Of a DNA stretch of 53,340 bases, positions 1 to 53,340 are shown piece after piece. A model generated the notes under the pieces. It made no database searches and was not told where the DNA came from. It saw only the letters and a program-made list of their open reading frames with translations. The first letter of the stretch is position 1, and each line of letters starts with the position of its first letter. This stretch comes from Curvibacter delicatus NBRC 14919 (GTDB taxonomy: Bacteria; Pseudomonadota; Gammaproteobacteria; Burkholderiales; Burkholderiaceae_C). The stretch covers positions 1 to 53,340 of the forward strand of contig NZ_BCWP01000026.1 of assembly GCF_001592265.1 (NCBI RefSeq). The letters are read 5' to 3'. Position numbers and translations under genes: made by a program.

Positions 1-13
1 TCTGTTTTTTCAT
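1..13 (-). CDS. start of the next sox operon gene (probably soxX), cut by window edge
   Basis: Only the first four codons (M-K-K-Q) lie inside the window. An AAGGAG ribosome binding site (22-27 on the complement) sits 8 bases before the ATG and overlaps the soxA stop codon, so translation is probably coupled. In betaproteobacterial sox operons with the order C-D-Y-Z-A the next gene is usually soxX, the partner cytochrome of SoxA. That identity is inferred from gene order only. Confidence 0.5.
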
Positions 14-25
14 GTCGCGAGCTCC

Positions 26-823
26 TTAACGCTTGATGGCCGGGGCGATCGATTCAGCGCCCTTGGCGTTGACGCCCATGTAGGTGCCCAAGGCGATGGT
101 GGCATCACTGCCGAACAGCGGGTAGGGGAAACGCTGCTGGCGGTAGCAGTCGTTCAGACGCAATTGCATGCTCCACATCTGGCCGTTGGAAACGCGGTAG
201 GCAGGCCAGGCGGCAAAGCCGGCGCCGTCACCCGGGTTCTTGGTCAGGTTGGGCAGGTCCTGCAGGCGAATGCGCTTGCCGTCTTCGCCGTGGCAGGTGG
301 CACAGGCAAAGTCGTGCGAACCACCGCGCATGAAGAACAGACGCTTGCCCACTTCATACATGGTCTTTTCTGCCACGTGACTGTTGGGAAGGTTGAACTT
401 CATGCCGCGCGATTCGGCGGCAATCCAGGTGGCCAGCGCGGTCACGTTGTTCTGCTCGCCCTTGCCGTACGGCGTCTTGGCGATGTCGGCAGCGTTGAAC
501 CCCTGCAGGGTTTCCATGCAGGTCAGCAGGCGAGACTCCAGGTCCTGCACCTTGTTGGTGTCGGCAAAGTAGCGCGGCAATTCGACAAACGCGCCCTTGA
601 CCACGCCCGGGCCCTTGCCGAGGTCGCATTGTTCCAATGAAGCGTTTTTGGGGCCGCGTTTTTGCCTCCAGAGGTCTTCCCCCTTGGCCTCAAACAACTC
701 GGCCGGATTGCCGTCTTGCAGCATGGCGCGGTATTCGGCAATACCGTCGGAGGCGGATTTTTGCGCCATTGCGCTACACGCCACGACGACGGTTCCAATG
801 GCCAGAGCCAAACGTTTCATCAT
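26..823 (-). CDS. soxA: SoxA, L-cysteine S-thiosulfotransferase cytochrome subunit
   Basis: SoxA with SoxX forms the periplasmic cytochrome that couples thiosulfate oxidatively to the SoxYZ carrier. An N-terminal signal peptide ends near residue 22. There is one heme motif, CATCH (about residues 176-180 counted from the GTG two codons upstream). A later Cys (about 228, in a NDCYRQQ context) fits the conserved persulfide/heme-ligand cysteine. Two further cysteines (about 68 and 104) stand where diheme SoxA proteins carry the first heme, so this is the monoheme form. The ATG at 823 follows a GAGG site. It is the last full gene of the sox operon in the window. Confidence 0.93.
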   Translation of the reverse strand: MMKRLALAIGTVVVACSAMAQKSASDGIAEYRAMLQDGNPAELFEAKGEDLWRQKRGPKNASLEQCDLGKGPGVVKGAFVELPRYFADTNKVQDLESRLLTCMETLQGFNAADIAKTPYGKGEQNNVTALATWIAAESRGMKFNLPNSHVAEKTMYEVGKRLFFMRGGSHDFACATCHGEDGKRIRLQDLPNLTKNPGDGAGFAAWPAYRVSNGQMWSMQLRLNDCYRQQRFPYPLFGSDATIALGTYMGVNAKGAESIAPAIKR

Positions 824-905
824 TGTCACCTCGACTAGTTATTGGGAAGAAACAGAGAATGGAGAAGGGCCACCCCTCCTCCATCTTTCACGAAACAACC
901 TGCGA

Positions 906-1217
906 TCAGGACACCGTGGCTTCGTCGGTACGGCTGTCGCCCTTGTTGTCTTTCCAGTTCACGCTGATCTTGTCACCGGCCTTGGCGCCCTTGACCACGA
1001 ACTGCAGGAACGGGTTCTTCGATACGGCGGGACCCCATTCGGCGGTCATCACGACCTTGCCATTGAGGGAAGCTGTCACGTCCTGGATGTACCAGGCCGG
1101 AACGATCTTGCCAGCCGAATCCTTGCGTTGGCCGGATTCCATTTCGTGGCTCATGAGAACGCGAACAGTGGCCTTGTCGCCAGAAGCTTGGGCGCGAATG
1201 CGCATCGGATCTGCCAT
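906..1217 (-). CDS. soxZ: SoxZ, sulfur carrier complex subunit
   Basis: This 103-residue protein without a signal peptide matches SoxZ in length and in its immunoglobulin-like sequence (for example MSHEMESG and PAWYIQDV segments). SoxZ pairs with SoxY to present the substrate-carrying cysteine arm to the other Sox enzymes in the periplasm, and is exported together with SoxY. An AGGAG site precedes the ATG. It lies directly downstream of soxY, the usual order. Confidence 0.95.
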   Translation of the reverse strand: MADPMRIRAQASGDKATVRVLMSHEMESGQRKDSAGKIVPAWYIQDVTASLNGKVVMTAEWGPAVSKNPFLQFVVKGAKAGDKISVNWKDNKGDSRTDEATVS

Positions 1218-1265
1218 TTTTAACTCCTAAATCTTTACTGAATCTTGGGAAGGGTTGCTGCCGGA

Positions 1266-1718
1266 TTAACCGCCACAGCCGCCGAGCGTGACCTTGACTT
1301 CCTTCTTGGCATAGAAGGCCTTGCCGTCGGCCATGATGGCCACGGCATACACGTCAGAGGACTGGCCCATCTTGGCGCGCGTGGCAAAGCTGGCTTCCAC
1401 GCTGTCGGTCACGTTGAACATGGCCACCAGGGCAGACGGGTTCTTCTCGACCAGAATCAGGACCTTCTTGGCAGCCAGCGTGGTGCTGGCTGTCAGCGGG
1501 ACCACGGCACCGTTTTCAGCGATGTCCGGACCACCCACGGTCACGTCCTTGCTTTCCACCGGGGCGGCTGCGCCCAGTGCCTTGGCCACGTCAGCCAGGG
1601 ACTTGGCTTCAAAAGCCACTTTTTCGTAAGCCAGTGCGTGCTGGGGGAACAGACCGGTGCCGGCCAACAGGCCCGCCACGACGGCGCTTTGCTTGAGTGT
1701 CTCGCGACGAGTTTGCAT
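1266..1718 (-). CDS. soxY: SoxY, thiosulfate-carrying protein
   Basis: SoxY carries sulfur intermediates covalently on a cysteine near its C-terminus. The protein ends in GGCGG, the conserved swinging-arm motif. The N-terminus has a twin-arginine signal (MQTRRETLKQ followed by a hydrophobic stretch and an A-x-A cleavage region), as expected for Tat export with SoxZ in tow. I chose the ATG at 1718 because AAGGAG lies 8 bases upstream; the ATG eight codons earlier has no such site and would place extra residues before the RR motif. Confidence 0.95.
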   Translation of the reverse strand: MQTRRETLKQSAVVAGLLAGTGLFPQHALAYEKVAFEAKSLADVAKALGAAAPVESKDVTVGGPDIAENGAVVPLTASTTLAAKKVLILVEKNPSALVAMFNVTDSVEASFATRAKMGQSSDVYAVAIMADGKAFYAKKEVKVTLGGCGG

Positions 1719-1782
1719 GCGAATCTCCTTGGTTAAGTCCATGCTAATGAAAAAACGTATCTGTTGATATGGGTACTAATGC

Positions 1783-2868
1783 TTATTTTCCCGCAGCACC
1801 GGATGCCAACCATGCGGCGATGGTCTTTGCCTCGGCTTCGCTCAAGGTCTGGGGCGGCATGGGGATCGGCCCCCAGACGCCGGAACCACCCGACTTGATC
1901 TTGCCGGCCAGGTAGTCTGCCTTGCCGGCGTGCTTCTTGGCAATGTCCTGGAAACTCGGGCCGACCAGCTTGCTGTTCATGGCATGGCAGGCGGTGCAGC
2001 TGTTCTTCTGCAGCAGTGCCTGGGCCGCCTTGTTGTCGGCACCGGCCGCATCGGCCTTGACAACAGGTTTGGCCGGGGCAGCAGGTGCAGCAGCGCCGGG
2101 CTTGCCTTCCGGACGTGTCGTATCCACGCCGTGCTGGGCACCGACCATGCGGTTCTGCTCCGCCAGATTGCCGTGGGCATTGCGTGCATAGTCAGGCAGG
2201 AACGAGGCCACCTTGGCTTCCGGCACGCAGTCTTTCATGCAAGCCACGTTCTTGGTATCCGGCTTGGCGCCCTTGCCGAATTCCTTACCCGGCCACATGG
2301 CGTGGTTGGTCGTCATGCCATTGCGATTCGGCATGCGCTTCTGGACTTCGGCAATGTTCTTGTCGGACAGCACGAAGTCGTCCGGCACGATGCCGCCGAG
2401 GTTCAAGAGGAAGGCCGTCACCGCATACACCTCTTCCGTGCTCAGCGACTTGGGCGCCGTCCAGGGCATGGCGCGGTTGATGTAGTCCCACAGCGTGGAA
2501 ACGGTGGGCACCTTCATCAGTGTGGTGCGTCCCGGGAAGGACGTGTCGGTCAGCTTGGCCACGCGGCCGGTCTTGATGTCCTCGGCCGTGATGCCGCCGA
2601 CCAGCGGGCTGAACACTTCGCCCGATTCGCCAAAGATGCCGTGGCAATGGGCGCACTTGCCTTCCCACACATCCTGGCCCTTGGCGACACTGCCGGAACC
2701 TGCCGGCAGGCCCTTGAAGTCGGGACGCACGTCGATATCCCATGCGGCCACTTCCTTCGGCGTGGCATCGCGGCCGACACCCGGGTACTTGCTGGCGCCC
2801 TGTGCGCCTGCCAGGCCAGCAACGGCGAGCAAGGCAGCGGCCAGCACTGCTTTACGAAACCTGAACAT
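1783..2868 (-). CDS. soxD: SoxD, diheme cytochrome subunit of sulfane dehydrogenase
   Basis: This 361-residue protein is exported by a Sec signal peptide (cleavage near A-G-A, residues 20-22). It has two heme motifs, CAHCH (72-76) and CTACH (291-295), separated by an Ala/Pro-rich linker at about 250-275. This is the SoxD architecture: it takes electrons from the molybdenum centre of SoxC. The gene starts 17 bases inside the end of soxC, so the two subunits are translationally coupled. Confidence 0.93.
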   Translation of the reverse strand: MFRFRKAVLAAALLAVAGLAGAQGASKYPGVGRDATPKEVAAWDIDVRPDFKGLPAGSGSVAKGQDVWEGKCAHCHGIFGESGEVFSPLVGGITAEDIKTGRVAKLTDTSFPGRTTLMKVPTVSTLWDYINRAMPWTAPKSLSTEEVYAVTAFLLNLGGIVPDDFVLSDKNIAEVQKRMPNRNGMTTNHAMWPGKEFGKGAKPDTKNVACMKDCVPEAKVASFLPDYARNAHGNLAEQNRMVGAQHGVDTTRPEGKPGAAAPAAPAKPVVKADAAGADNKAAQALLQKNSCTACHAMNSKLVGPSFQDIAKKHAGKADYLAGKIKSGGSGVWGPIPMPPQTLSEAEAKTIAAWLASGAAGK

Positions 2869-4216
2869 TTTTCACCTCACCGCTTTCCTGCACCAGCCAG
2901 GACTGGATGGCATTGTTGTGATAGATCGAGCGCGTGCCGCGAACTGCGCGCAATTGCTTGTAGGTGGGCTGCACATAGCCCGTGTCATCCATGGCACGGC
3001 TCTGGATGATGGCCGGCTTGCCATCCCAGACCCAGTCCAGGTTGAAACGCGTCAGCGCCTTGTTCTGCACCGGGCCTTCCAGCCGTGCGGTACGCCAGTT
3101 GCGGCCTCCGTCGACGGACACGTCGACGCGCTTGACCTTGCCGCGGCCCGACCAGGCCAGGCCGGTGATGTTGTAGAAGCCCTTGTCCAGCAGCACCTGC
3201 CCGCCGGACGGCGTGGTCACCACGCTCTTGCACTCCTGGATGCTGGTGTACTGGCGGTGCAGGCCGCTGGGCTGCAGGTCCACATAATGGACGGCCTCGT
3301 CCTTGGCGGCGTAGGGCATGTCGCCCACCTCGATGCGGCGCAGGTACTTGACCCAGCTCACACCTTGCACGCCCGGCACGATCAGACGCAGCGGGTAGCC
3401 CTGCTCGGGGCGCAGCATCTCGCCGTTCTGGCCATAGGCCACGAACACTTCGCCCGACTTGATCAGTTCCATCGGGATGGTGCGGGTCATGGACGATCCG
3501 TCAGCGCCCTCGGCCAGCACGAACTTGCCGTTCTTCAGATCCGCACCGGCCAGCTCCAGCAGCGTGATCAGCGGCACGCCGGTGAACTCGCTGCACGACA
3601 CCATGCCGTGCGTGTACTGCACGGTCGGCACCGCCACATTGCCCCATTCCACCGCCGTGTTGGCGCCACACTCGATGAAGTGGATGCGCGAGACGGATGG
3701 CAGACGCATGATCTCGTCCATGGTGAAGACCTTGTTGGACTTGACCATGCCGTTGATCATCAGACGGTGTTTGGAGGGATCAATGTCCCACCAGCCCTGG
3801 TGGTGACGCTCGAAATGCAGGCCGCTGGGTGTGATGATGCCGAACAGCGACTGCAGCGGCGCAAACGACACCGAAGCCTGCGTGGTCTGGGTCAGACCCG
3901 GGCTCTGGCGGCGCTGCACATTGGCTTCGAACTTGGAGGGTTTGCCATAACCGCCATCTGCCGCCACGCCCTGTCCCAGACCCTTGCTGTGCTCGGGCAG
4001 GTTCAGGATGTTGGGGTCGCCACCTTCGGTCGGCACCGGATTGCCCTGCGCCAGGGCGGCAGGCACTGCAGCGCCGGCTGCCGCAGCAGCAAAGGCGTTG
4101 CGGATGAAATCACGGCGGCCATGCTTGGCTTGCGCAAAGACGGTCTTGATCCCGTCCTTGTCCAAAAAATTCTCGGGCGCCTTTCGGATCCTGCCCGAGC
4201 TCACATCTTCTTGCAT
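2852..4216 (-). CDS. soxC: SoxC, molybdopterin sulfane dehydrogenase subunit
   Basis: SoxC belongs to the sulfite-oxidase family and oxidizes the sulfane sulfur left on SoxY, which allows complete oxidation of thiosulfate without stored sulfur. A Tat motif (GRRDFIRN, about residues 33-40) precedes an Ala-rich hydrophobic region. Cys183 (FIECGAN) fits the molybdenum-ligand cysteine. The ATG at 4216 is preferred over one ten codons earlier because an AAGGAG site stands 6 bases before it. Presence of soxCD predicts the full Sox pathway rather than the sulfur-globule variant. Confidence 0.94.
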   Translation of the reverse strand: MQEDVSSGRIRKAPENFLDKDGIKTVFAQAKHGRRDFIRNAFAAAAAGAAVPAALAQGNPVPTEGGDPNILNLPEHSKGLGQGVAADGGYGKPSKFEANVQRRQSPGLTQTTQASVSFAPLQSLFGIITPSGLHFERHHQGWWDIDPSKHRLMINGMVKSNKVFTMDEIMRLPSVSRIHFIECGANTAVEWGNVAVPTVQYTHGMVSCSEFTGVPLITLLELAGADLKNGKFVLAEGADGSSMTRTIPMELIKSGEVFVAYGQNGEMLRPEQGYPLRLIVPGVQGVSWVKYLRRIEVGDMPYAAKDEAVHYVDLQPSGLHRQYTSIQECKSVVTTPSGGQVLLDKGFYNITGLAWSGRGKVKRVDVSVDGGRNWRTARLEGPVQNKALTRFNLDWVWDGKPAIIQSRAMDDTGYVQPTYKQLRAVRGTRSIYHNNAIQSWLVQESGEVKNVQVS

Positions 4217-4280
4217 CACACACTCCTTCAATGAGTTGCTATCCATCGCTCATCTCTTCTGCCCGGATCACGCACCGGTT

Positions 4281-4583
4281 TCACGGCTTCTCGTGACCCA
4301 CTGTCTGATCAAGGCCAATCTGCGAACAGACCGCCTTGCACACCCGCACCACCGACTCGTCGCCGATGCGGTAATACACCTGCACCCCATGGCGTCGCCT
4401 GGCGACGACACCTGCCCGGTACAGCACGTTCAAGTGCTGCGACATATTGGGCTGAGACACCGCGATGTCATGGAGCAATTGAGAGACGTTCTTCTCGCCA
4501 TCACACAACGCACCGATGATGCGCAGCCGGATCGGCGTTGAAAGAACCCCAAACAGCTCGGCCGCACCGTCAAAGTCCGACAT
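4281..4583 (-). CDS. soxR: SoxR-type ArsR family repressor
   Basis: A 100-residue winged-helix protein of the ArsR/SmtB family, first gene of the sox transcription unit. The recognition helix region reads SQPNMSQHLNVL. From this start, cysteines lie at 27, 82 and 86; the first and one of the later pair resemble the two persulfide-sensing thiols of the SoxR/BigR/SqrR branch. An upstream ATG (4613) is possible, but the one at 4583 has an AGGAAG site. Repression of sox until sulfane sulfur oxidizes the thiols is the known role of the branch and is inferred here. Confidence 0.85.
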   Translation of the reverse strand: MSDFDGAAELFGVLSTPIRLRIIGALCDGEKNVSQLLHDIAVSQPNMSQHLNVLYRAGVVARRRHGVQVYYRIGDESVVRVCKAVCSQIGLDQTVGHEKP

Positions 4584-4626
4584 CGACGCTTCCTGGGGAA
4601 TATCGCCTTTCATTTGCTAAATCATA

Positions 4627-4646
4627 ATATTCACATGTACGAATAT
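4627..4646. promoter_or_regulatory. predicted SoxR operator (inverted repeat)
   Basis: A 20-base inverted repeat, ATATTC-N8-GAATAT, lies just upstream of soxR. Its core ATTC-N8-GAAT is the kind of site I recall for the BigR/SqrR persulfide-responsive repressors. Placement before the first gene suggests autoregulation and control of the whole sox operon. Confidence 0.65.
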
Positions 4647-4710
4647 AAAGGCTAAACGCAATGCATAACCAAGGGTTTATACCTATCCCGACTTTTTTGA
4701 TCGGTTGGTT

Positions 4711-5025
4711 TTACTTTGTGAAATGGTAGTGATCCCGATTCAGTACCGCAGCCATGGCGGACACTTCCTCAGGAAACAACGCCAGATTGAGTTCGGTATT
4801 GCATCGTTCCACCATGCTGCGCAAGGAACCGGCAGAATTGATACGGCCAGCCGGTCGGTAGATGGCGCTCCCGTCACCACCCACTTTCTGCTGGTGACAA
4901 GCGGCGCACTTGTTTTCCGCGATGAGCTTTTCCCCCAGCTTCAAATCCGCCCCGTGAAACAGGTCGGGCGTTCCGCCGCTCGCGGAAGTGACCACCACCA
5001 TGAGGAATAAAACCAGTTTTCGCAT
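4711..5025 (-). CDS. small monoheme cytochrome c
   Basis: A 104-residue exported protein with a signal peptide of about 17 residues and one heme motif, CAACH. It is probably a class I cytochrome c: it has the heme site near the N-terminus and an Ala/Leu-rich C-terminal helix, but the usual distal Met is not obvious. The ATG at 5025 gives a proper signal peptide; the longer reading frame to 5169 would bury it. It lies between the sox operon and a divergent CsoR-type gene, so a role as electron carrier for sulfur oxidation is a reasonable inference. Confidence 0.75.
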   Translation of the reverse strand: MRKLVLFLMVVVTSASGGTPDLFHGADLKLGEKLIAENKCAACHQQKVGGDGSAIYRPAGRINSAGSLRSMVERCNTELNLALFPEEVSAMAAVLNRDHYHFTK

Positions 5026-5146
5026 GTTTTTGAGGTTAGCCAATGCCGAACAACAGCGCAACACATGGAAACCCTCTGCCCACGCTGGGCCACCAGAGAA
5101 CAATCTGGCACACTTCAGCCAGATCAACCCTGAAGTCGCTATCCCC

Positions 5147-5464
5147 ATGGCAAGCAAGAGCACAGACAACAGCGGTGTCTCGCAAACACCGGCTTCACTT
5201 TACCGCGCCGACCACCAGAAAGACGTGGTCAACCGACTACGCCGCATCGAAGGCCAGGTGCGCGGCCTGGTCGAGATGATCCAGGCTGGCCGCTCCTGCG
5301 AGGATGTAGCCCTGCAGATGTCAGCTGCACGCAAGGCGATGGACAAGGCCTTCTACCGGATGATGGCCTGCTCCGTCATCGAGGCGATCTCCGATGCCGA
5401 GAACGATGCCGAAGCCATTGTCGAGGTCGAACGCTCGACCAAGCTGCTCGAAAAATTCGGCTGA
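5147..5464 (+). CDS. CsoR/RcnR/CstR family transcriptional regulator
   Basis: A 105-residue all-helical repressor of the DUF156 family; the segment HQKDVVNRLRRIEGQVRGL is the family signature. Cys51 (GRSC) and Cys75 (MMAC) are present, but the histidines that complete copper or nickel/cobalt sites in CsoR and RcnR are not visible. A two-cysteine site is typical of persulfide sensors such as CstR, and the sox neighbourhood agrees, though the Cys spacing (24) is shorter than in CstR. It is divergent from the cytochrome gene with about 120 bases between them. The ATG has only a weak ribosome site. Confidence 0.8.
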   Translation: MASKSTDNSGVSQTPASLYRADHQKDVVNRLRRIEGQVRGLVEMIQAGRSCEDVALQMSAARKAMDKAFYRMMACSVIEAISDAENDAEAIVEVERSTKLLEKFG

Positions 5465-5538
5465 GCAGCGGTCGCATCCACACTGACGGACTGACATCAA
5501 ATCGGGCTTTCTTCTCGCCGTTGTTGCGCCAACAGCTA

Positions 5539-6222
5539 TTATTTCAATAGCATTGAAAAGTCAGCGATAACGCGGTCAGGACCACAGGCCTCAATCGGCT
5601 GCCCCATGTTGTAGCCATAGGGCAAGACCCAGACCGGCACGCCCGCATTGCGCGCAGCGGCCACATCGATCGACGAATCCCCCACGAACAAGGCCCGCTC
5701 GGCCGCCACCTGGAACTGCGCCAGGCAGCTGAGGATTCCGGCCGGATCGGGCTTCTTGGTCGGCAGGCTGTCGCCGCTGACGACCTGATCGAACAAGGGC
5801 TGCAACGCGTGTGCGGCCAGTACGCGTTGGGTATACCGCGCTTCCTTGTTGGTCACCACGGCCAGGCGCACACCCTGCTGCCGCAGCTGCTGCAGCGTTT
5901 CGCGCACCTGCGGGTAGAGCTGGCTGCGCGCGCCGCAGCGCCGCTCGTAGTGAACCGCAAATTCCGCCATCACGTGGGGCAAGGTGTCGCTGGCACGCAC
6001 GGCCTCGACCGTCATCTGCTGCACAAAAGCCAGCGCCTGGATCAGCAACTCGCGCGTCCCGAGACCAATCCAGCGGTCGACGCTGTCTTGCGCCACTTCG
6101 GAATAGCCGAAATGCTTCAGTGTGTCATTGACCGCATCAGCAATCTCAGCGGCGGTTTCGATCAGCGTGCCATCGAGGTCGAACATGACCAGATCGAAGG
6201 CTCGAGAGGGGAGCGTACTCAT
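5539..6222 (-). CDS. cbbZ: phosphoglycolate phosphatase (HAD family), cbb locus
   Basis: This 227-residue HAD hydrolase has the DxD nucleophile motif (FDLDGTLIET, residues 15-24), the Thr/Lys region (VVTNKE, then KKPDP) and GDSSIDV as motif IV. It removes phosphate from 2-phosphoglycolate made by the RuBisCO oxygenase reaction. It is the last gene of the minus-strand cbb cluster, after the phosphoribulokinase gene. The housekeeping name gph would be equally valid. Confidence 0.85.
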   Translation of the reverse strand: MSTLPSRAFDLVMFDLDGTLIETAAEIADAVNDTLKHFGYSEVAQDSVDRWIGLGTRELLIQALAFVQQMTVEAVRASDTLPHVMAEFAVHYERRCGARSQLYPQVRETLQQLRQQGVRLAVVTNKEARYTQRVLAAHALQPLFDQVVSGDSLPTKKPDPAGILSCLAQFQVAAERALFVGDSSIDVAAARNAGVPVWVLPYGYNMGQPIEACGPDRVIADFSMLLK

Positions 6223-6334
6223 GGATTCAATACAAAAGAAAACAGGACCAGACCGGCAAGGTTACACGGCTGTGGCAAGCAGCCTCGAAGCACTCCGCCG
6301 ATGCAGCGCGCCGACGGCGCTGAAAAAGCCCGCC

Positions 6335-7219
6335 TCACCCCACGCCCAGAGCCCGCTTGCGCCGCTCCATCATGCGCCAGACGAAGGGCGTGAAAATCAA
6401 CTGCATGGCCAGTTCCATCTTGCCGCCTGGCACGACGATGGTGTTGGCACGCGACATGAAGCTGTCGTGAATCATGTTCAGCAGGTACTGGAAGTCGATG
6501 CCTTTCGGGCTGGCGAAACGGATCACCACCATGCTCTCGTCGGCCGACGGGATGTCGCGCGCGATGAAGGGGTTGGAGGTGTCCACCATCGGCACACGCT
6601 GGAAATTCACATGGGTGTGGGCAAACTGCGGCACGATGTAGTTCACGTAGTCAGGCATGCGGCGCAGGATGGTGTCGGTCACGGCCTCGGTGCTGTAGCC
6701 GCGCTGGTGCTGGTCGCGCCAGAGCTTCTGGATCCACTCCAGGTTGATCACCGGCACCACGCCAACCAGCAAATCCGGATGCTGCGCAATGTTGTGCTCC
6801 GGCGTGACCAGGGCACCATGCAGGCCCTCGTAGAACAGCATGTCGGTGTCGGGCGGCAGGTCCTCCCAGGCGGTGAACGTACCGGGAGCCTGCTGGTAAG
6901 GCGCCGCTTCCTCGTCGTTGTGCAGGTACTTGCGCGCCCGCCCCTGGCCCGATTGGGCATACGTGCGAAACAGGGTTTCCAGCTCGCCGAACAGGTTGTT
7001 GTCTGCGCCAAAATGGCTGAAGTGCTTGTTGCCGGCCTGCTCGGCCTCGGCCGCCTTGCGCTTCATTTCCTGGCGGTTGTAGCGGTGAAAGCTGTCGCCC
7101 TCGACGATGGCGGCCTTGACGCCTTCGCGACGGAAGATATTGGCGAAGGTACGCGTTACCGTGGACGTGCCGGCACCGGACGAACCGGTGATGGCGATGA
7201 TGGGGTGGCGTTCAGACAC
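6335..7219 (-). CDS. cbbP: phosphoribulokinase
   Basis: This 294-residue kinase makes ribulose-1,5-bisphosphate from ribulose-5-phosphate and ATP, the step before RuBisCO. The P-loop GSSGAGTSTV lies at about residues 13-22. Length and sequence fit the proteobacterial class I enzyme. The start codon is GTG (7217-7219) behind an AGGAGA site. It lies between cbbF and cbbZ on the same strand. Confidence 0.94.
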   Translation of the reverse strand: MSERHPIIAITGSSGAGTSTVTRTFANIFRREGVKAAIVEGDSFHRYNRQEMKRKAAEAEQAGNKHFSHFGADNNLFGELETLFRTYAQSGQGRARKYLHNDEEAAPYQQAPGTFTAWEDLPPDTDMLFYEGLHGALVTPEHNIAQHPDLLVGVVPVINLEWIQKLWRDQHQRGYSTEAVTDTILRRMPDYVNYIVPQFAHTHVNFQRVPMVDTSNPFIARDIPSADESMVVIRFASPKGIDFQYLLNMIHDSFMSRANTIVVPGGKMELAMQLIFTPFVWRMMERRKRALGVG

Positions 7220-7295
7220 GAAGGTCTCCTGAAACTAAAAATTCTTTGATTGCTGTATGCAGCGCAACGCTGGTACGCCAGCCCCGCGTCGCAGG

Positions 7296-7376
7296 ACACC
7301 GCGGAGCCGGCTCCGCCGGGCCGCTGGTGTCGTCCCCCTCGAGGGGGAAGGGCCCGCAGGGCACTCAGGGGGACTT
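7296..7376. repeat. GC-rich palindromic intergenic element, copy 1
   Basis: The gap between cbbF and cbbP holds a GC-rich element centred on the perfect palindrome CCCCCTCGAGGGGG (7334-7347), flanked by GGAGCCGGCTCC-like sequence. A related element lies at 16040-16125. The pair look like members of a dispersed intergenic repeat family, as known from Comamonadaceae genomes. It may form an RNA hairpin between the two genes. Confidence 0.55.
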
Positions 7377-7380
7377 TCTC

Positions 7381-8475
7381 TCATACCCTGAACAGCCCGC
7401 GTTCAGCAAACAGGGGATTATCAAACTCCCTCTTGACCGGCTCGGTGTGGTAACGCTCGATGCGCTCGACCTCGTTCTTGGAACCAAACACCAGGCCGAT
7501 GCGTTGGTGCAGCGATGTGGGTTGCACCGCCAGCATCGCCTGGCGCCCGGTGCTGGCGCGGCCGCCGGCCTGCTCCATGATGAACCCCACCGGATTGGCC
7601 TCGTACAGCAGGCGCAGACGCCCGGGTTTGGCCGGATCCTTGGTATCGCGCGGGTACATGAAGACGCCGCCGCGCATGAGGATGCGGTGCGCCTCGGCGA
7701 CCATGGACGCGATCCAGCGCATGTTGAAGTCCTTACCCCGGGGACCGGTCCGACCGGCCAGGCATTCGTCTACATAGCGCTTGATGGGTGGTTCCCAGAA
7801 GCGGCTGTTGGAAGCGTTGATGGCAAATTCCTGCGTGTCGGCCGGGATCTGCATTTTGGGGTGGGTCAGCATGAACTCGCCCAGGTTCGGGTCGAGCGTG
7901 AAGCCGTTGACGCCATTGCCCACGGTCAGCACCAGCATGGTGGTCGGACCGTAAAGCGCATAGCCGGCCGCCACCTGCTGGGTACCCGGCTGCAGGAAGT
8001 CGGCCTCGGTCACATCGCGGCCTGAAGCCACCACCGCCTGCGGCGCCCGCAGGATCGAGAAAATGCTGCCGACCGACACATTGACATCGATGTTGCCGGA
8101 GCCATCGAGCGGATCGAACACCAGCAGGTACTTGCCACGCGGGTTTGGTGTCGGAATCTGATACGGCAGCGCCAGTTCTTCGGAGGCCATGCCCGCCAGA
8201 TAACCACCGAGTTCGTTCAGGCGGATGAACACTTCGTTGCTGTGCACATCGAGTTTCTTCTGCATCTCACCCTGCACATGCACGGCACTGCCAAACGCCT
8301 CGTCGTGCTCGCCCAGCATGCCCCCCAAGGCGCCAAACGAGACGGCGCGCGCAATCGCCTTGCAGGCCATGGCCACGTCGAGGATCAGCGCATTGAAATC
8401 GCCGCGGGCATCAGGAAAGCGGCGACGTTCCTCGATCAGGAATTGCGTCAGGGTGGCGCGTTTGGACAGGGGCAT
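7381..8475 (-). CDS. cbbF: class I fructose-1,6-bisphosphatase
   Basis: This 364-residue enzyme hydrolyses fructose-1,6-bisphosphate in the regenerative part of the Calvin cycle. The active-site metal-binding motif [13 protein letters not shown] is present, and the rest (for example a [10 protein letters not shown]-like region and [11 protein letters not shown]) matches class I FBPases. It starts 7 bases after the cbbY stop codon, so the two genes are in one operon. Cells often carry a second, gluconeogenic copy elsewhere; the position here assigns this one to CO2 fixation. Confidence 0.94.
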
Positions 8476-8482
8476 GCTCTGC

Positions 8483-9223
8483 TTACTCCACGCTCAGCAG
8501 CCGCTCGCCGGCCCAGTGGGCGGTGTGCCACAAGGCCAGATCGGCAAACCGGGTCTCGCCCAGGTCCGGCAGCACGTGCAGCGCACGGCTGAAATCATGG
8601 TGCTGCGTGTACTGGGTGGGTGTGATGACAGTGGCCAGGCCAGCCAGTGTGGCCGCCTTCAAGCCGTTGCCCGAATCCTCGAAGGCCAGGCAATCACTGG
8701 CATCGAGCTTCAGCGCTTCCAGCATCTGCAGATAGACCTGCGGATGCGGCTTCTTGATGGGTGCACTTGACGCATCGCCAATGGCCGAGAAGTTGTGGCG
8801 CCAGGCCGGCCCCATGGCCTGGCGCAGCAGAGCCGAAATATTGACCGGCGAGGTGGTGGTGGCAATCGCCAGTTGCAGACCCTGCTCCAGCGCTTCGTCG
8901 ATCAACGCCAGCACGCCGGGGCGCAAGGCCACTTCCCCGCTGGCAATGGCCGCCTCGTAGTGGGCGGTCTTGAGTTCATGGATGCGGGCAATCGTCTCTT
9001 GCACCGCTTCGCCACGGAGCGCCTTGACGCCCGGATTGACCTGCTTCCAGTAGTGCAGGATGCGCTCTTTCCCACCGGAGATCTCGAGCAGCTCGGTGTA
9101 GAGCGCCTCATCCCAATGCCAGCCCAGCCCCAGCTCTGCAAAGGCATGGTTGAACGCCGCACAGTGGGCGCTCTCCGTATCGGCAAGGGTGCCATCCACA
9201 TCAAAAATCAGGGCGCGCAACAT
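8483..9223 (-). CDS. cbbY: CbbY, HAD family sugar-bisphosphate phosphatase
   Basis: A 246-residue HAD phosphatase with the nucleophile motif [12 protein letters not shown] near the N-terminus, a helical cap domain and a KKPHPQVY lysine motif. CbbY of Rhodobacter removes xylulose-1,5-bisphosphate, a dead-end RuBisCO inhibitor; the same role is inferred here. The start at 9223 has a GAGGAG site 8 bases upstream, so the longer frame to 9322 is rejected. It is the first gene of the minus-strand cbb operon, divergent from cbbR. Confidence 0.9.
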
Positions 9224-9371
9224 AAGCGACTCCTCACAAGGGAATGTACTGAGAGCATCACCATCCATCCGACAGATGCATGATGGCCAGTTCAATGTAT
9301 TCCCCTTGATACATAATCTCAAATCACATTTGTTAAATTAATCATCAGTCTTATCTGATTCGACCAACCTC
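9224..9371. promoter_or_regulatory. divergent cbbY/cbbR control region
   Basis: This 148-base AT-richer gap separates the divergent cbbYFPZ operon and cbbR. Near the cbbR start it contains an inverted repeat ATCAG-N6-CTGAT (about 9346-9361) and several T-N11-A type arrangements, as expected for a LysR-type regulator binding beside its own gene. No start site can be fixed from sequence alone. Confidence 0.5.
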
Positions 9372-10283
9372 ATGCGCAATTACACCCTCAAGCAATTGCA
9401 GACCTTTATCGAGGTGGCACGCGAAAAATCGGTCTCCAAGGCCGCCGAACGCCTGTTTGTCACACAGCCGGCCGTCTCGATGCAGATTCGCCAATTGGAG
9501 GAGGCTTTCGGCCTGTCGTTGATCGAGCCCGTCGGACGCAACATCCAGCTCACCCACGCCGGCCACGAATTCCTGTCGCATGCCATTGCGGCTGTCTCGC
9601 GGCTCAAGGACCTGGAAGCCAGCATGGCCGAGCATGTTGGCATGAAAAAAGGCCGCATCGACCTGGCCGTGGTCAGCACCGCCAAGTACTTCGTGCCCAT
9701 GCTGCTGGTGCGTTTCGCCCAGTTGCTGCCGGGCATCGAGGTCAAACTGCGCATCGACAACCGGGAAAACATCCTGGGCATGCTGTCGCGCAGTGAAATC
9801 GACCTGGTCATCATGGGCCGTGCGCCCAACACGCTCGATTGTGAAGCCACCCCCTTTGCCACCAACCCGCTGGGCATCGTCTGCGCCCCCGACCATCCGC
9901 TGGCGCGCCGCAAGCGGCTCTCCATCGACACCATCAAGGACTATGGATTCGTGGTGCGCGAGCAAGGCTCGGGCACGCGTGCTGCCATGGAGCGGCTCTT
10001 TGCCCAGCATGACCTGCCGCTCAAGGTCGTGATGGAAATGCCCAGCAACGAGACTATCAAGCAGGCGGTGATGGCCGGGATGGGCCTGAGTTTCCTGTCG
10101 CTGCGTACTGTGCGTCACGAACTGGCCGGCGGCCATATTGCACTGGTGGACATCGGCGGCATGCCCATCATGGGCAAGTGGTACGTCACCCATCTGACGC
10201 AGAAAAAGCTCTCACCGGCAGCCAGATCCTTCAAGGAATTCCTGATCGAGCAAGGCGGTCCCTTGATCGACTCCTGGGCCTGA
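9372..10283 (+). CDS. cbbR: CbbR, LysR family activator of CO2 fixation genes
   Basis: A 303-residue LysR regulator. Residues 1-60 form the winged helix (TLKQLQTFIEVAREKSVSKA, then QPAVSMQIRQLEEAFG), followed by a two-lobed effector domain (for example DLVIMGRAP). CbbR proteins sense metabolites such as RuBP or NADPH and activate cbb operons. The gene is divergent from cbbYFPZ and directly upstream of cbbM, so it probably controls both. Confidence 0.92.
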   Translation: MRNYTLKQLQTFIEVAREKSVSKAAERLFVTQPAVSMQIRQLEEAFGLSLIEPVGRNIQLTHAGHEFLSHAIAAVSRLKDLEASMAEHVGMKKGRIDLAVVSTAKYFVPMLLVRFAQLLPGIEVKLRIDNRENILGMLSRSEIDLVIMGRAPNTLDCEATPFATNPLGIVCAPDHPLARRKRLSIDTIKDYGFVVREQGSGTRAAMERLFAQHDLPLKVVMEMPSNETIKQAVMAGMGLSFLSLRTVRHELAGGHIALVDIGGMPIMGKWYVTHLTQKKLSPAARSFKEFLIEQGGPLIDSWA

Positions 10284-10433
10284 GCCTTATGCATAAGTAG
10301 ATTCTGATTTTTTACGGCCGTAAAAATGAATATTACTTATGCCTCCATCTTTCTATAGTCAGCCCCATGACCCGATGGACTGCCCGCCATGGCACCCGCT
10401 GGCGGGCAACACAGCTGCACAGGAGAACCCGAG
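10284..10433 (+). promoter_or_regulatory. cbbM promoter region with palindromes
   Basis: Between cbbR and cbbM lie the perfect palindromes CTTATGCATAAG (10286-10297) and TTTTTACGG/CCGTAAAAA (10309-10326). A further half-site CTTATGC lies at 10336-10342, and the -10-like TATAGT follows near 10354. The repeated TTATGC/GCATAA half-sites are candidates for CbbR binding. An AGGAG site precedes the cbbM ATG. Confidence 0.6.
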
Positions 10434-11813
10434 ATGGACCAGTCCAAGCGCTACGCCGACCTCAGCCTCAAGGAAGCCGAACTCATCCAGGGTGGCCAGC
10501 ACATTCTTGCGGCCTACAAGATGAAACCCAAATCGGGCCACGGTTATCTGGAAGCCGCAGCCCACTTTGCGGCTGAATCATCGACCGGGACCAACGTCGA
10601 GGTCAGCACCACCGATGACTTCACACGCGGCGTCGATGCGCTGGTCTACCTGATTGACGAGGCGCGCGAGGAAATGCGCATCGCCTATCCACTCGACCTG
10701 TTCGACCGCAACATCACCGACGGTCGCATGATGATCGTGTCCTTCCTGACGCTGGCCATCGGCAACAACCAGGGCATGGGCGACATCGAATACGCCAAGA
10801 TGTACGACTTCCATGTTCCGCGGCGCGCCATCGAGCTGTTCGACGGCCCCGCCAAGGACATCAGCGACCTGTGGCGTCTGCTGGGTCGCCCGGTTAAGGA
10901 CGGCGGCTACATTGCCGGCACCATCATCAAACCCAAGCTCGGCTTGCGCCCCGAGCCGTTCGCGCAGGCGGCGTATGAGTTCTGGCTCGGCGGCGACTTC
11001 ATCAAGAACGACGAGCCGCAAGGCAACCAGGTCTTCGCGCCGATGAAGAAGGTCATGCCCTTGCTGTACGACGCCATGAAGCGCGCCATGGATGAAACGG
11101 GTGAAGCCAAGATCTTCTCCGCCAACATCACGGCCGATGACCATTTCGAGATGATCGCGCGCGGAGAGTACATCCTGGAGACCTTCGGCCCCGACGCCGA
11201 CAAGATCGCCTTCCTGGTTGACGGCTACGTCGGCGGCCCAGGCATGGTCACCACCGCACGCCGCTGCTTTGCCAACCAGTACCTGCACTACCACCGCGCC
11301 GGCCACGGTGCCGTGACCTCGCCACAGTCCAAGCGCGGCTACACCGCCTATGTGCTGGCCAAGATGAGCCGCCTGCAGGGTGCTTCGGGCATCCACGTCG
11401 GCACCATGGGCTACGGCAAGATGGAGGGGGAGAAGGATGACCGCGCCATCGCCTACATCATTGAGCGCGACAGCTACACCGGCCCGGCCTACCATCAGGA
11501 GTGGTACGGCATGAAGCCCACCACGCCCATCATCTCGGGCGGCATGAATGCGCTGCGCCTGCCGGGCTTCTTCGAGAACCTGGGCCACGGCAACGTGCTC
11601 AACACCGCCGGTGGCGGCGCCTATGGCCATATGGACTCGCCTGCGGCCGGTGCCCGCTCGCTGCGCCAGGCCTACGAATGCTGGAAAAGCGGCGCGGATC
11701 CGATCGCCTACGCCCGCGAGCACCATGAATTCGCGCGTGCCTTCGAATCCTTCCCCGGCGACGCCGACAAGCTCTACCCTGGCTGGCGTGAACGGCTCGG
11801 TATTCGCCAGTAA
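10434..11813 (+). CDS. cbbM: form II RuBisCO
   Basis: This 459-residue enzyme fixes CO2 onto ribulose-1,5-bisphosphate. It is form II: the signature [14 protein letters not shown] is present, with catalytic Lys166 (TIIKPK) and the carbamylated Lys191 at the same numbers as in the Rhodospirillum rubrum enzyme, and GYGKMEGE in loop 6. Form II enzymes have poor CO2/O2 specificity and suit low-oxygen, high-CO2 conditions. The ATG at 10434 follows AGGAGAACCCGAG. No cbbQ/cbbO activase genes follow; the next gene is a convergent FNR-type regulator. Confidence 0.96.
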
Positions 11814-11865
11814 GCCCTCCCGGCACGTTCATTGGCATCAAGGTTTGCGGACAGCCCGCGACGCG

Positions 11866-12573
11866 TCAGGCCGCTTCCTGCAACCGCTCGGGTTCGCGCA
11901 GATGGTAGATGCGGCCGAGTTTGTCCAGGGGTTCGATCACTTCCTCGCGTACCAGACGGCTGACTTCGCGGCTCACAGTCTCGAGCTGAAGGTCGAGCAT
12001 GGCCCCCATGTCATCACGCGCAAACAGCGTGACGGTGCGCCCGTCGGCCGGGCTGCGCATCTTCAGAATGAAATTCGAAACCCGTTGCCGCGCAGTACCG
12101 AAATTGAGATCGGCCAACCAGTCATCCGCATCCTTCAATGCCTGCTGCCACTTCTGCATCAGTCGCAGGTGCAGGCGCGGGCTGCTGGCGCCCAGGGTAT
12201 GGATCACTTCCAGCGGAATGCGGCACACTGAAACGTCGGTCAGCGCCACGGCTTCGCTGTCGTATTGGGAGCCGCCCAGTGCCTCCAGGCCGGCGACATC
12301 CCCGGGACGCAACACACGCACAATGCGCTGGCGACCATCGGCCGTCACGCGCACCAGCTTGATCATGCCGGTGCGCAAGGTGAAGATGCCGGCGGCGCGG
12401 TTACCTTCGGCATAGAGGGTCGCCCCCTGACGGAATTCCAGGTCGTCGATCGGCGCGTGGATCATGCCGAAATCCTGCTCGTTGAGGTCGGCGAACAGCA
12501 CCATGTCACGGATGCCGCAATTGCGGCAATCCGAGGTGCCGCGCCAGGCGGAGTCTGTCTTGATCGGAATCAT
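11866..12573 (-). CDS. FNR/CRP family transcriptional regulator
   Basis: This 235-residue protein has a cyclic-nucleotide-like sensor domain (about 25-150) and a helix-turn-helix. Its recognition helix LQLETVSREVSRL carries the E-x-x-S-R pattern of FNR, predicting TTGAT-type sites. Cys16 and Cys19 (DCRNC) and central Cys117 match three of the four FNR iron-sulfur ligands; the third N-terminal Cys is absent. It may be an oxygen sensor of the FNR/FnrL type with an unusual ligand set. The ATG at 12573 fits the family; the frame continues upstream to 12660. Confidence 0.85.
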   Translation of the reverse strand: MIPIKTDSAWRGTSDCRNCGIRDMVLFADLNEQDFGMIHAPIDDLEFRQGATLYAEGNRAAGIFTLRTGMIKLVRVTADGRQRIVRVLRPGDVAGLEALGGSQYDSEAVALTDVSVCRIPLEVIHTLGASSPRLHLRLMQKWQQALKDADDWLADLNFGTARQRVSNFILKMRSPADGRTVTLFARDDMGAMLDLQLETVSREVSRLVREEVIEPLDKLGRIYHLREPERLQEAA

Positions 12574-12735
12574 GTTGGCTCGAAACGGAACGCGTCTGGC
12601 GTCATACCCCCAAGTGTATAGTGAGCCGTTCAACGCCGTGCGGCGCTCGGTCTTTACCACTCATCATCCTTCCGGCAAACCCGCTTCCCGGTTCCAACCC
12701 ATCACGCCTGCCGCGCAAACGCTAATATCGGTGCC

Positions 12736-13305
12736 ATGAATCCTCAGCGCAGACTCCTGCTCGCCACCGCCACACAACTCTCAGCTGCGGCCACCCTGTT
12801 CCAGGCCGGCACCGCACTGGCCCAGGCTGGCGGCGCCTCTCTCCCGTCCAGTGCGGCCACGGAAGCCAAAGCGCCCCCTCTGCCAGCACCGGGCACCCTG
12901 CTGCCTCTGCCCGAGGTCCCGCTGCTGGACGGCACCGTCTTTCGCCCAGACCAGGCCGAAGGCCAGGTGCTGGTGATCTACTGGTGGGCCAGCACCTGCC
13001 CGTTTTGCGCCCAGCAAAGTCCTGAAATACAGAAACTCTGGCTCAGCCAGCGCGACAAAGGCCCTCGCCGTCTGCAACTGCTGACGCTGTCGATCGACCG
13101 CACGCGCGAGGAGGCACTGGCTTATCTGCAGAAAAAGGGCTATACCTTCCCGACCGGCTTCGTGACACCGGCCATCCAGCGCGTGCTACCGAAACCCAAA
13201 GGCCTGCCCATCACCCTGGTGCGCGGCCGCGATGGCAAACTGCTGCAGTCTGAAAAGGGACAGATGTTCCCGGAAGACGTGGAACTTCTGACACGCTGGG
13301 TATAA
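12736..13305 (+). CDS. TlpA-like periplasmic thioredoxin-fold protein
   Basis: A 189-residue protein with an N-terminal export signal (RR near the start and an A-x-A site at about residue 29, possibly Tat) and a thioredoxin fold of the TlpA/ResA/AhpC-TSA group. The redox motif is CPFC in the context WWASTCPFCAQQSP. Such proteins reduce disulfides in the periplasm, for example during cytochrome c maturation. It stands alone, divergent from the FNR-type regulator; its substrate cannot be told from sequence. Confidence 0.8.
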   Translation: MNPQRRLLLATATQLSAAATLFQAGTALAQAGGASLPSSAATEAKAPPLPAPGTLLPLPEVPLLDGTVFRPDQAEGQVLVIYWWASTCPFCAQQSPEIQKLWLSQRDKGPRRLQLLTLSIDRTREEALAYLQKKGYTFPTGFVTPAIQRVLPKPKGLPITLVRGRDGKLLQSEKGQMFPEDVELLTRWV

Positions 13306-13330
13306 GAACAAACGCCGAAGAGGAGACTGT

Positions 13331-14239
13331 ATGGGTGCTTCACTGGACGGCAAGCTTGTCGTCGCCATTTCATCGCGCGCCCTGTTCGACTTCGAGGAAG
13401 AGAACAAGGTGTTCGAACAGGGCAACGGTCCCCACAAGGACCGTGCCTACATGAAACTGCAGCTCGACAAACTGGAAGAACCCGCCAAGCCAGGCGTGGC
13501 TTTTTCCATGGTGCGCAAGCTGCTGGCCTTCAACGACGCCAGCACGCAGCGCGTGGAAGTGGTCATCCTCTCGCGCAACGACCCGGTCTCGGGCATGCGC
13601 GTCTTTCGCTCGGCCCAGCATTACGGCCTGCCGATCGAGCGCGGCAGCTTCACGCGCGGCCAGTCCCCCTGGCGCTACCTCAAGCCGCTGCACGCCAACC
13701 TGTTCCTCTCCACCCACCTGAGCGATGTGCGCGCCGCACTCGATGCCGGCGTACCGGCGGCACAGGTCTACCCGCAATCCGCGCTCGCCAGCGACGCGCA
13801 TCCGCACGAAGTTCGGATTGCCTTCGACGGCGATGCGGTGCTCTTCAGTGATGAGGCCGAGCGCGTATTCCAGGCCCAGGGGCTGAGCGCCTTCCAGAAG
13901 CATGAACGCGACAAGGCGCTGCAGCCGCTGTCGGCCGGCCCCTTCAAGCCCCTGCTGGCCGCGCTGCACCGGCTGCAACAGGAAGGCACGCCCAACATGC
14001 GCATCCGCACTGCCCTGGTCACCGCGCGCAGCGCACCGGCACACGAGCGCGCCATCCGCACGCTGATGGAATGGAACATCGAGATCGATGAAGCCATGTT
14101 CCTCGGCGGCCTGCCCAAGGGCGAATTCCTGCGCGAGTTCGAACCCGACTTCTTCTTTGACGACCAGACTGGCCACATCGAGTCTGCGTCGCAACATGTG
14201 CCTTCAGGCCACGTCGCCAGTGGCGTCGCCAACGCCTGA
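13331..14239 (+). CDS. 5'-nucleotidase (PF06189-like)
   Basis: This 302-residue protein matches the bacterial/eukaryotic cytosolic 5'-nucleotidase family by its start (KLVVAISSRALFDFEEENKVF), a central FDGDAVLFSDEAE motif with HAD-type aspartates, and FFFDDQTGHI near the C-terminus. It would release nucleosides from 5'-nucleotides. It starts 25 bases after the thioredoxin gene, and the ABC transporter gene follows after 18 bases, so the three may be co-transcribed. Confidence 0.8.
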   Translation: MGASLDGKLVVAISSRALFDFEEENKVFEQGNGPHKDRAYMKLQLDKLEEPAKPGVAFSMVRKLLAFNDASTQRVEVVILSRNDPVSGMRVFRSAQHYGLPIERGSFTRGQSPWRYLKPLHANLFLSTHLSDVRAALDAGVPAAQVYPQSALASDAHPHEVRIAFDGDAVLFSDEAERVFQAQGLSAFQKHERDKALQPLSAGPFKPLLAALHRLQQEGTPNMRIRTALVTARSAPAHERAIRTLMEWNIEIDEAMFLGGLPKGEFLREFEPDFFFDDQTGHIESASQHVPSGHVASGVANA

Positions 14240-14257
14240 CCCGCCCAAGAGATCATC

Positions 14258-16030
14258 ATGTCACTGACCAGCAAACTGGCCGACTTCAAAGCTTTCATCC
14301 GCAACGCCTGGGCCCTGGCCGTGCCCTACTTCCAGTCGGAAGAGAAATGGAAGGCACGCGGCCTGCTCGCCGCCATCATTGCGCTCAACCTCGGCTTCGT
14401 CTACACCCTGGTGCTGTTCAACGAGTGGAACCGCTTCTTCTACGACGCACTGCAGGATAAGAACTACCCGGTCTTCCTGGAACAACTGCTGCGCTACACG
14501 GTGCTGGCTTTCATCTACATCGTCATCGCGGTCTACCGTTTCTACCTGACCCAGCAGCTGGAAATGCGTTGGCGCGCCTGGATGACGCGCCACTATCTGC
14601 AACGCTGGCTGGACAACCAGGTCTATTACCACCTGGAGCTCACACGCTACGCTGCGCTGGCAGCCGACCAGTCGCCCGACAACCCGGACCAGCGCATCCA
14701 GGAAGACCTGAAGCTGTTCACCACCAGCACCGTCGGCTTGAGCATGGGCCTGCTCAACGCACTGGTCACGCTGCTGAGCTTTGTCGGCATCCTCTGGTCA
14801 CTCAGCGGTGCTTTCAGCTTTTCGTTCAACGGCACTGAATTCGTCATTCCCGGCTTCATGCTGTGGGTGGCAATCCTCTACTGCATTGCCGGCAGCGTGA
14901 TCACCCACTACGTCGGACGCCCCCTGATCTCGCTGAACTACCAGCAACAACGGCGCGAAGCCGATTTCCGCCACAACCTGGTCCGCGTGCGTGAATACAG
15001 CGAAGCCATTGCGCTGGATCGCGGCGAGAAGGTCGAGCTGAAACAGCTTGACCTGCGCTTCAGCCATGTACTGGCCAACTACCTGCAACTGATCGACGCG
15101 CAAAAGCGTCTGACCATGTTCACCGCCACCTTCGGCCAGGCCTCGACCGTGTTCCCCTTCATCGTGGCGGCACCGCGTTTTTTCAGCGGCGCCATCCAGC
15201 TCGGCACCATGATGCAGATCGCTTCTGCTTTCGGCCGCGTGCAGGATTCGCTCTCCTGGTTCATCGACAACTATGACAGTCTGGCCAGCTGGCGTGCCAC
15301 CACCGATCGCCTGACCCATTTCGAGGCGGCCATCCAGGTTGCCAACCAGAAAGCCGACCTGCAACTCCAACGCACCGGCGCCACGAACAGTTCAGGCGTG
15401 ACGGCCAGCGACCTGTCGCTCGACCTGCCCACCGGCAGCCGCCTGCTGGCGCATACGCAGCTGAATGCCCAGCCGGGCGACAGCGTGCTGCTCAGCGGCC
15501 CCTCCGGCAGCGGCAAGTCCACCCTGTTCCGCGCCCTGGCCGGCATCTGGCCGCTGGCCTCGGGCAAGGTGATGCTGCCGGAATCGAGCATGTTCATTCC
15601 GCAACACCCCTACTTTCCGAATGCACGTCTGCGCGATGCGCTGGCCTACCCGGAACCCGCCGAGAGCTACGACGAGGAAACCCTCAAGCAGGCCTTGCGT
15701 GATGCGCTGTTGCCACACCTGGTGGACCAGCTTGATGTGGTGGATGCCTGGGGCCAGAAACTCTCGGGCGGAGAGCAGCAGCGCCTGGCACTGGCACGTG
15801 TATTCCTCAAGAAACCGTCCTGGATCTTCGCCGACGAAGCCACCAGCGCGCTGGATGAAGAAGCAGAAAAAGCCTTGTACAAACGGCTGCTGGACCTTGT
15901 CAAAGAAGGGAAAGGCGCTCTCATTTCGATAGCACACCGGCACACGGTGGCGACCTACCACAGTCGCACCTGGCAACTGGAAAAGCGCATCGACGAGGAC
16001 GTGGCGCTGTTTCAGCTGAGACAGACATAA
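14258..16030 (+). CDS. SbmA/YddA-type ABC transporter (fused permease and ATPase)
   Basis: A 590-residue half-transporter. The N-terminal part (to about residue 370) has about five to six membrane segments of the SbmA/BacA/ABCD type. The C-terminal ATPase has Walker A GPSGSGKST, signature LSGGEQQ, Walker B WIFADEATSALDE and the H-loop SIAHRHT. It probably works as a homodimer in the inner membrane. Substrates of the YddA branch are poorly defined; peptides or vitamin-B12-like compounds are known for relatives. It ends before a convergent gene. Confidence 0.85.
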   Translation: MSLTSKLADFKAFIRNAWALAVPYFQSEEKWKARGLLAAIIALNLGFVYTLVLFNEWNRFFYDALQDKNYPVFLEQLLRYTVLAFIYIVIAVYRFYLTQQLEMRWRAWMTRHYLQRWLDNQVYYHLELTRYAALAADQSPDNPDQRIQEDLKLFTTSTVGLSMGLLNALVTLLSFVGILWSLSGAFSFSFNGTEFVIPGFMLWVAILYCIAGSVITHYVGRPLISLNYQQQRREADFRHNLVRVREYSEAIALDRGEKVELKQLDLRFSHVLANYLQLIDAQKRLTMFTATFGQASTVFPFIVAAPRFFSGAIQLGTMMQIASAFGRVQDSLSWFIDNYDSLASWRATTDRLTHFEAAIQVANQKADLQLQRTGATNSSGVTASDLSLDLPTGSRLLAHTQLNAQPGDSVLLSGPSGSGKSTLFRALAGIWPLASGKVMLPESSMFIPQHPYFPNARLRDALAYPEPAESYDEETLKQALRDALLPHLVDQLDVVDAWGQKLSGGEQQRLALARVFLKKPSWIFADEATSALDEEAEKALYKRLLDLVKEGKGALISIAHRHTVATYHSRTWQLEKRIDEDVALFQLRQT

Positions 16031-16039
16031 CTCCCCCAG

Positions 16040-16125
16040 GCTTCGCTCCCTTCGTTTGCTACGCCACCCCCCTCAAGAGGGGGCAACGCCAGTGGCCCGG
16101 CCAAGCCGGTTCCACGGCGTTCCGG
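16040..16125. repeat. GC-rich palindromic intergenic element, copy 2
   Basis: Between the convergent ABC transporter and queC genes lies a second C-rich/G-rich element with CCCCCTC (16068-16074) and GAGGGGG (16077-16083) as hairpin arms, near AGTGGCCCGGCC. It resembles the element at 7296-7376 and may serve as a bidirectional terminator. Confidence 0.55.
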
Positions 16126-16158
16126 GGTCTGATGCCTTCTATCGCCAGGGCTCTGGCG

Positions 16159-16863
16159 CTAATTCGGCACTTCGGCTTTGTAACGCTCCCAGCCGCGCGC
16201 GCGCAGTTCGCAGGCCGGGCAACTGCCGCAGCCATACCCCCAGGCATGGCGGTGCGCGCGGTCGCCCAGGTAGCAGGTGTGGGTGTGCTCGATGATCAAG
16301 TCCACCAACGCGGAACCGCCCAGCGATTCAGCCAGACGCCAGGTCTCGGCCTTGTCGATCCACATCAGCGGTGTTTCGATCAGGAAGCGTTTGTCCATGC
16401 CCAGCGACAGCGCCAGCTGCATCGCCTTCATGGTGTCGTCGCGGCAATCCGGATAGCCGGAAAAATCGGTCTCGCACACGCCGGTGACGATCACCTCCAG
16501 CCCGCGGCGGTAGGCCACCGCGGCGGCCAGCGTCAGGAACAGCAGGTTGCGGCCCGGCACAAACGTATTGGGCAGGCCACTGACCTCCATCTTGAAGGCG
16601 GTTTCGCGCGTCAGCGAGGTTTCGCTCACATGCCCAAGCACTTCCAGGTCGAGCAGGTGGTCCTCGCCCAGCTTGCCCGCCCATTGCGGAAACTGGCGGC
16701 GGATCTCGCTCAACACCTTGATGCGTGATTCGAGCTCAATGTGGTGGCGCTGGCGGTAATCGAAGGCAATGGTTTCGACGCGTTCATACGCCTTGAGGGC
16801 ATGCGCCAGGCACGTGGTGGAATCCTGTCCACCAGAAAACAAAACGAGGGCGGTCTTATGCAT
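16159..16863 (-). CDS. queC: QueC, 7-cyano-7-deazaguanine synthase
   Basis: QueC converts 7-carboxy-7-deazaguanine to preQ0 with ATP and ammonia, a step in queuosine tRNA modification. The PP-loop SGGQDS lies at residues 10-15, and the C-terminal zinc cysteines are in [10 protein letters not shown] plus an upstream TCYLG. Length (234) is normal. The start is the ATG at 16863; the TTG two codons earlier is not needed. No other queuosine gene is nearby. Confidence 0.95.
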
Positions 16864-16913
16864 ACCCAATGTTAGGGCATGTCGGCCTTGCCCTGACCGT
16901 CAGCCCCGGCAGC

Positions 16914-17441
16914 TCACTCCGCTTTTCCGGTCTTGTTGACCTTGCTGGGCGAGTAAGTCAGCACTTCCTTGGCCAGCACACCGGGTATCGCACTCGGACT
17001 CTGATTGCGGGTCTGCGCCATGTTCTGCAGATGATTGGCGTCCTGGTTCTTCGCCTGCTGGGCGGTATACCAAAGCTCGACCGCCTTGGCACTCATCATC
17101 CACAGCGTCTGCACGTGTTCGATGAGCATCTTGGAGATCGGCTCCTTGGGCTCTTCTTCCACCGCTTTCGGTTTGGCGGCAGCTTGGGTCCAGTCTTTGC
17201 TGCTGTTGTCGGCCTTGGAGCCACCTTGCAATGGATCGGAAGCACTTGGCCGTGTCAGCGATTCAGCCGATGCCTTGGCCAACACGTCCGGATTGATGTC
17301 ATTGACCACGCTGGCCGTTGCCTGCACCTCTATGGAGGGATTGACCGGTGCAACGGGTATCACCTTGGCTGCGGCAGGCACAGCCATCTCTGCGCCGGCT
17401 GGCCGCAGATTTGGAGTTCGCTCAACAGTAGGTAATTGCAT
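16914..17441 (-). CDS. hypothetical protein, low-complexity N-terminal half
   Basis: A 175-residue protein I do not recognise. The first 100 residues are rich in Pro, Ala, Val and Ser and look disordered. The C-terminal part (about 105-150, EPISKMLIEHVQTLWMMSAK and on) is a likely amphipathic helix. There is no signal peptide, membrane segment or known motif. It ends 50 bases before the queC start and is divergent from the XRE gene. Confidence 0.55.
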   Translation of the reverse strand: MQLPTVERTPNLRPAGAEMAVPAAAKVIPVAPVNPSIEVQATASVVNDINPDVLAKASAESLTRPSASDPLQGGSKADNSSKDWTQAAAKPKAVEEEPKEPISKMLIEHVQTLWMMSAKAVELWYTAQQAKNQDANHLQNMAQTRNQSPSAIPGVLAKEVLTYSPSKVNKTGKAE

Positions 17442-17624
17442 TTTGGTTCATCGCTTCCGCCAAACGGCGGAGGCTTTTATCCGGTTACGTATCAGTGTTA
17501 ACGGCAAATTTAGGGGGTTATTTAGGCCTTTTTTCTGTTTTTTGACAAATCCCTTCATCATCAACAGCCTTATTCAGGGCTATTGAACACAAAGCCATCA
17601 ACTTCAGCCAGAATTCAGACTGTT

Positions 17625-17909
17625 ATGAGTGCCGACATGACAAAGCAATTACAGGTCGATCTGGGTTTGCAAGTACGCGCCTTGCGACTGGTGCGCAACC
17701 AGTCGCAAAACGAACTGGCAAGCCAGGCCGGCGTGGCCTTGGGTGCGCTCAAACGGCTGGAGAATGGCAGTGGTGCGACCTTGCGCACCTTGGTCAGCGT
17801 GGCGCAAGCACTCGGCCGAAGTGAGTGGCTGCATGAGCTGCACACGACGACTGGCCCGGCCTCGCGTCTGCGCGCCGGCAAGCCCAAGCCACAGAAGACA
17901 CCCACCTAG
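17625..17909 (+). CDS. small XRE family helix-turn-helix protein
   Basis: A 94-residue DNA-binding protein of the Cro/C1-type HTH family: QVRALRLVRNQSQNELASQAGVALGALKRLENG carries both helices. It lacks an effector domain and has a basic Pro/Lys tail (RAGKPKPQKTPT). Starts at 17583 or 17637 are also possible in the same frame. It lies 31 bases before the purine permease and may regulate it, or may be the antitoxin-like half of a lost module; nothing in the sequence decides. Confidence 0.7.
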   Translation: MSADMTKQLQVDLGLQVRALRLVRNQSQNELASQAGVALGALKRLENGSGATLRTLVSVAQALGRSEWLHELHTTTGPASRLRAGKPKPQKTPT

Positions 17910-17940
17910 AATGAAACGCCCCACCTCCATGGAGAACCGC

Positions 17941-19230
17941 ATGTTGGAACGCTACTTCCAGCTCTCGGCACACGGCACCACCGTCAAGACCGAACTGCTG
18001 GCCGGATTGACCACCTTCTTGACGATGGCCTACATCATCTTCGTCAACCCGGATATCCTGTCGGCCGCCGGCATGCCGAAAGACTCCGTGTTCGTGGCCA
18101 CCTGCCTGGCCGCTGCCATCGGCTCGGCCATCATGGGCCTGTATGCCAACTACCCAATCGCATTGGCCCCAGGCATGGGCCTGAATGCCTACTTCGCGTT
18201 CGCCGTGGTCAAGGGCATGGGCTTCACTTGGCAGGCCGCACTCGGCGCCGTGTTCATCTCGGGCTTGCTGTTCATTCTGGTGAGCCTGTTCAAGGTCCGT
18301 GAGGCCATCGTCAACGCCATTCCGCGTTCGCTCAAATTCGCCATCTCGGCCGGCATCGGCCTCTTTCTGGCCATCATCGGGTTGAAGAATGCCGGCCTGA
18401 TCGTCGCGCACCCCTCGACCCTCCTCACCCTGGGCAACCTGCACCAGCCGGCCCCGGTGCTGGCGGCACTTGGCTTCCTGTTGATCGTGGCATTGGAGTG
18501 GCGCAAAGTACCAGGCGCCATCATCATCAGCATCCTGGCCGTGACCGTGGCCTCCATTGCGATGGGCCTGACCTCCTTCAACGGCATCATTGCCGCACCG
18601 CCCTCCGTCGCGCCAACCTTCCTGCAAATGGACATTGCCGGCGCCCTCAACGCCGGCTTGTTGACCGTCATCCTGACCTTCTTCCTGGTCGAACTGTTCG
18701 ACGCATCCGGCACGCTGATCGGCGTGGCCCATCGCGCCGGTCTGCTCGACAAGGATGGCAAGCTGCCGCACCTGAAAAAAGCACTGCTGGCCGACTCCAC
18801 CGCCATTGCTGCCGGTGCGGCGCTCGGCACCTCGTCCACCACGGCCTACATCGAGTCCGCCGCCGGCACGGCAGCTGGCGGCCGCACCGGGCTGACGGCC
18901 GTCACCGTGGCCGTGCTGTTCCTTGTCGCGCTGGTGTTCGCCCCACTGGCCGGCACCGTGCCAGCCTTTGCCACCGCACCGGCGCTGTGCTACGTGGCCG
19001 TGCTGATGCTGCGTGGCCTGGCCGAAATCGAATGGGACGACCTGACCGAAGCCGCCCCTGCCGCCATCACGGCCATCACCATGCCCTTCACGTTCTCCAT
19101 TGCCCACGGCATTGCCTTCGGCTTCATCACCTACGCCGCCATCAAGCTGCTGTCCGGCCGCGTGAAGGAACTGCCTGCGACGGTGACAGTGATTGCGGTG
19201 ATGTTCGTGTTGAAGTTTGCGTTCTTGTAA
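17941..19230 (+). CDS. AzgA-type purine (guanine/hypoxanthine or adenine) permease
   Basis: A 429-residue membrane protein of the NCS2/AzgA family with about 12-13 hydrophobic segments. Family motifs are present: TTFLTMAYIIFVNP at the N-terminus, NYPIALAPGMGLNAYF and GTSSTTAYIESAAGTAAGGRTGL. It imports purine bases by proton symport. The ATG at 17941 is chosen because GGAG stands 6 bases upstream; ATGs at 17911 and 17929 are less well placed. A strong terminator follows. Confidence 0.9.
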   Translation: MLERYFQLSAHGTTVKTELLAGLTTFLTMAYIIFVNPDILSAAGMPKDSVFVATCLAAAIGSAIMGLYANYPIALAPGMGLNAYFAFAVVKGMGFTWQAALGAVFISGLLFILVSLFKVREAIVNAIPRSLKFAISAGIGLFLAIIGLKNAGLIVAHPSTLLTLGNLHQPAPVLAALGFLLIVALEWRKVPGAIIISILAVTVASIAMGLTSFNGIIAAPPSVAPTFLQMDIAGALNAGLLTVILTFFLVELFDASGTLIGVAHRAGLLDKDGKLPHLKKALLADSTAIAAGAALGTSSTTAYIESAAGTAAGGRTGLTAVTVAVLFLVALVFAPLAGTVPAFATAPALCYVAVLMLRGLAEIEWDDLTEAAPAAITAITMPFTFSIAHGIAFGFITYAAIKLLSGRVKELPATVTVIAVMFVLKFAFL

Positions 19231-19294
19231 AAACGGCACCCTGGAAAAAGAAGCCCGGCATCCAGCCGAGGCGTTCAACTAAAGTGTGGAAAAG

Positions 19295-19318
19295 GAGCTG
19301 CTTCGGCAGCTCTTTTTT
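19295..19318 (+). terminator. rho-independent terminator after purine permease
   Basis: A perfect 7-base-pair stem GAGCTGC/GCAGCTC with a UUCG tetraloop is followed by six T residues. On the other strand the same stem is followed by CTTTTCC, so weak bidirectional function is possible. Confidence 0.9.
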
Positions 19319-19320
19319 AG

Positions 19321-19570
19321 CTGGCGACCGAGTTCTGGACCGATTGACACAAATTCTCGTCGATCCCCGACACGGTGTGGCGATCGGCCAAGACCTGAAG
19401 GAGGGCTTCGGCATGCATTCCCAGCTGGATGCAACAACAGCTGCTGCTGGGAGCTGGTACGGCGCACGTCGCCCACACCGACGACAGCTGACGCTCCGAT
19501 GGAACATTCATATGGCGATGGACGCCGACTTGAACACCGTCATCGCGGCCAGCGACAAAGTGCGGTACGG
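19321..19570. other. intergenic stretch with no recognisable gene
   Basis: Between the terminator and the large palindrome there is about 250 bases with a short minus-strand frame (19317-19511, 64 codons) and plus-strand frames. None matches a family I know, and none has a convincing ribosome site. It may be the decayed remainder of a mobile element or a lost gene. Confidence 0.3.
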
Positions 19571-19653
19571 CTAGTGATCTGTAACGCTTGAATCGGTGGT
19601 AATTCGTCGGGTCGGATCGAAGTACTACCGATTCAAGCGTTACAGATCACTAG
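19571..19653. repeat. 83-base near-perfect palindrome
   Basis: Two 27-base arms (19571-19597 and 19627-19653) are exact reverse complements, beginning CTAGTGATCTGTAACGCTTG. The pairing continues inward with a few mismatches (GGTGGTAATTCG against CGAAGTACTACC), leaving a loop of about 10 bases. No T-run follows, so it is not a standard terminator. It could be a miniature transposable element, paired insertion-sequence ends, or a protein or recombinase site. Confidence 0.8.
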
Positions 19654-19771
19654 CAGGGTAGGTCCTACACGGGCCAACTTTGGATGGAAATCACTGTTCC
19701 AAGTGGATCAGATTTCGGCAGAATTCAACAGCCTTCACTATAGCGCCGTCAGATATTTATCTGGTAGGATG

Positions 19772-19953
19772 GTGGCGTTTCGGGTGCGCCCCTCACCAGT
19801 TGATGGGTGTTAAACGGGAAGCCGGTGACACTGCCAAGCAGTTATTCCGGCGCAGCCCCCGCTGCTGTAAGCCTGACGACTCCGCCCACAAGCCACTGTG
19901 CAAGACACGGGAAGGCGCGGAGAAGGAAGAAGGCGAGCCAGAATACCGGCCCG
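19772..19953 (+). ncRNA. cobalamin (AdoCbl) riboswitch
   Basis: The leader of the corrin operon contains the ordered conserved blocks of the B12 riboswitch: ACGGGAAGCCGGTG (19813-19826), CCGGCGCAGCCCCCGC (19847-19862) running into TGCTGTAA, GCCACTG (19892-19898), GGGAAGGC (19909-19916) and the B12-box-like AGCCAGAATACCGGCC (19936-19951). It should bind adenosylcobalamin and reduce expression of the following operon. About 130 bases separate it from the first start codon, enough for an expression platform. Confidence 0.93.
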
Positions 19954-20083
19954 AAAAGAGCAAGCACCATTCCCCGGGGTGACGGGAAACAGGCTGCCTT
20001 TTCGGCTCAGGCCGTTGGGTATAGGTCCTCTTTTCAATCCCCCGCATGGTGTCGTCACGAAACCATTCGACGGGAGGATTCGA

Positions 20084-20902
20084 ATGCATCACATCGATGA
20101 CTTGCGGTCTGCCCCGCACCCAATCCTCGGCAAAATTTGGTTTGTCGGCGCGGGCCCCGGTGACCCCGAGCTGATCACCGTGAAGGGGCGCAAGCTCCTC
20201 GAACAAGCCGGTGCCGTGTTGTTTGCTGGATCTTTAGTGGACCAGGCAGCGACTTTCTATGCACCCGCCGATTGCATCATCCGCGACTCCAAGGATATGA
20301 CCTTGGAGGAGATGACAGATTGGCTCGTCGAGCAAGCGCAACATCACGAAACCGTCGTTCGACTGCAGACCGGCGACCCGGGCTTGTATGGCGCCTTGAT
20401 CGAGATGACGCGGCCGTTGACCGCTGAAGGCATCCGCTGGGCTGTGGTCCCGGGTGTCTCGTCGGCCATGGCCTCCATGGCGGCGGCGGGCGAATCGATG
20501 ACGCTGCCGGAGGTGACGCAAAGCGTGATCCTGACACGCGTCGAGGGGCGCACGCCCATGCCCCCCGGTGAGGACCTGGCATCGCTGGCGGCACACCACA
20601 CCACGCTTTGCATTTTTCTGTCTATCACGCTGCTGCACAAGGTGGAGACGGGCCTGCGCGCAGCCGGTTGGCCCGAAAACGCCCCGATGTTGGTGGTGCA
20701 CAAAGCCAGTTGGCCGGGCCAGGAGCGCATCGTGCGCGGCACCTTGGCCGACATCAAACAGCGTTGCCGCGAAGCCGGCATCGTCAGCCAAGCCATGATC
20801 GTCGCCAGCCCGACGCTGGGCGCAAGCGATTGGCCGGATCTGGTGAGGTCCAAGTTGTATGACCCCACCTTTACCCACCGTTTTCGAAAGGCGATCGCAT
20901 GA
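20084..20902 (+). CDS. cbiF: CbiF/CobM, (cobalt-)precorrin-4 C11-methyltransferase
   Basis: A 272-residue tetrapyrrole methylase. The N-terminal SAM loop GAGPGDPELITVKG and the central LQTGDPGLYGAL are the family motifs, with PGVSSAMASMAAAG typical of the C11 enzyme. It adds the C11 methyl group during corrin ring synthesis. The ATG at 20084 follows GGGAGG and is the first gene after the riboswitch. The stop overlaps the next start (ATGA). Confidence 0.9.
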   Translation: MHHIDDLRSAPHPILGKIWFVGAGPGDPELITVKGRKLLEQAGAVLFAGSLVDQAATFYAPADCIIRDSKDMTLEEMTDWLVEQAQHHETVVRLQTGDPGLYGALIEMTRPLTAEGIRWAVVPGVSSAMASMAAAGESMTLPEVTQSVILTRVEGRTPMPPGEDLASLAAHHTTLCIFLSITLLHKVETGLRAAGWPENAPMLVVHKASWPGQERIVRGTLADIKQRCREAGIVSQAMIVASPTLGASDWPDLVRSKLYDPTFTHRFRKAIA

Positions 20903-21816
20903 GCATTGCACACGAGACCATTCTTATCGTGGGACATGGCTCCCGCGAAGACTCCGGTAACCAAGAGATTCGTGATTTCGTTGGGCAATGGCGCGCCCGA
21001 CGCCCGGGTTGGCGGATCGAGGTCTGTTTCATTGAATTTGCGTCTCCGTCGCTCCATGACGGATTGCTCCAGGCCGCGCGCTCGTCGCGACGCGTGCTGG
21101 TATTGCCGCTCATCCTGAATGCGGCGGGGCACGTCAAGATGGAGATCCCGGAGGCTATCGAGCACGCTCGGCAGCACTGCCCCGGTGTCGACATCGTGTT
21201 GGCCCCCCACCTCACGGCTTGCGATCCCATTTTGGCGATCCTCAAGCGGCGCTTGCGCCATGCCATGGGGCGGCTGGATATGCCGGACCCCACCACGACC
21301 GGTGTGGTTCTGCTGGGCCGAGGTTCCTCGGACCGGGGCGCCAATGGCGAGATGGCCAAGATGGCCCGCTGGCTGCAGGAAGAAGGGGATCACGAGCTGG
21401 TCGATCTGGCCTTCACCGGTATCACCTGGCCCCGGCTGGAGCGGGTGGTTCAGCGGCAGGTCACGTGGGGCATGCGGCAAATCGTCGTGTTGCCGTACTA
21501 CCTGTACACGGGAACTTTGATGGAACGCATCCACCGACAGGTGGAGCACCTGCGCGTCCAGTACCCGCAGATCCGGCTTGAATGTACCCACCACTTTGGA
21601 TTTGAAAAAGAGATTTTCGAGTTGCTGGAGCAACGTATCTCCGACCTGCAAGCCGGTGTCCCGGACAGCAAGCTGCCGTGTGATGGGTGCAGTTACCGCG
21701 AGATCGCCCACGACATGGGCCACGGGCACTCACACGAGCACACGCATGGGCATGTGCATGCCACGGGGGAAGTTGTGGCGATCCTGAAGACGTCCACGGA
21801 GGTGCGGGCAGCATGA
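20899..21816 (+). CDS. cbiX: CbiX, sirohydrochlorin cobaltochelatase (long form, His-rich tail)
   Basis: A 305-residue two-domain chelatase that inserts cobalt into sirohydrochlorin, the step that defines the early-cobalt pathway. The first half has the catalytic VGHGSRE; the second has a degenerate LLGRGSSD. After the chelatase core come a CDGC pair (about 265-268) and a His-rich stretch (GHGHSHEHTHGHVHATG), matching the Fe-S site and metal-storage tail described for long CbiX proteins such as that of Bacillus megaterium. It overlaps both neighbours by ATGA. Confidence 0.93.
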   Translation: MSIAHETILIVGHGSREDSGNQEIRDFVGQWRARRPGWRIEVCFIEFASPSLHDGLLQAARSSRRVLVLPLILNAAGHVKMEIPEAIEHARQHCPGVDIVLAPHLTACDPILAILKRRLRHAMGRLDMPDPTTTGVVLLGRGSSDRGANGEMAKMARWLQEEGDHELVDLAFTGITWPRLERVVQRQVTWGMRQIVVLPYYLYTGTLMERIHRQVEHLRVQYPQIRLECTHHFGFEKEIFELLEQRISDLQAGVPDSKLPCDGCSYREIAHDMGHGHSHEHTHGHVHATGEVVAILKTSTEVRAA

Positions 21817-22508
21817 GCACCGTCAATACCGTCACCGAGCAGCTCACCCGGGCGGGACAGGCGATCGAGCACGACAGCTTCTCCATCATCGACGCCGAAG
21901 TGGGGTCGCACACTTACCGCGCCGAGCAGTGGCCGATCGTGCGCCGCATGATCCACGCCAATGCCGATTTCGAATTCAATGGTCTGACGGATTTTCACCC
22001 CGGTGCCGTAGAGGCTGGCATCCAGGCGATGTTGCGCGGCAACACGCCGGTGGTCGCCGATGTCGAGATGATCTGCTCGGGTCTGTCGCAACCCCGGCTA
22101 GCGCATTTCGGGATGCGAACACACCAGTTCATCAGCGATGATGATGTGATCGAGGCTGCCAGGGCGCAAGACACCACCCGGGCGGTGCAAGCCATCCGCA
22201 AGGCTCACCAGCTGGGGTTGCTGAACGGCGCTATTGTGGGCATTGGGAACGCGCCGACTGCCCTGATCGAACTGGTTCGATTGATCCGCGAGGAAAGGGT
22301 ACGTCCGTCCCTGGTGGTTGGCATGCCCGTGGGATTTGTCGCCGCAGCGGAATCGAAAGATTTGATGGCCACCGTTTTCGATGTTCCATGGATCATCATC
22401 CGCGGCCGCAAAGGGGGCTCAACTTTGGTGGTGGCGGCACTGCACGCGTTGCTGGCCTTGGCCGAAGAGCGCCAAAAGGCGTCGACCCACGCGCCACCTC
22501 TGGCGTGA
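21813..22508 (+). CDS. cbiC: CbiC/CobH, (cobalt-)precorrin-8 methylmutase
   Basis: This 231-residue enzyme moves the C11 methyl group to C12, producing (cobyr)inic acid-type corrin. Motifs: NGLTDFHPGAVEAGIQAM, VVADVEMICSG, IGNAPTAL and VVGMPVGFVAAAESK, all typical of the family, including the conserved region around the catalytic His. The start at 21813 overlaps the cbiX stop. Confidence 0.93.
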   Translation: MSTVNTVTEQLTRAGQAIEHDSFSIIDAEVGSHTYRAEQWPIVRRMIHANADFEFNGLTDFHPGAVEAGIQAMLRGNTPVVADVEMICSGLSQPRLAHFGMRTHQFISDDDVIEAARAQDTTRAVQAIRKAHQLGLLNGAIVGIGNAPTALIELVRLIREERVRPSLVVGMPVGFVAAAESKDLMATVFDVPWIIIRGRKGGSTLVVAALHALLALAEERQKASTHAPPLA

Positions 22509-22521
22509 GCGCACATCAGCT

Positions 22522-23724
22522 ATGACGGACAAACCCAGCCAACGCGGTACCCGTACCGGTTTCACCACCGGCGCGTGTTCCGCCGCGGCCGCACGGGCAG
22601 CCGCGATGGGCCTGGTCGACGGCGCAGTCCCGGCTGAAGTGGAATGCCTGTTACCCAACGGCAGCCGGGTCCGTTTTGTGGTGCACGACGGCCACTGCAA
22701 CGCACAGTCCGCGCACGCCATGGTGATCAAGTTCGCTGGCGACGATCCCGACTGCACTGATGGCGCCCATTTGACCGTCGACCTGCGTGTGCTGCCTGGG
22801 CTAGCCGGAGAAGTGTCCTTTCGCGCCGGTGACGGTGTCGGTACCGTGACCATGCCCGGTTTGGGCTTGGACGTGGGCGGCCCGGCCATCAATGCCGTGC
22901 CACGGCAAAACATTGCCGACAACCTGCGCGAGGTGGCTGGCGACCTCCTGAGTGCCCATGGCGTGGAGGTCACCATCAGCGTTCCGGGTGGCCAGGAAAT
23001 GGCCAAGAAGACGACCAATGCCCGTCTGGGTATTTTGGGCGGCATCAGCATCTTGGGTACCACAGGCATCGTCAAGCCCTACTCGACCGCCGCGTGGCGG
23101 GCCAGCGTTGTGCAGGGCATCCAAGTCGCCGCGACCCTGGGCCACGACGTGGTGGCGCTGACCACGGGTGGCCGGACCGAAACCTTCGCCATGGCGGCGT
23201 TGCGCCGGGAGCGTCCAGAGCTGCCGGCGGCCTGCTTCGTGCAGATGGGGGACTTCTTGCGCTATGCGCTGGACGAAGTGGTAGCCCAGGGCATCACGCA
23301 CGTCGTGCTGGGGGTGATGGTGGGCAAGCTCACCAAGATCGCGCAAGGCGAAACCATCACCCACGCCAACCGCAACGTGGTGGATACGGATTTGGTGGCC
23401 GAGATTGCGCGCCAGATCGGGGCCAGCGAAGAGGACTGCGCCGCCATCAGCCAAGCGGAAACGGCCCGATTTGGGGCGGAGCTGATGGTCGAGCGTGGAC
23501 TCGGCGATGCGTTTCACCACGCATTGGCCCAACGCGCCATCGACACTTTGACTGCGCCTGAGCGTTATGGGAGCGCATTCCAGTTGCGGGTGTTGGTGTG
23601 CGATTTCTCGGGTCACCCGGTGGCCGATGTGGTCTCGGCGCCGGCACTGCCCCGCCCCAAACCGGCCACGGCGGGACGGACCGGCATCGGGCACACCCAC
23701 CACGCCGACTTTGATACGGAATAG
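22522..23724 (+). CDS. cbiD: CbiD, cobalt-precorrin-5B C1-methyltransferase
   Basis: CbiD methylates C1 in the oxygen-independent pathway and has no counterpart in the aerobic one, so it marks the route used. The 400-residue protein begins RTGFTTGACSAAAARAA, the CbiD signature, and includes GIVKPYSTAAWRASV and a GKLTKIAQGE segment. The ATG is 13 bases after the cbiC stop. Confidence 0.94.
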   Translation: MTDKPSQRGTRTGFTTGACSAAAARAAAMGLVDGAVPAEVECLLPNGSRVRFVVHDGHCNAQSAHAMVIKFAGDDPDCTDGAHLTVDLRVLPGLAGEVSFRAGDGVGTVTMPGLGLDVGGPAINAVPRQNIADNLREVAGDLLSAHGVEVTISVPGGQEMAKKTTNARLGILGGISILGTTGIVKPYSTAAWRASVVQGIQVAATLGHDVVALTTGGRTETFAMAALRRERPELPAACFVQMGDFLRYALDEVVAQGITHVVLGVMVGKLTKIAQGETITHANRNVVDTDLVAEIARQIGASEEDCAAISQAETARFGAELMVERGLGDAFHHALAQRAIDTLTAPERYGSAFQLRVLVCDFSGHPVADVVSAPALPRPKPATAGRTGIGHTHHADFDTE

Positions 23725-23727
23725 ACG

Positions 23728-25044
23728 ATGGACATCTGTACAACGAAAGACCCCAATCCCTGTCGCGTGATCGGTGTGCTGGACGACGGCGTGAACAGCC
23801 TGAGCGCAACCGCCCTGGCGTACCTGCGCACGGCGGACGTGGTGATCGGCGGGTCGCGCACCCTGGCCTTGTTGGAAGCGGAGATCCCCGCCAGCGCCCA
23901 GACGCGTGACTTGACCGGGCAGTTGAAGGCCGTGCCGGAGTGGGTGCGATCGGCCCGTGAAGCCCACCAAAGCTGCGTGGTTCTGGCCACCGGCGACCCG
24001 CTGTGCCACGGCATCGCCCCCTACCTGGCGCAGCATGTGTGCCTAGATGCGCTGGATGTCCTGCCCAACCTGTCGACGTTGCAGCTTGCGTGTGCCCGAG
24101 TCGGGTTGGCATGGCAGGACGCACGGATCGTGTCGGTGCACAACAAGGACGCCGGTGAGTGGGTGCGCGGCAGCCGTCCCGAACATGGCTTGTACCAACT
24201 GGCCCAGGCCCTGCGCTCGCAGCACAGCCTGCTGGTGCTGACGAGTCCGGCCAACAGCCCGGACCGTATCGCGAGGCTGTTGCTGGCCGAGGGCCTTGGC
24301 GAAGAATTCCACATGGCGGTCGCTGAGAACCTGTTGCAGACGGATGAACGCGTCTACGCCCAGCTCAGCCCGGAGCAAGCCGCGCACATGCGCTTTGCCG
24401 ACTTGAACGTGGTGCTGCTGTGGCGTACGTGCACACGCGCTGAGCCGGTGCGTTTCGGCCTGAATGATGCGGCCTACCAGCAGCGTCAGCCCGACAAGGG
24501 GCTCATCACCAAGCAGGAGGTGCGCGCCGTCTCGCTGGCGCGGCTGCAACTGCGCGCCGATAGTCTGGTGTGGGACATCGGGGCCGGCTCCGGCTCCATC
24601 GGGTTGGAGGCCGCGCGCCTGTGTGCACACGGTCATGTTTGGGCAATCGAAAAGAACGAAGCCGACGTGGCCATTGCCCAGGCCAACCACGCTGCTTTCG
24701 GCGTGAGCAACTACAGCCTGTTCCACGGCAAGGCGCCTCAGCATCTGGACGGCTGGCCCGATCCGGACGCCATCTTCATCGGCGGTTCCGGCGGTGAACT
24801 GGATGAGCTGATTGCGCTATGCCTGCGTCGTCTCAAGGCTGGTGGGACGCTGGTGATGAACTTCGTTACTCTGGAAAACCTGGCCCGCGCCACCCAGGCG
24901 CTGCAAAGCCTGGGCGCGACGTGGGATGTACTGCAACTGCAGGCCGCGCGCAGCAAGCCGATTCTGGACATGCACCGCATGGCCGCCGAAAACCCGGTCT
25001 GGATTGTTTGCGCCCAGGCTGCGCAAAACAAGGAGCAAACATGA
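23728..25044 (+). CDS. cobL: CbiE-CbiT fusion (CobL), C5,15-methyltransferase/decarboxylase
   Basis: A 438-residue fusion. The first half (to about residue 205) is CbiE, a tetrapyrrole methylase with VVIGGSRTLALLE and ATGDPLCHGI. The second half (from about 240) is CbiT, a class I SAM methyltransferase with IGAGSGSIGLEAARL and FIGGSGGELDEL. Together they methylate C5 and C15 and decarboxylate ring C. The stop overlaps the cbiL start. Confidence 0.92.
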   Translation: MDICTTKDPNPCRVIGVLDDGVNSLSATALAYLRTADVVIGGSRTLALLEAEIPASAQTRDLTGQLKAVPEWVRSAREAHQSCVVLATGDPLCHGIAPYLAQHVCLDALDVLPNLSTLQLACARVGLAWQDARIVSVHNKDAGEWVRGSRPEHGLYQLAQALRSQHSLLVLTSPANSPDRIARLLLAEGLGEEFHMAVAENLLQTDERVYAQLSPEQAAHMRFADLNVVLLWRTCTRAEPVRFGLNDAAYQQRQPDKGLITKQEVRAVSLARLQLRADSLVWDIGAGSGSIGLEAARLCAHGHVWAIEKNEADVAIAQANHAAFGVSNYSLFHGKAPQHLDGWPDPDAIFIGGSGGELDELIALCLRRLKAGGTLVMNFVTLENLARATQALQSLGATWDVLQLQAARSKPILDMHRMAAENPVWIVCAQAAQNKEQT

Positions 25045-25847
25045 ATCATGCACCGACGGGCCGGCTGATCGGCGTTTCGCTCGGTCCGGGCGATCCGGGC
25101 TTGATCACGCGCGCGGCCTGGGAGCAGTTGCAGCGCCGTGACGCGGTCTGGGTCTATCCCGCGCGCAGCGGCAAGACGCCGAGTTACGCCTGGGACATCG
25201 TCAGACGCGCCGGCGTGCAGCCGCCCGACGAACACGCCTTGCTGCTTTTCCCCATGACCCACGATGCCGAGAAGCTGGCTACTGCGTGGCTGAAGGCGGC
25301 CCACACCGTGCTGCCCTGGTTGCAGGCGGGCCAGGACGTGCTGTTCCTGGTTGAGGGCGATGCCAGCACCTATGCCACCTTCGGTCACTTGGCGCGCACC
25401 GTGCGCGGCTTGGACGAGCAGGTGGCGGTGCAGGTGATCGCCGGGGTCAACTCCTTCACGGCCGCCTGCGCCGACCTGAACCTGCCGTTTTCCGAGCAGG
25501 ACGACACGGTGGCCATTGTGCCGGCAGCCTACGGCTTGAGCGCGGTGGATCGTCTGCTGGACGACTTCGACACCCTGGTACTGATGAAGATCAAGCCGCT
25601 GCTGGACGACCTGCTCGACTGGCTGGAGCGGCGCGGCCTGCTGCAAGGCGCGCATTTCGTCGAGCGCGTGGGCGCAACCGACGAACGTCGCCTGTCGGGC
25701 GCCGACATGCTGGCGCTGCGTGGCAGCAAGGTGAGCTATCTCTCGCTGCTGATCGTGAAGAACACGCACCGCGTGCGTGGCGAGCGTATCAAGGGCTGTC
25801 TGAAAAAGAGCAGCCCTGTCCCTGCAACCGTCGAGGAGAATGCATGA
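25041..25847 (+). CDS. cbiL: CbiL/CobI, (cobalt-)precorrin-2 C20-methyltransferase
   Basis: A 268-residue tetrapyrrole methylase beginning GVSLGPGDPGLITRAAWEQL, with LFLVEGDASTYATFGHL, the GD-x-S-x-YST-type motif of the C20 enzyme. It adds the first peripheral methyl after sirohydrochlorin. The ATG follows AAGGAGC and overlaps the cobL stop; its own stop overlaps cbiG. Confidence 0.92.
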   Translation: MNHAPTGRLIGVSLGPGDPGLITRAAWEQLQRRDAVWVYPARSGKTPSYAWDIVRRAGVQPPDEHALLLFPMTHDAEKLATAWLKAAHTVLPWLQAGQDVLFLVEGDASTYATFGHLARTVRGLDEQVAVQVIAGVNSFTAACADLNLPFSEQDDTVAIVPAAYGLSAVDRLLDDFDTLVLMKIKPLLDDLLDWLERRGLLQGAHFVERVGATDERRLSGADMLALRGSKVSYLSLLIVKNTHRVRGERIKGCLKKSSPVPATVEENA

Positions 25848-26665
25848 GCGCAGACAGTAGAGAAGTCGTGCTGTCGGCTCCGGCGCGCGCGCGCGAAGAA
25901 ACGCGCGTGTGCCTGGTGGCCATCACCAAGCACGGCGCGGCGCAGGCGGCCAAACTGGCGGCCGATCTACCGCAGGCGCAGATCTGCACCTCGGCCAAGT
26001 TCGCCGAGGTCTTTGCCGGTCTACCCCAGCCCGTGCGCGCCTACGACGGTGCGTTGCGCGAGGAGATCGGAGCGCTGTTTGCCGACTTCGATCAGCTCGT
26101 CTTCTTCGTCTCGCTCGGCGCCGTGGTGCGCCTGATTGCGCCCTTCCTCAAGAGCAAGGACGAGGATCCGGGCGTGATCGTGGTCGACGATGCGGGGCGG
26201 TTTGTCATCCCCGTGCTGTCGGGCCATGTGGGCGGCGCCAACGTGTGGAGCGAGCGCGTGGCCGATCTACTGGGCGCCACCGCCGTGCTGACCACCGCTT
26301 CCGACGTGGGCAAGACGATCCCTGTCGACATCCTGGGCCGGCACCTGGGCTGGCGCGTGGAAGCCCCCAAGATCAACATCACGCGCGTCTCGGCCCATGT
26401 GGTCAACGGCGAACCCATCGCTTTCGTGCAGGAAGGGGGCAGCAGGCGCTGGTGGACGCGCGCCACGCCGCTGCCGGCCAATGTGGAACTGCTCGATTCG
26501 TTCGCGCAGGTACGCCCCGAGCATCACAAGGCGGTGCTGTGGGTGACGCAGGCCGAGGTCTCGCCCGCGCAGTGGCAGCAATGGGCAGAGCGGTTGGTGG
26601 TCTATCGGCCGCCGCAGGATCAGACGCCGGACGCCGGCGCGCACGCCTTGGAGCAAGCGGTATGA
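25844..26665 (+). CDS. cbiG: CbiG N-terminal and central domains, cobalt-precorrin-5A hydrolase
   Basis: This 273-residue protein covers the N-terminal and middle domains of CbiG: LVFFVSLGAVVRLIAPFLKSK and VIPVLSGHVGGANVWSERVA are characteristic. CbiG opens the delta-lactone ring and releases acetaldehyde, a step unique to the anaerobic route. The usual C-terminal domain is encoded by the next gene, overlapping by ATGA, so the protein is split compared with single-chain CbiG. Confidence 0.9.
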   Translation: MSADSREVVLSAPARAREETRVCLVAITKHGAAQAAKLAADLPQAQICTSAKFAEVFAGLPQPVRAYDGALREEIGALFADFDQLVFFVSLGAVVRLIAPFLKSKDEDPGVIVVDDAGRFVIPVLSGHVGGANVWSERVADLLGATAVLTTASDVGKTIPVDILGRHLGWRVEAPKINITRVSAHVVNGEPIAFVQEGGSRRWWTRATPLPANVELLDSFAQVRPEHHKAVLWVTQAEVSPAQWQQWAERLVVYRPPQDQTPDAGAHALEQAV

Positions 26666-27111
26666 ACGCGATGACCGGCATCCGCCTGGCCCTGGGCCTG
26701 GGCTGCGACCGCGGCACGCCGCTGGCCACGGTACAGGACTGTCTGCGCCAGGCACTGGCCCAGATCGGCGCGCGGCCCGAGCAGGTGGTGGCCATGGGCA
26801 CCATCGCGGCCAAGGCCGACGAACTCGCTTTTCAGCAACTGGCCGCGCGGCACGGCTGGCCGGTGCATCACTACAGCGCGGCCGAGCTGGCCGCGGTGGA
26901 CGTGCCGCATCCGTCGGAGACGGTACGGCGCTACATGGGCACGCCCTCGGTCAGCGAGGCGGCGGCCCTGCTCGCGGCCGGCGCCGACATGCGCGCGCTG
27001 CTGGTGGAAAAACACAAGCTGCGCGGCGCCGACGGCAAGAATGCCACGGTGTCGATTGCGCGTGTCGCTTCCGTTTCTTCTGCTCAACCTGTTCTCCCGC
27101 CGGGTGCTTAG
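26662..27111 (+). CDS. cobE: CobE / CbiG C-terminal domain protein
   Basis: A 149-residue stand-alone version of the CbiG C-terminal domain, called CobE in aerobic-pathway organisms. Motifs: RLALGLGCDRGTP near the N-terminus, then VPHPSETVRRYMGTPSVSEAAALLAAGA and LLVEKHKLRG. Its exact role is not settled; here it presumably completes CbiG in trans. The start overlaps the cbiG stop. Confidence 0.88.
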   Translation: MNAMTGIRLALGLGCDRGTPLATVQDCLRQALAQIGARPEQVVAMGTIAAKADELAFQQLAARHGWPVHHYSAAELAAVDVPHPSETVRRYMGTPSVSEAAALLAAGADMRALLVEKHKLRGADGKNATVSIARVASVSSAQPVLPPGA

Positions 27112-27162
27112 CCAATCCGGATATCTGTTTCCCCGACCCACTCTGACCTGAAAGGACTCATC

Positions 27163-27810
27163 ATGCACATCGAGATTGGCATCCTTACGCAAGACAAGCT
27201 GGCTTACGCCGGCGTGGCCGCCACCGCGCTGCTGGGCGCCCACGCCACGGGCCTGCTCAAGAGCCCCGCGGCCTGGCTGCGCACCGCGCTGGCCGCGGGG
27301 CTCTTCAGCCTGCTCATGCAGGCCTTCCACCTTAAGGTCGGTCCGTCCGAACTGCACTTCGTCGGCGCCATGCCGGTCTATCTGCTGTTCGGCTTCATCC
27401 CGACGCTGTTCGGCTTCGGCCTGGGCCTGCTGCTGCAAGGCCTGCTGTTCGAGCCGCAGGATCTGGTGCATCTGGCCGTCAACTTCCTCAGCCTGGCCGT
27501 GCCGCTGCTGGCCCTGCACCACAGCCTGGGCAAGAAGCTGCAAAGCTTGAGCATCGCCCAGGTGCTCAAGCTCGACGCGGTGTACTACGCCGGCGTCACG
27601 CTGATGGTGGGATTCTGGCTGTCGCTGGGCCAGGTGGCCACGCCACTGACCGACTGGGCGCTGTTCGCCGCCTCCTACCTGAGCGTGGTGGCCGTCGAGC
27701 CGCTGCTGACCATCAGCCTGGTGCTGTGCGCCGACCGCATCGGCAGCAGCCGTGTGCTGCGTCTGTGCCTGGATGAGCGCGTGCTGCAACGCGTGGGCGG
27801 CGCGGCATGA
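27163..27810 (+). CDS. cbiM: CbiM-like cobalt permease (ECF-type S component)
   Basis: A 215-residue inner-membrane protein with about six hydrophobic segments and the N-terminal M-H-I-E, where residue 2 (His) and the N-terminus form the metal site in CbiM. The loop HLKVGPSELHFVGA resembles the CbiM/NikM loop. No CbiN, CbiQ or CbiO gene is present, so it either uses a shared energizing module or works alone. It overlaps the next gene by ATGA, tying cobalt uptake to corrin synthesis. Confidence 0.75.
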   Translation: MHIEIGILTQDKLAYAGVAATALLGAHATGLLKSPAAWLRTALAAGLFSLLMQAFHLKVGPSELHFVGAMPVYLLFGFIPTLFGFGLGLLLQGLLFEPQDLVHLAVNFLSLAVPLLALHHSLGKKLQSLSIAQVLKLDAVYYAGVTLMVGFWLSLGQVATPLTDWALFAASYLSVVAVEPLLTISLVLCADRIGSSRVLRLCLDERVLQRVGGAA

Positions 27811-28811
27811 GCGAGGTAGGTGTGACGCCGGGCAAGATCATGCTGGTGGGCATCGGCCCCGGCCATGTGGAGCACATGACCGCGCGCGCGCGCGCGGCCA
27901 TCGCCGAGGCCGACACCATCATCGGCTACGTCACCTACATCAAACTGGTGGCTGATCTGATCGAGGGCAAGGAGGTGATCCGCAAGTCCATGACCGAGGA
28001 GCTGGACCGCGCCATCGAAGCGCTGGCGCGTGCGCGCGAGGGCAAGAAGGTGGCGCTGATCTCCTCGGGCGATGCCGGTGTCTATGGCATGGCTGGGCCG
28101 ACGTTCGAGGTGCTGTTTCAGGCCGGTTGGCGGCCTTATGAAGGGGAGGATGGCGACATCGAGGTCGAGATCGTACCCGGCGTCTCCGCGCTCAACAGCT
28201 GTGCGGCCCTGGTGGGCGCGCCGCTCACGCACGACTTCTGCGCCATCTCGCTGTCGGACCTGCTCACGCCCTGGCCCACCATCGCGCGCCGGCTCGATGC
28301 GGCGGCGGCGGCCGATTTCGTGGTGGCCCTGTACAACCCCAAGAGCGGACGGCGCACACGCCAGATCGTCGAGGCGCAACGCTTGTTCCTGCGCCACCGC
28401 GCGCCGGATACCCCCGTCGCCATCGTCAAGAGTGCCTACCGACGCCGCGAGCAAATCGTCTTCACCACCCTCGACCAAATGGCCGAGGCGGAAATCGGTA
28501 TGCTCAGTACAGTGTTGATTGGCAACAGCAACACCTTCGTGCGCCACGGCCTGATGGTGACACCGCGCGGCTACGCCAACAAATACGACCTGGATCAAGG
28601 TGGCGAAACGCGGGAGGGTGAGAAGCGCGGGCGGTCACTGTCTACGGGGCTGCTGGGGTGGTTGGAAGCACTACAGGCCGAGCACGCTGAAGGTGCGGAC
28701 TTCGCCACGCTGGCGGCGCGTCACCGCCTGCCCGTGGATTACATCCAGGCAACCTTGTTGGCCCCCTTGGGAGCTTCGGTCGTAGAGGAAATCCATGAGA
28801 GCGAGGCATGA
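27807..28811 (+). CDS. cbiH: CbiH/CobJ, (cobalt-)precorrin-3B C17-methyltransferase with C-terminal extension
   Basis: A 334-residue protein. Residues 1-260 are a tetrapyrrole methylase: LVGIGPGHVEHMTARA, ISSGDAGVYGMAGP, and YNPKSGRR with KSAYRR typical of the C17 enzyme that contracts the ring. About 60 extra residues at the C-terminus (from GEKRGRSLSTG) go beyond the usual domain. ATGA overlaps link it to cbiM and to the ferredoxin gene. Confidence 0.92.
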   Translation: MSEVGVTPGKIMLVGIGPGHVEHMTARARAAIAEADTIIGYVTYIKLVADLIEGKEVIRKSMTEELDRAIEALARAREGKKVALISSGDAGVYGMAGPTFEVLFQAGWRPYEGEDGDIEVEIVPGVSALNSCAALVGAPLTHDFCAISLSDLLTPWPTIARRLDAAAAADFVVALYNPKSGRRTRQIVEAQRLFLRHRAPDTPVAIVKSAYRRREQIVFTTLDQMAEAEIGMLSTVLIGNSNTFVRHGLMVTPRGYANKYDLDQGGETREGEKRGRSLSTGLLGWLEALQAEHAEGADFATLAARHRLPVDYIQATLLAPLGASVVEEIHESEA

Positions 28812-29161
28812 GCGATACGGAAACTCAGGTCGTGAAACCCAAGATCGGTGCGTACAAACGTCACTTGCTGGTCTGCACAGGACCTCGCTGCACGAAGGAC
28901 GGCGAGTCACAGCAACTGTTTGACAGCCTAGGCGAGAAGTTCAAGTCGGCAGGGGTGGACGCCGGTGAGTTGCGGGTCAAGCGCAGCCGTGTCAGCTGCT
29001 TCGCTGCGTGCAAGGGTGGTCCAATCATGTGCGTGCAACCGGATGGTACGTGGTACTACAACGTGACACCGGTCAATATGGATCGCATCATCGAACAGCA
29101 CCTGAAGAAAGGCGAGCCCGTCGAGGACTTGGTTTTTCACCAGGCAGGGGTAGATGCGTGA
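28808..29161 (+). CDS. thioredoxin-like [2Fe-2S] ferredoxin
   Basis: A 117-residue protein with Cys23-x4-Cys28 (VCTGPRC) and Cys64-x3-Cys68 (SCFAAC), the cluster ligands of thioredoxin-like ferredoxins. Similar genes sit in other corrin operons, where they may deliver electrons for ring reduction or cobalt reduction; that role is inferred from location. It overlaps both neighbours (ATGA at the start, GTGA at the end). Confidence 0.85.
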   Translation: MSDTETQVVKPKIGAYKRHLLVCTGPRCTKDGESQQLFDSLGEKFKSAGVDAGELRVKRSRVSCFAACKGGPIMCVQPDGTWYYNVTPVNMDRIIEQHLKKGEPVEDLVFHQAGVDA

Positions 29162-29913
29162 GTGCGGATGGTGAATTCCGACCTGGCTCTGTTGCGCTGG
29201 TTGGCGCAGGTCCGGGGAACCCCGAGCTGTTGACCCTTCGTGCCTATCGCCTGATCCAGCAAGCCGACGTGGTCTTGTACGACAACTTGGTGTCGCCGGA
29301 AATCGTTGGGTTCGCTCCGCCATCTGCCGAGTGCATTTATGTTGGAAAGTCTGCAGGCAACCATACGCTCCCGCAGGAGGAAATTTGCCAGTTGCTGACA
29401 GCCAAGGCCAAGTCTGGACTGCGGGTGCTGCGCCTGAAGGGCGGAGACCCCTTCGTCTTCGGGCGCGGCGGGGAGGAAATGGAAGCGCTTCTGGCGAATG
29501 ACATCGCCGTAGAAATTGTCCCCGGCATCACAGCTGCGCTCGGTTCCGCCGCCAGCTTCGGTTTCCCCTTGACGCACCGTGATCATGCTCAAAGTTGCGT
29601 CTTCGTCACGGGGCACCTAAAGGACCATTCCATTGATCTGAACTGGCAGGCTTTGGCCCAGTCAAATCAAACCATCGTGGTTTACATGGGGGTGACCGGG
29701 CTGGACATCATCGCCCGCGAACTTCAAGCGGCAGGCCTTCCGGGCGAAACCCCCGCGGCTTTGATACACAAGGCGACGTGGCCTGATCAGGCCCTCTACC
29801 CGACGACGCTGGGTCAACTGGTCCAAACGGCGGAGGCACATGCGGTTCTGCCACCGACTCTGTTGGTTATCGGCGCGGTGGTCGGTCTTATCCCTCCGGT
29901 CAAAATGACGTGA
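29158..29913 (+). CDS. cobA: CobA, uroporphyrinogen-III C-methyltransferase
   Basis: A 251-residue SUMT enzyme that makes precorrin-2 from uroporphyrinogen III with two SAM. Motifs: LVGAGPGNPELLTLRA, LRLKGGDPFVFGRGGEE, PGITAALGSAASFGFPLTHRD. There is no CysG dehydrogenase/chelatase domain, so precorrin-2 oxidation must be done by another enzyme. The start is GTG at 29158, overlapping the ferredoxin stop. It is the last gene of the operon. Confidence 0.93.
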   Translation: MSADGEFRPGSVALVGAGPGNPELLTLRAYRLIQQADVVLYDNLVSPEIVGFAPPSAECIYVGKSAGNHTLPQEEICQLLTAKAKSGLRVLRLKGGDPFVFGRGGEEMEALLANDIAVEIVPGITAALGSAASFGFPLTHRDHAQSCVFVTGHLKDHSIDLNWQALAQSNQTIVVYMGVTGLDIIARELQAAGLPGETPAALIHKATWPDQALYPTTLGQLVQTAEAHAVLPPTLLVIGAVVGLIPPVKMT

Positions 29914-30174
29914 CTTCAGCTGTGCCGTTTGGGTGACCTGGGCATAACGTCGCTAGCTCACGGCTTGACTGTCCGACAATCAGTAAACAGTGGGCTAAAC
30001 CAGGAATGCAATCCGCTAGCCTATGAGTCGTTATTTTTTGCAAGCAAAACCGGGGCCAAACCACTGGGTGTTGACGATCGAACAGCGATTGATGAACAAA
30101 ATGGTTGTCATGCATTCGGCAATTCCCAAAAGGACACCGCCGGCTACCGCAACGCCCATCGACGCACGGCAAGT

Positions 30175-30912
30175 TCAGGCCCGTCGCAGTGTGAATTGCG
30201 CGAAGCCGGCGCCAAGCTGCACTGCTTGTTCCGGCGTAAGCGTCCAGGTCGGAGCGCCGGGCGCACGGCATTCCTGCAGGGCCCAGTGCTGCGCGCCGCG
30301 CGCGCGCAGATCTTCCGCCAGCGCAAATAACTCGTCCACGCCAAACAACGCCGCATGCCAGGTGGTGCGGCATTCATAGTTGGCGCCACTGCGTGCCAGC
30401 ACATCGAGTGCAGCAAAGGCGCGCGTGCCGCTGCCCGGCGAGGCGGTGATTGCGTCGTAGCGGCCTGGTCGTGCTTTGATGTCCAGACCCACCCAATCCA
30501 GCCGTGGCAGCAGCGCGGCCAGACGTTCGGGATACATGCCCGCGGTATGCAGCGCCGTCTGCATGCCCAGCGTGCGCACGACGTCGAGCGCGCTCGGCAG
30601 CGCAGCCTGCAATGTGGGCTCCCCTCCCGAAAACACCACGCCGTCGAGCAGGCCCTGCCGGCGCCGCAGGAAATCGTGTGCCTGCGCCCAAGGCAGCGCT
30701 GCGGGCGCGGTGGCATCCAGCAGCTCCTGGTTGTGGCAGTAGCTGCAGCGCCAAGGGCAACCTTGGCAGTAGAGCACCGCCGCCAGGCGGCCGGGAAAAT
30801 CAATACTGGTCAGCGGCGTTAGGCCGCCCAAGCGCAGGCCGATGGCGGCGTCAGCAGCTGCTGCGAGGGACACGGCCGGGTTCGGCAAAAAAGCGGCGTT
30901 CGTTGTGTTCAC
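30175..30912 (-). CDS. nrdG: NrdG-type radical SAM activase for class III ribonucleotide reductase
   Basis: A radical SAM protein with the cluster motif CPWRCSYC (C-x3-C-x2-C) preceded by GLTPLTSIDFPGRLAAVLYCQG, a form typical of activases paired with NrdD. SGGEPTLQ is the SAM-binding GGE motif. It would install the glycyl radical on the separate NrdD C-terminal protein. The start is uncertain: GTG at 30912 is listed, with GTG 30873 and ATG 30996 as alternatives. All overlap the preceding small gene. Confidence 0.88.
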   Translation of the reverse strand: MNTTNAAFLPNPAVSLAAAADAAIGLRLGGLTPLTSIDFPGRLAAVLYCQGCPWRCSYCHNQELLDATAPAALPWAQAHDFLRRRQGLLDGVVFSGGEPTLQAALPSALDVVRTLGMQTALHTAGMYPERLAALLPRLDWVGLDIKARPGRYDAITASPGSGTRAFAALDVLARSGANYECRTTWHAALFGVDELFALAEDLRARGAQHWALQECRAPGAPTWTLTPEQAVQLGAGFAQFTLRRA

Positions 30913-31051
30913 CTTGCTTGCCAACGTTGAAGCTGGCAACCGGCCGGTGGTAACCCATGACCCGCGTCCAGACCTCGCAGGGTTGGCGCTCTGCATCGCT
31001 CAGCTGCACTTCGGTTACGGGGATTTTCTCGATGGTGGCGAGTTCGCTCAT
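30851..31051 (-). CDS. stand-alone glycyl-radical domain of class III ribonucleotide reductase
   Basis: This 66-residue protein contains CEVWTRVMGYHRPVASFN followed by GKQGEHNERRFF. This matches the C-terminal glycyl-radical segment of NrdD (R-V-x-G-Y with the radical glycine, then N-x-GK-x-E). That segment is missing from the large NrdD upstream, so the two proteins together make one complete enzyme. The ATG at 31051 has its own AAAGGAAG site. NrdD ends 66 bases upstream, and the frames are separated by stops, so this looks like a true gene split rather than one sequencing error. Confidence 0.8.
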   Translation of the reverse strand: MSELATIEKIPVTEVQLSDAERQPCEVWTRVMGYHRPVASFNVGKQGEHNERRFFAEPGRVPRSSC

Positions 31052-31116
31052 GGCGGCTTCCTTTGTAAGGTGAAGGAAAAAGAACAATCAATCGATAGCA
31101 AAGAGTCTTCGGCGCT

Positions 31117-33138
31117 TCATGCCGCCAGACGCCGGCGCTTGGCTTGGAGCCGCTCGATATCGCAGCGCGGACAGAATGGGTGCTCGCCGGTCAGGTAGCC
31201 GTGCGTGGGACAGACAGAAAATGTCGGTGTGACGGTAATGTAGGGAAGGCGAAAGCGGGTCAGCGCGCGCCGCACCAGTTCGCGACAGGCAGTGCCGTCC
31301 GAGATGCGCTCGCCCATGTATAAGTGCAGCACGGTGCCGCCGGTGTACTTGGATTGCAGCTGCTCCTGCCGCGCCAGCGCCTCGAAGGGATCGTCCGTGT
31401 AGCCCACCGGCAGTTGTGAGGAGTTGGTGTAGTACGGCTGCTCGGTCGTGCCGGCCTGCAGGATGTCCGGCCAGCGCTTCTTGTCCTCACGCGCGAAGCG
31501 GTAGGTGGTTCCCTCGGCCGGCGTGGCCTCCAGGTTGTAGAGGTGGCCGGTGCGCTCCTGGAAGGCCGCAATGCGCTCGCGTACATGATCGAGCAGGCGC
31601 ACCGCGAACGCATGGCCCCACTCGCTGGTGATGTCGTGCGCGTCGTGGGTGAAGTTGCGCACCATCTCATTGATGCCATTGACGCCCAGCGTGGAGAAAT
31701 GGTTGCGCAGCGTGCCTAGGTAGCGCTTGGTGTAGGGGAACAAGCCCTGGTCCATTAACCTCTGGATGAGCTTGCGCTTGACCTCCAGGCTCTGGCAGCC
31801 CAGCTCCAGCAGTCGGTCTAGCGCGGCGTACAGCGCGGTTTCGTCGCCCGCGTGCAGATAGCCCAGGCGCGCGCAGTTGACGGTGACCACGCCCACGCTG
31901 CCCGTTTGCTCGGCGCTGCCGAACAGGCCGTTGCCGCGCTTGAGCAGTTCACGCAGATCAAGCTGCAGCCGGCAACACATGGAGCGCACCATATTGGGCT
32001 GCAGCTCGGAGTTGATGAAGTTCTGGAAGTACGGCAGGCCATACTTGGCCGTCATCTCGAACAGCAGCCGGGCGTTGTCGCTCTCCCACGGGAAATCGGC
32101 CGTGATGTTGTAGGTGGGTATGGGAAAGGTGAACACCCGACCCTTGGCGTCACCGGTGCTCATTACGTCGATGTAAGCGCGGTTGATCAGGTCCATTTCG
32201 GCCTGCAGTTCGCCGTAGCTGAAAGGCATCTCCTCGCCGCCGATCACCGGCACCTGTTCACGCAGATCCTCGGGGCAGACCCAGTCGAAGGTAAGGTTGG
32301 TGAACGGTGTTTGAGTGCCCCAGCGCGAGGGCACGTTGAGGTTGTAGATCAGCTCCTGAATGCACTGGCGCACGGCAGCGTAGTCCATACAGTCCTTGCG
32401 CACGAACGGTGCCATGTAGGTGTCGAACGACGAAAAGGCTTGCGCCCCGGCCCATTCGTTCTGCAGCGTGCCCAGGAAGTTGACAATCTGCCCCACGGCC
32501 GAGGACATGTGCCTGGGTGGACCAGCCTCTACCTTGCCCGGTACGCCGTTCAGCCCCTCGTATAGCAAGGTGCGTAGCGACCAGCCGGCGCAATAGCCGC
32601 TGAGCATGTCGAGGTCATGGATGTGGATGTCACCCTCACGGTGGGCCGCACCGACCTCGGGTGCATAGACGTGCGAGAGCCAGTAGTTGGCCGTCACCTT
32701 GCCTGCCACGTTGAGGATCAGGCCGCCAAGCGAATAACCCTGATTGGCATTAGCGTTCACACGCCAGTCACTACGCGTCAAATATTCGTTGATCGCAGAT
32801 TCCACGTCCACCAGCGTCTGCCGGTCAGCGCGCAGCGTGGCGTGGCGCTGGCGGTAGGACATGTAAGCCCGCGCCGTGGCCAGATGGTTGGCGGCGATCA
32901 GTGTCTGCTCCACCACGTCCTGGATCTGCTCGACAAGCGGTGCTTCGCCGCGCCAGCGGTGGATCAGCACTTTCGTAACTTGCGCGGTCAGCAGCGCAGC
33001 CTCGTCATCGCCATATTCTCCGGTAGCGGCCCCCGCGCGGGCTATGGCCGACTGGATGCGCTGCGCATCGAAGTCGGCGCGTTGCCCGTCGCGCTGGACC
33101 ACTTGGTGCGGCAGATTCAGAATCGATGCAACAGACAT
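31117..33138 (-). CDS. nrdD: NrdD, anaerobic ribonucleotide reductase catalytic part (lacks glycyl-radical domain)
   Basis: This 673-residue protein has an N-terminal ATP-cone (about 10-95, VVQRDGQRADFDAQRIQ), the ten-stranded barrel with the catalytic SMCCRLQLD region, GDIHIHDLD, and a C-terminal zinc ribbon (CPTHGYLTGEHPFCPRC). It stops 14 residues after the ribbon, where other NrdD proteins continue into the radical-glycine segment. It reduces ribonucleoside triphosphates without oxygen. The ATG at 33138 is preferred because a NrdR box lies 14 bases upstream; an alternative start is 33156. Confidence 0.93.
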   Translation of the reverse strand: MSVASILNLPHQVVQRDGQRADFDAQRIQSAIARAGAATGEYGDDEAALLTAQVTKVLIHRWRGEAPLVEQIQDVVEQTLIAANHLATARAYMSYRQRHATLRADRQTLVDVESAINEYLTRSDWRVNANANQGYSLGGLILNVAGKVTANYWLSHVYAPEVGAAHREGDIHIHDLDMLSGYCAGWSLRTLLYEGLNGVPGKVEAGPPRHMSSAVGQIVNFLGTLQNEWAGAQAFSSFDTYMAPFVRKDCMDYAAVRQCIQELIYNLNVPSRWGTQTPFTNLTFDWVCPEDLREQVPVIGGEEMPFSYGELQAEMDLINRAYIDVMSTGDAKGRVFTFPIPTYNITADFPWESDNARLLFEMTAKYGLPYFQNFINSELQPNMVRSMCCRLQLDLRELLKRGNGLFGSAEQTGSVGVVTVNCARLGYLHAGDETALYAALDRLLELGCQSLEVKRKLIQRLMDQGLFPYTKRYLGTLRNHFSTLGVNGINEMVRNFTHDAHDITSEWGHAFAVRLLDHVRERIAAFQERTGHLYNLEATPAEGTTYRFAREDKKRWPDILQAGTTEQPYYTNSSQLPVGYTDDPFEALARQEQLQSKYTGGTVLHLYMGERISDGTACRELVRRALTRFRLPYITVTPTFSVCPTHGYLTGEHPFCPRCDIERLQAKRRRLAA

Positions 33139-33152
33139 GGCGTTCACCAAAA

Positions 33153-33168
33153 ACACTATATGTAGCGC
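33153..33168. promoter_or_regulatory. NrdR box 1
   Basis: ACACTATATGTAGCGC matches the NrdR box consensus (acaCwAtATaTwGtgt). It lies just before the nrdD start codon and 32 bases from a second box, the usual three-turn spacing. The repressor NrdR binds such pairs when dATP is high. Confidence 0.8.
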
Positions 33169-33184
33169 TTACTCTACCGACAAA

Positions 33185-33200
33185 ACACTATAGGTAGTTG
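33185..33200. promoter_or_regulatory. NrdR box 2
   Basis: ACACTATAGGTAGTTG is the upstream member of the pair, centred 32 bases from box 1. The two sites predict that nrdD, the glycyl-radical gene and nrdG are repressed together by NrdR. Confidence 0.78.
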
Positions 33201-33223
33201 TTCTGGATCAACAAAAAGTCTGC

Positions 33224-33412
33224 TTGGTGGCGTGCTGCGTCGAACCTGGCACAGGCAGCAGCCTCGACGCTTTCGGTCAGGCCGACGCGCGCAGCGTCTT
33301 GGCTGAAGTCACCATATTGGTCAGTGCCGGAATCACCTTGGCCCTCCTGGCGAGTCTTCTGGCCACAGTCCGGCTTGCCCTTCAGCCGCTGGGTGGGGAT
33401 CTGCTCGGCTGA
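33224..33412 (+). pseudogene. possible remnant of a chemoreceptor (membrane segment and HAMP start)
   Basis: A 62-codon frame contains a hydrophobic stretch (VTILVSAGITLALLASLLAT) followed by RLALQPLGGD and a stop. This resembles the second membrane helix and start of the HAMP region of methyl-accepting chemotaxis proteins. There is no proper gene start and nothing continues after the stop. The resemblance is short, so this is tentative. Confidence 0.25.
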
Positions 33413-33455
33413 CCGATCGCGCGGCTGCCCGGCTCGTAGACAGGGAAACGCGTCG

Positions 33456-35261
33456 TCAGTCCCGCGAGTTGCTTCTGCACGCCCCGGGTGGTCCCCAGAC
33501 TATGCCGCGGTCCGGCCCATCAGCGTTCTGCATAATCAACTCCACCTCCATCCAGCCGCGCAGGCTGTTGAACACGGCTACCCCTCGCGCCTGAGGCAAT
33601 TCCTCCCGCGCGATGACGCCCTCTTTCAACCACCCCTCCTCCAGCAAACGTTCCCGCATTACTCCGCCCAGCAGGCCGCAAGACAACGCGGGCGTGACCC
33701 AGCGGTCCCCAAACTGGACCGCAACATTGCTGCGCGTGCACTCAGTTAATTGCCCGTCTTCATTCCACAGGAGCGTGTCAAAGATGTCTGGCGCCTGGGG
33801 GGCGAACACCTCGTAATGTGCACGACGGGTAGTCTTGAAGCGTACGAACTCTCCATGGGCTTCCTCCAAGGGGCGCTCCGCCAACACAAGCCGAGCGCGC
33901 GCTGGCCTCTCCGCCAGCGCATAGGCCTCGGCGCGGCACTGCCCTGTTGCAGCCAAGAGCAGACGAACACGCCAAGTGCCTTGTGGATGCGCTTGAACCA
34001 CCTCGGCCAGCGAGGTCTCGATGCGAGCCCGTGCGAACGGATAGGAAAAGTGCCGGGCAGCACGTTCCATACGGGCTAAGTGGCGCGACGCGTCGCGCAG
34101 CACCCCCTCTTCGAGACGCAGGGTTTCCAGCAGTTCGAAGGGCTGGCTAGCACGCTCCAGAAAGGCGCGCTTGTGCCGCCATTCAGCCCATTCGTCCGCT
34201 GCCTTCGCACCCGAGGTGATACCGCTTCCTATGCCGCAGCGCAGCCGGCCATCGCGCAGCGTCACCGTACGGATCGCCACGTTGAAGGTGGCATGCCCGC
34301 CCGGGCGTACCACGCCGATGGCACCGCAATAGACGCCTCGCGGCTGGGGCTCGAGTTCCTGGATGAGACGCATGGCCTGCACCTTGGGCGCGCCCGTGAT
34401 GGAGCCGCAAGGAAACAGTGCCTGGAATACGTCTGCTAATCCGACGTCCGGACGCGTTTTGGCAACGACATCAGAGCTCATTTGCAGCACGGTCGGGAGC
34501 GTTTCTACATGAAAAAGCTCGGGCACCTGGACCGAGAACAGCTCGGCAATGCGTGAGAGATCATTGCGCAGCAAGTCCACGATCATGACGTTTTCCGCCC
34601 GCTCCTTTGGAGAGGCGCTTAGCTGCTCTGCCAGCGCGATATCCTCGGCCGGATCATGGCCACGGGGCGCGGTTCCCTTCATGGGGCGAGTTAGGATATT
34701 GGGTGCCTGCCAGTCAAAAAACAGCTCCGGCGAGACCGACAGCACCTGTTCTTCCCCGCTGTCGATATACGCGGCATACCCATGGGGTTGCGCACGTAGT
34801 AGGGACCGGAACAAGTCCAGCGGCTGGCCTTGCAGCGAGCCCACAAGCGGGGCCGTGTAGTTAACCTGGTAGAGGCCCCCTGCGGCAATGGATGCGTGGA
34901 TTTGAGCCATCTGTGCATCGAAGGTCTCCCTGGACAACGTTGCCTGCCATTGCGCCATTGCGGAGGGCTCCGCCAGTAGTTCAGGCCAGGGCAGGAACTG
35001 TTCATAAACGCCGAACCGGGCCAGCGGCCCTTCAGCGGGATGAACGACGAATGCGGGATCAAAGGCGGAAGCCGCCTCGTAGCGGAGATAGCCTACGCAC
35101 CAATAACCACGTTTGGCATAGCTCTCCACCTTGCGCAATAACGAGAGGACCTCCTCCGCAGCATGTGCGACCAATTCCTCCACGGGCCGCTCTAAGGCGC
35201 CGCGCAGGCCATTACCTTCAGCGGAGTGCGTAGGGCGGAAATGAATTAGAGCCTGCATCAT
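33456..35261 (-). CDS. pabB: PabB-PabC fusion: aminodeoxychorismate synthase component I and lyase
   Basis: A 601-residue fusion for 4-aminobenzoate (folate) synthesis. Residues 1-360 are PabB: RPMKGTAPRG, VDLLRNDLSRIAE, FPCGSITGAPKVQAM and CGIGSGITSGAKAADEWAEW. From about 370 a PabC-like fold-IV aminotransferase begins, with LTECTRSNVAVQ and PALSCGLLGGVMRERLLEEG. Start codons at 35261 and 35258 are adjacent. The glutaminase PabA is not nearby. The gene abuts a decapitated metR, so it may have been brought in by recombination. Confidence 0.9.
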   Translation of the reverse strand: MMQALIHFRPTHSAEGNGLRGALERPVEELVAHAAEEVLSLLRKVESYAKRGYWCVGYLRYEAASAFDPAFVVHPAEGPLARFGVYEQFLPWPELLAEPSAMAQWQATLSRETFDAQMAQIHASIAAGGLYQVNYTAPLVGSLQGQPLDLFRSLLRAQPHGYAAYIDSGEEQVLSVSPELFFDWQAPNILTRPMKGTAPRGHDPAEDIALAEQLSASPKERAENVMIVDLLRNDLSRIAELFSVQVPELFHVETLPTVLQMSSDVVAKTRPDVGLADVFQALFPCGSITGAPKVQAMRLIQELEPQPRGVYCGAIGVVRPGGHATFNVAIRTVTLRDGRLRCGIGSGITSGAKAADEWAEWRHKRAFLERASQPFELLETLRLEEGVLRDASRHLARMERAARHFSYPFARARIETSLAEVVQAHPQGTWRVRLLLAATGQCRAEAYALAERPARARLVLAERPLEEAHGEFVRFKTTRRAHYEVFAPQAPDIFDTLLWNEDGQLTECTRSNVAVQFGDRWVTPALSCGLLGGVMRERLLEEGWLKEGVIAREELPQARGVAVFNSLRGWMEVELIMQNADGPDRGIVWGPPGACRSNSRD

Positions 35262-35266
35262 GTCAC

Positions 35267-35611
35267 TTGTTTACCATGGAATTCATGCAGGCCCGGCTGG
35301 GAATGGAGCGCTTGGACAGCGTCAACCAATTTCTCACGCCCGCAGGCATTGCACCACGGCAGCATCGAGCCATTGAGACCACCGACATCCTGCTGCAGAT
35401 GGTGGCTAGCGGCCGAGGGGTGACAGCACTACCTCGCTGGCTGGTTGAGGAGTACGCAGCGGACATGGACATCGTCCCGGTGCGCCTGGGTCGCACCGGT
35501 CTGAAAAAGCAGATTTTTCTTGGTCTGCGCGAGGTGGATGGCGAAGTGAGCCATCTGCAGGTCTTCTTGGACCTGGCGCGGAGCTGCCACGAATATTGGC
35601 ATTCGATGTGA
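35267..35611 (+). pseudogene. metR: C-terminal fragment of metR (LysR family)
   Basis: A 114-codon frame matches only the effector domain end of MetR: ERLDSVNQFLTPAGI, then IETTDILLQMVASGRGV and LPRWLVEEYA. The helix-turn-helix and first effector lobe (about 190 residues) are absent. The frame begins at the edge of pabB, which marks a breakpoint at about 35270. No metE is visible. It is very unlikely to be functional as a regulator. Confidence 0.85.
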
Positions 35612-35776
35612 AGCAGCCATGATTCCCGCGAGCACGAGGAATCCGTACCACTCAGCTGCACGGCAAGCTGCAACTGCGCCTCGGCAACAATGGGGGAGAA
35701 GTGATGGCCTCCAACATCTGGCGCGACTCTCAGGCGGCCGGCCCCCGCTTCCGATTGCTGGCTCTCATGGCGATGC

Positions 35777-36484
35777 TCACGTCCAATGGGCGAACACCAG
35801 ATGGCCGAGCAGCACATCTGGCCGCGGGATATGGTCACGCGCGTGCCGCGTTTCGAAGCCCGATTGCCGAAACTTCAGCGGCCTGACTGTGACGGCAGTC
35901 CCGTCCGGGTGGCGAATCACGCGCAGGAGGCGCACCATCTCCGGTTGCTGGATGGCCCGCACCAGAGCGTCGACTACCGACTTTACATGCTCGGGTTTTT
36001 CGACAAGGCCCACCATGAAGCCGAAGTCCGAGTCGCGCGCGTAGATCGCATTGACGAAGCGGGTCACGCCATCCTTGCAATAGGCCAGGCGCGACTGATT
36101 GCCGCCCGGCTTGAGCTTCATCTTCTTGAACTCGAGAACGAAGTCCAACGGCGGGTCGGTGCGGTCACTAAAGTAGCTGATGTCGGAACGTCCGCGTGCC
36201 TCAAGTACCTTCTTGGCCTCGTCGACGTCGGCTTGTACCGCTTCCGGGGAAAACAGACCGGTGATGCCGTTGCGCATGGCGTTCTTGCGCAGCGAATGCC
36301 CGAAATACTGGGTGATCTTCGGCTCTGGATTGGCAAAGTGCATGTCACCCGGCGGGTTGGCCTGCAACTCCTGCCAATGGGCCACCACGTAGGCCAGAAC
36401 CTGTTCGACGGTGCTTTGCCGCCCGAAGGCGCCTTGCCAACGGACATCCGAGAGAACCTGGTGGTAGCGCGCCGGTGCCTTCAT
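35777..36484 (-). CDS. PD-(D/E)XK-like protein partnered with the methyltransferase (putative restriction subunit)
   Basis: This 235-residue protein is not one I recognise as a named family. A central segment, SDISYFSDRTDPPLDFVLEFKKMK (residues 100-123, written in parts: acidic residues D101, D107, D114, then E118-F-K120), has the spacing of a PD-(D/E)XK nuclease active site inside predicted beta strands. The start codon directly follows the methyltransferase stop (36485), so the two are translationally coupled and probably form one complex. Restriction-type cleavage is inferred, not shown. The last 25 residues are Pro/His-rich and may be altered by a boundary nearby. Confidence 0.65.
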   Translation of the reverse strand: MKAPARYHQVLSDVRWQGAFGRQSTVEQVLAYVVAHWQELQANPPGDMHFANPEPKITQYFGHSLRKNAMRNGITGLFSPEAVQADVDEAKKVLEARGRSDISYFSDRTDPPLDFVLEFKKMKLKPGGNQSRLAYCKDGVTRFVNAIYARDSDFGFMVGLVEKPEHVKSVVDALVRAIQQPEMVRLLRVIRHPDGTAVTVRPLKFRQSGFETRHARDHIPRPDVLLGHLVFAHWT

Positions 36485-39400
36485 TTACTGGATGGAGACG
36501 CCTTGGCGCACGGTCTGGACGATCCGCCAGGCATCCTGGGCTGCGGCGGTGGCTAGCCATAGGCGTCGTACCAGCGGCTTGACGAAGTAGTAATCGCCGC
36601 CGTGGAACAGCAGCAGGTCAGAGGCAACGGTCAGTCCTTCGCTGCCCACTTGGGGAAAAGCATCGGAGCCGCGCAGTTGCTGCAACACATTTTCTACCGC
36701 TGCCGGCGTGGTCGTGCGCTTGGTCCGTCCAGTGGAAAGACCGATCCGCACCACGCCCATGGCGCCGGGCTCGGCCGCTTTCGGGCGGCTGAGTTCTACG
36801 TCGAACTCGCCCTCACCCTGAAGCCGCACGCGCCAAGTTTCCAGTTCGTCGCGCAGCAACCGGGCGTAGGTGTTGTACTCGTTGGCCGCGGGCGGGCGGA
36901 ACAGTTGCAGGCGCAGCCGTTGCAGGCTGCGTGGCAGACGGCTGGGAATAATAAAATCGCAAGTGTCACTCACCACGGTGCGCTCGGTCGCCGACAGCTC
37001 GAAGTAATCGAACAGCAGTTCGTCCATTTCGGCGCGCGCGCGCGCCCACTCGTCGTTCCCTTCCACAACGCGCACCTGTTGGAAAGGCTTGAGCACCTCG
37101 GCCACGCGTTTGACAATCTTGCGGGCATGCGATGGGCTCTTATGCCGCTCCGGCAGCACGAAGGGCAGCTTCTCGATCTCACGCAGCTTCACATGCGGAC
37201 GCTCCATGGTGAGCGAGAAAGAGGTGTAAAAAAGTAGATAGCGCGCTAGCTTTGAGCGCAGGTAGGCTGTAAAAAACAGCATCAGGTCGCTGTCGCCTTC
37301 CTTGTCCACGATGGCCCCCACGCTCTGCATGAAGCAGAACGGTTTGTCGCTGTAGCAGGCCCGCACTTCCAGTGTATGGTTGTGCGCGCCGTCCGGAAAT
37401 AACACACGCACGCCTTCGAAGGCCTGGCCATCGGCTGAGCCAAAGTCCGCTACGGTGGGAATTTCCTTCACAGGGAAATCGTCCAGGTCGCGATGGTTAA
37501 TGAACATGCGATCGCGCGGGAATTTGCTGGCGCCGATCGCGGTGCTCAAGAACTTGTACTTGTGCAGTCGTTTGGAACTGGAAGGCTCTTTGCTGGAGTC
37601 CAGTCGGTGGAAACCCTTGCAGATCACGAAGCGCGCCTTGGGTCCGCGCGACTGGTCCTCGATGGTGCCGTACAGGCGCAGGCGCGCGATCAATGATTCA
37701 TCCAGCTCGTTACCCCAGAAATAAGTACGCAACACCTCCGGATCGTCCGCCGCTGTTAGGGTGTTTAGGCGCTTGCGGTCGAAGCTGTGCGCGGTGAGGC
37801 GTCCGAACGCCAGCGAAATGTCCGCCTTGGGCACCATGTACTCAAAACTCTCGCGCGGCGGGATGCGTTGCGCGTCTTCGACGCGGCGCTCGCCGGTGAA
37901 CACCAGCGTCGGGTGGTCGGCGCCTTCGAACAGCACAAATCGCATGTCCGCGAGGTTGATCAGGCGCTGCGGCGCGACCTCGCAGAACCAATCCTTAAGG
38001 TAGACGCCTGCGGACGCGGCGCCCAACGTCGATACGGGCAACAGCAGGCAGATACGCCCGCCGACCTTCACAACCTCGCTCGCACGCCGGGCGAACGCCA
38101 GGGCGATCTGTCGGCGCGGCAGGGGTGTGTTGAAGCGCTGCATCCACCACCGCTCGTAGGAGCGTTCATCGTCGGCGCGTGGCTCGAACCAGGGCGGATT
38201 GGACAGGATGATGGTCGCGCCACCGGGTTTGGCGATCGCGTTGCGCGCGGAGAAGAAGTCGCCCTGGCCATCGCGTGTCAGAACCGTGCCCATCAGGGGA
38301 GGCAGTTTGACCTCCTGATCGTCCTGCAGGCGAGCGATGTCGCTGGGAGCCAGATCTTCAAGCAGCGCAAGGTAGAGGCTGAACGCGGTAACTTTGCAGG
38401 CAGCCGATGACGTGTCACCTCCCCGGATACCCGCCAGTAGCACGTCCTGGCGTTCCTCGTAGCGCAACTCGCGCTGCAGGCTGGCCCGGCGTGCGCCGAG
38501 CATACGGCGGTAGGCGCTGGTTAGCAGGATACCGCTGCCGCACGCGCCATCCAGAACAACTTCCATCCAGGGCTTATCGACACCGCGGAAGGCCTCGTCG
38601 ACCGCCAGGGCGGCCAGGTGGCGTGGCGTGTAGAAGGCGCCCATCTCGCGCTGGGCGCCGCCCAGAAAGGTTTCGTAGATACCCGACAGAAGCTCCACCG
38701 GGATGAAGTTGAAGTCGTAGGGCCAGAGTGACCGCTGCTGGTCGCGCAGACGTGTGTGGAGCAGGAACTGGGCGAGCAAGTCCAGCACTTCCATAGACAG
38801 GCCGCGCCAGTCCACGTTTGAGCCGCCCTCGATCTCCAGCAGATCACCGTTGAAGTCACTTTTAAGACGCCGAAAAAGGCGGTCCAGGCCACGGCCATCG
38901 CCCGCGTGCAGCAAGTCGAGAAGCTGGCCCACCTTATGGCGCTCGCGGTAGTGGTCGCCCACGATGCCGCGGTGCTCCAGAAAGGACACGAAGATGCACT
39001 TGCCAAGCAGCAGCTGCGCCTGCTCCTGCGACAGATCAAAACCCATCAGCTTATCAACCGCCACGTCTAGGTTGTCCTGCATGACGCGGTCGACACGATG
39101 GGCGCGGTTGAACCATTCGGGCAGACGGCTGGCAATGTCCCCGCGCGCGACCTCCGCCGCGGAGAAGCGCCCTTCGGCATTGGCTTGATCAAGCGCCAGG
39201 GTGGAGTCGGCCCGCAGATCGCGCGCAGCGGGATAAGGCACGGCCTCGCGCCCCCTCACGATTACGACGATGGAAACCAGGTTCTGGTTCCATATCTTGC
39301 TGCGCACCTCGTCGATGAACCGTGCATCTAGCGGTTGGCTGCCATCCGGCTCCACGAAACACACCGCAGGCACCTGGTCGACCTCGAACACCGCCGAACC

Positions 39401-39544
39401 TGAGGCCCCCGGCGTGCGCAGCATTAGGTCGATTTCGCGCGCGTAAGGGTGGTCCGAACGAACATCGCCCGGCGTGCGATGGACGACGCCCACCGAGCCG
39501 TCATAGCCCAGTGTCTGCAGCCAGTCGTCGATTGCCGCTTTCAT
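36485..39544 (-). CDS. large N6-adenine DNA methyltransferase (type II/IIG-like)
   Basis: A 1019-residue protein. Residues 1-110 form an N-terminal domain of the type seen in Eco57I-like modification enzymes. A helical region follows, then YTPRHLAALAVDEA (305-318), SAM-binding motif DGACGSGIL (332-340) and catalytic NPPW (449-452) for adenine N6 methylation. The C-terminal 450 residues probably include target recognition. The N-terminal domain lacks a clear nuclease ExK, so cutting may depend on the 235-residue partner encoded next. It is divergent from a BrxR/CapW-type regulator with a shared operator. Confidence 0.85.
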   Translation of the reverse strand: MKAAIDDWLQTLGYDGSVGVVHRTPGDVRSDHPYAREIDLMLRTPGASGSAVFEVDQVPAVCFVEPDGSQPLDARFIDEVRSKIWNQNLVSIVVIVRGREAVPYPAARDLRADSTLALDQANAEGRFSAAEVARGDIASRLPEWFNRAHRVDRVMQDNLDVAVDKLMGFDLSQEQAQLLLGKCIFVSFLEHRGIVGDHYRERHKVGQLLDLLHAGDGRGLDRLFRRLKSDFNGDLLEIEGGSNVDWRGLSMEVLDLLAQFLLHTRLRDQQRSLWPYDFNFIPVELLSGIYETFLGGAQREMGAFYTPRHLAALAVDEAFRGVDKPWMEVVLDGACGSGILLTSAYRRMLGARRASLQRELRYEERQDVLLAGIRGGDTSSAACKVTAFSLYLALLEDLAPSDIARLQDDQEVKLPPLMGTVLTRDGQGDFFSARNAIAKPGGATIILSNPPWFEPRADDERSYERWWMQRFNTPLPRRQIALAFARRASEVVKVGGRICLLLPVSTLGAASAGVYLKDWFCEVAPQRLINLADMRFVLFEGADHPTLVFTGERRVEDAQRIPPRESFEYMVPKADISLAFGRLTAHSFDRKRLNTLTAADDPEVLRTYFWGNELDESLIARLRLYGTIEDQSRGPKARFVICKGFHRLDSSKEPSSSKRLHKYKFLSTAIGASKFPRDRMFINHRDLDDFPVKEIPTVADFGSADGQAFEGVRVLFPDGAHNHTLEVRACYSDKPFCFMQSVGAIVDKEGDSDLMLFFTAYLRSKLARYLLFYTSFSLTMERPHVKLREIEKLPFVLPERHKSPSHARKIVKRVAEVLKPFQQVRVVEGNDEWARARAEMDELLFDYFELSATERTVVSDTCDFIIPSRLPRSLQRLRLQLFRPPAANEYNTYARLLRDELETWRVRLQGEGEFDVELSRPKAAEPGAMGVVRIGLSTGRTKRTTTPAAVENVLQQLRGSDAFPQVGSEGLTVASDLLLFHGGDYYFVKPLVRRLWLATAAAQDAWRIVQTVRQGVSIQ

Positions 39545-39575
39545 ATGGGTTCCACCATATCAGAAATACTATCTT

Positions 39576-39594
39576 CACGCAATCATATTGCGTG
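39576..39594. promoter_or_regulatory. predicted operator of the WYL regulator
   Basis: A perfect inverted repeat CACGCAAT-CAT-ATTGCGTG lies in the 94-base gap between the methyltransferase and the divergent WYL gene. BrxR and CapW regulators bind inverted repeats in such promoters and repress the defence genes. Confidence 0.7.
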
Positions 39595-39638
39595 GATTAA
39601 CAAAAATAGGTAAGCTAATTAAAAAATGTAGGTGTCGA

Positions 39639-40550
39639 ATGACCACAGATTTCAACGTCGACAAGTTGCGTTTCGCGCAGCGGCAACGCCTGACCTTCAT
39701 TGAGTCAGTGGCTTTTTGGGAAGGCCGCGTGGACCGCCCGCGCGTGTCCAGCGTCTTCAACGTCAGCGAAAACCACGTCACCAAGGATTTCCGGCTGTAC
39801 AAGGACGCGTTCCCGGGCAACCTGCAGTACGACGAGACCGCCCGGGCCTATCGCCCTACCCGCAAGTTCAAACCGCATATCGGCAAGGGCTCAGCCGAGG
39901 AATATCTGGCGCTGCTGCGCGCGCAGGCCGAGAAGAACGAGGGAGTGATGGTGCCTGCGGGCACGACGGCGGTAACAACCGATGCTGTTCCTCCACTGCG
40001 TGGCCGGCTCGAAGCGGCGATCCTGAATGCCGTCACCCGGGCCATCTCGTCGCAGACGGGCTTGACAGTGAGTTACCAGTCGCGCAGCCGAGCCGAGCCG
40101 AGCGCGCGCAAGGTCTGGCCACACGCATTGCTATTCAGCGGCACACGCTGGCACGCCCGCGCCTACGACGAAGAACGCAATACGTTCATCGATCTGGTGC
40201 TACAGCGCATCCTCACGGCGACCGCACTAAATGCGGCCACGCCACGCCCATCTTCCGAAGACAAGGCTTGGGCGCGTTGGGTGGAAATTGATGTCGTCCC
40301 GAGCAGGGCGCTATCGGCCAGCCAGGCCGAAGTCGTGGCCCGCGAGTTCGGCATGAACCAGGCCGGACGCGGTTGGGTGTGGAGAGCGCGTATGCGCGAA
40401 TGCCTAGTTGGCTACTTCATCTACCTGCACAGGCTAGACTTGAAGTCCGACCCTCAGCGTCTGATCGAGCTGAAGGACCCGGCACTCGCGCAACGCTACT
40501 TGATGCCGCGCGGGGGCAGTGATGACAACATTTCCAAAGCGACCGCCTGA
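39639..40550 (+). CDS. BrxR/CapW-like WYL-domain transcriptional regulator
   Basis: A 303-residue regulator. The N-terminal winged helix (about 8-75) reads LRFAQRQRLTFIESVAFWEG, then RPRVSSVFNVSENHVTKDF, followed by a FKPHIG linker, as in BrxR of BREX and CapW of CBASS. The WYL domain (about 140-210) has WPHALLFSGTRWHARAYD and a C-terminal WCX-like region follows. These proteins repress phage-defence operons until a signal is sensed. The ATG at 39639 fits the family start. Its 3' end overlaps the convergent transposase-like gene by 55 bases. Confidence 0.85.
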   Translation: MTTDFNVDKLRFAQRQRLTFIESVAFWEGRVDRPRVSSVFNVSENHVTKDFRLYKDAFPGNLQYDETARAYRPTRKFKPHIGKGSAEEYLALLRAQAEKNEGVMVPAGTTAVTTDAVPPLRGRLEAAILNAVTRAISSQTGLTVSYQSRSRAEPSARKVWPHALLFSGTRWHARAYDEERNTFIDLVLQRILTATALNAATPRPSSEDKAWARWVEIDVVPSRALSASQAEVVAREFGMNQAGRGWVWRARMRECLVGYFIYLHRLDLKSDPQRLIELKDPALAQRYLMPRGGSDDNISKATA

Positions 40551-42175
40551 TCAGTCAAGCCCAGACGCATGGCGGGCGTCCTGCCATCCTGCCCGGGCAG
40601 GCTGTAGTTGTAATAAGCGCGGAAGATATGCAGCAGTTGCTGGACCACGAGCGGGCTGTACGCTGAGTAGCCATGCCATCCACGCTGGGCATTATTACGA
40701 GTTTGTAATGGACGCTCCAACACTGACAGGCGTCGACGCACCTGCATGAAGAACTTGTCGATGCCGCGCAGCGATGCGCGCATGGTCAGGCGTGCCAGGT
40801 GTTCCAACTCCAGGTCACCAAAATCCGTGAGGTACAGCAACTCCTTGCTCGGGTCAGCCATGTCGGACAGCGGGTACTCAAACCAGCCGGCCGGGTTCTT
40901 GGCACGGTGGTGGCGCAACTGGTCGACCACGTAGTGCAGCCGAACAGACTCCCTCTCAGGAACGTTGGCGCGCGCGGCGTAGCGGTCCAGATCACGGCTG
41001 ACCTGAGCGATCAGCAGCTTCTTCTTGTCTACTGAAAGGTCCTTGCCGGTCTTGACCAGAAACACGTCGCAGCGGCGTGCAAGGATCTCTTCGCAAAACG
41101 CGGCGAGACAAGCAGTATCGAGCGCCGGGTCGCGGTCCACGAACAGACGCACCCGCTCTACCGTTTGTAGCATTTTTCTCAGATGCACCATCAGCGCGAA
41201 GTACAGCACTTCGAGCTTGACTTGCATGCCGCCGTTGGGCGCCTTGAGGTCGGCAGGTAAGGTCGCTTCATTTTCCTCTGGCGCGTCGATGTCCTGGTAG
41301 TCACGTCGCAGCCACAGGCGGGCATAGTGACGGTGGACTGGCGGGACGAGGTAATCGCCTCGCGCGATGGCATCGGCTTCTACATCCTCGGGATTGCAAT
41401 CGGGATCGAAGTTCAGCTGCATGGCCAGGACATAACCGGACTCATTCTCCGCCGCGCCCACGGCTCCCAAAGTCGTATAACGACGATCCAGCTGACTGCC
41501 CCAGTTAAGCACATGATCCTGGCGGTCCACGCTGATGTATGCTCGATTCAGCGGAACCTCGCCGGCGGCGATGCGACGCTCATGCTTGGCACTGAAGTCG
41601 CTGGCTACCGCCGCCAGGTAGCCAAGCTTGCTGTACAAAGTGGCCGGGTTGAGATCCAAGACCTCGCAGATGCGGCGCATGGGGACTTTGTTAACCACCA
41701 GTTTGAGCACGTCGACATTTACTTCCGGGCGCCTTTGGGTGCGCAGGGGCGAGCCGCCTGTGAGCGTCGAGCCGCAGCCCTTGCAGCGGTAGCGCGGCTC
41801 GCCGGCAGCGGTGCGTCCGTACTTCTGATAGCGCTCTGGATGCTCATCTACGCTCATGCCGAAAGCAGCGCATAGCGGCGTGGCGCAGGAAGTCCGCGCG
41901 GCGCGCAGGCGGTGTGGGTCGAGCCGAATGACCTCCTGCGCGATCGCCAAGTTGCTGCGCAGCGCCGAACTGCGCTGGCAAAAGTGGCACGTAAGCTGCC
42001 GCAGGCTGCGGCGCCCGCCGATCACCCGATAAGGGTCCTGCGAGGCATTGACCCTCCCCTCGGGTGCCTGCGCTGCAGGAATCCCGAAGTTCGGACACGT
42101 TGGCGTCTTGCAGTGGTTAACCTGGATGCCGCCGACCTCGAATGGAATCCGGGGATGTTGCTTGGGCTGGCTCAC
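40496..42175 (-). CDS. zinc-ribbon DDE transposase-like protein
   Basis: This protein of about 560 residues begins with two tandem zinc-ribbon units, each C-x4-C then C-x2-C (CKTPTC/CHFC and CATPLC/CKGC). A helix-turn-helix-like region (VPMRRICEVLDLNPATLYSKL) follows, then an RNase-H-like domain with acidic positions in ISVDRQDHVLNW, RLFVDRDPALD and SVLERPLQTRNN. The end, YYNY then TPAMRLGL, is typical of transposases. I find no matching terminal inverted repeats. GTG at 42175 is listed; GTG at 42247 is also open but lies inside a palindrome. Confidence 0.6.
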   Translation of the reverse strand: MSQPKQHPRIPFEVGGIQVNHCKTPTCPNFGIPAAQAPEGRVNASQDPYRVIGGRRSLRQLTCHFCQRSSALRSNLAIAQEVIRLDPHRLRAARTSCATPLCAAFGMSVDEHPERYQKYGRTAAGEPRYRCKGCGSTLTGGSPLRTQRRPEVNVDVLKLVVNKVPMRRICEVLDLNPATLYSKLGYLAAVASDFSAKHERRIAAGEVPLNRAYISVDRQDHVLNWGSQLDRRYTTLGAVGAAENESGYVLAMQLNFDPDCNPEDVEADAIARGDYLVPPVHRHYARLWLRRDYQDIDAPEENEATLPADLKAPNGGMQVKLEVLYFALMVHLRKMLQTVERVRLFVDRDPALDTACLAAFCEEILARRCDVFLVKTGKDLSVDKKKLLIAQVSRDLDRYAARANVPERESVRLHYVVDQLRHHRAKNPAGWFEYPLSDMADPSKELLYLTDFGDLELEHLARLTMRASLRGIDKFFMQVRRRLSVLERPLQTRNNAQRGWHGYSAYSPLVVQQLLHIFRAYYNYSLPGQDGRTPAMRLGLTDQAVALEMLSSLPPRGIK

Positions 42176-42230
42176 GACGGTACATTTTACCCAGCGCTGC
42201 TGATGGTGCTGTGCCGCCAGAGAATGGCAG

Positions 42231-42275
42231 CTAGGGCCTGTTCGCACTTGAGAAATTAGTGTGAAGAGGCCCTAG
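42231..42275. repeat. 45-base imperfect palindrome upstream of the transposase-like gene
   Basis: Two 18-base arms, CTAGGGCCTGTTCGCACT and its near reverse complement, pair with two mismatches around a 9-base loop. No T-run follows on either strand. The arms resemble insertion-sequence ends meeting head to head, but no second copy is seen at the other side of the gene. Confidence 0.7.
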
Positions 42276-42503
42276 CCGTAAACACTGGATGTTTCCTATC
42301 GCCGAGGGCTCTCACTCGGTCCAGTCCCTGCCGGCCTACCTGGAGCGCGCTATCGCCATACCTGACGCGATTCGAGCATTTTGGAGTCGCGGCTGGAATT
42401 CGAAGCGATCAAAGCTCAAGAAGCCGATACAAACGAATAGGAAGAAATACGAGTCAGTCGGCTATCTGCGGCACCGTCTCGGGAGATAGGTGCCTCCAAA
42501 AGG
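42276..42503. other. intergenic stretch without a supported gene
   Basis: Between the palindrome and the minus-strand terminator the only frame is a 66-codon plus-strand frame (42289-42489). It is basic at its C-terminus, without a ribosome site or recognisable motif. Nothing else is seen. Confidence 0.3.
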
Positions 42504-42528
42504 AAAAAAGGCCACATTTCTGCGGCCT
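42504..42528 (-). terminator. rho-independent terminator (minus strand)
   Basis: Read on the minus strand, AGGCCGC and GTGGCCT form a 7-pair stem (one G-U) around AGAAAT, followed by a run of U. It would end transcripts coming from the SQR-like gene or from the gene remnant just upstream. Confidence 0.8.
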
Positions 42529-42537
42529 CTCAACACT

Positions 42538-42621
42538 TTACTTGAACGCCTCGGGCATCCAGCCGGGCTTCTGAACTGCACTGTTGACGGCAATGGCCCT
42601 ATTCAACGAAGCAGCGTAGCT
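42538..42621 (-). pseudogene. possible gene tail cut at the island edge
   Basis: An open frame of 27 codons ends in VQKPGWMPEAFK and a TAA, 10 bases before a good terminator. The composition looks like the natural C-terminus of a protein, but a stop upstream at 42622-42624 and the absence of a start suggest that only the tail remains. The family is not recognised. Confidence 0.3.
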
Positions 42622-42651
42622 CTAAGAAAGTATCGTGACAAGAAGTGACGC

Positions 42652-43788
42652 TCAGCGGTACTGCTTCAGGTAGATACCTTCAAACCAGCGCTTGGCCCAG
42701 TGGAACAGACGGCTGGGCGGCAGAATGAAGTTGCGCGCCGGTGTGCGCCACACCAGTGTCCCTTGGCTGATGGCATCGATGATGCAGATGAGCTCGACCT
42801 TGAAGGTGGCATCCGGCGTCTGGCCACGCAACCCCGCCAGCACGTTCTGCGCTGCAGCGGCGGCCTGCAGGTCGGCCATGTGCGCTTGTTTGGGCATCCA
42901 GTCGGGACCGGGAAAGCTGCCGGAATCACCCACCACATACACGTGCTGCGCGCCTTCAACGCGGCATAACGCGTCCGCCTTGAGCAGGCCGCCGGGTGAA
43001 CGCGCCAGCTCGGTCTGGTCAAACCACAGGTTGCCCGTCATGCCGGGCATGAAGAGAATCAGGTTGGCGGCAAACTCGCCGCCTTCGGTGATCACTTTGT
43101 CTGACTCGAAGCGCACCATCTTGTGGCCCAGGTGGGTTCGGATGTTGCGCCGTGTCATCTCGTCCAGCAGGTGCTGCACGGCCTTGGGGCCGAGGCGGTT
43201 GCCCGGCTCCTTCGACGGGTTGAAGAACACCAGCTCGAACTTGTCACGGCGCCCCTCGCGCTTGAGTTGTTCGTCAATGCCGAACAGGAACTCGAACATC
43301 GGCCCGCCGCGCACTGCACTTTGCTCGTTCGGATTGCCTGCAAAGCCCACTGCAATGGTGCCGCCCTGCATGGATTGCAGGCGATCGCGAATCTGCTCCG
43401 CGGCGGCGATACCCTCGCACGGTGTGATGGCGTGTTCGATGCCCGGCAGCTTCTTGATGAAACGCCCCCCGCTGGCAATCACCAGTGCGTCGTTCTGCAC
43501 TTCACCCGCCGTGGTGTCCACCACGCGGCCGCCTTCACGCAGACCGGTCACCTCGGCGACGAGATGGCGCACTTTCATGCGTGCAAAGAAATTGGCCAGT
43601 GGCACCACCAGCTGCTCGCGAGTGCGCAAACCGCATGGAATCCAGATGATGCCCGGCAGGTAGTGCAGCTCGGCACGTGGCGCGATCAGCGTGATGTCAA
43701 CCGTCTTGTCGCGCTGGCGGATCTCACGTACGGTGGACAAGGCGCCGAAGCCGGTACCGATGATGGTGATGCGTTTGGGTGTGCTCAT
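42652..43788 (-). CDS. sulfide:quinone oxidoreductase-like flavoprotein
   Basis: A 378-residue FAD protein of the SQR/FCSD/NDH-2 superfamily: ITIIGTGFGALSTVREI is the FAD-binding N-terminus, and VYVVGDSGSFPGPDWMPKQAHMA is the second FAD motif. Cys124 and Cys335 match two of the three redox cysteines of SQR, but the position of the central one (before GP-x-x-E-F) is Arg160. A basic aromatic C-terminus could anchor it to the membrane. It may oxidize sulfide or another donor to quinone. The ATG at 43788 has AGGAA upstream. Confidence 0.75.
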   Translation of the reverse strand: MSTPKRITIIGTGFGALSTVREIRQRDKTVDITLIAPRAELHYLPGIIWIPCGLRTREQLVVPLANFFARMKVRHLVAEVTGLREGGRVVDTTAGEVQNDALVIASGGRFIKKLPGIEHAITPCEGIAAAEQIRDRLQSMQGGTIAVGFAGNPNEQSAVRGGPMFEFLFGIDEQLKREGRRDKFELVFFNPSKEPGNRLGPKAVQHLLDEMTRRNIRTHLGHKMVRFESDKVITEGGEFAANLILFMPGMTGNLWFDQTELARSPGGLLKADALCRVEGAQHVYVVGDSGSFPGPDWMPKQAHMADLQAAAAAQNVLAGLRGQTPDATFKVELICIIDAISQGTLVWRTPARNFILPPSRLFHWAKRWFEGIYLKQYR

Positions 43789-43809
43789 GCTTTCATTCCT
43801 CATTGGAAA

Positions 43810-44733
43810 TTATCTCTTCGGCGCTTTGTATACCAGCACCTTGAGCGAGCGATCGGCTGACACGTCGGCAAATACCGGCGGATTGGACACGCGCTCTACA
43901 AACGCGAGCTGGGGGGCCAGTTGCTGCATCTGGTCTTGCAGGAAAGCCAGGCCCAATTCCGGAGCGTTCAGACACAGCAAGGCATGACCGTCCGGCGCCA
44001 GCAGATCCGGCAGGCGGCGCATGAGGCGCGCGTAATCCTTGCTGGCAACAAAGCTGCCTTTCTGATAACTGGGCGGATCGAGAATGATCAGGTCGTAGGG
44101 GCCGCCACGCGTGACCTTGCCCCAGGACTTGAAGATGTCGTGGGCCAGGAAGCTGGCCCCGGCAGCGATGCCGTTGAGCTGGTGGTTCTGCTGCCCGATG
44201 GCCAGCGCACCGTGACTCATGTCCACATTGACCACCTGCTGTGCCCCGGCCTGCCGTGCCACCACGGAGAAGGCACAGGTGTAGGCAAACAGGTTGAGCA
44301 CTTTGAGCCCCGGGTGGGCCGCCGCATGCTCGCGCACCCAGCACCGGCCCTCGGCCATGTCGAGAAACAAGCCGTGGTTCTGCCCCTTGAGCACATGGAC
44401 CCGAAAGCTCGCACCGTGCTCCGTCACCACATGCGGCTCGGGCACGCTGCCGGCCATCAGTCGTGTGTCGGTTCGCCCTTCGTGCCGGCACTGGAAGACC
44501 CAGTTGAACGGCTGCCCGGGAGCCAGTTGCTCCCAGCGAGCAGACAAGGCCGCGTGCACGGTGGCCAATTCATCATCGGCAACCGGCTGGAAGCTGGTCA
44601 GCACCCAGACCGGCGGGAAGGCATCCAACGACAAATGCTCACAGCCGGGATACCGGCCGCCACGGCCATGAAACACGCGCTGGGCATCCAGCGGCAGGCC
44701 CATCGTTGCAATGGCATTCAAGAGGGCTTGCAC
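43810..44733 (-). CDS. class I SAM-dependent methyltransferase, RlmI/RlmK-like
   Basis: A 307-residue methyltransferase with LNLFAYTCAFSVVARQAGA as SAM-binding motif I, VVNVDMSHGAL as motif II and the catalytic LDPPSYQKGSF. It resembles the rRNA m5C/m7G methyltransferases RlmI and RlmK but lacks the N-terminal PUA domain of RlmI. The target is probably 23S rRNA (inferred). It lies 21 bases upstream of the SQR-like gene on the same strand. Confidence 0.82.
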   Translation of the reverse strand: MQALLNAIATMGLPLDAQRVFHGRGGRYPGCEHLSLDAFPPVWVLTSFQPVADDELATVHAALSARWEQLAPGQPFNWVFQCRHEGRTDTRLMAGSVPEPHVVTEHGASFRVHVLKGQNHGLFLDMAEGRCWVREHAAAHPGLKVLNLFAYTCAFSVVARQAGAQQVVNVDMSHGALAIGQQNHQLNGIAAGASFLAHDIFKSWGKVTRGGPYDLIILDPPSYQKGSFVASKDYARLMRRLPDLLAPDGHALLCLNAPELGLAFLQDQMQQLAPQLAFVERVSNPPVFADVSADRSLKVLVYKAPKR

Positions 44734-45060
44734 GAGGGGAGTCTTTCAACAAACGACCGTTATTCAGTCCAACTATTTCGTGCAATTAAAGTCGAAAACA
44801 CCCGCCTAGGTCTCATGCGTTTCTTCAGCGTTACGATCTTGCAACAGGCCATTTTAAAGTTGTAAACAATTTCATGGGCACCTGCTGAGTTCGCGATTTA
44901 GCACTAAATTGACCGAATAGCACTCAAGCCTCACTCTGACCGTGATCTGGATAGAGGCATGCAGAGAATTCCGTTTAGGCATTTAAGCTCTCCACCCATG
45001 ACCTTATTCAGGTTTTTGAGTAGGCCTTACTCAAGTAGCGTGGAAGGCCCAAACTGTAAC
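44734..45060. other. intergenic stretch with one inverted repeat
   Basis: This AT-richer gap of about 327 bases lies between the end of the tph-like operon and the methyltransferase gene. It includes TTGAGTA-GGCCT-TACTCAA (45016-45034), a small hairpin downstream of the tphA1 stop that could end transcription, though no T-run follows. No gene is apparent. Confidence 0.4.
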
Positions 45061-46074
45061 TTACTGCGGTGCTTGACTAACAAACGCATCACTGAAGAAA
45101 CTTGCCTCGGGAAGCCCGCTCTCCTCAACGCAGACGCGCCTCAACGCGGCCACCATAGCAGGTGCTCCACAGGCATAAACGTCGTAACTGGACAGATCGG
45201 CATGGTCGGCCAGCACAGCCTCATGAACCAAACCGGTTCGCCCAGGCCATGTACCAGCCGGAGCATCGCTAACCACCGGTACGTAACGCAGCCCGGACAG
45301 GTTATGTTGCCATTTGGTTATCACCTCCGGCGCATACAGCCCTTCCACTTGCCGCGAACCCCAGTACAAGGCCAGAGACCGACTGATCTTGTTGCGCACC
45401 ATGTGGTCAATGATGGATTTGATGGGGGCGAATCCAGTTCCCCCTGCCACCATGATCAACGGTCGATCACCTTCCTCGCGTAACCAGAAGTCGCCATGCG
45501 GTAGTTCAAGTTGCAGTTGATCGCCGACTTTGAGCGTAGGCAGAATGCCTGCACTGAAGTGACCACCTGGCACATGCCGGATATGCAGTTGTACTCCGTC
45601 ACTCTCATGCGGTGCATTAGCCATAGAAAAGGCCCTACGCTGACCGTCAGGCAGGATCACCTGCAGATACTGACCAGCCTGAAACTTGGCTCGCTGGCCG
45701 GCGGCAAAACGCAACTGCAAAACGGTCACGTCGCTGGCCGCCTGCGTCATGCGAAAGATCTTGGCCTGCAATGTTTTTCGGGCATTGGGGTCGATGCGTT
45801 GCCAGCTGCGCGGGCGGATCAACAGATCGCTGGCAGCCTGGGCGTGGCAGAAAAGATGCTCATTGTCGGAGTGGATGCCAGCCTCGGCACTACCGCCAGC
45901 GGTACCAGGCACTAGTTGACCCTCGAGCACCAAACCGCGGCAATTGCCACACACGCCTTTGCGGCAGGAGTAGGGCAATTCGATACCGTTGCGTGCTGCG
46001 GCATCAAGCACGGTCTCGCCGTGCTCACAGGAAAAAGCAACTTCGCTGCCTTCGATCTTGATCTGGTGCGTCAT
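45061..46074 (-). CDS. tphA1: TphA1-like reductase of ring-hydroxylating dioxygenase
   Basis: A 337-residue electron-transfer protein. It has an N-terminal plant-type [2Fe-2S] ferredoxin (CRKGVCGNC with Cys37, 42, 45, then Cys76 in LFCHAQ), an FAD domain with RAFSMANAPHE, and an NAD domain with MVAGGTGFAPIKSI. It passes electrons from NADH to the Rieske oxygenase. It is the last gene of a cluster in the order of known terephthalate operons. Confidence 0.85.
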   Translation of the reverse strand: MTHQIKIEGSEVAFSCEHGETVLDAAARNGIELPYSCRKGVCGNCRGLVLEGQLVPGTAGGSAEAGIHSDNEHLFCHAQAASDLLIRPRSWQRIDPNARKTLQAKIFRMTQAASDVTVLQLRFAAGQRAKFQAGQYLQVILPDGQRRAFSMANAPHESDGVQLHIRHVPGGHFSAGILPTLKVGDQLQLELPHGDFWLREEGDRPLIMVAGGTGFAPIKSIIDHMVRNKISRSLALYWGSRQVEGLYAPEVITKWQHNLSGLRYVPVVSDAPAGTWPGRTGLVHEAVLADHADLSSYDVYACGAPAMVAALRRVCVEESGLPEASFFSDAFVSQAPQ

Positions 46075-46082
46075 TGAAGTGT

Positions 46083-47039
46083 TCAGAGAGGTGCCGGCAC
46101 GGCAGCGAGCCGTGCGACGGTATTGATCATGGCCCTGGCGTCAGCGATGCCTTGTCCGGCAATGTCCATGGCACAGCCATGACCCACACTGGAAAGAATC
46201 ACATCGGCACCGATGGACAGGGCGCTTGCTTGCTTGGGACTCAACAGCTTGACGGGGATATGACCCTGATCGTGCAGCATGGCGACATACAGGTCGTGGC
46301 GACGGTCGGCCAACAAGGCATCGGCACCGTTTGGGCCGTCCACCTGCAGGCCAGAGGCACGCAGGCGCTCGGCGGCGGGGCGGGTGATGCGCTCATCCGC
46401 ATCGCCGAACAGGCCATTCTCGCCGGCATGTGGGTTGATGCCGAACAGGCCGATGCGCGGTGCGGCAACGCCTAAACGCTGCATGGCGCGCACACCCGCT
46501 AGCGCAGCCTGCTCAACCAGATCTGGGCTTAGCCGATCCAGTGCATGCTGCACGCTCTCGTGCAACGTGGCATGCACAATGTGCAGGCCACCACCGACCA
46601 GCAGCAGGAACACGCTGTCTTCAGGCTGACCGCAGACGCGCGCTACCAGCGACGGATAGCCCGAAAAAGCAATGCCCGCCAGGTGAACCGCTGTCTCGTG
46701 ATGCGGAGCTGCGACCACTGCATCGAACTCGCCGAGTCGCGTCGCCGTAATGGCAACACTGGCAGCGGCGATCATGGCGGCGCCGGCTTCAGCGCACACC
46801 TGCCCTGGGACGAAGGCACTATTAGTCCCAGCCTCGGTCGGAACGACGGCGCTGGCGTCCAGCAGGGCTGTGAGTCCTAGTTGGACGGCTGCGCGTTGCA
46901 GCACTGACTGGGGGCCAAACAGCGTGATCTGCACGTCATCCCGTCCAGCATAGGCGGCGACGGTTTTAAGAGCGATCTCCGGCCCGATGCCGTTTGGATC
47001 GCCAACAGGCAACGCGATGCGAACGACAGTCTTGGTCAC
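46083..47039 (-). CDS. tphB: TphB-like dihydrodiol dehydrogenase (PdxA family)
   Basis: A 318-residue PdxA-type metal-dependent dehydrogenase: GDPNGIGPEIALK at the N-terminus, VAAPHHETAVHLAG with a metal-site His, and GLFGINPHAGENGLFGDADE. In terephthalate operons this family member oxidizes and decarboxylates the cis-dihydrodiol dicarboxylate to protocatechuate. It could otherwise be a PdxA paralogue, but its position between the oxygenase and reductase genes supports TphB. It overlaps the small-subunit gene by 4 bases. Confidence 0.85.
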   Translation of the reverse strand: MTKTVVRIALPVGDPNGIGPEIALKTVAAYAGRDDVQITLFGPQSVLQRAAVQLGLTALLDASAVVPTEAGTNSAFVPGQVCAEAGAAMIAAASVAITATRLGEFDAVVAAPHHETAVHLAGIAFSGYPSLVARVCGQPEDSVFLLLVGGGLHIVHATLHESVQHALDRLSPDLVEQAALAGVRAMQRLGVAAPRIGLFGINPHAGENGLFGDADERITRPAAERLRASGLQVDGPNGADALLADRRHDLYVAMLHDQGHIPVKLLSPKQASALSIGADVILSSVGHGCAMDIAGQGIADARAMINTVARLAAVPAPL

Positions 47040-47512
47040 AGCGGTATGGCCATCAGCGTGTCGATACGGCTGCTGTCACACACCACAATGCGGCTGTGCA
47101 AGCGCAGCGTATCAGCACTCGTGTCGTACACGTCATGGTAGATGCCTGTGCAATACAGGCTGGTCTCTCCGTCATGCATGATGCGTGCCACCATGAATGG
47201 CGTTTCGGTGCTGGCTGTCTGAGCCTGACTTTCCACGATGAATGGCAAGCCGATGATGTGTCGATAGCTGTGCCGCTCGTAGATGTTGGCATGACGCAAG
47301 GCAGAAATACGGTCTTGCAGCATGGCTCGATTACTGGCCCAGATCAGACCGGCGGCCAAACCGTCCCGATGGTTATCGGCGGTGGTGACGGTGTACTGGC
47401 ATTGCGGCAGGAAGAAGTCTGGCCAGCTCTCCAGTTCGTTCCTGTCAATGCAACGGATGTAGGCAGCCTGGAAGGCGGCAATTTTTTCTCGTAGGGAAAC
47501 GGTGTCCATCAA
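47036..47512 (-). CDS. tphA3: TphA3-like small subunit of ring-hydroxylating dioxygenase
   Basis: A 158-residue beta subunit with the cone-shaped NTF2-like fold: WPDFFLPQCQYTVTTADNH, ISALRHANIYERHSYRHIIG and LHSRIVVCDSSRIDTLMAIPL are typical. It has a structural role with the large oxygenase subunit, whose stop is 10 bases upstream. Confidence 0.85.
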   Translation of the reverse strand: MMDTVSLREKIAAFQAAYIRCIDRNELESWPDFFLPQCQYTVTTADNHRDGLAAGLIWASNRAMLQDRISALRHANIYERHSYRHIIGLPFIVESQAQTASTETPFMVARIMHDGETSLYCTGIYHDVYDTSADTLRLHSRIVVCDSSRIDTLMAIPL

Positions 47513-47521
47513 TCTGTACTC

Positions 47522-48760
47522 CTAGATGTCCATGAGACGACGGTAGAGTTTCCAGAAGCCACGAACCGAGGCTTCTGTTACGCGTGACGGGCTGGACGAG
47601 GTGCTGTCGCCTCCCATTTCGATCACAGCCTGATCTTCCCCAGCTGCGGCTATCCCACGCTGCACGAAGCCGCCGACCGCGCCATCCTCCATCGAGACGA
47701 AGCCGGCTGGGCCGATCAAGTTAGCCTGCTTAAGACGTACGTCCCGCTGCTCGGGGGTGTCGTCGGCGTAACCAAGGTAAGTCCAGTTCAAATCCGTCTT
47801 CTCCACGCCACGAGGCAGTACTTGCCGGATGGCCAGACAGTTCTGGATCTGCTGCAGCACAAAGCCAGGAAAGACTGAAAGGATCTGCAGCGTGATGCCA
47901 TCCTCGTATTCCTTAAAGCCCGCCAACAGCGTCGGGTCGGCCAATTTGTAGCCTTCCTGATCGGAACGCAAGCCCTGCTCCTGGTACTGCTTGCCTGCTT
48001 CCGCCTGCGGTGCATCGACCATCGAGTAGCTGACATGGTGGCCTCCCGATTCGTTCACGATCACAGCACCCCGTTGTGACAAGCGATTCAGACGGAAGGT
48101 GGTGAAAAACAGATGCAAGAGACTGGCGTGGTAGCTATCCTTGACGTTCTCGAAGTAGAGCTTCCAGTTGTTGGGCAGGGCCTGCGTGAAGCGGCCAATG
48201 ACCTCAACCGGTTTGTGTAGGACACGCTCAATGCGTGCGCAAATTTCAGGGCCCAGGTAGTCCTCAATGCCGTCCACCTCATCGCTGAAGCTGCCGAACA
48301 CCAGGCCACAGAAGGTGGCAATGCGCAGCTTGCGCGGGGAATGATCTTCCTTACAGAAACTGGGCGGCATGCCACCGGCGCCATTGAGACCCGCCTCGAA
48401 GGCCACGCCTTTGAGCGATCCTTGAAGGTCATAGGTCCAAGCGTGGTAGACACACTGGAAGTCCTTGGCCGTGCCGGCTTTTTCTAGGCAGATCAACGCA
48501 CCACGGTGGCTGCAACGGTTTTCGAAGGCATAAATTTCGCCATCGGTGTCACGTGCCACGACGATGGGGGCCCGCCCGACGAAAGTCGTGCGGTAGCTGC
48601 CCGGCTCCGGAATCTCGGCTTCCAGGCAAAGGTAGTTCCAGGTTGGTCCTTCGTAGACCCGCTTCTGCTCCTGATCGAGGACGTCCTGGTTTTGGTAGAC
48701 GGCGTAGGGCACGCGGGTGTGCTGCCCCCGCACCCACTGGATGGGGTGAGTTTGGCTCAT
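47522..48760 (-). CDS. tphA2: TphA2-like Rieske dioxygenase large subunit
   Basis: A 412-residue oxygenase. Rieske ligands are Cys83, His85, Cys103 and His106 (CSHRG then CVYHAW). The mononuclear iron site is in [13 protein letters not shown] with Asp208, His211 and His216. Length and much of the sequence as I recall it agree closely with TphA2 of terephthalate-degrading Comamonas. It would dihydroxylate terephthalate at the 1,2 position. The ATG at 48760 follows AAGGAAACCACC, so the longer frame is rejected. Confidence 0.88.
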
Positions 48761-48795
48761 GGTGGTTTCCTTGTTTTGGGGAATCTGTGCGTCGA

Positions 48796-49752
48796 TCAGT
48801 CGACTGTGACGTTGGCGTCTTTGATGACCTTGGCCCAACGTGTGGCTTCGCTGCGCATGAAGCGACCCATCTGTTCGGACGTGTTGCCAACGACTTCGGC
48901 ACCTTGCTCGGCGAAGCGCGATTGAACATCTGGCTGGTTGAGGGCGTCGACCAGCGCGCTATTGAGTGACTTCACCGTGGCGGCTGGGGTGCCAGGCGGG
49001 GCGACAACTGCAAACCATGTCACAGCCTGCATGCCGGGCAACCCGGCCTCAGCGAACGAGGGCACTTCCTTGATCGTCGGTGCTCGTTTACTGTCAGCCA
49101 CAGCGAAGATGCGAATCTTGCCGGCCTTGTGTAGCGGGCCGGAGGCGCCAAGGTTGTCAAAGAAGACGTCGACCTGGCCGCCGGCGAGATCGGTCAGCGC
49201 CGGTGCCGTGCCTTTGTAGGGGATGTGGGTCATCTGCGTCCCGGTAAGCGACTGGAACAGATTGGCCGTCAGGTGCGAGGTCGAGCCGTTGCCCTGTGAG
49301 GCATAGGACACCTTGCCAGGGTTGGCCTTGAGGTAGGCAATGAACTCCTGCACATTCTTCACCGGCAGCTGGTTGCTGACGGCCAGCACGTTGGGCACAG
49401 CCGCCAGCACGGTCACCGGTACCCACTTGGTGGCGTCGTAGGGTAGTTTGGGATACAGGCTCTGATTGATGGCAATAGGGCCAGGTGGTGCGACCAGCAA
49501 AGTGTGGCCGTCCGGTTCGGACTTGGCGACGATGTCGGCGCCGATATTGCCGCCAGCACCCGGCTTGTTTTCCACAATCACGCCGGCTGGAAAGCGATGG
49601 CGTATTTTTTCCGACAGGATGCGTGGCAGCACGTCAGCCGTGCCACCAGCAGGGAAAGGCACGATCAGACGGATCGGCTTGGTGGGAAAGTCGGCGGCGT
49701 GCAGACCAGTCCAAGTGAACGCAGCACACAGCCAAATTATCAAATGTCTCAA
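48796..49752 (-). CDS. tphC: TphC-like periplasmic solute-binding protein (Bug/TTT family)
   Basis: A 318-residue tripartite-tricarboxylate-type binding protein with a signal peptide ([20 protein letters not shown]) and [20 protein letters not shown]. In terephthalate degraders TphC delivers the substrate to TctA/TctB-type membrane proteins. The start is a rare TTG at 49752: a GAGGAG site lies 7 bases upstream, and no ATG precedes the signal peptide sensibly. It is the first gene of the operon, divergent from the IclR gene. Confidence 0.85.
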
Positions 49753-49847
49753 GTATCTTCTCCTCGGGTAATGACTGTCCGGATGAACCAGACGGATGGC
49801 GAAAACAGGGAGAAGTGTGTGGTTTCGGCCTCGGTTTGACAAAGTCA

Positions 49848-49868
49848 ATTTTGCGAATAGCGCAAAAT
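49848..49868. promoter_or_regulatory. predicted IclR-type operator between tphC and tphR
   Basis: A perfect inverted repeat ATTTTGCG-N5-CGCAAAAT lies in the 158-base divergent promoter region. A second small palindrome TTGAC-AAA-GTCAA (49836-49848) abuts it. Size and placement suit a TphR/IclR binding site controlling both directions. Confidence 0.65.
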
Positions 49869-49910
49869 CAGTGAAATTTTTTTGATCACCATCAATGCAG
49901 AATTCATGCA

Positions 49911-50693
49911 ATGGATACGAATTCCTCGGTTCCGTCTGTCAGTGACAAGGACTTGATCGCCGGCTTGGCCAAAGGCTTGCAGCTGATTGAGGCCTTCGAT
50001 GACGCGCACGCTCGATTGACCTCGTCCGAGGCGGCTCGGCGCGTCGGTATTAGCCCTGCTGCAGCTAGACGTTGCCTGTTGACGCTGTGTCATGGCGGCT
50101 ACGCCAAGACCGACGGCAAACGCTTCTGGTTGAGCCACGGGATACTGAGACTTTCCTATGCCTACTCGGCATCAACTCGCCTGCCTCGCCTGCTGCAACC
50201 CACGTTGGATTCCTTAAGCGAACGTACGCGTGAATCCGCATCACTGGCTGTTCTGCACGGAACGGAAGTCATGGTCGCCGCGCGATCAACAGCGCGTAAA
50301 AGTTTGACCGTCGGGTTGGGGGTTGGGTCACGACTTCCGCTGCACTGCTCAGCTACCGGCCGTGTACTTCTCAGTTCTCGTCCAGCAGCAGAGTTTGAGG
50401 CTCTCTTCAATGCCATGTCTCTGCATCGGTTGACGCCACACACCCTTACGGATCCAGTTCGTCTTCGCAAGTTGCTCAAGTCCTGTGCCGACAATGGTTA
50501 TGCATTAAGCAACGAAGAGATTGAAATAGGCGTCAGGTCGATCGCTGTCCCGCTGTACAACATGGGTGGGCAGGTTGTCGGTGCTCTGAGTCTCTCCAGT
50601 CGAGCCGATCGCATGACGGCCAGTGAGATGGCCGAACAATTGCTGCCAGCCATGCTACGTAGCCAAGCTTGGGTACGCTCTAGATTGTCCTGA
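49911..50693 (+). CDS. tphR: TphR-like IclR family regulator
   Basis: A 260-residue IclR protein. An N-terminal winged helix (LAKGLQLIEAFDDAHARLTS, then AARRVGISPAAARRCLLTL) is followed by the effector domain (LPLHCSATGRVLLSS, GYALSNEEIEIGVRSIAVPL). The PobR/PcaU/TphR branch usually activates aromatic catabolic operons with the substrate as inducer. It is divergent from tphC, as in known tph clusters. Confidence 0.87.
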   Translation: MDTNSSVPSVSDKDLIAGLAKGLQLIEAFDDAHARLTSSEAARRVGISPAAARRCLLTLCHGGYAKTDGKRFWLSHGILRLSYAYSASTRLPRLLQPTLDSLSERTRESASLAVLHGTEVMVAARSTARKSLTVGLGVGSRLPLHCSATGRVLLSSRPAAEFEALFNAMSLHRLTPHTLTDPVRLRKLLKSCADNGYALSNEEIEIGVRSIAVPLYNMGGQVVGALSLSSRADRMTASEMAEQLLPAMLRSQAWVRSRLS

Positions 50694-50760
50694 AGTAATT
50701 GGACAGCTTCTCGGCCGAAAGGCAATTCGAGTAATGGCTGTATCAGGGTATCGGACAGTC

Positions 50761-50792
50761 GGGCTTCACTTTACTGCGTAAAGGTGAAGCCC
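50761..50792. terminator. hairpin between convergent tphR and reductase gene
   Basis: GGGCTTCACTTTA and TAAAGGTGAAGCCC pair (one bulged base) around CTGCG between two convergent genes. No T-run follows directly, so it may act as a weak bidirectional terminator or mRNA-end stabilizer. Confidence 0.55.
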
Positions 50793-50808
50793 GCCAGACC
50801 GAGACCTT

Positions 50809-51789
50809 TTAGGCATCCAGTACCAGTGTTCCAGATCTGCAACCCGAAACACAAATCATCATCGACTTGTTAGCTGCACGTTCTGCCTTGGTCAAGATGC
50901 TGTCTCGGTGCTCGACCTCGCCCGATAAGACGCGTGTTTCGCAGGCACCGCACAGCCCCTCTCGGCAACTAAATTCAACCTTGCAGCCTGCGGACAACAA
51001 TGCGTCTAGCAATTTCGTCCCTGGTGGCACCTGCACTGTTTTTCCGGACTTTTTCAGCGCAACCGTATAGCCAGCCGAATCTGTTACTTGGTCGGTCAGC
51101 TCGGGCGCAGCTGCAAAACGCTCCATATGGACATGTGCATAACCAAGCTTGTCACACGCTTTCTCGTAAGCCTCCAGCATCGGACCGGGGCCGCAGCAGT
51201 AAAAGTGTGTCTCAGCTGAGAAGTTAGAGAACAAGCGAACAAGATCGGGGGCGGCGCCCTTCTCATCATCGAAATGAAAATGAACGGATAAAGCCCCGTC
51301 GTGACTGGCTGCCACAAGTGCTTGAATATCCTCAACAAAAGCTGCATCTGATCTGCTGCGAGCGCAATAGATTAGGTGTGTCCGACGGCCAAGTTCCCGC
51401 AAACGCTTGAGCATCGCATAGAGGGGGGTGATGCCGATGCCACCAGCTAACAACACGTTCTGGCTAGCAGCTTCGTCCAATTGGAAGTTGTTACGGGGGG
51501 AACTGATTGAGATGACCTGCCCAACCCGCACTTGCTCGTGTACATAGAGTGAGCCGCCCCGGCTTCTCCGATCTTTGAGCACGGCCACCACATATCTATC
51601 GGATTCTCCAGAATTAGTCAGGGAGTAGCTTCTGATTAACCCATTACCTAAGTGAAGATCGATATGGGAACCGGCTTCCGCAGGAGGGAAGCCGGCTTCC
51701 TGGCTGAGGGGTCTGAGTTCGACACTGATGATGTCGCGCGCTTCATATCGAAGGTTGAAGACGAGGGCTTGAATGAGTGACGAAGACAT
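50809..51789 (-). CDS. VanB/phthalate-dioxygenase-type oxidoreductase
   Basis: A 326-residue reductase with the domain order opposite to TphA1: FMN/FAD domain (RSYSLTNSGESDRY), NAD domain (VLLAGGIGITPLYAML) and C-terminal plant-type [2Fe-2S] (CREGLCGAC, later MMICVSGC). It serves a class IA-like Rieske oxygenase such as phthalate, isophthalate or vanillate oxygenases. The matching oxygenase is not in the window. The ATG at 51789 aligns with the family; ATG 51828 is also possible. Confidence 0.85.
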   Translation of the reverse strand: MSSSLIQALVFNLRYEARDIISVELRPLSQEAGFPPAEAGSHIDLHLGNGLIRSYSLTNSGESDRYVVAVLKDRRSRGGSLYVHEQVRVGQVISISSPRNNFQLDEAASQNVLLAGGIGITPLYAMLKRLRELGRRTHLIYCARSRSDAAFVEDIQALVAASHDGALSVHFHFDDEKGAAPDLVRLFSNFSAETHFYCCGPGPMLEAYEKACDKLGYAHVHMERFAAAPELTDQVTDSAGYTVALKKSGKTVQVPPGTKLLDALLSAGCKVEFSCREGLCGACETRVLSGEVEHRDSILTKAERAANKSMMICVSGCRSGTLVLDA

Positions 51790-51840
51790 GACAGGTGATT
51801 GCACAAAAATATGGGGCCATGCACGCATGACCCCACCCGA

Positions 51841-52626
51841 TTACATGATGTGAAGGCCACCATCCACCATCAGCGTCGTCCCGGTGATGAACGATGCCTC
51901 GCGTGAAGCCAACCAAAGGATGGGCCAGGCAATTTCCTCCGGACTGGCCCAACGGCCAATCAACGAAGTGTCTTTACGCTCGGTCTTGAGTTGATCCACC
52001 GATTTGCCTGTCTGCTGCGCACGCCCGACGTGAAAATCAGTCAGTGTCGAACCCGGGCACACAGCGTTGGCCCGTACGCCATGCGCAGCCTCCTCAAATG
52101 CCAGCGTACGGGTATAGGCCAGTTGCGCTGCCTTGGTGGCGTCGTACAGCGCCATGCCTTTGCGGCCGGTCACTGCATAGCACGACGAGACATTGACGAT
52201 GCTGCCCTCTTTCGCAGCTCGCAAATACGGCAATGCGGCCTGGCAGTAATTGGACATGCCTACCAGGTTGACGCTCACCATCGCCTGCCATTCGGCTGGC
52301 GTGACCGTTGCCGCCGCACTGTAATTGCGCATGGCGGCGTTGTTCACCAAAATATCCAAACCACCGAACTGCGCCACCGCAGACTGCACCGCGGCAAGCG
52401 CAGCATCGGTATCGGAAACGTCCGCCGTTACACAGGCTACTCGTGCCTGTGGCACAGCTTGGCAGACTGCCTCGCAGGTACGTTGTAGTGCCTGGGCGTT
52501 GGCGTCGACCAGTAGAACGGATGCCCCCTCCTGAGCGAAGCATTTGGCGGCGGCGGCACCAATACCGGCACCTCCTCCCGTAATCAAGGCAGTCTTGCCA
52601 CCTAAGCGTGCTTGATTCATGCTCAT
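51841..52626 (-). CDS. short-chain dehydrogenase/reductase
   Basis: A 261-residue classical SDR: TGGGAGIGAAAAKCF binds NAD(P), NNAAM is the central motif, and the catalytic Ser and YDATK are at about 140-160. The C-terminal FITGTTLMVDGGLHI is standard. In this cluster it may oxidize a dihydrodiol or an alcohol of an aromatic pathway; the substrate is unknown. The start overlaps the binding-protein stop by ATGA. Confidence 0.85.
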   Translation of the reverse strand: MSMNQARLGGKTALITGGGAGIGAAAAKCFAQEGASVLLVDANAQALQRTCEAVCQAVPQARVACVTADVSDTDAALAAVQSAVAQFGGLDILVNNAAMRNYSAAATVTPAEWQAMVSVNLVGMSNYCQAALPYLRAAKEGSIVNVSSCYAVTGRKGMALYDATKAAQLAYTRTLAFEEAAHGVRANAVCPGSTLTDFHVGRAQQTGKSVDQLKTERKDTSLIGRWASPEEIAWPILWLASREASFITGTTLMVDGGLHIM

Positions 52627-53340
52627 TCTGCCTTTGCGCCGGTGTCTTTGATGACCTTGCCCCAACGTCCGATTTCGGTACGGATCCAGTCGCTGAACTG
52701 TTTGGGGTTGGAAGCCACGATGTCGAATTCCATTTCAATCAGACGCTTCTTGATGTCCGGCTGGTTGAGGATCTTGACGATCTCGCGGTGATACCGCTCG
52801 ATGATGGGGGCCGGCGTGCCCCCGGGGGCCAAAAATCCAATCCAGGAGGTGGCTTCAAAATCCTTGTAGCCCGACTCGATGAGCGTTGGAATATTGGGTG
52901 TACTGCCAAAACGCTTGCTGCCGGAGGTGGCCAGCAGACGCAAGCGCCCTTCCTTGACAAACTGCTGCACATTACCCGGCACGAAAAAGCCTGCCTGGAT
53001 GTTGCCGGCAATCAGGTCCGTCACGGCTGGTCCCGCACCCCGGTAGGGGATGTGCGTCATGTGAAAACCCGCAGCGGACTTCAACATCTCCATCGTCAAA
53101 TGCGAAGCGCTGCCCAACGCGATCGACCCGTAGGAGTACTTGCTCGGCTCTGCCTTGGCCTTGGCCACCAAGTCCTTTACGCTGGTGATGCCGCTAGCGG
53201 GATTGACCACCAGGTACTGGGGCGACTTGACGGCCAGCGTGATGGGCGCCAGGTCTTTCAGCGGGTCGTAGGGCATCTTGTCGAACAGCGTGACGTTGAT
53301 CGCCAGCGGTCCGTTGTAACCAACAAGCAAAGTGTGGCCA
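52623..53340 (-). CDS. periplasmic solute-binding protein (Bug/TTT family), cut by window end
   Basis: The C-terminal 238 residues of a tripartite-tricarboxylate-type binding protein: HTLLVGYNGPLAINVTLF, then HMTHIPYRGAGPAVTDLIAGN and APGGTPAPIIERYHREI. The N-terminus and signal peptide lie beyond position 53340. It heads at least the SDR and reductase genes, so it probably imports the substrate of that pathway. Confidence 0.88.
   Translation of the reverse strand, partial: GHTLLVGYNGPLAINVTLFDKMPYDPLKDLAPITLAVKSPQYLVVNPASGITSVKDLVAKAKAEPSKYSYGSIALGSASHLTMEMLKSAAGFHMTHIPYRGAGPAVTDLIAGNIQAGFFVPGNVQQFVKEGRLRLLATSGSKRFGSTPNIPTLIESGYKDFEATSWIGFLAPGGTPAPIIERYHREIVKILNQPDIKKRLIEMEFDIVASNPKQFSDWIRTEIGRWGKVIKDTGAKAE

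Follow-up and report, generated by a model that had tools for sequence, protein, structure and literature searches.

In Type IIP restriction-modification systems, the endonuclease and the methyltransferase are, as a rule, encoded by separate genes. Type IIG enzymes are described in PMC4081073 as combining cleavage and methylation in a single chain, and the splitting of such combined restriction-modification enzymes into two chains figures in PMC6158711 as a proposed step. The account given in PMC4389544 links a stand-alone PD-(D/E)XK protein of Haloferax volcanii, HVO_A0006, which is flanked by transposition genes, to Type IIG-like enzymes.

Here we describe a methyltransferase gene of the Type IIG kind, paired with a separate gene for a small putative nuclease, in a 53,340-nucleotide stretch of Curvibacter delicatus NBRC 14919 (positions 1 to 53,340 of contig NZ_BCWP01000026.1; hereafter, the window). 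We estimate at roughly 0.6 the probability that the locus holding the genes designated T, W, M, and R (Table 1) encodes a two-subunit restriction-modification system, in which M recognizes and methylates the DNA, R cleaves it, and W is a probable repressor. Among the titles and abstract openings listed in a literature search, with some lists capped and with REBASE and most subscription journals outside its scope, there was no paper on the M-R pair.

Organization of the locus

Open reading frame calls placed R, M, and the divergent WYL regulator W where a sequence-only reading of this DNA had put them, with zero gap between positions 36484 and 36485. The same reading placed gene scars on both sides of the locus, and the R side does have one: a 114-aa frame at 35267-35611 matches a LysR/MetR regulator in its C-terminal part only. 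T, whose 3' end overlaps that of W by 55 bp, was absent from that earlier account.

Table 1. Coordinates of the M-R locus and adjoining features in the window
Feature	Positions	Strand	Description and evidence
R	35777..36484	-	235 aa, predicted PD-(D/E)XK nuclease subunit; ORF, invariant residues, AF2 model, Foldseek
M	36485..39544	-	1019-aa gamma-class N6-adenine methyltransferase; ORF, family matches, alignments, model
M/W divergent region	39545..39638		Imperfect palindrome at 39574-39596, an operator candidate only
W	39639..40550	+	BrxR/CapW-type WYL regulator, divergent from M; ATG at 39639, alternative TTG at 39588
T	40496..42247	-	583-aa transposase-like zinc-finger protein; convergent with W
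T-W-M-R block	35786..42176		Collinear with L007 (blastn)

The genome-contig scan yielded a single relative, L007, from another Burkholderiales genome. The 6.4-kb T-W-M-R block is collinear with it at 83.5% nucleotide identity, and the blastn homology, which leaves out the first 24 codons of T and the last codons of R, stops at both ends. When the locus is compared with that of L007, a single pair, dN/dS is 0.067 for R, 0.075 for M, and 0.113 for W, so these genes are not chance frames; all four genes are under purifying selection.

The methyltransferase

The gamma-class adenine methyltransferase core of M is intact, as seen from the Pfam match (N6_Mtase, 8.9e-9), the D332-GACGSG and NPPW452 motifs (invariant in 8 of 8 alignment rows), and the structural matches. 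The model of M matches M.BseCI, CamA, PglX/BrxX, and the Type IIG enzymes BpuSI, MmeI, and DrdV, with E values from 1e-16 to 1e-10. Residues 6-1013 align to positions 7-1013 of the 1022 in the PADLOC family PDLC03623 (“Type IIG”), and all 17 M proteins tested received the PADLOC label REase_MTase_IIG.

The N-terminal domain of M has the element order a-b-b-a-b-b without an E-x-K, and among 19 sequences no column within residues 1-149, a region where the alignment is possibly imperfect, holds at least 75% D/E or K. An ordinary nuclease site seems to be missing from this domain. In the 8 closest M proteins, acids are kept at residues 37 (8/8), 54 (7/8), and 56 (7/8), so that an unusual, lysine-free active site is possible in that subgroup. 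Residues 54 and 56 close strand 49-55, and strand 58-64, the expected place of the E-x-K, is without a charged pair. In locus L010, C and G stand at positions 54 and 56, and R is intact.

The small putative nuclease

R of the source genome was not recognized by Pfam, NCBIfam, PADLOC, or PHROGs, and a Pfam search over 20 R members returned no family except two matches, each in one member. A sequence search for solved relatives gave none, its best profile match being lambda repressor (E 0.04), probably by chance. E54, D101, E118, K120, H214, and H228 are kept in 25 of 25 aligned sequences; in a second, partly different set, H228 is found in 17 of 18 and the other five in 18 of 18 (R start codons at unannotated loci were set by hand). 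Of the D...E118-F-K120 pattern noted in the sequence-only reading, D101, E118, and K120 are invariant in a 20-row alignment and F119 is variable.

In the AlphaFold2 model of R (pLDDT 84.8), E54 lies within helix 54-72, D101 between strands 93-99 and 102-106, and E118 and K120 within strand 113-122. Helix 129-144 and strand 154-161 come next, and about 125 residues fall outside 54-161. Together with the 25-sequence alignment, the model gives the PD-(D/E)XK layout, with the E-x-K and the D on neighboring strands and an acid in the preceding helix. In the Foldseek search, 19 of the top 20 matches are nucleases, mostly restriction enzymes and including FokI, BamHI, BstEII, MunI, and SduA. These matches are weak (best E 0.03, none reaching 0.001; TM-score by query length at most 0.32 among the best 20), and the fold call therefore leans mainly on the residue pattern and topology. 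The nuclease fold suggested earlier thus agrees with a model that resembles restriction enzymes weakly and with invariant residues of the PD-(D/E)XK type. An origin of R as a copy of the M N-terminal domain was considered and rejected, as profile comparison of the two detected no relationship.

Pairing of M and R across genomes

R lies directly 3' of M at 29 of the 30 M loci examined, even at ∼20% M identity, the exception being L052, which has no R. This count includes L008, L011, and L012, where M is split or incomplete, because R is intact there; L005, with residues 237-357 only, was left out. Order-level searches used E limits of 1e-3 (R) and 1e-30 (M) and scored up to 7 candidates per genome for R and up to 2 for M. 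Among 399 genomes, 7 matched the M profile and 6 the R profile, the latter all falling within the former (Fisher p 1.3e-12; 7e-11 without the source genome), and in the seventh M genome a divergent R follows M immediately on its 3' side. On plasmids, M was detected in 21 records, which include all 17 that have R; the 12 Pseudosulfitobacter records share the same match statistics, and 1 of these was examined at the locus level. Among four viral contigs that carry M, three also have R, and a search of 50,697 phage records found neither R (E 0.01) nor M (E 1e-20).

Each R found adjoins M or, in 11 plasmid records, has adjoining coordinates in the same record, in keeping with the partnership proposed in the sequence-only reading. 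At 24 M-R junctions the gap ranges from -20 to +12 bp, with a 4-bp overlap in 13. The R proteins are all homologous, although identity between the accompanying M proteins falls as low as ∼20%. On this genomic evidence, the genes for M and R form a near-obligate pair and mostly overlap.

The regulator and the transposase-like gene

The BrxR/CapW-type identity proposed for W is borne out by its WYL domain (2e-12) and by its best solved matches, CapW and BrxR (2.3e-31 to 3.1e-24); entries 7tb5, 7tb6, 9c5g, 7t8k, and 7qfz match within residues 23-291, which cover the winged helix and the WYL domain. A WYL regulator is present at 6 of 29 M-R loci, and MerR-like or small HTH proteins at others (typing of upstream genes, beyond W, leaves out L008, L011-L013, L043, L047, L048, L053, and L133-L136). 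The regulator is swappable, and the WYL protein is not a fixed part of the M-R system. The palindrome between M and W was considered as its operator and is not significant, as 20 of 200 shuffles were equally good; by the same criterion, no comparable palindrome occurs in L007, L014, or L015. No sigma-70 consensus was found in the M/W divergent region.

T carries an IS1/InsA-like zinc ribbon, and its D241/D371/E511 pattern, read by eye, resembles that of a DDE transposase. The usual marks of an IS element (terminal inverted repeats, multiple copies) were not found: T is single copy in the source genome, and no prominent inverted repeats flanked T or the cassette. It also neighbors the pair in L007, L014, and L045, being present at 4 of the 29 M-R loci within the flanks examined. 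Among plasmid records, the 19 with T and the 21 with M do not overlap, and M, R, and W are each missing from all 9 T plasmid loci examined; T as a required fourth subunit was rejected on these counts. Within the 399 genomes, M occurs in 2 of 6 T genomes (p 0.004), or 1 of 5 without the source genome (p 0.07), and T and M are adjacent in all four loci known to carry both. Their association seems to be more than chance; most probably, T is a mobility gene that moved together with this form of the cassette.

Proposed system and alternative explanations

In the proposed two-subunit system, the C-terminal half of M would recognize a short DNA sequence as its target, and M would methylate adenine in the host DNA. 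R would bind M, perhaps via the nuclease-like N-terminal domain of the latter, and cut unmethylated DNA bound by M. W would probably keep the divergently transcribed M-R genes repressed, with relief by signals of phage or DNA damage, as proposed for BrxR and CapW. M-R may serve in phage defense. The assignment of recognition and modification to one chain and cleavage to another, made in the sequence-only reading, is supported by the weakly restriction-like fold of R and its pairing with M (29 of 30 loci).

An orthodox Type II system, in which R alone recognizes and cuts its site and M only protects it, appears unlikely. Such a system would have separate R and M genes, as is the rule in Type IIP, and the R residues outside 54-161 could read DNA; however, a single R family accompanying such divergent M proteins would be less expected if R read each site, and M resembles the combined IIG/BREX-type enzymes in length and fold. 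That M itself cuts, as a true Type IIG or two-site enzyme with R as a second-strand cutter or accessory factor, strikes us as quite unlikely. The uniform PADLOC label and the acids kept in the closest M proteins would fit such an enzyme, and BamHI-like nucleases, with E-x-E instead of E-x-K, illustrate an alternative to the canonical motif. PMC4081073 provides a precedent in some Type IIT enzymes, whose small unspecific subunit cuts the second strand only. Nevertheless, M of L010 has lost two of these acids next to an intact R, no such acid column is left in the 19-sequence set, and residues 54 and 56 sit at the end of one strand, with no charged pair on the next.

It is very unlikely that R is an abortive-infection nuclease kept in check by M and freed when M activity or methylation is lost. 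The overlap of the M and R genes would suit this arrangement, as would a regulator of the WYL kind that PMC9122588 links to CBASS, but pairing with a methyltransferase suits restriction equally. Similarly improbable is a non-nuclease R whose E...D...E-x-K pattern belongs to another fold: the Foldseek statistics and the near lack of Pfam families among 20 members would be compatible with it, whereas the invariance of all four expected residues (25/25), each in the expected secondary-structure element, argues for a nuclease.

Beyond this locus, we tentatively suggest, at slightly less than even odds, that a whole clade of enzymes filed as single-chain Type IIG consists of two-subunit machines in which M has lost its nuclease and guides R in trans. 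R would then be an unnamed PD-(D/E)XK family, and the systems of this clade would come with exchangeable regulators (WYL, MerR-like, or small HTH) and spread by way of plasmids, prophage-like contigs, and a transposase-like cassette. The Type IIG label given to M in defense catalogues presumes a single gene that cuts and methylates; if there are two subunits, cloning M alone would give methylation without restriction. A group of bacterial defense enzymes may have been described one subunit short, and naming R gives a candidate for the missing one.

Comparison with known systems

The model of M matches PglX of BREX (4.5e-14), and W is a BrxR-type WYL regulator; unlike BREX, M-R has a core of two genes, and this includes a nuclease candidate. 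A Pfam search found no PglZ in the source genome (a control search finds it in 2 of 14 genomes), and PADLOC found no BrxC in the four genes of the block or in 10 others of the window. No CD-NTase and effector lie beside W, whose neighbors are M and T. The locus is thus neither a canonical BREX nor a canonical CBASS system, as the sequence-only reading had held. Type IIH (AhdI) and Type I systems likewise combine a nuclease on its own chain with a gamma-class adenine methyltransferase, but no separate S gene stands beside M-R, and R, at 235 aa, is too short for an HsdR helicase. HVO_A0006 is described in PMC4389544 as a fragment homologous to the IIG N terminus, whereas R has no detectable relation to that of M.

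M aligns over nearly its full length with the Type IIG/IIL family PDLC03623, and its model matches BpuSI, MmeI, and DrdV. Unlike these enzymes, M shows no E-x-K in its N-terminal domain and no same-chain cleavage site of the Type IIG kind (acids 37, 54, and 56 leave an unusual one conceivable), and a separate R stands beside it at 29 of 30 loci. PADLOC has no model for R, and its nearest family for M assumes one chain. Orthodox Type IIP/IIS systems share with M-R the two genes, an adenine methyltransferase and a small PD-(D/E)XK-like protein; however, M is nearly twice the chain length of CamA or M.BseCI and keeps a nuclease-like N-terminal domain, and R is a single conserved family across divergent M proteins. 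As a two-subunit clade, the M-R systems would stand midway, as a living intermediate, from one-chain Type IIG to two-gene Type II systems, and would offer a natural example of the way in which a combined restriction-modification enzyme may split into two chains.

M-R pairing

Inspection of the neighborhoods of homologs, which the sequence-only reading had proposed as a check on its predicted restriction-modification pair, bears out the co-occurrence of the N6-adenine methyltransferase (M) and the small predicted nuclease (R): R is encoded directly downstream of M in 29 of the 30 M loci opened, with a 4-bp overlap at 13 of the 24 junctions measured. The sole exception is a viral contig, L052 (L-numbers denote loci with relatives of the window genes), which carries an M frame of 944 aa (59 to 61% identity) and no R. 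At the order level, in the same 399 genomes, the M profile matches 7 and the R profile 6, all within the 7; in the seventh (G106), R lies directly 3' of M and was too divergent for the first R search. R was detected in 6 of 398 genomes at the phylum level, each time beside M (two of them, the source genome and G349, had already been seen), and in 3 of 26 at the genus level, one of which carries two loci. M was found in 21 plasmid records, which include all 17 that carry R. The remaining four (M identity, 24 to 29%) were opened as a harder test of the pairing, and in each of them a 214- to 229-aa protein carrying the invariant residues of R abuts M. Judged by sequence, the coupling is near-obligate. 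Other M-R pairs occur on plasmids, 6 of the 10 opened being typed as conjugative, and on three contigs from a viral collection; by eye, one of these contigs carries terminase-like and portal-like genes. On three plasmids, M is split or incomplete and R is intact.

Cassette and genomic island

The R, M, and W genes (W being a WYL regulator of the BrxR/CapW kind) lie where the sequence-only reading had placed them, with R following M without a gap. A fourth gene, T, is on the strand opposite to W and overlaps its 3' end by 55 bp. All four are within a block collinear with L007, from a Burkholderiales metagenome-assembled genome, with blastn homology ending at both sides; they are under purifying selection (dN/dS of 0.07 to 0.11, for the window-L007 pair only). 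L014 has the same gene order (∼40% identity for M, W, and T and 29% for R), and in L045 T is found at the R end instead. T homologs adjoin M-R in these three loci and occur in 19 plasmid records without M.

Genome G024, a relative 96% identical to the window in the flanking oxidoreductase, lacks window 19268-42554 at this site, and its two flanks adjoin each other; in G003, about 1.3 kb separates them. The cassette is thus located at the end of an ∼23-kb island. The island also carries cobalamin-synthesis (cbi) genes and, by eye, anaerobic ribonucleotide reductase-like and pabB-like genes. The inverted repeat upstream of T may be a REP-like element or what is left of an IS end, and the mad2 and viperin matches look like general family resemblance.

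Features of the window and of related loci
Feature	Position	Strand	Remarks
R	35777-36484	-	235 aa
M	36485-39544	-	1019 aa
W	ATG at 39639 (possible start)	+	94 bp from M
T	40496-42247	-	583 aa, single copy; IS1-like zinc ribbon, transposase-like D/D/E pattern
Block shared with L007	35786-42176		83.5% identity
Segment absent from G024	19268-42554		
Island, about 23 kb	19257-42565		12-bp direct repeat GGCATCCAGCCG at each end
LysR/MetR-type regulator, C-terminal remnant	35267-35611		just beyond R
19-bp imperfect inverted repeat	42230-42276		related copies in contig C43 and relatives L127, L128
Methyltransferase outside island	43810-44733		PADLOC mad2, 3e-18
Radical-SAM gene	30175-30996		weak PADLOC viperin, 3e-9
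M frame without R	L052:5989-8823		
Split or incomplete M, intact R	L008:5963-8964; L012:5897-8822; L011:7631-9025		
1048-aa protein	L016:13309-16455		beside W
JAB-like and ThiF-like genes (by eye)	L062:5085-6517		upstream of divergent M-R

Regulators upstream of M

W is divergent to M in 6 of the 29 M-R loci (the window, L007, L014, L015, L016, and L041), and L053 retains a 68-aa W fragment. Elsewhere, the position upstream of M is occupied by genes of the MerR family (by annotation in L009 and L010; by a Pfam MerR_1 match that passes the cutoff in L042 and L046 and falls short of it in L049 and L055) or by small HTH proteins (subthreshold matches in L044, L045, L050, and L054; L062 is counted here with no match). 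Since this slot varies between loci, M-R is the core of the system. BrxR has been shown to be a repressor (PMC9122601), so that, by analogy, W may repress M-R. The protein beside W in L016 resembles, by eye, another large restriction enzyme, so this locus may be a small defense island. The JAB-like and ThiF-like genes of L062 resemble PRTRC plasmid genes.

Proposed division of functions between M and R

The R protein of the window matches no family of Pfam, NCBIfam, or PADLOC at E values up to 1 and none of PHROGs at 0.01, and PDB sequence searches returned nothing convincing. Twenty of its homologs have zero PADLOC matches and two single-member Pfam matches that look like chance. Seven residues (E54, D101, E118, K120, F143, H214, and H228) are invariant among 25 aligned homologs, and in the predicted model (pLDDT of 84.8; 18 sequences) the first four occupy the structural elements where a PD-(D/E)XK nuclease would have them. 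By sequence, R carries an invariant nuclease-type site. The top 20 Foldseek matches comprise BamHI (7), FokI (3 chains), MunI (2), BstEII (1), a restriction-endonuclease-like protein (2), SduA/Shedu (2), arenavirus endonuclease (2), and one unrelated chain; none of the 20 reaches an E value of 0.001, so they support, but do not prove, the assignment of R as a nuclease.

M contains the Pfam N6_Mtase domain, and its methyltransferase core is intact. The PADLOC profile PDLC03623 ("Type IIG restriction enzyme-methyltransferase") matches its residues 6 to 1013 (747.6 bits), as well as 17 of the 17 homologs tested, and the AlphaFold2 model (mean pLDDT of 83.7; 19 sequences) matches structures of M.BseCI, CamA, PglX/BrxX, BpuSI, MmeI, and DrdV. 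In that model, residues 35 to 105 form a helix-strand-strand-helix-strand-strand succession, an order close to that of a PD-(D/E)XK core. In the 19-sequence alignment, none of the columns of residues 1 to 149 reaches 75% acidic residues or lysine. The 8 closest M proteins, however, keep acids (residues 37 and 131 in 8 of 8; 54 and 56 in 7 of 8; 39 and 143 in 6 of 8), and no lysine, among the conserved N-terminal positions, so this domain has no conserved E-x-K. The retained acids may have a structural role, or they may be remnants or a variant form of an active site. The annotation of M as a Type IIG enzyme that suffices by itself is doubtful, though not disproved.

The evidence best supports a two-subunit restriction-modification system, with methylation and recognition by M and cleavage by R, much as the sequence-only reading had proposed. 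M would not cut by itself and would recruit R, which would not read DNA on its own; the target would be unmethylated phage DNA, and W would gate expression. M-R would work as a Type IIG system split into its parts but should not be classed with Type IIG so long as no conserved cleavage site is found on the methyltransferase chain.
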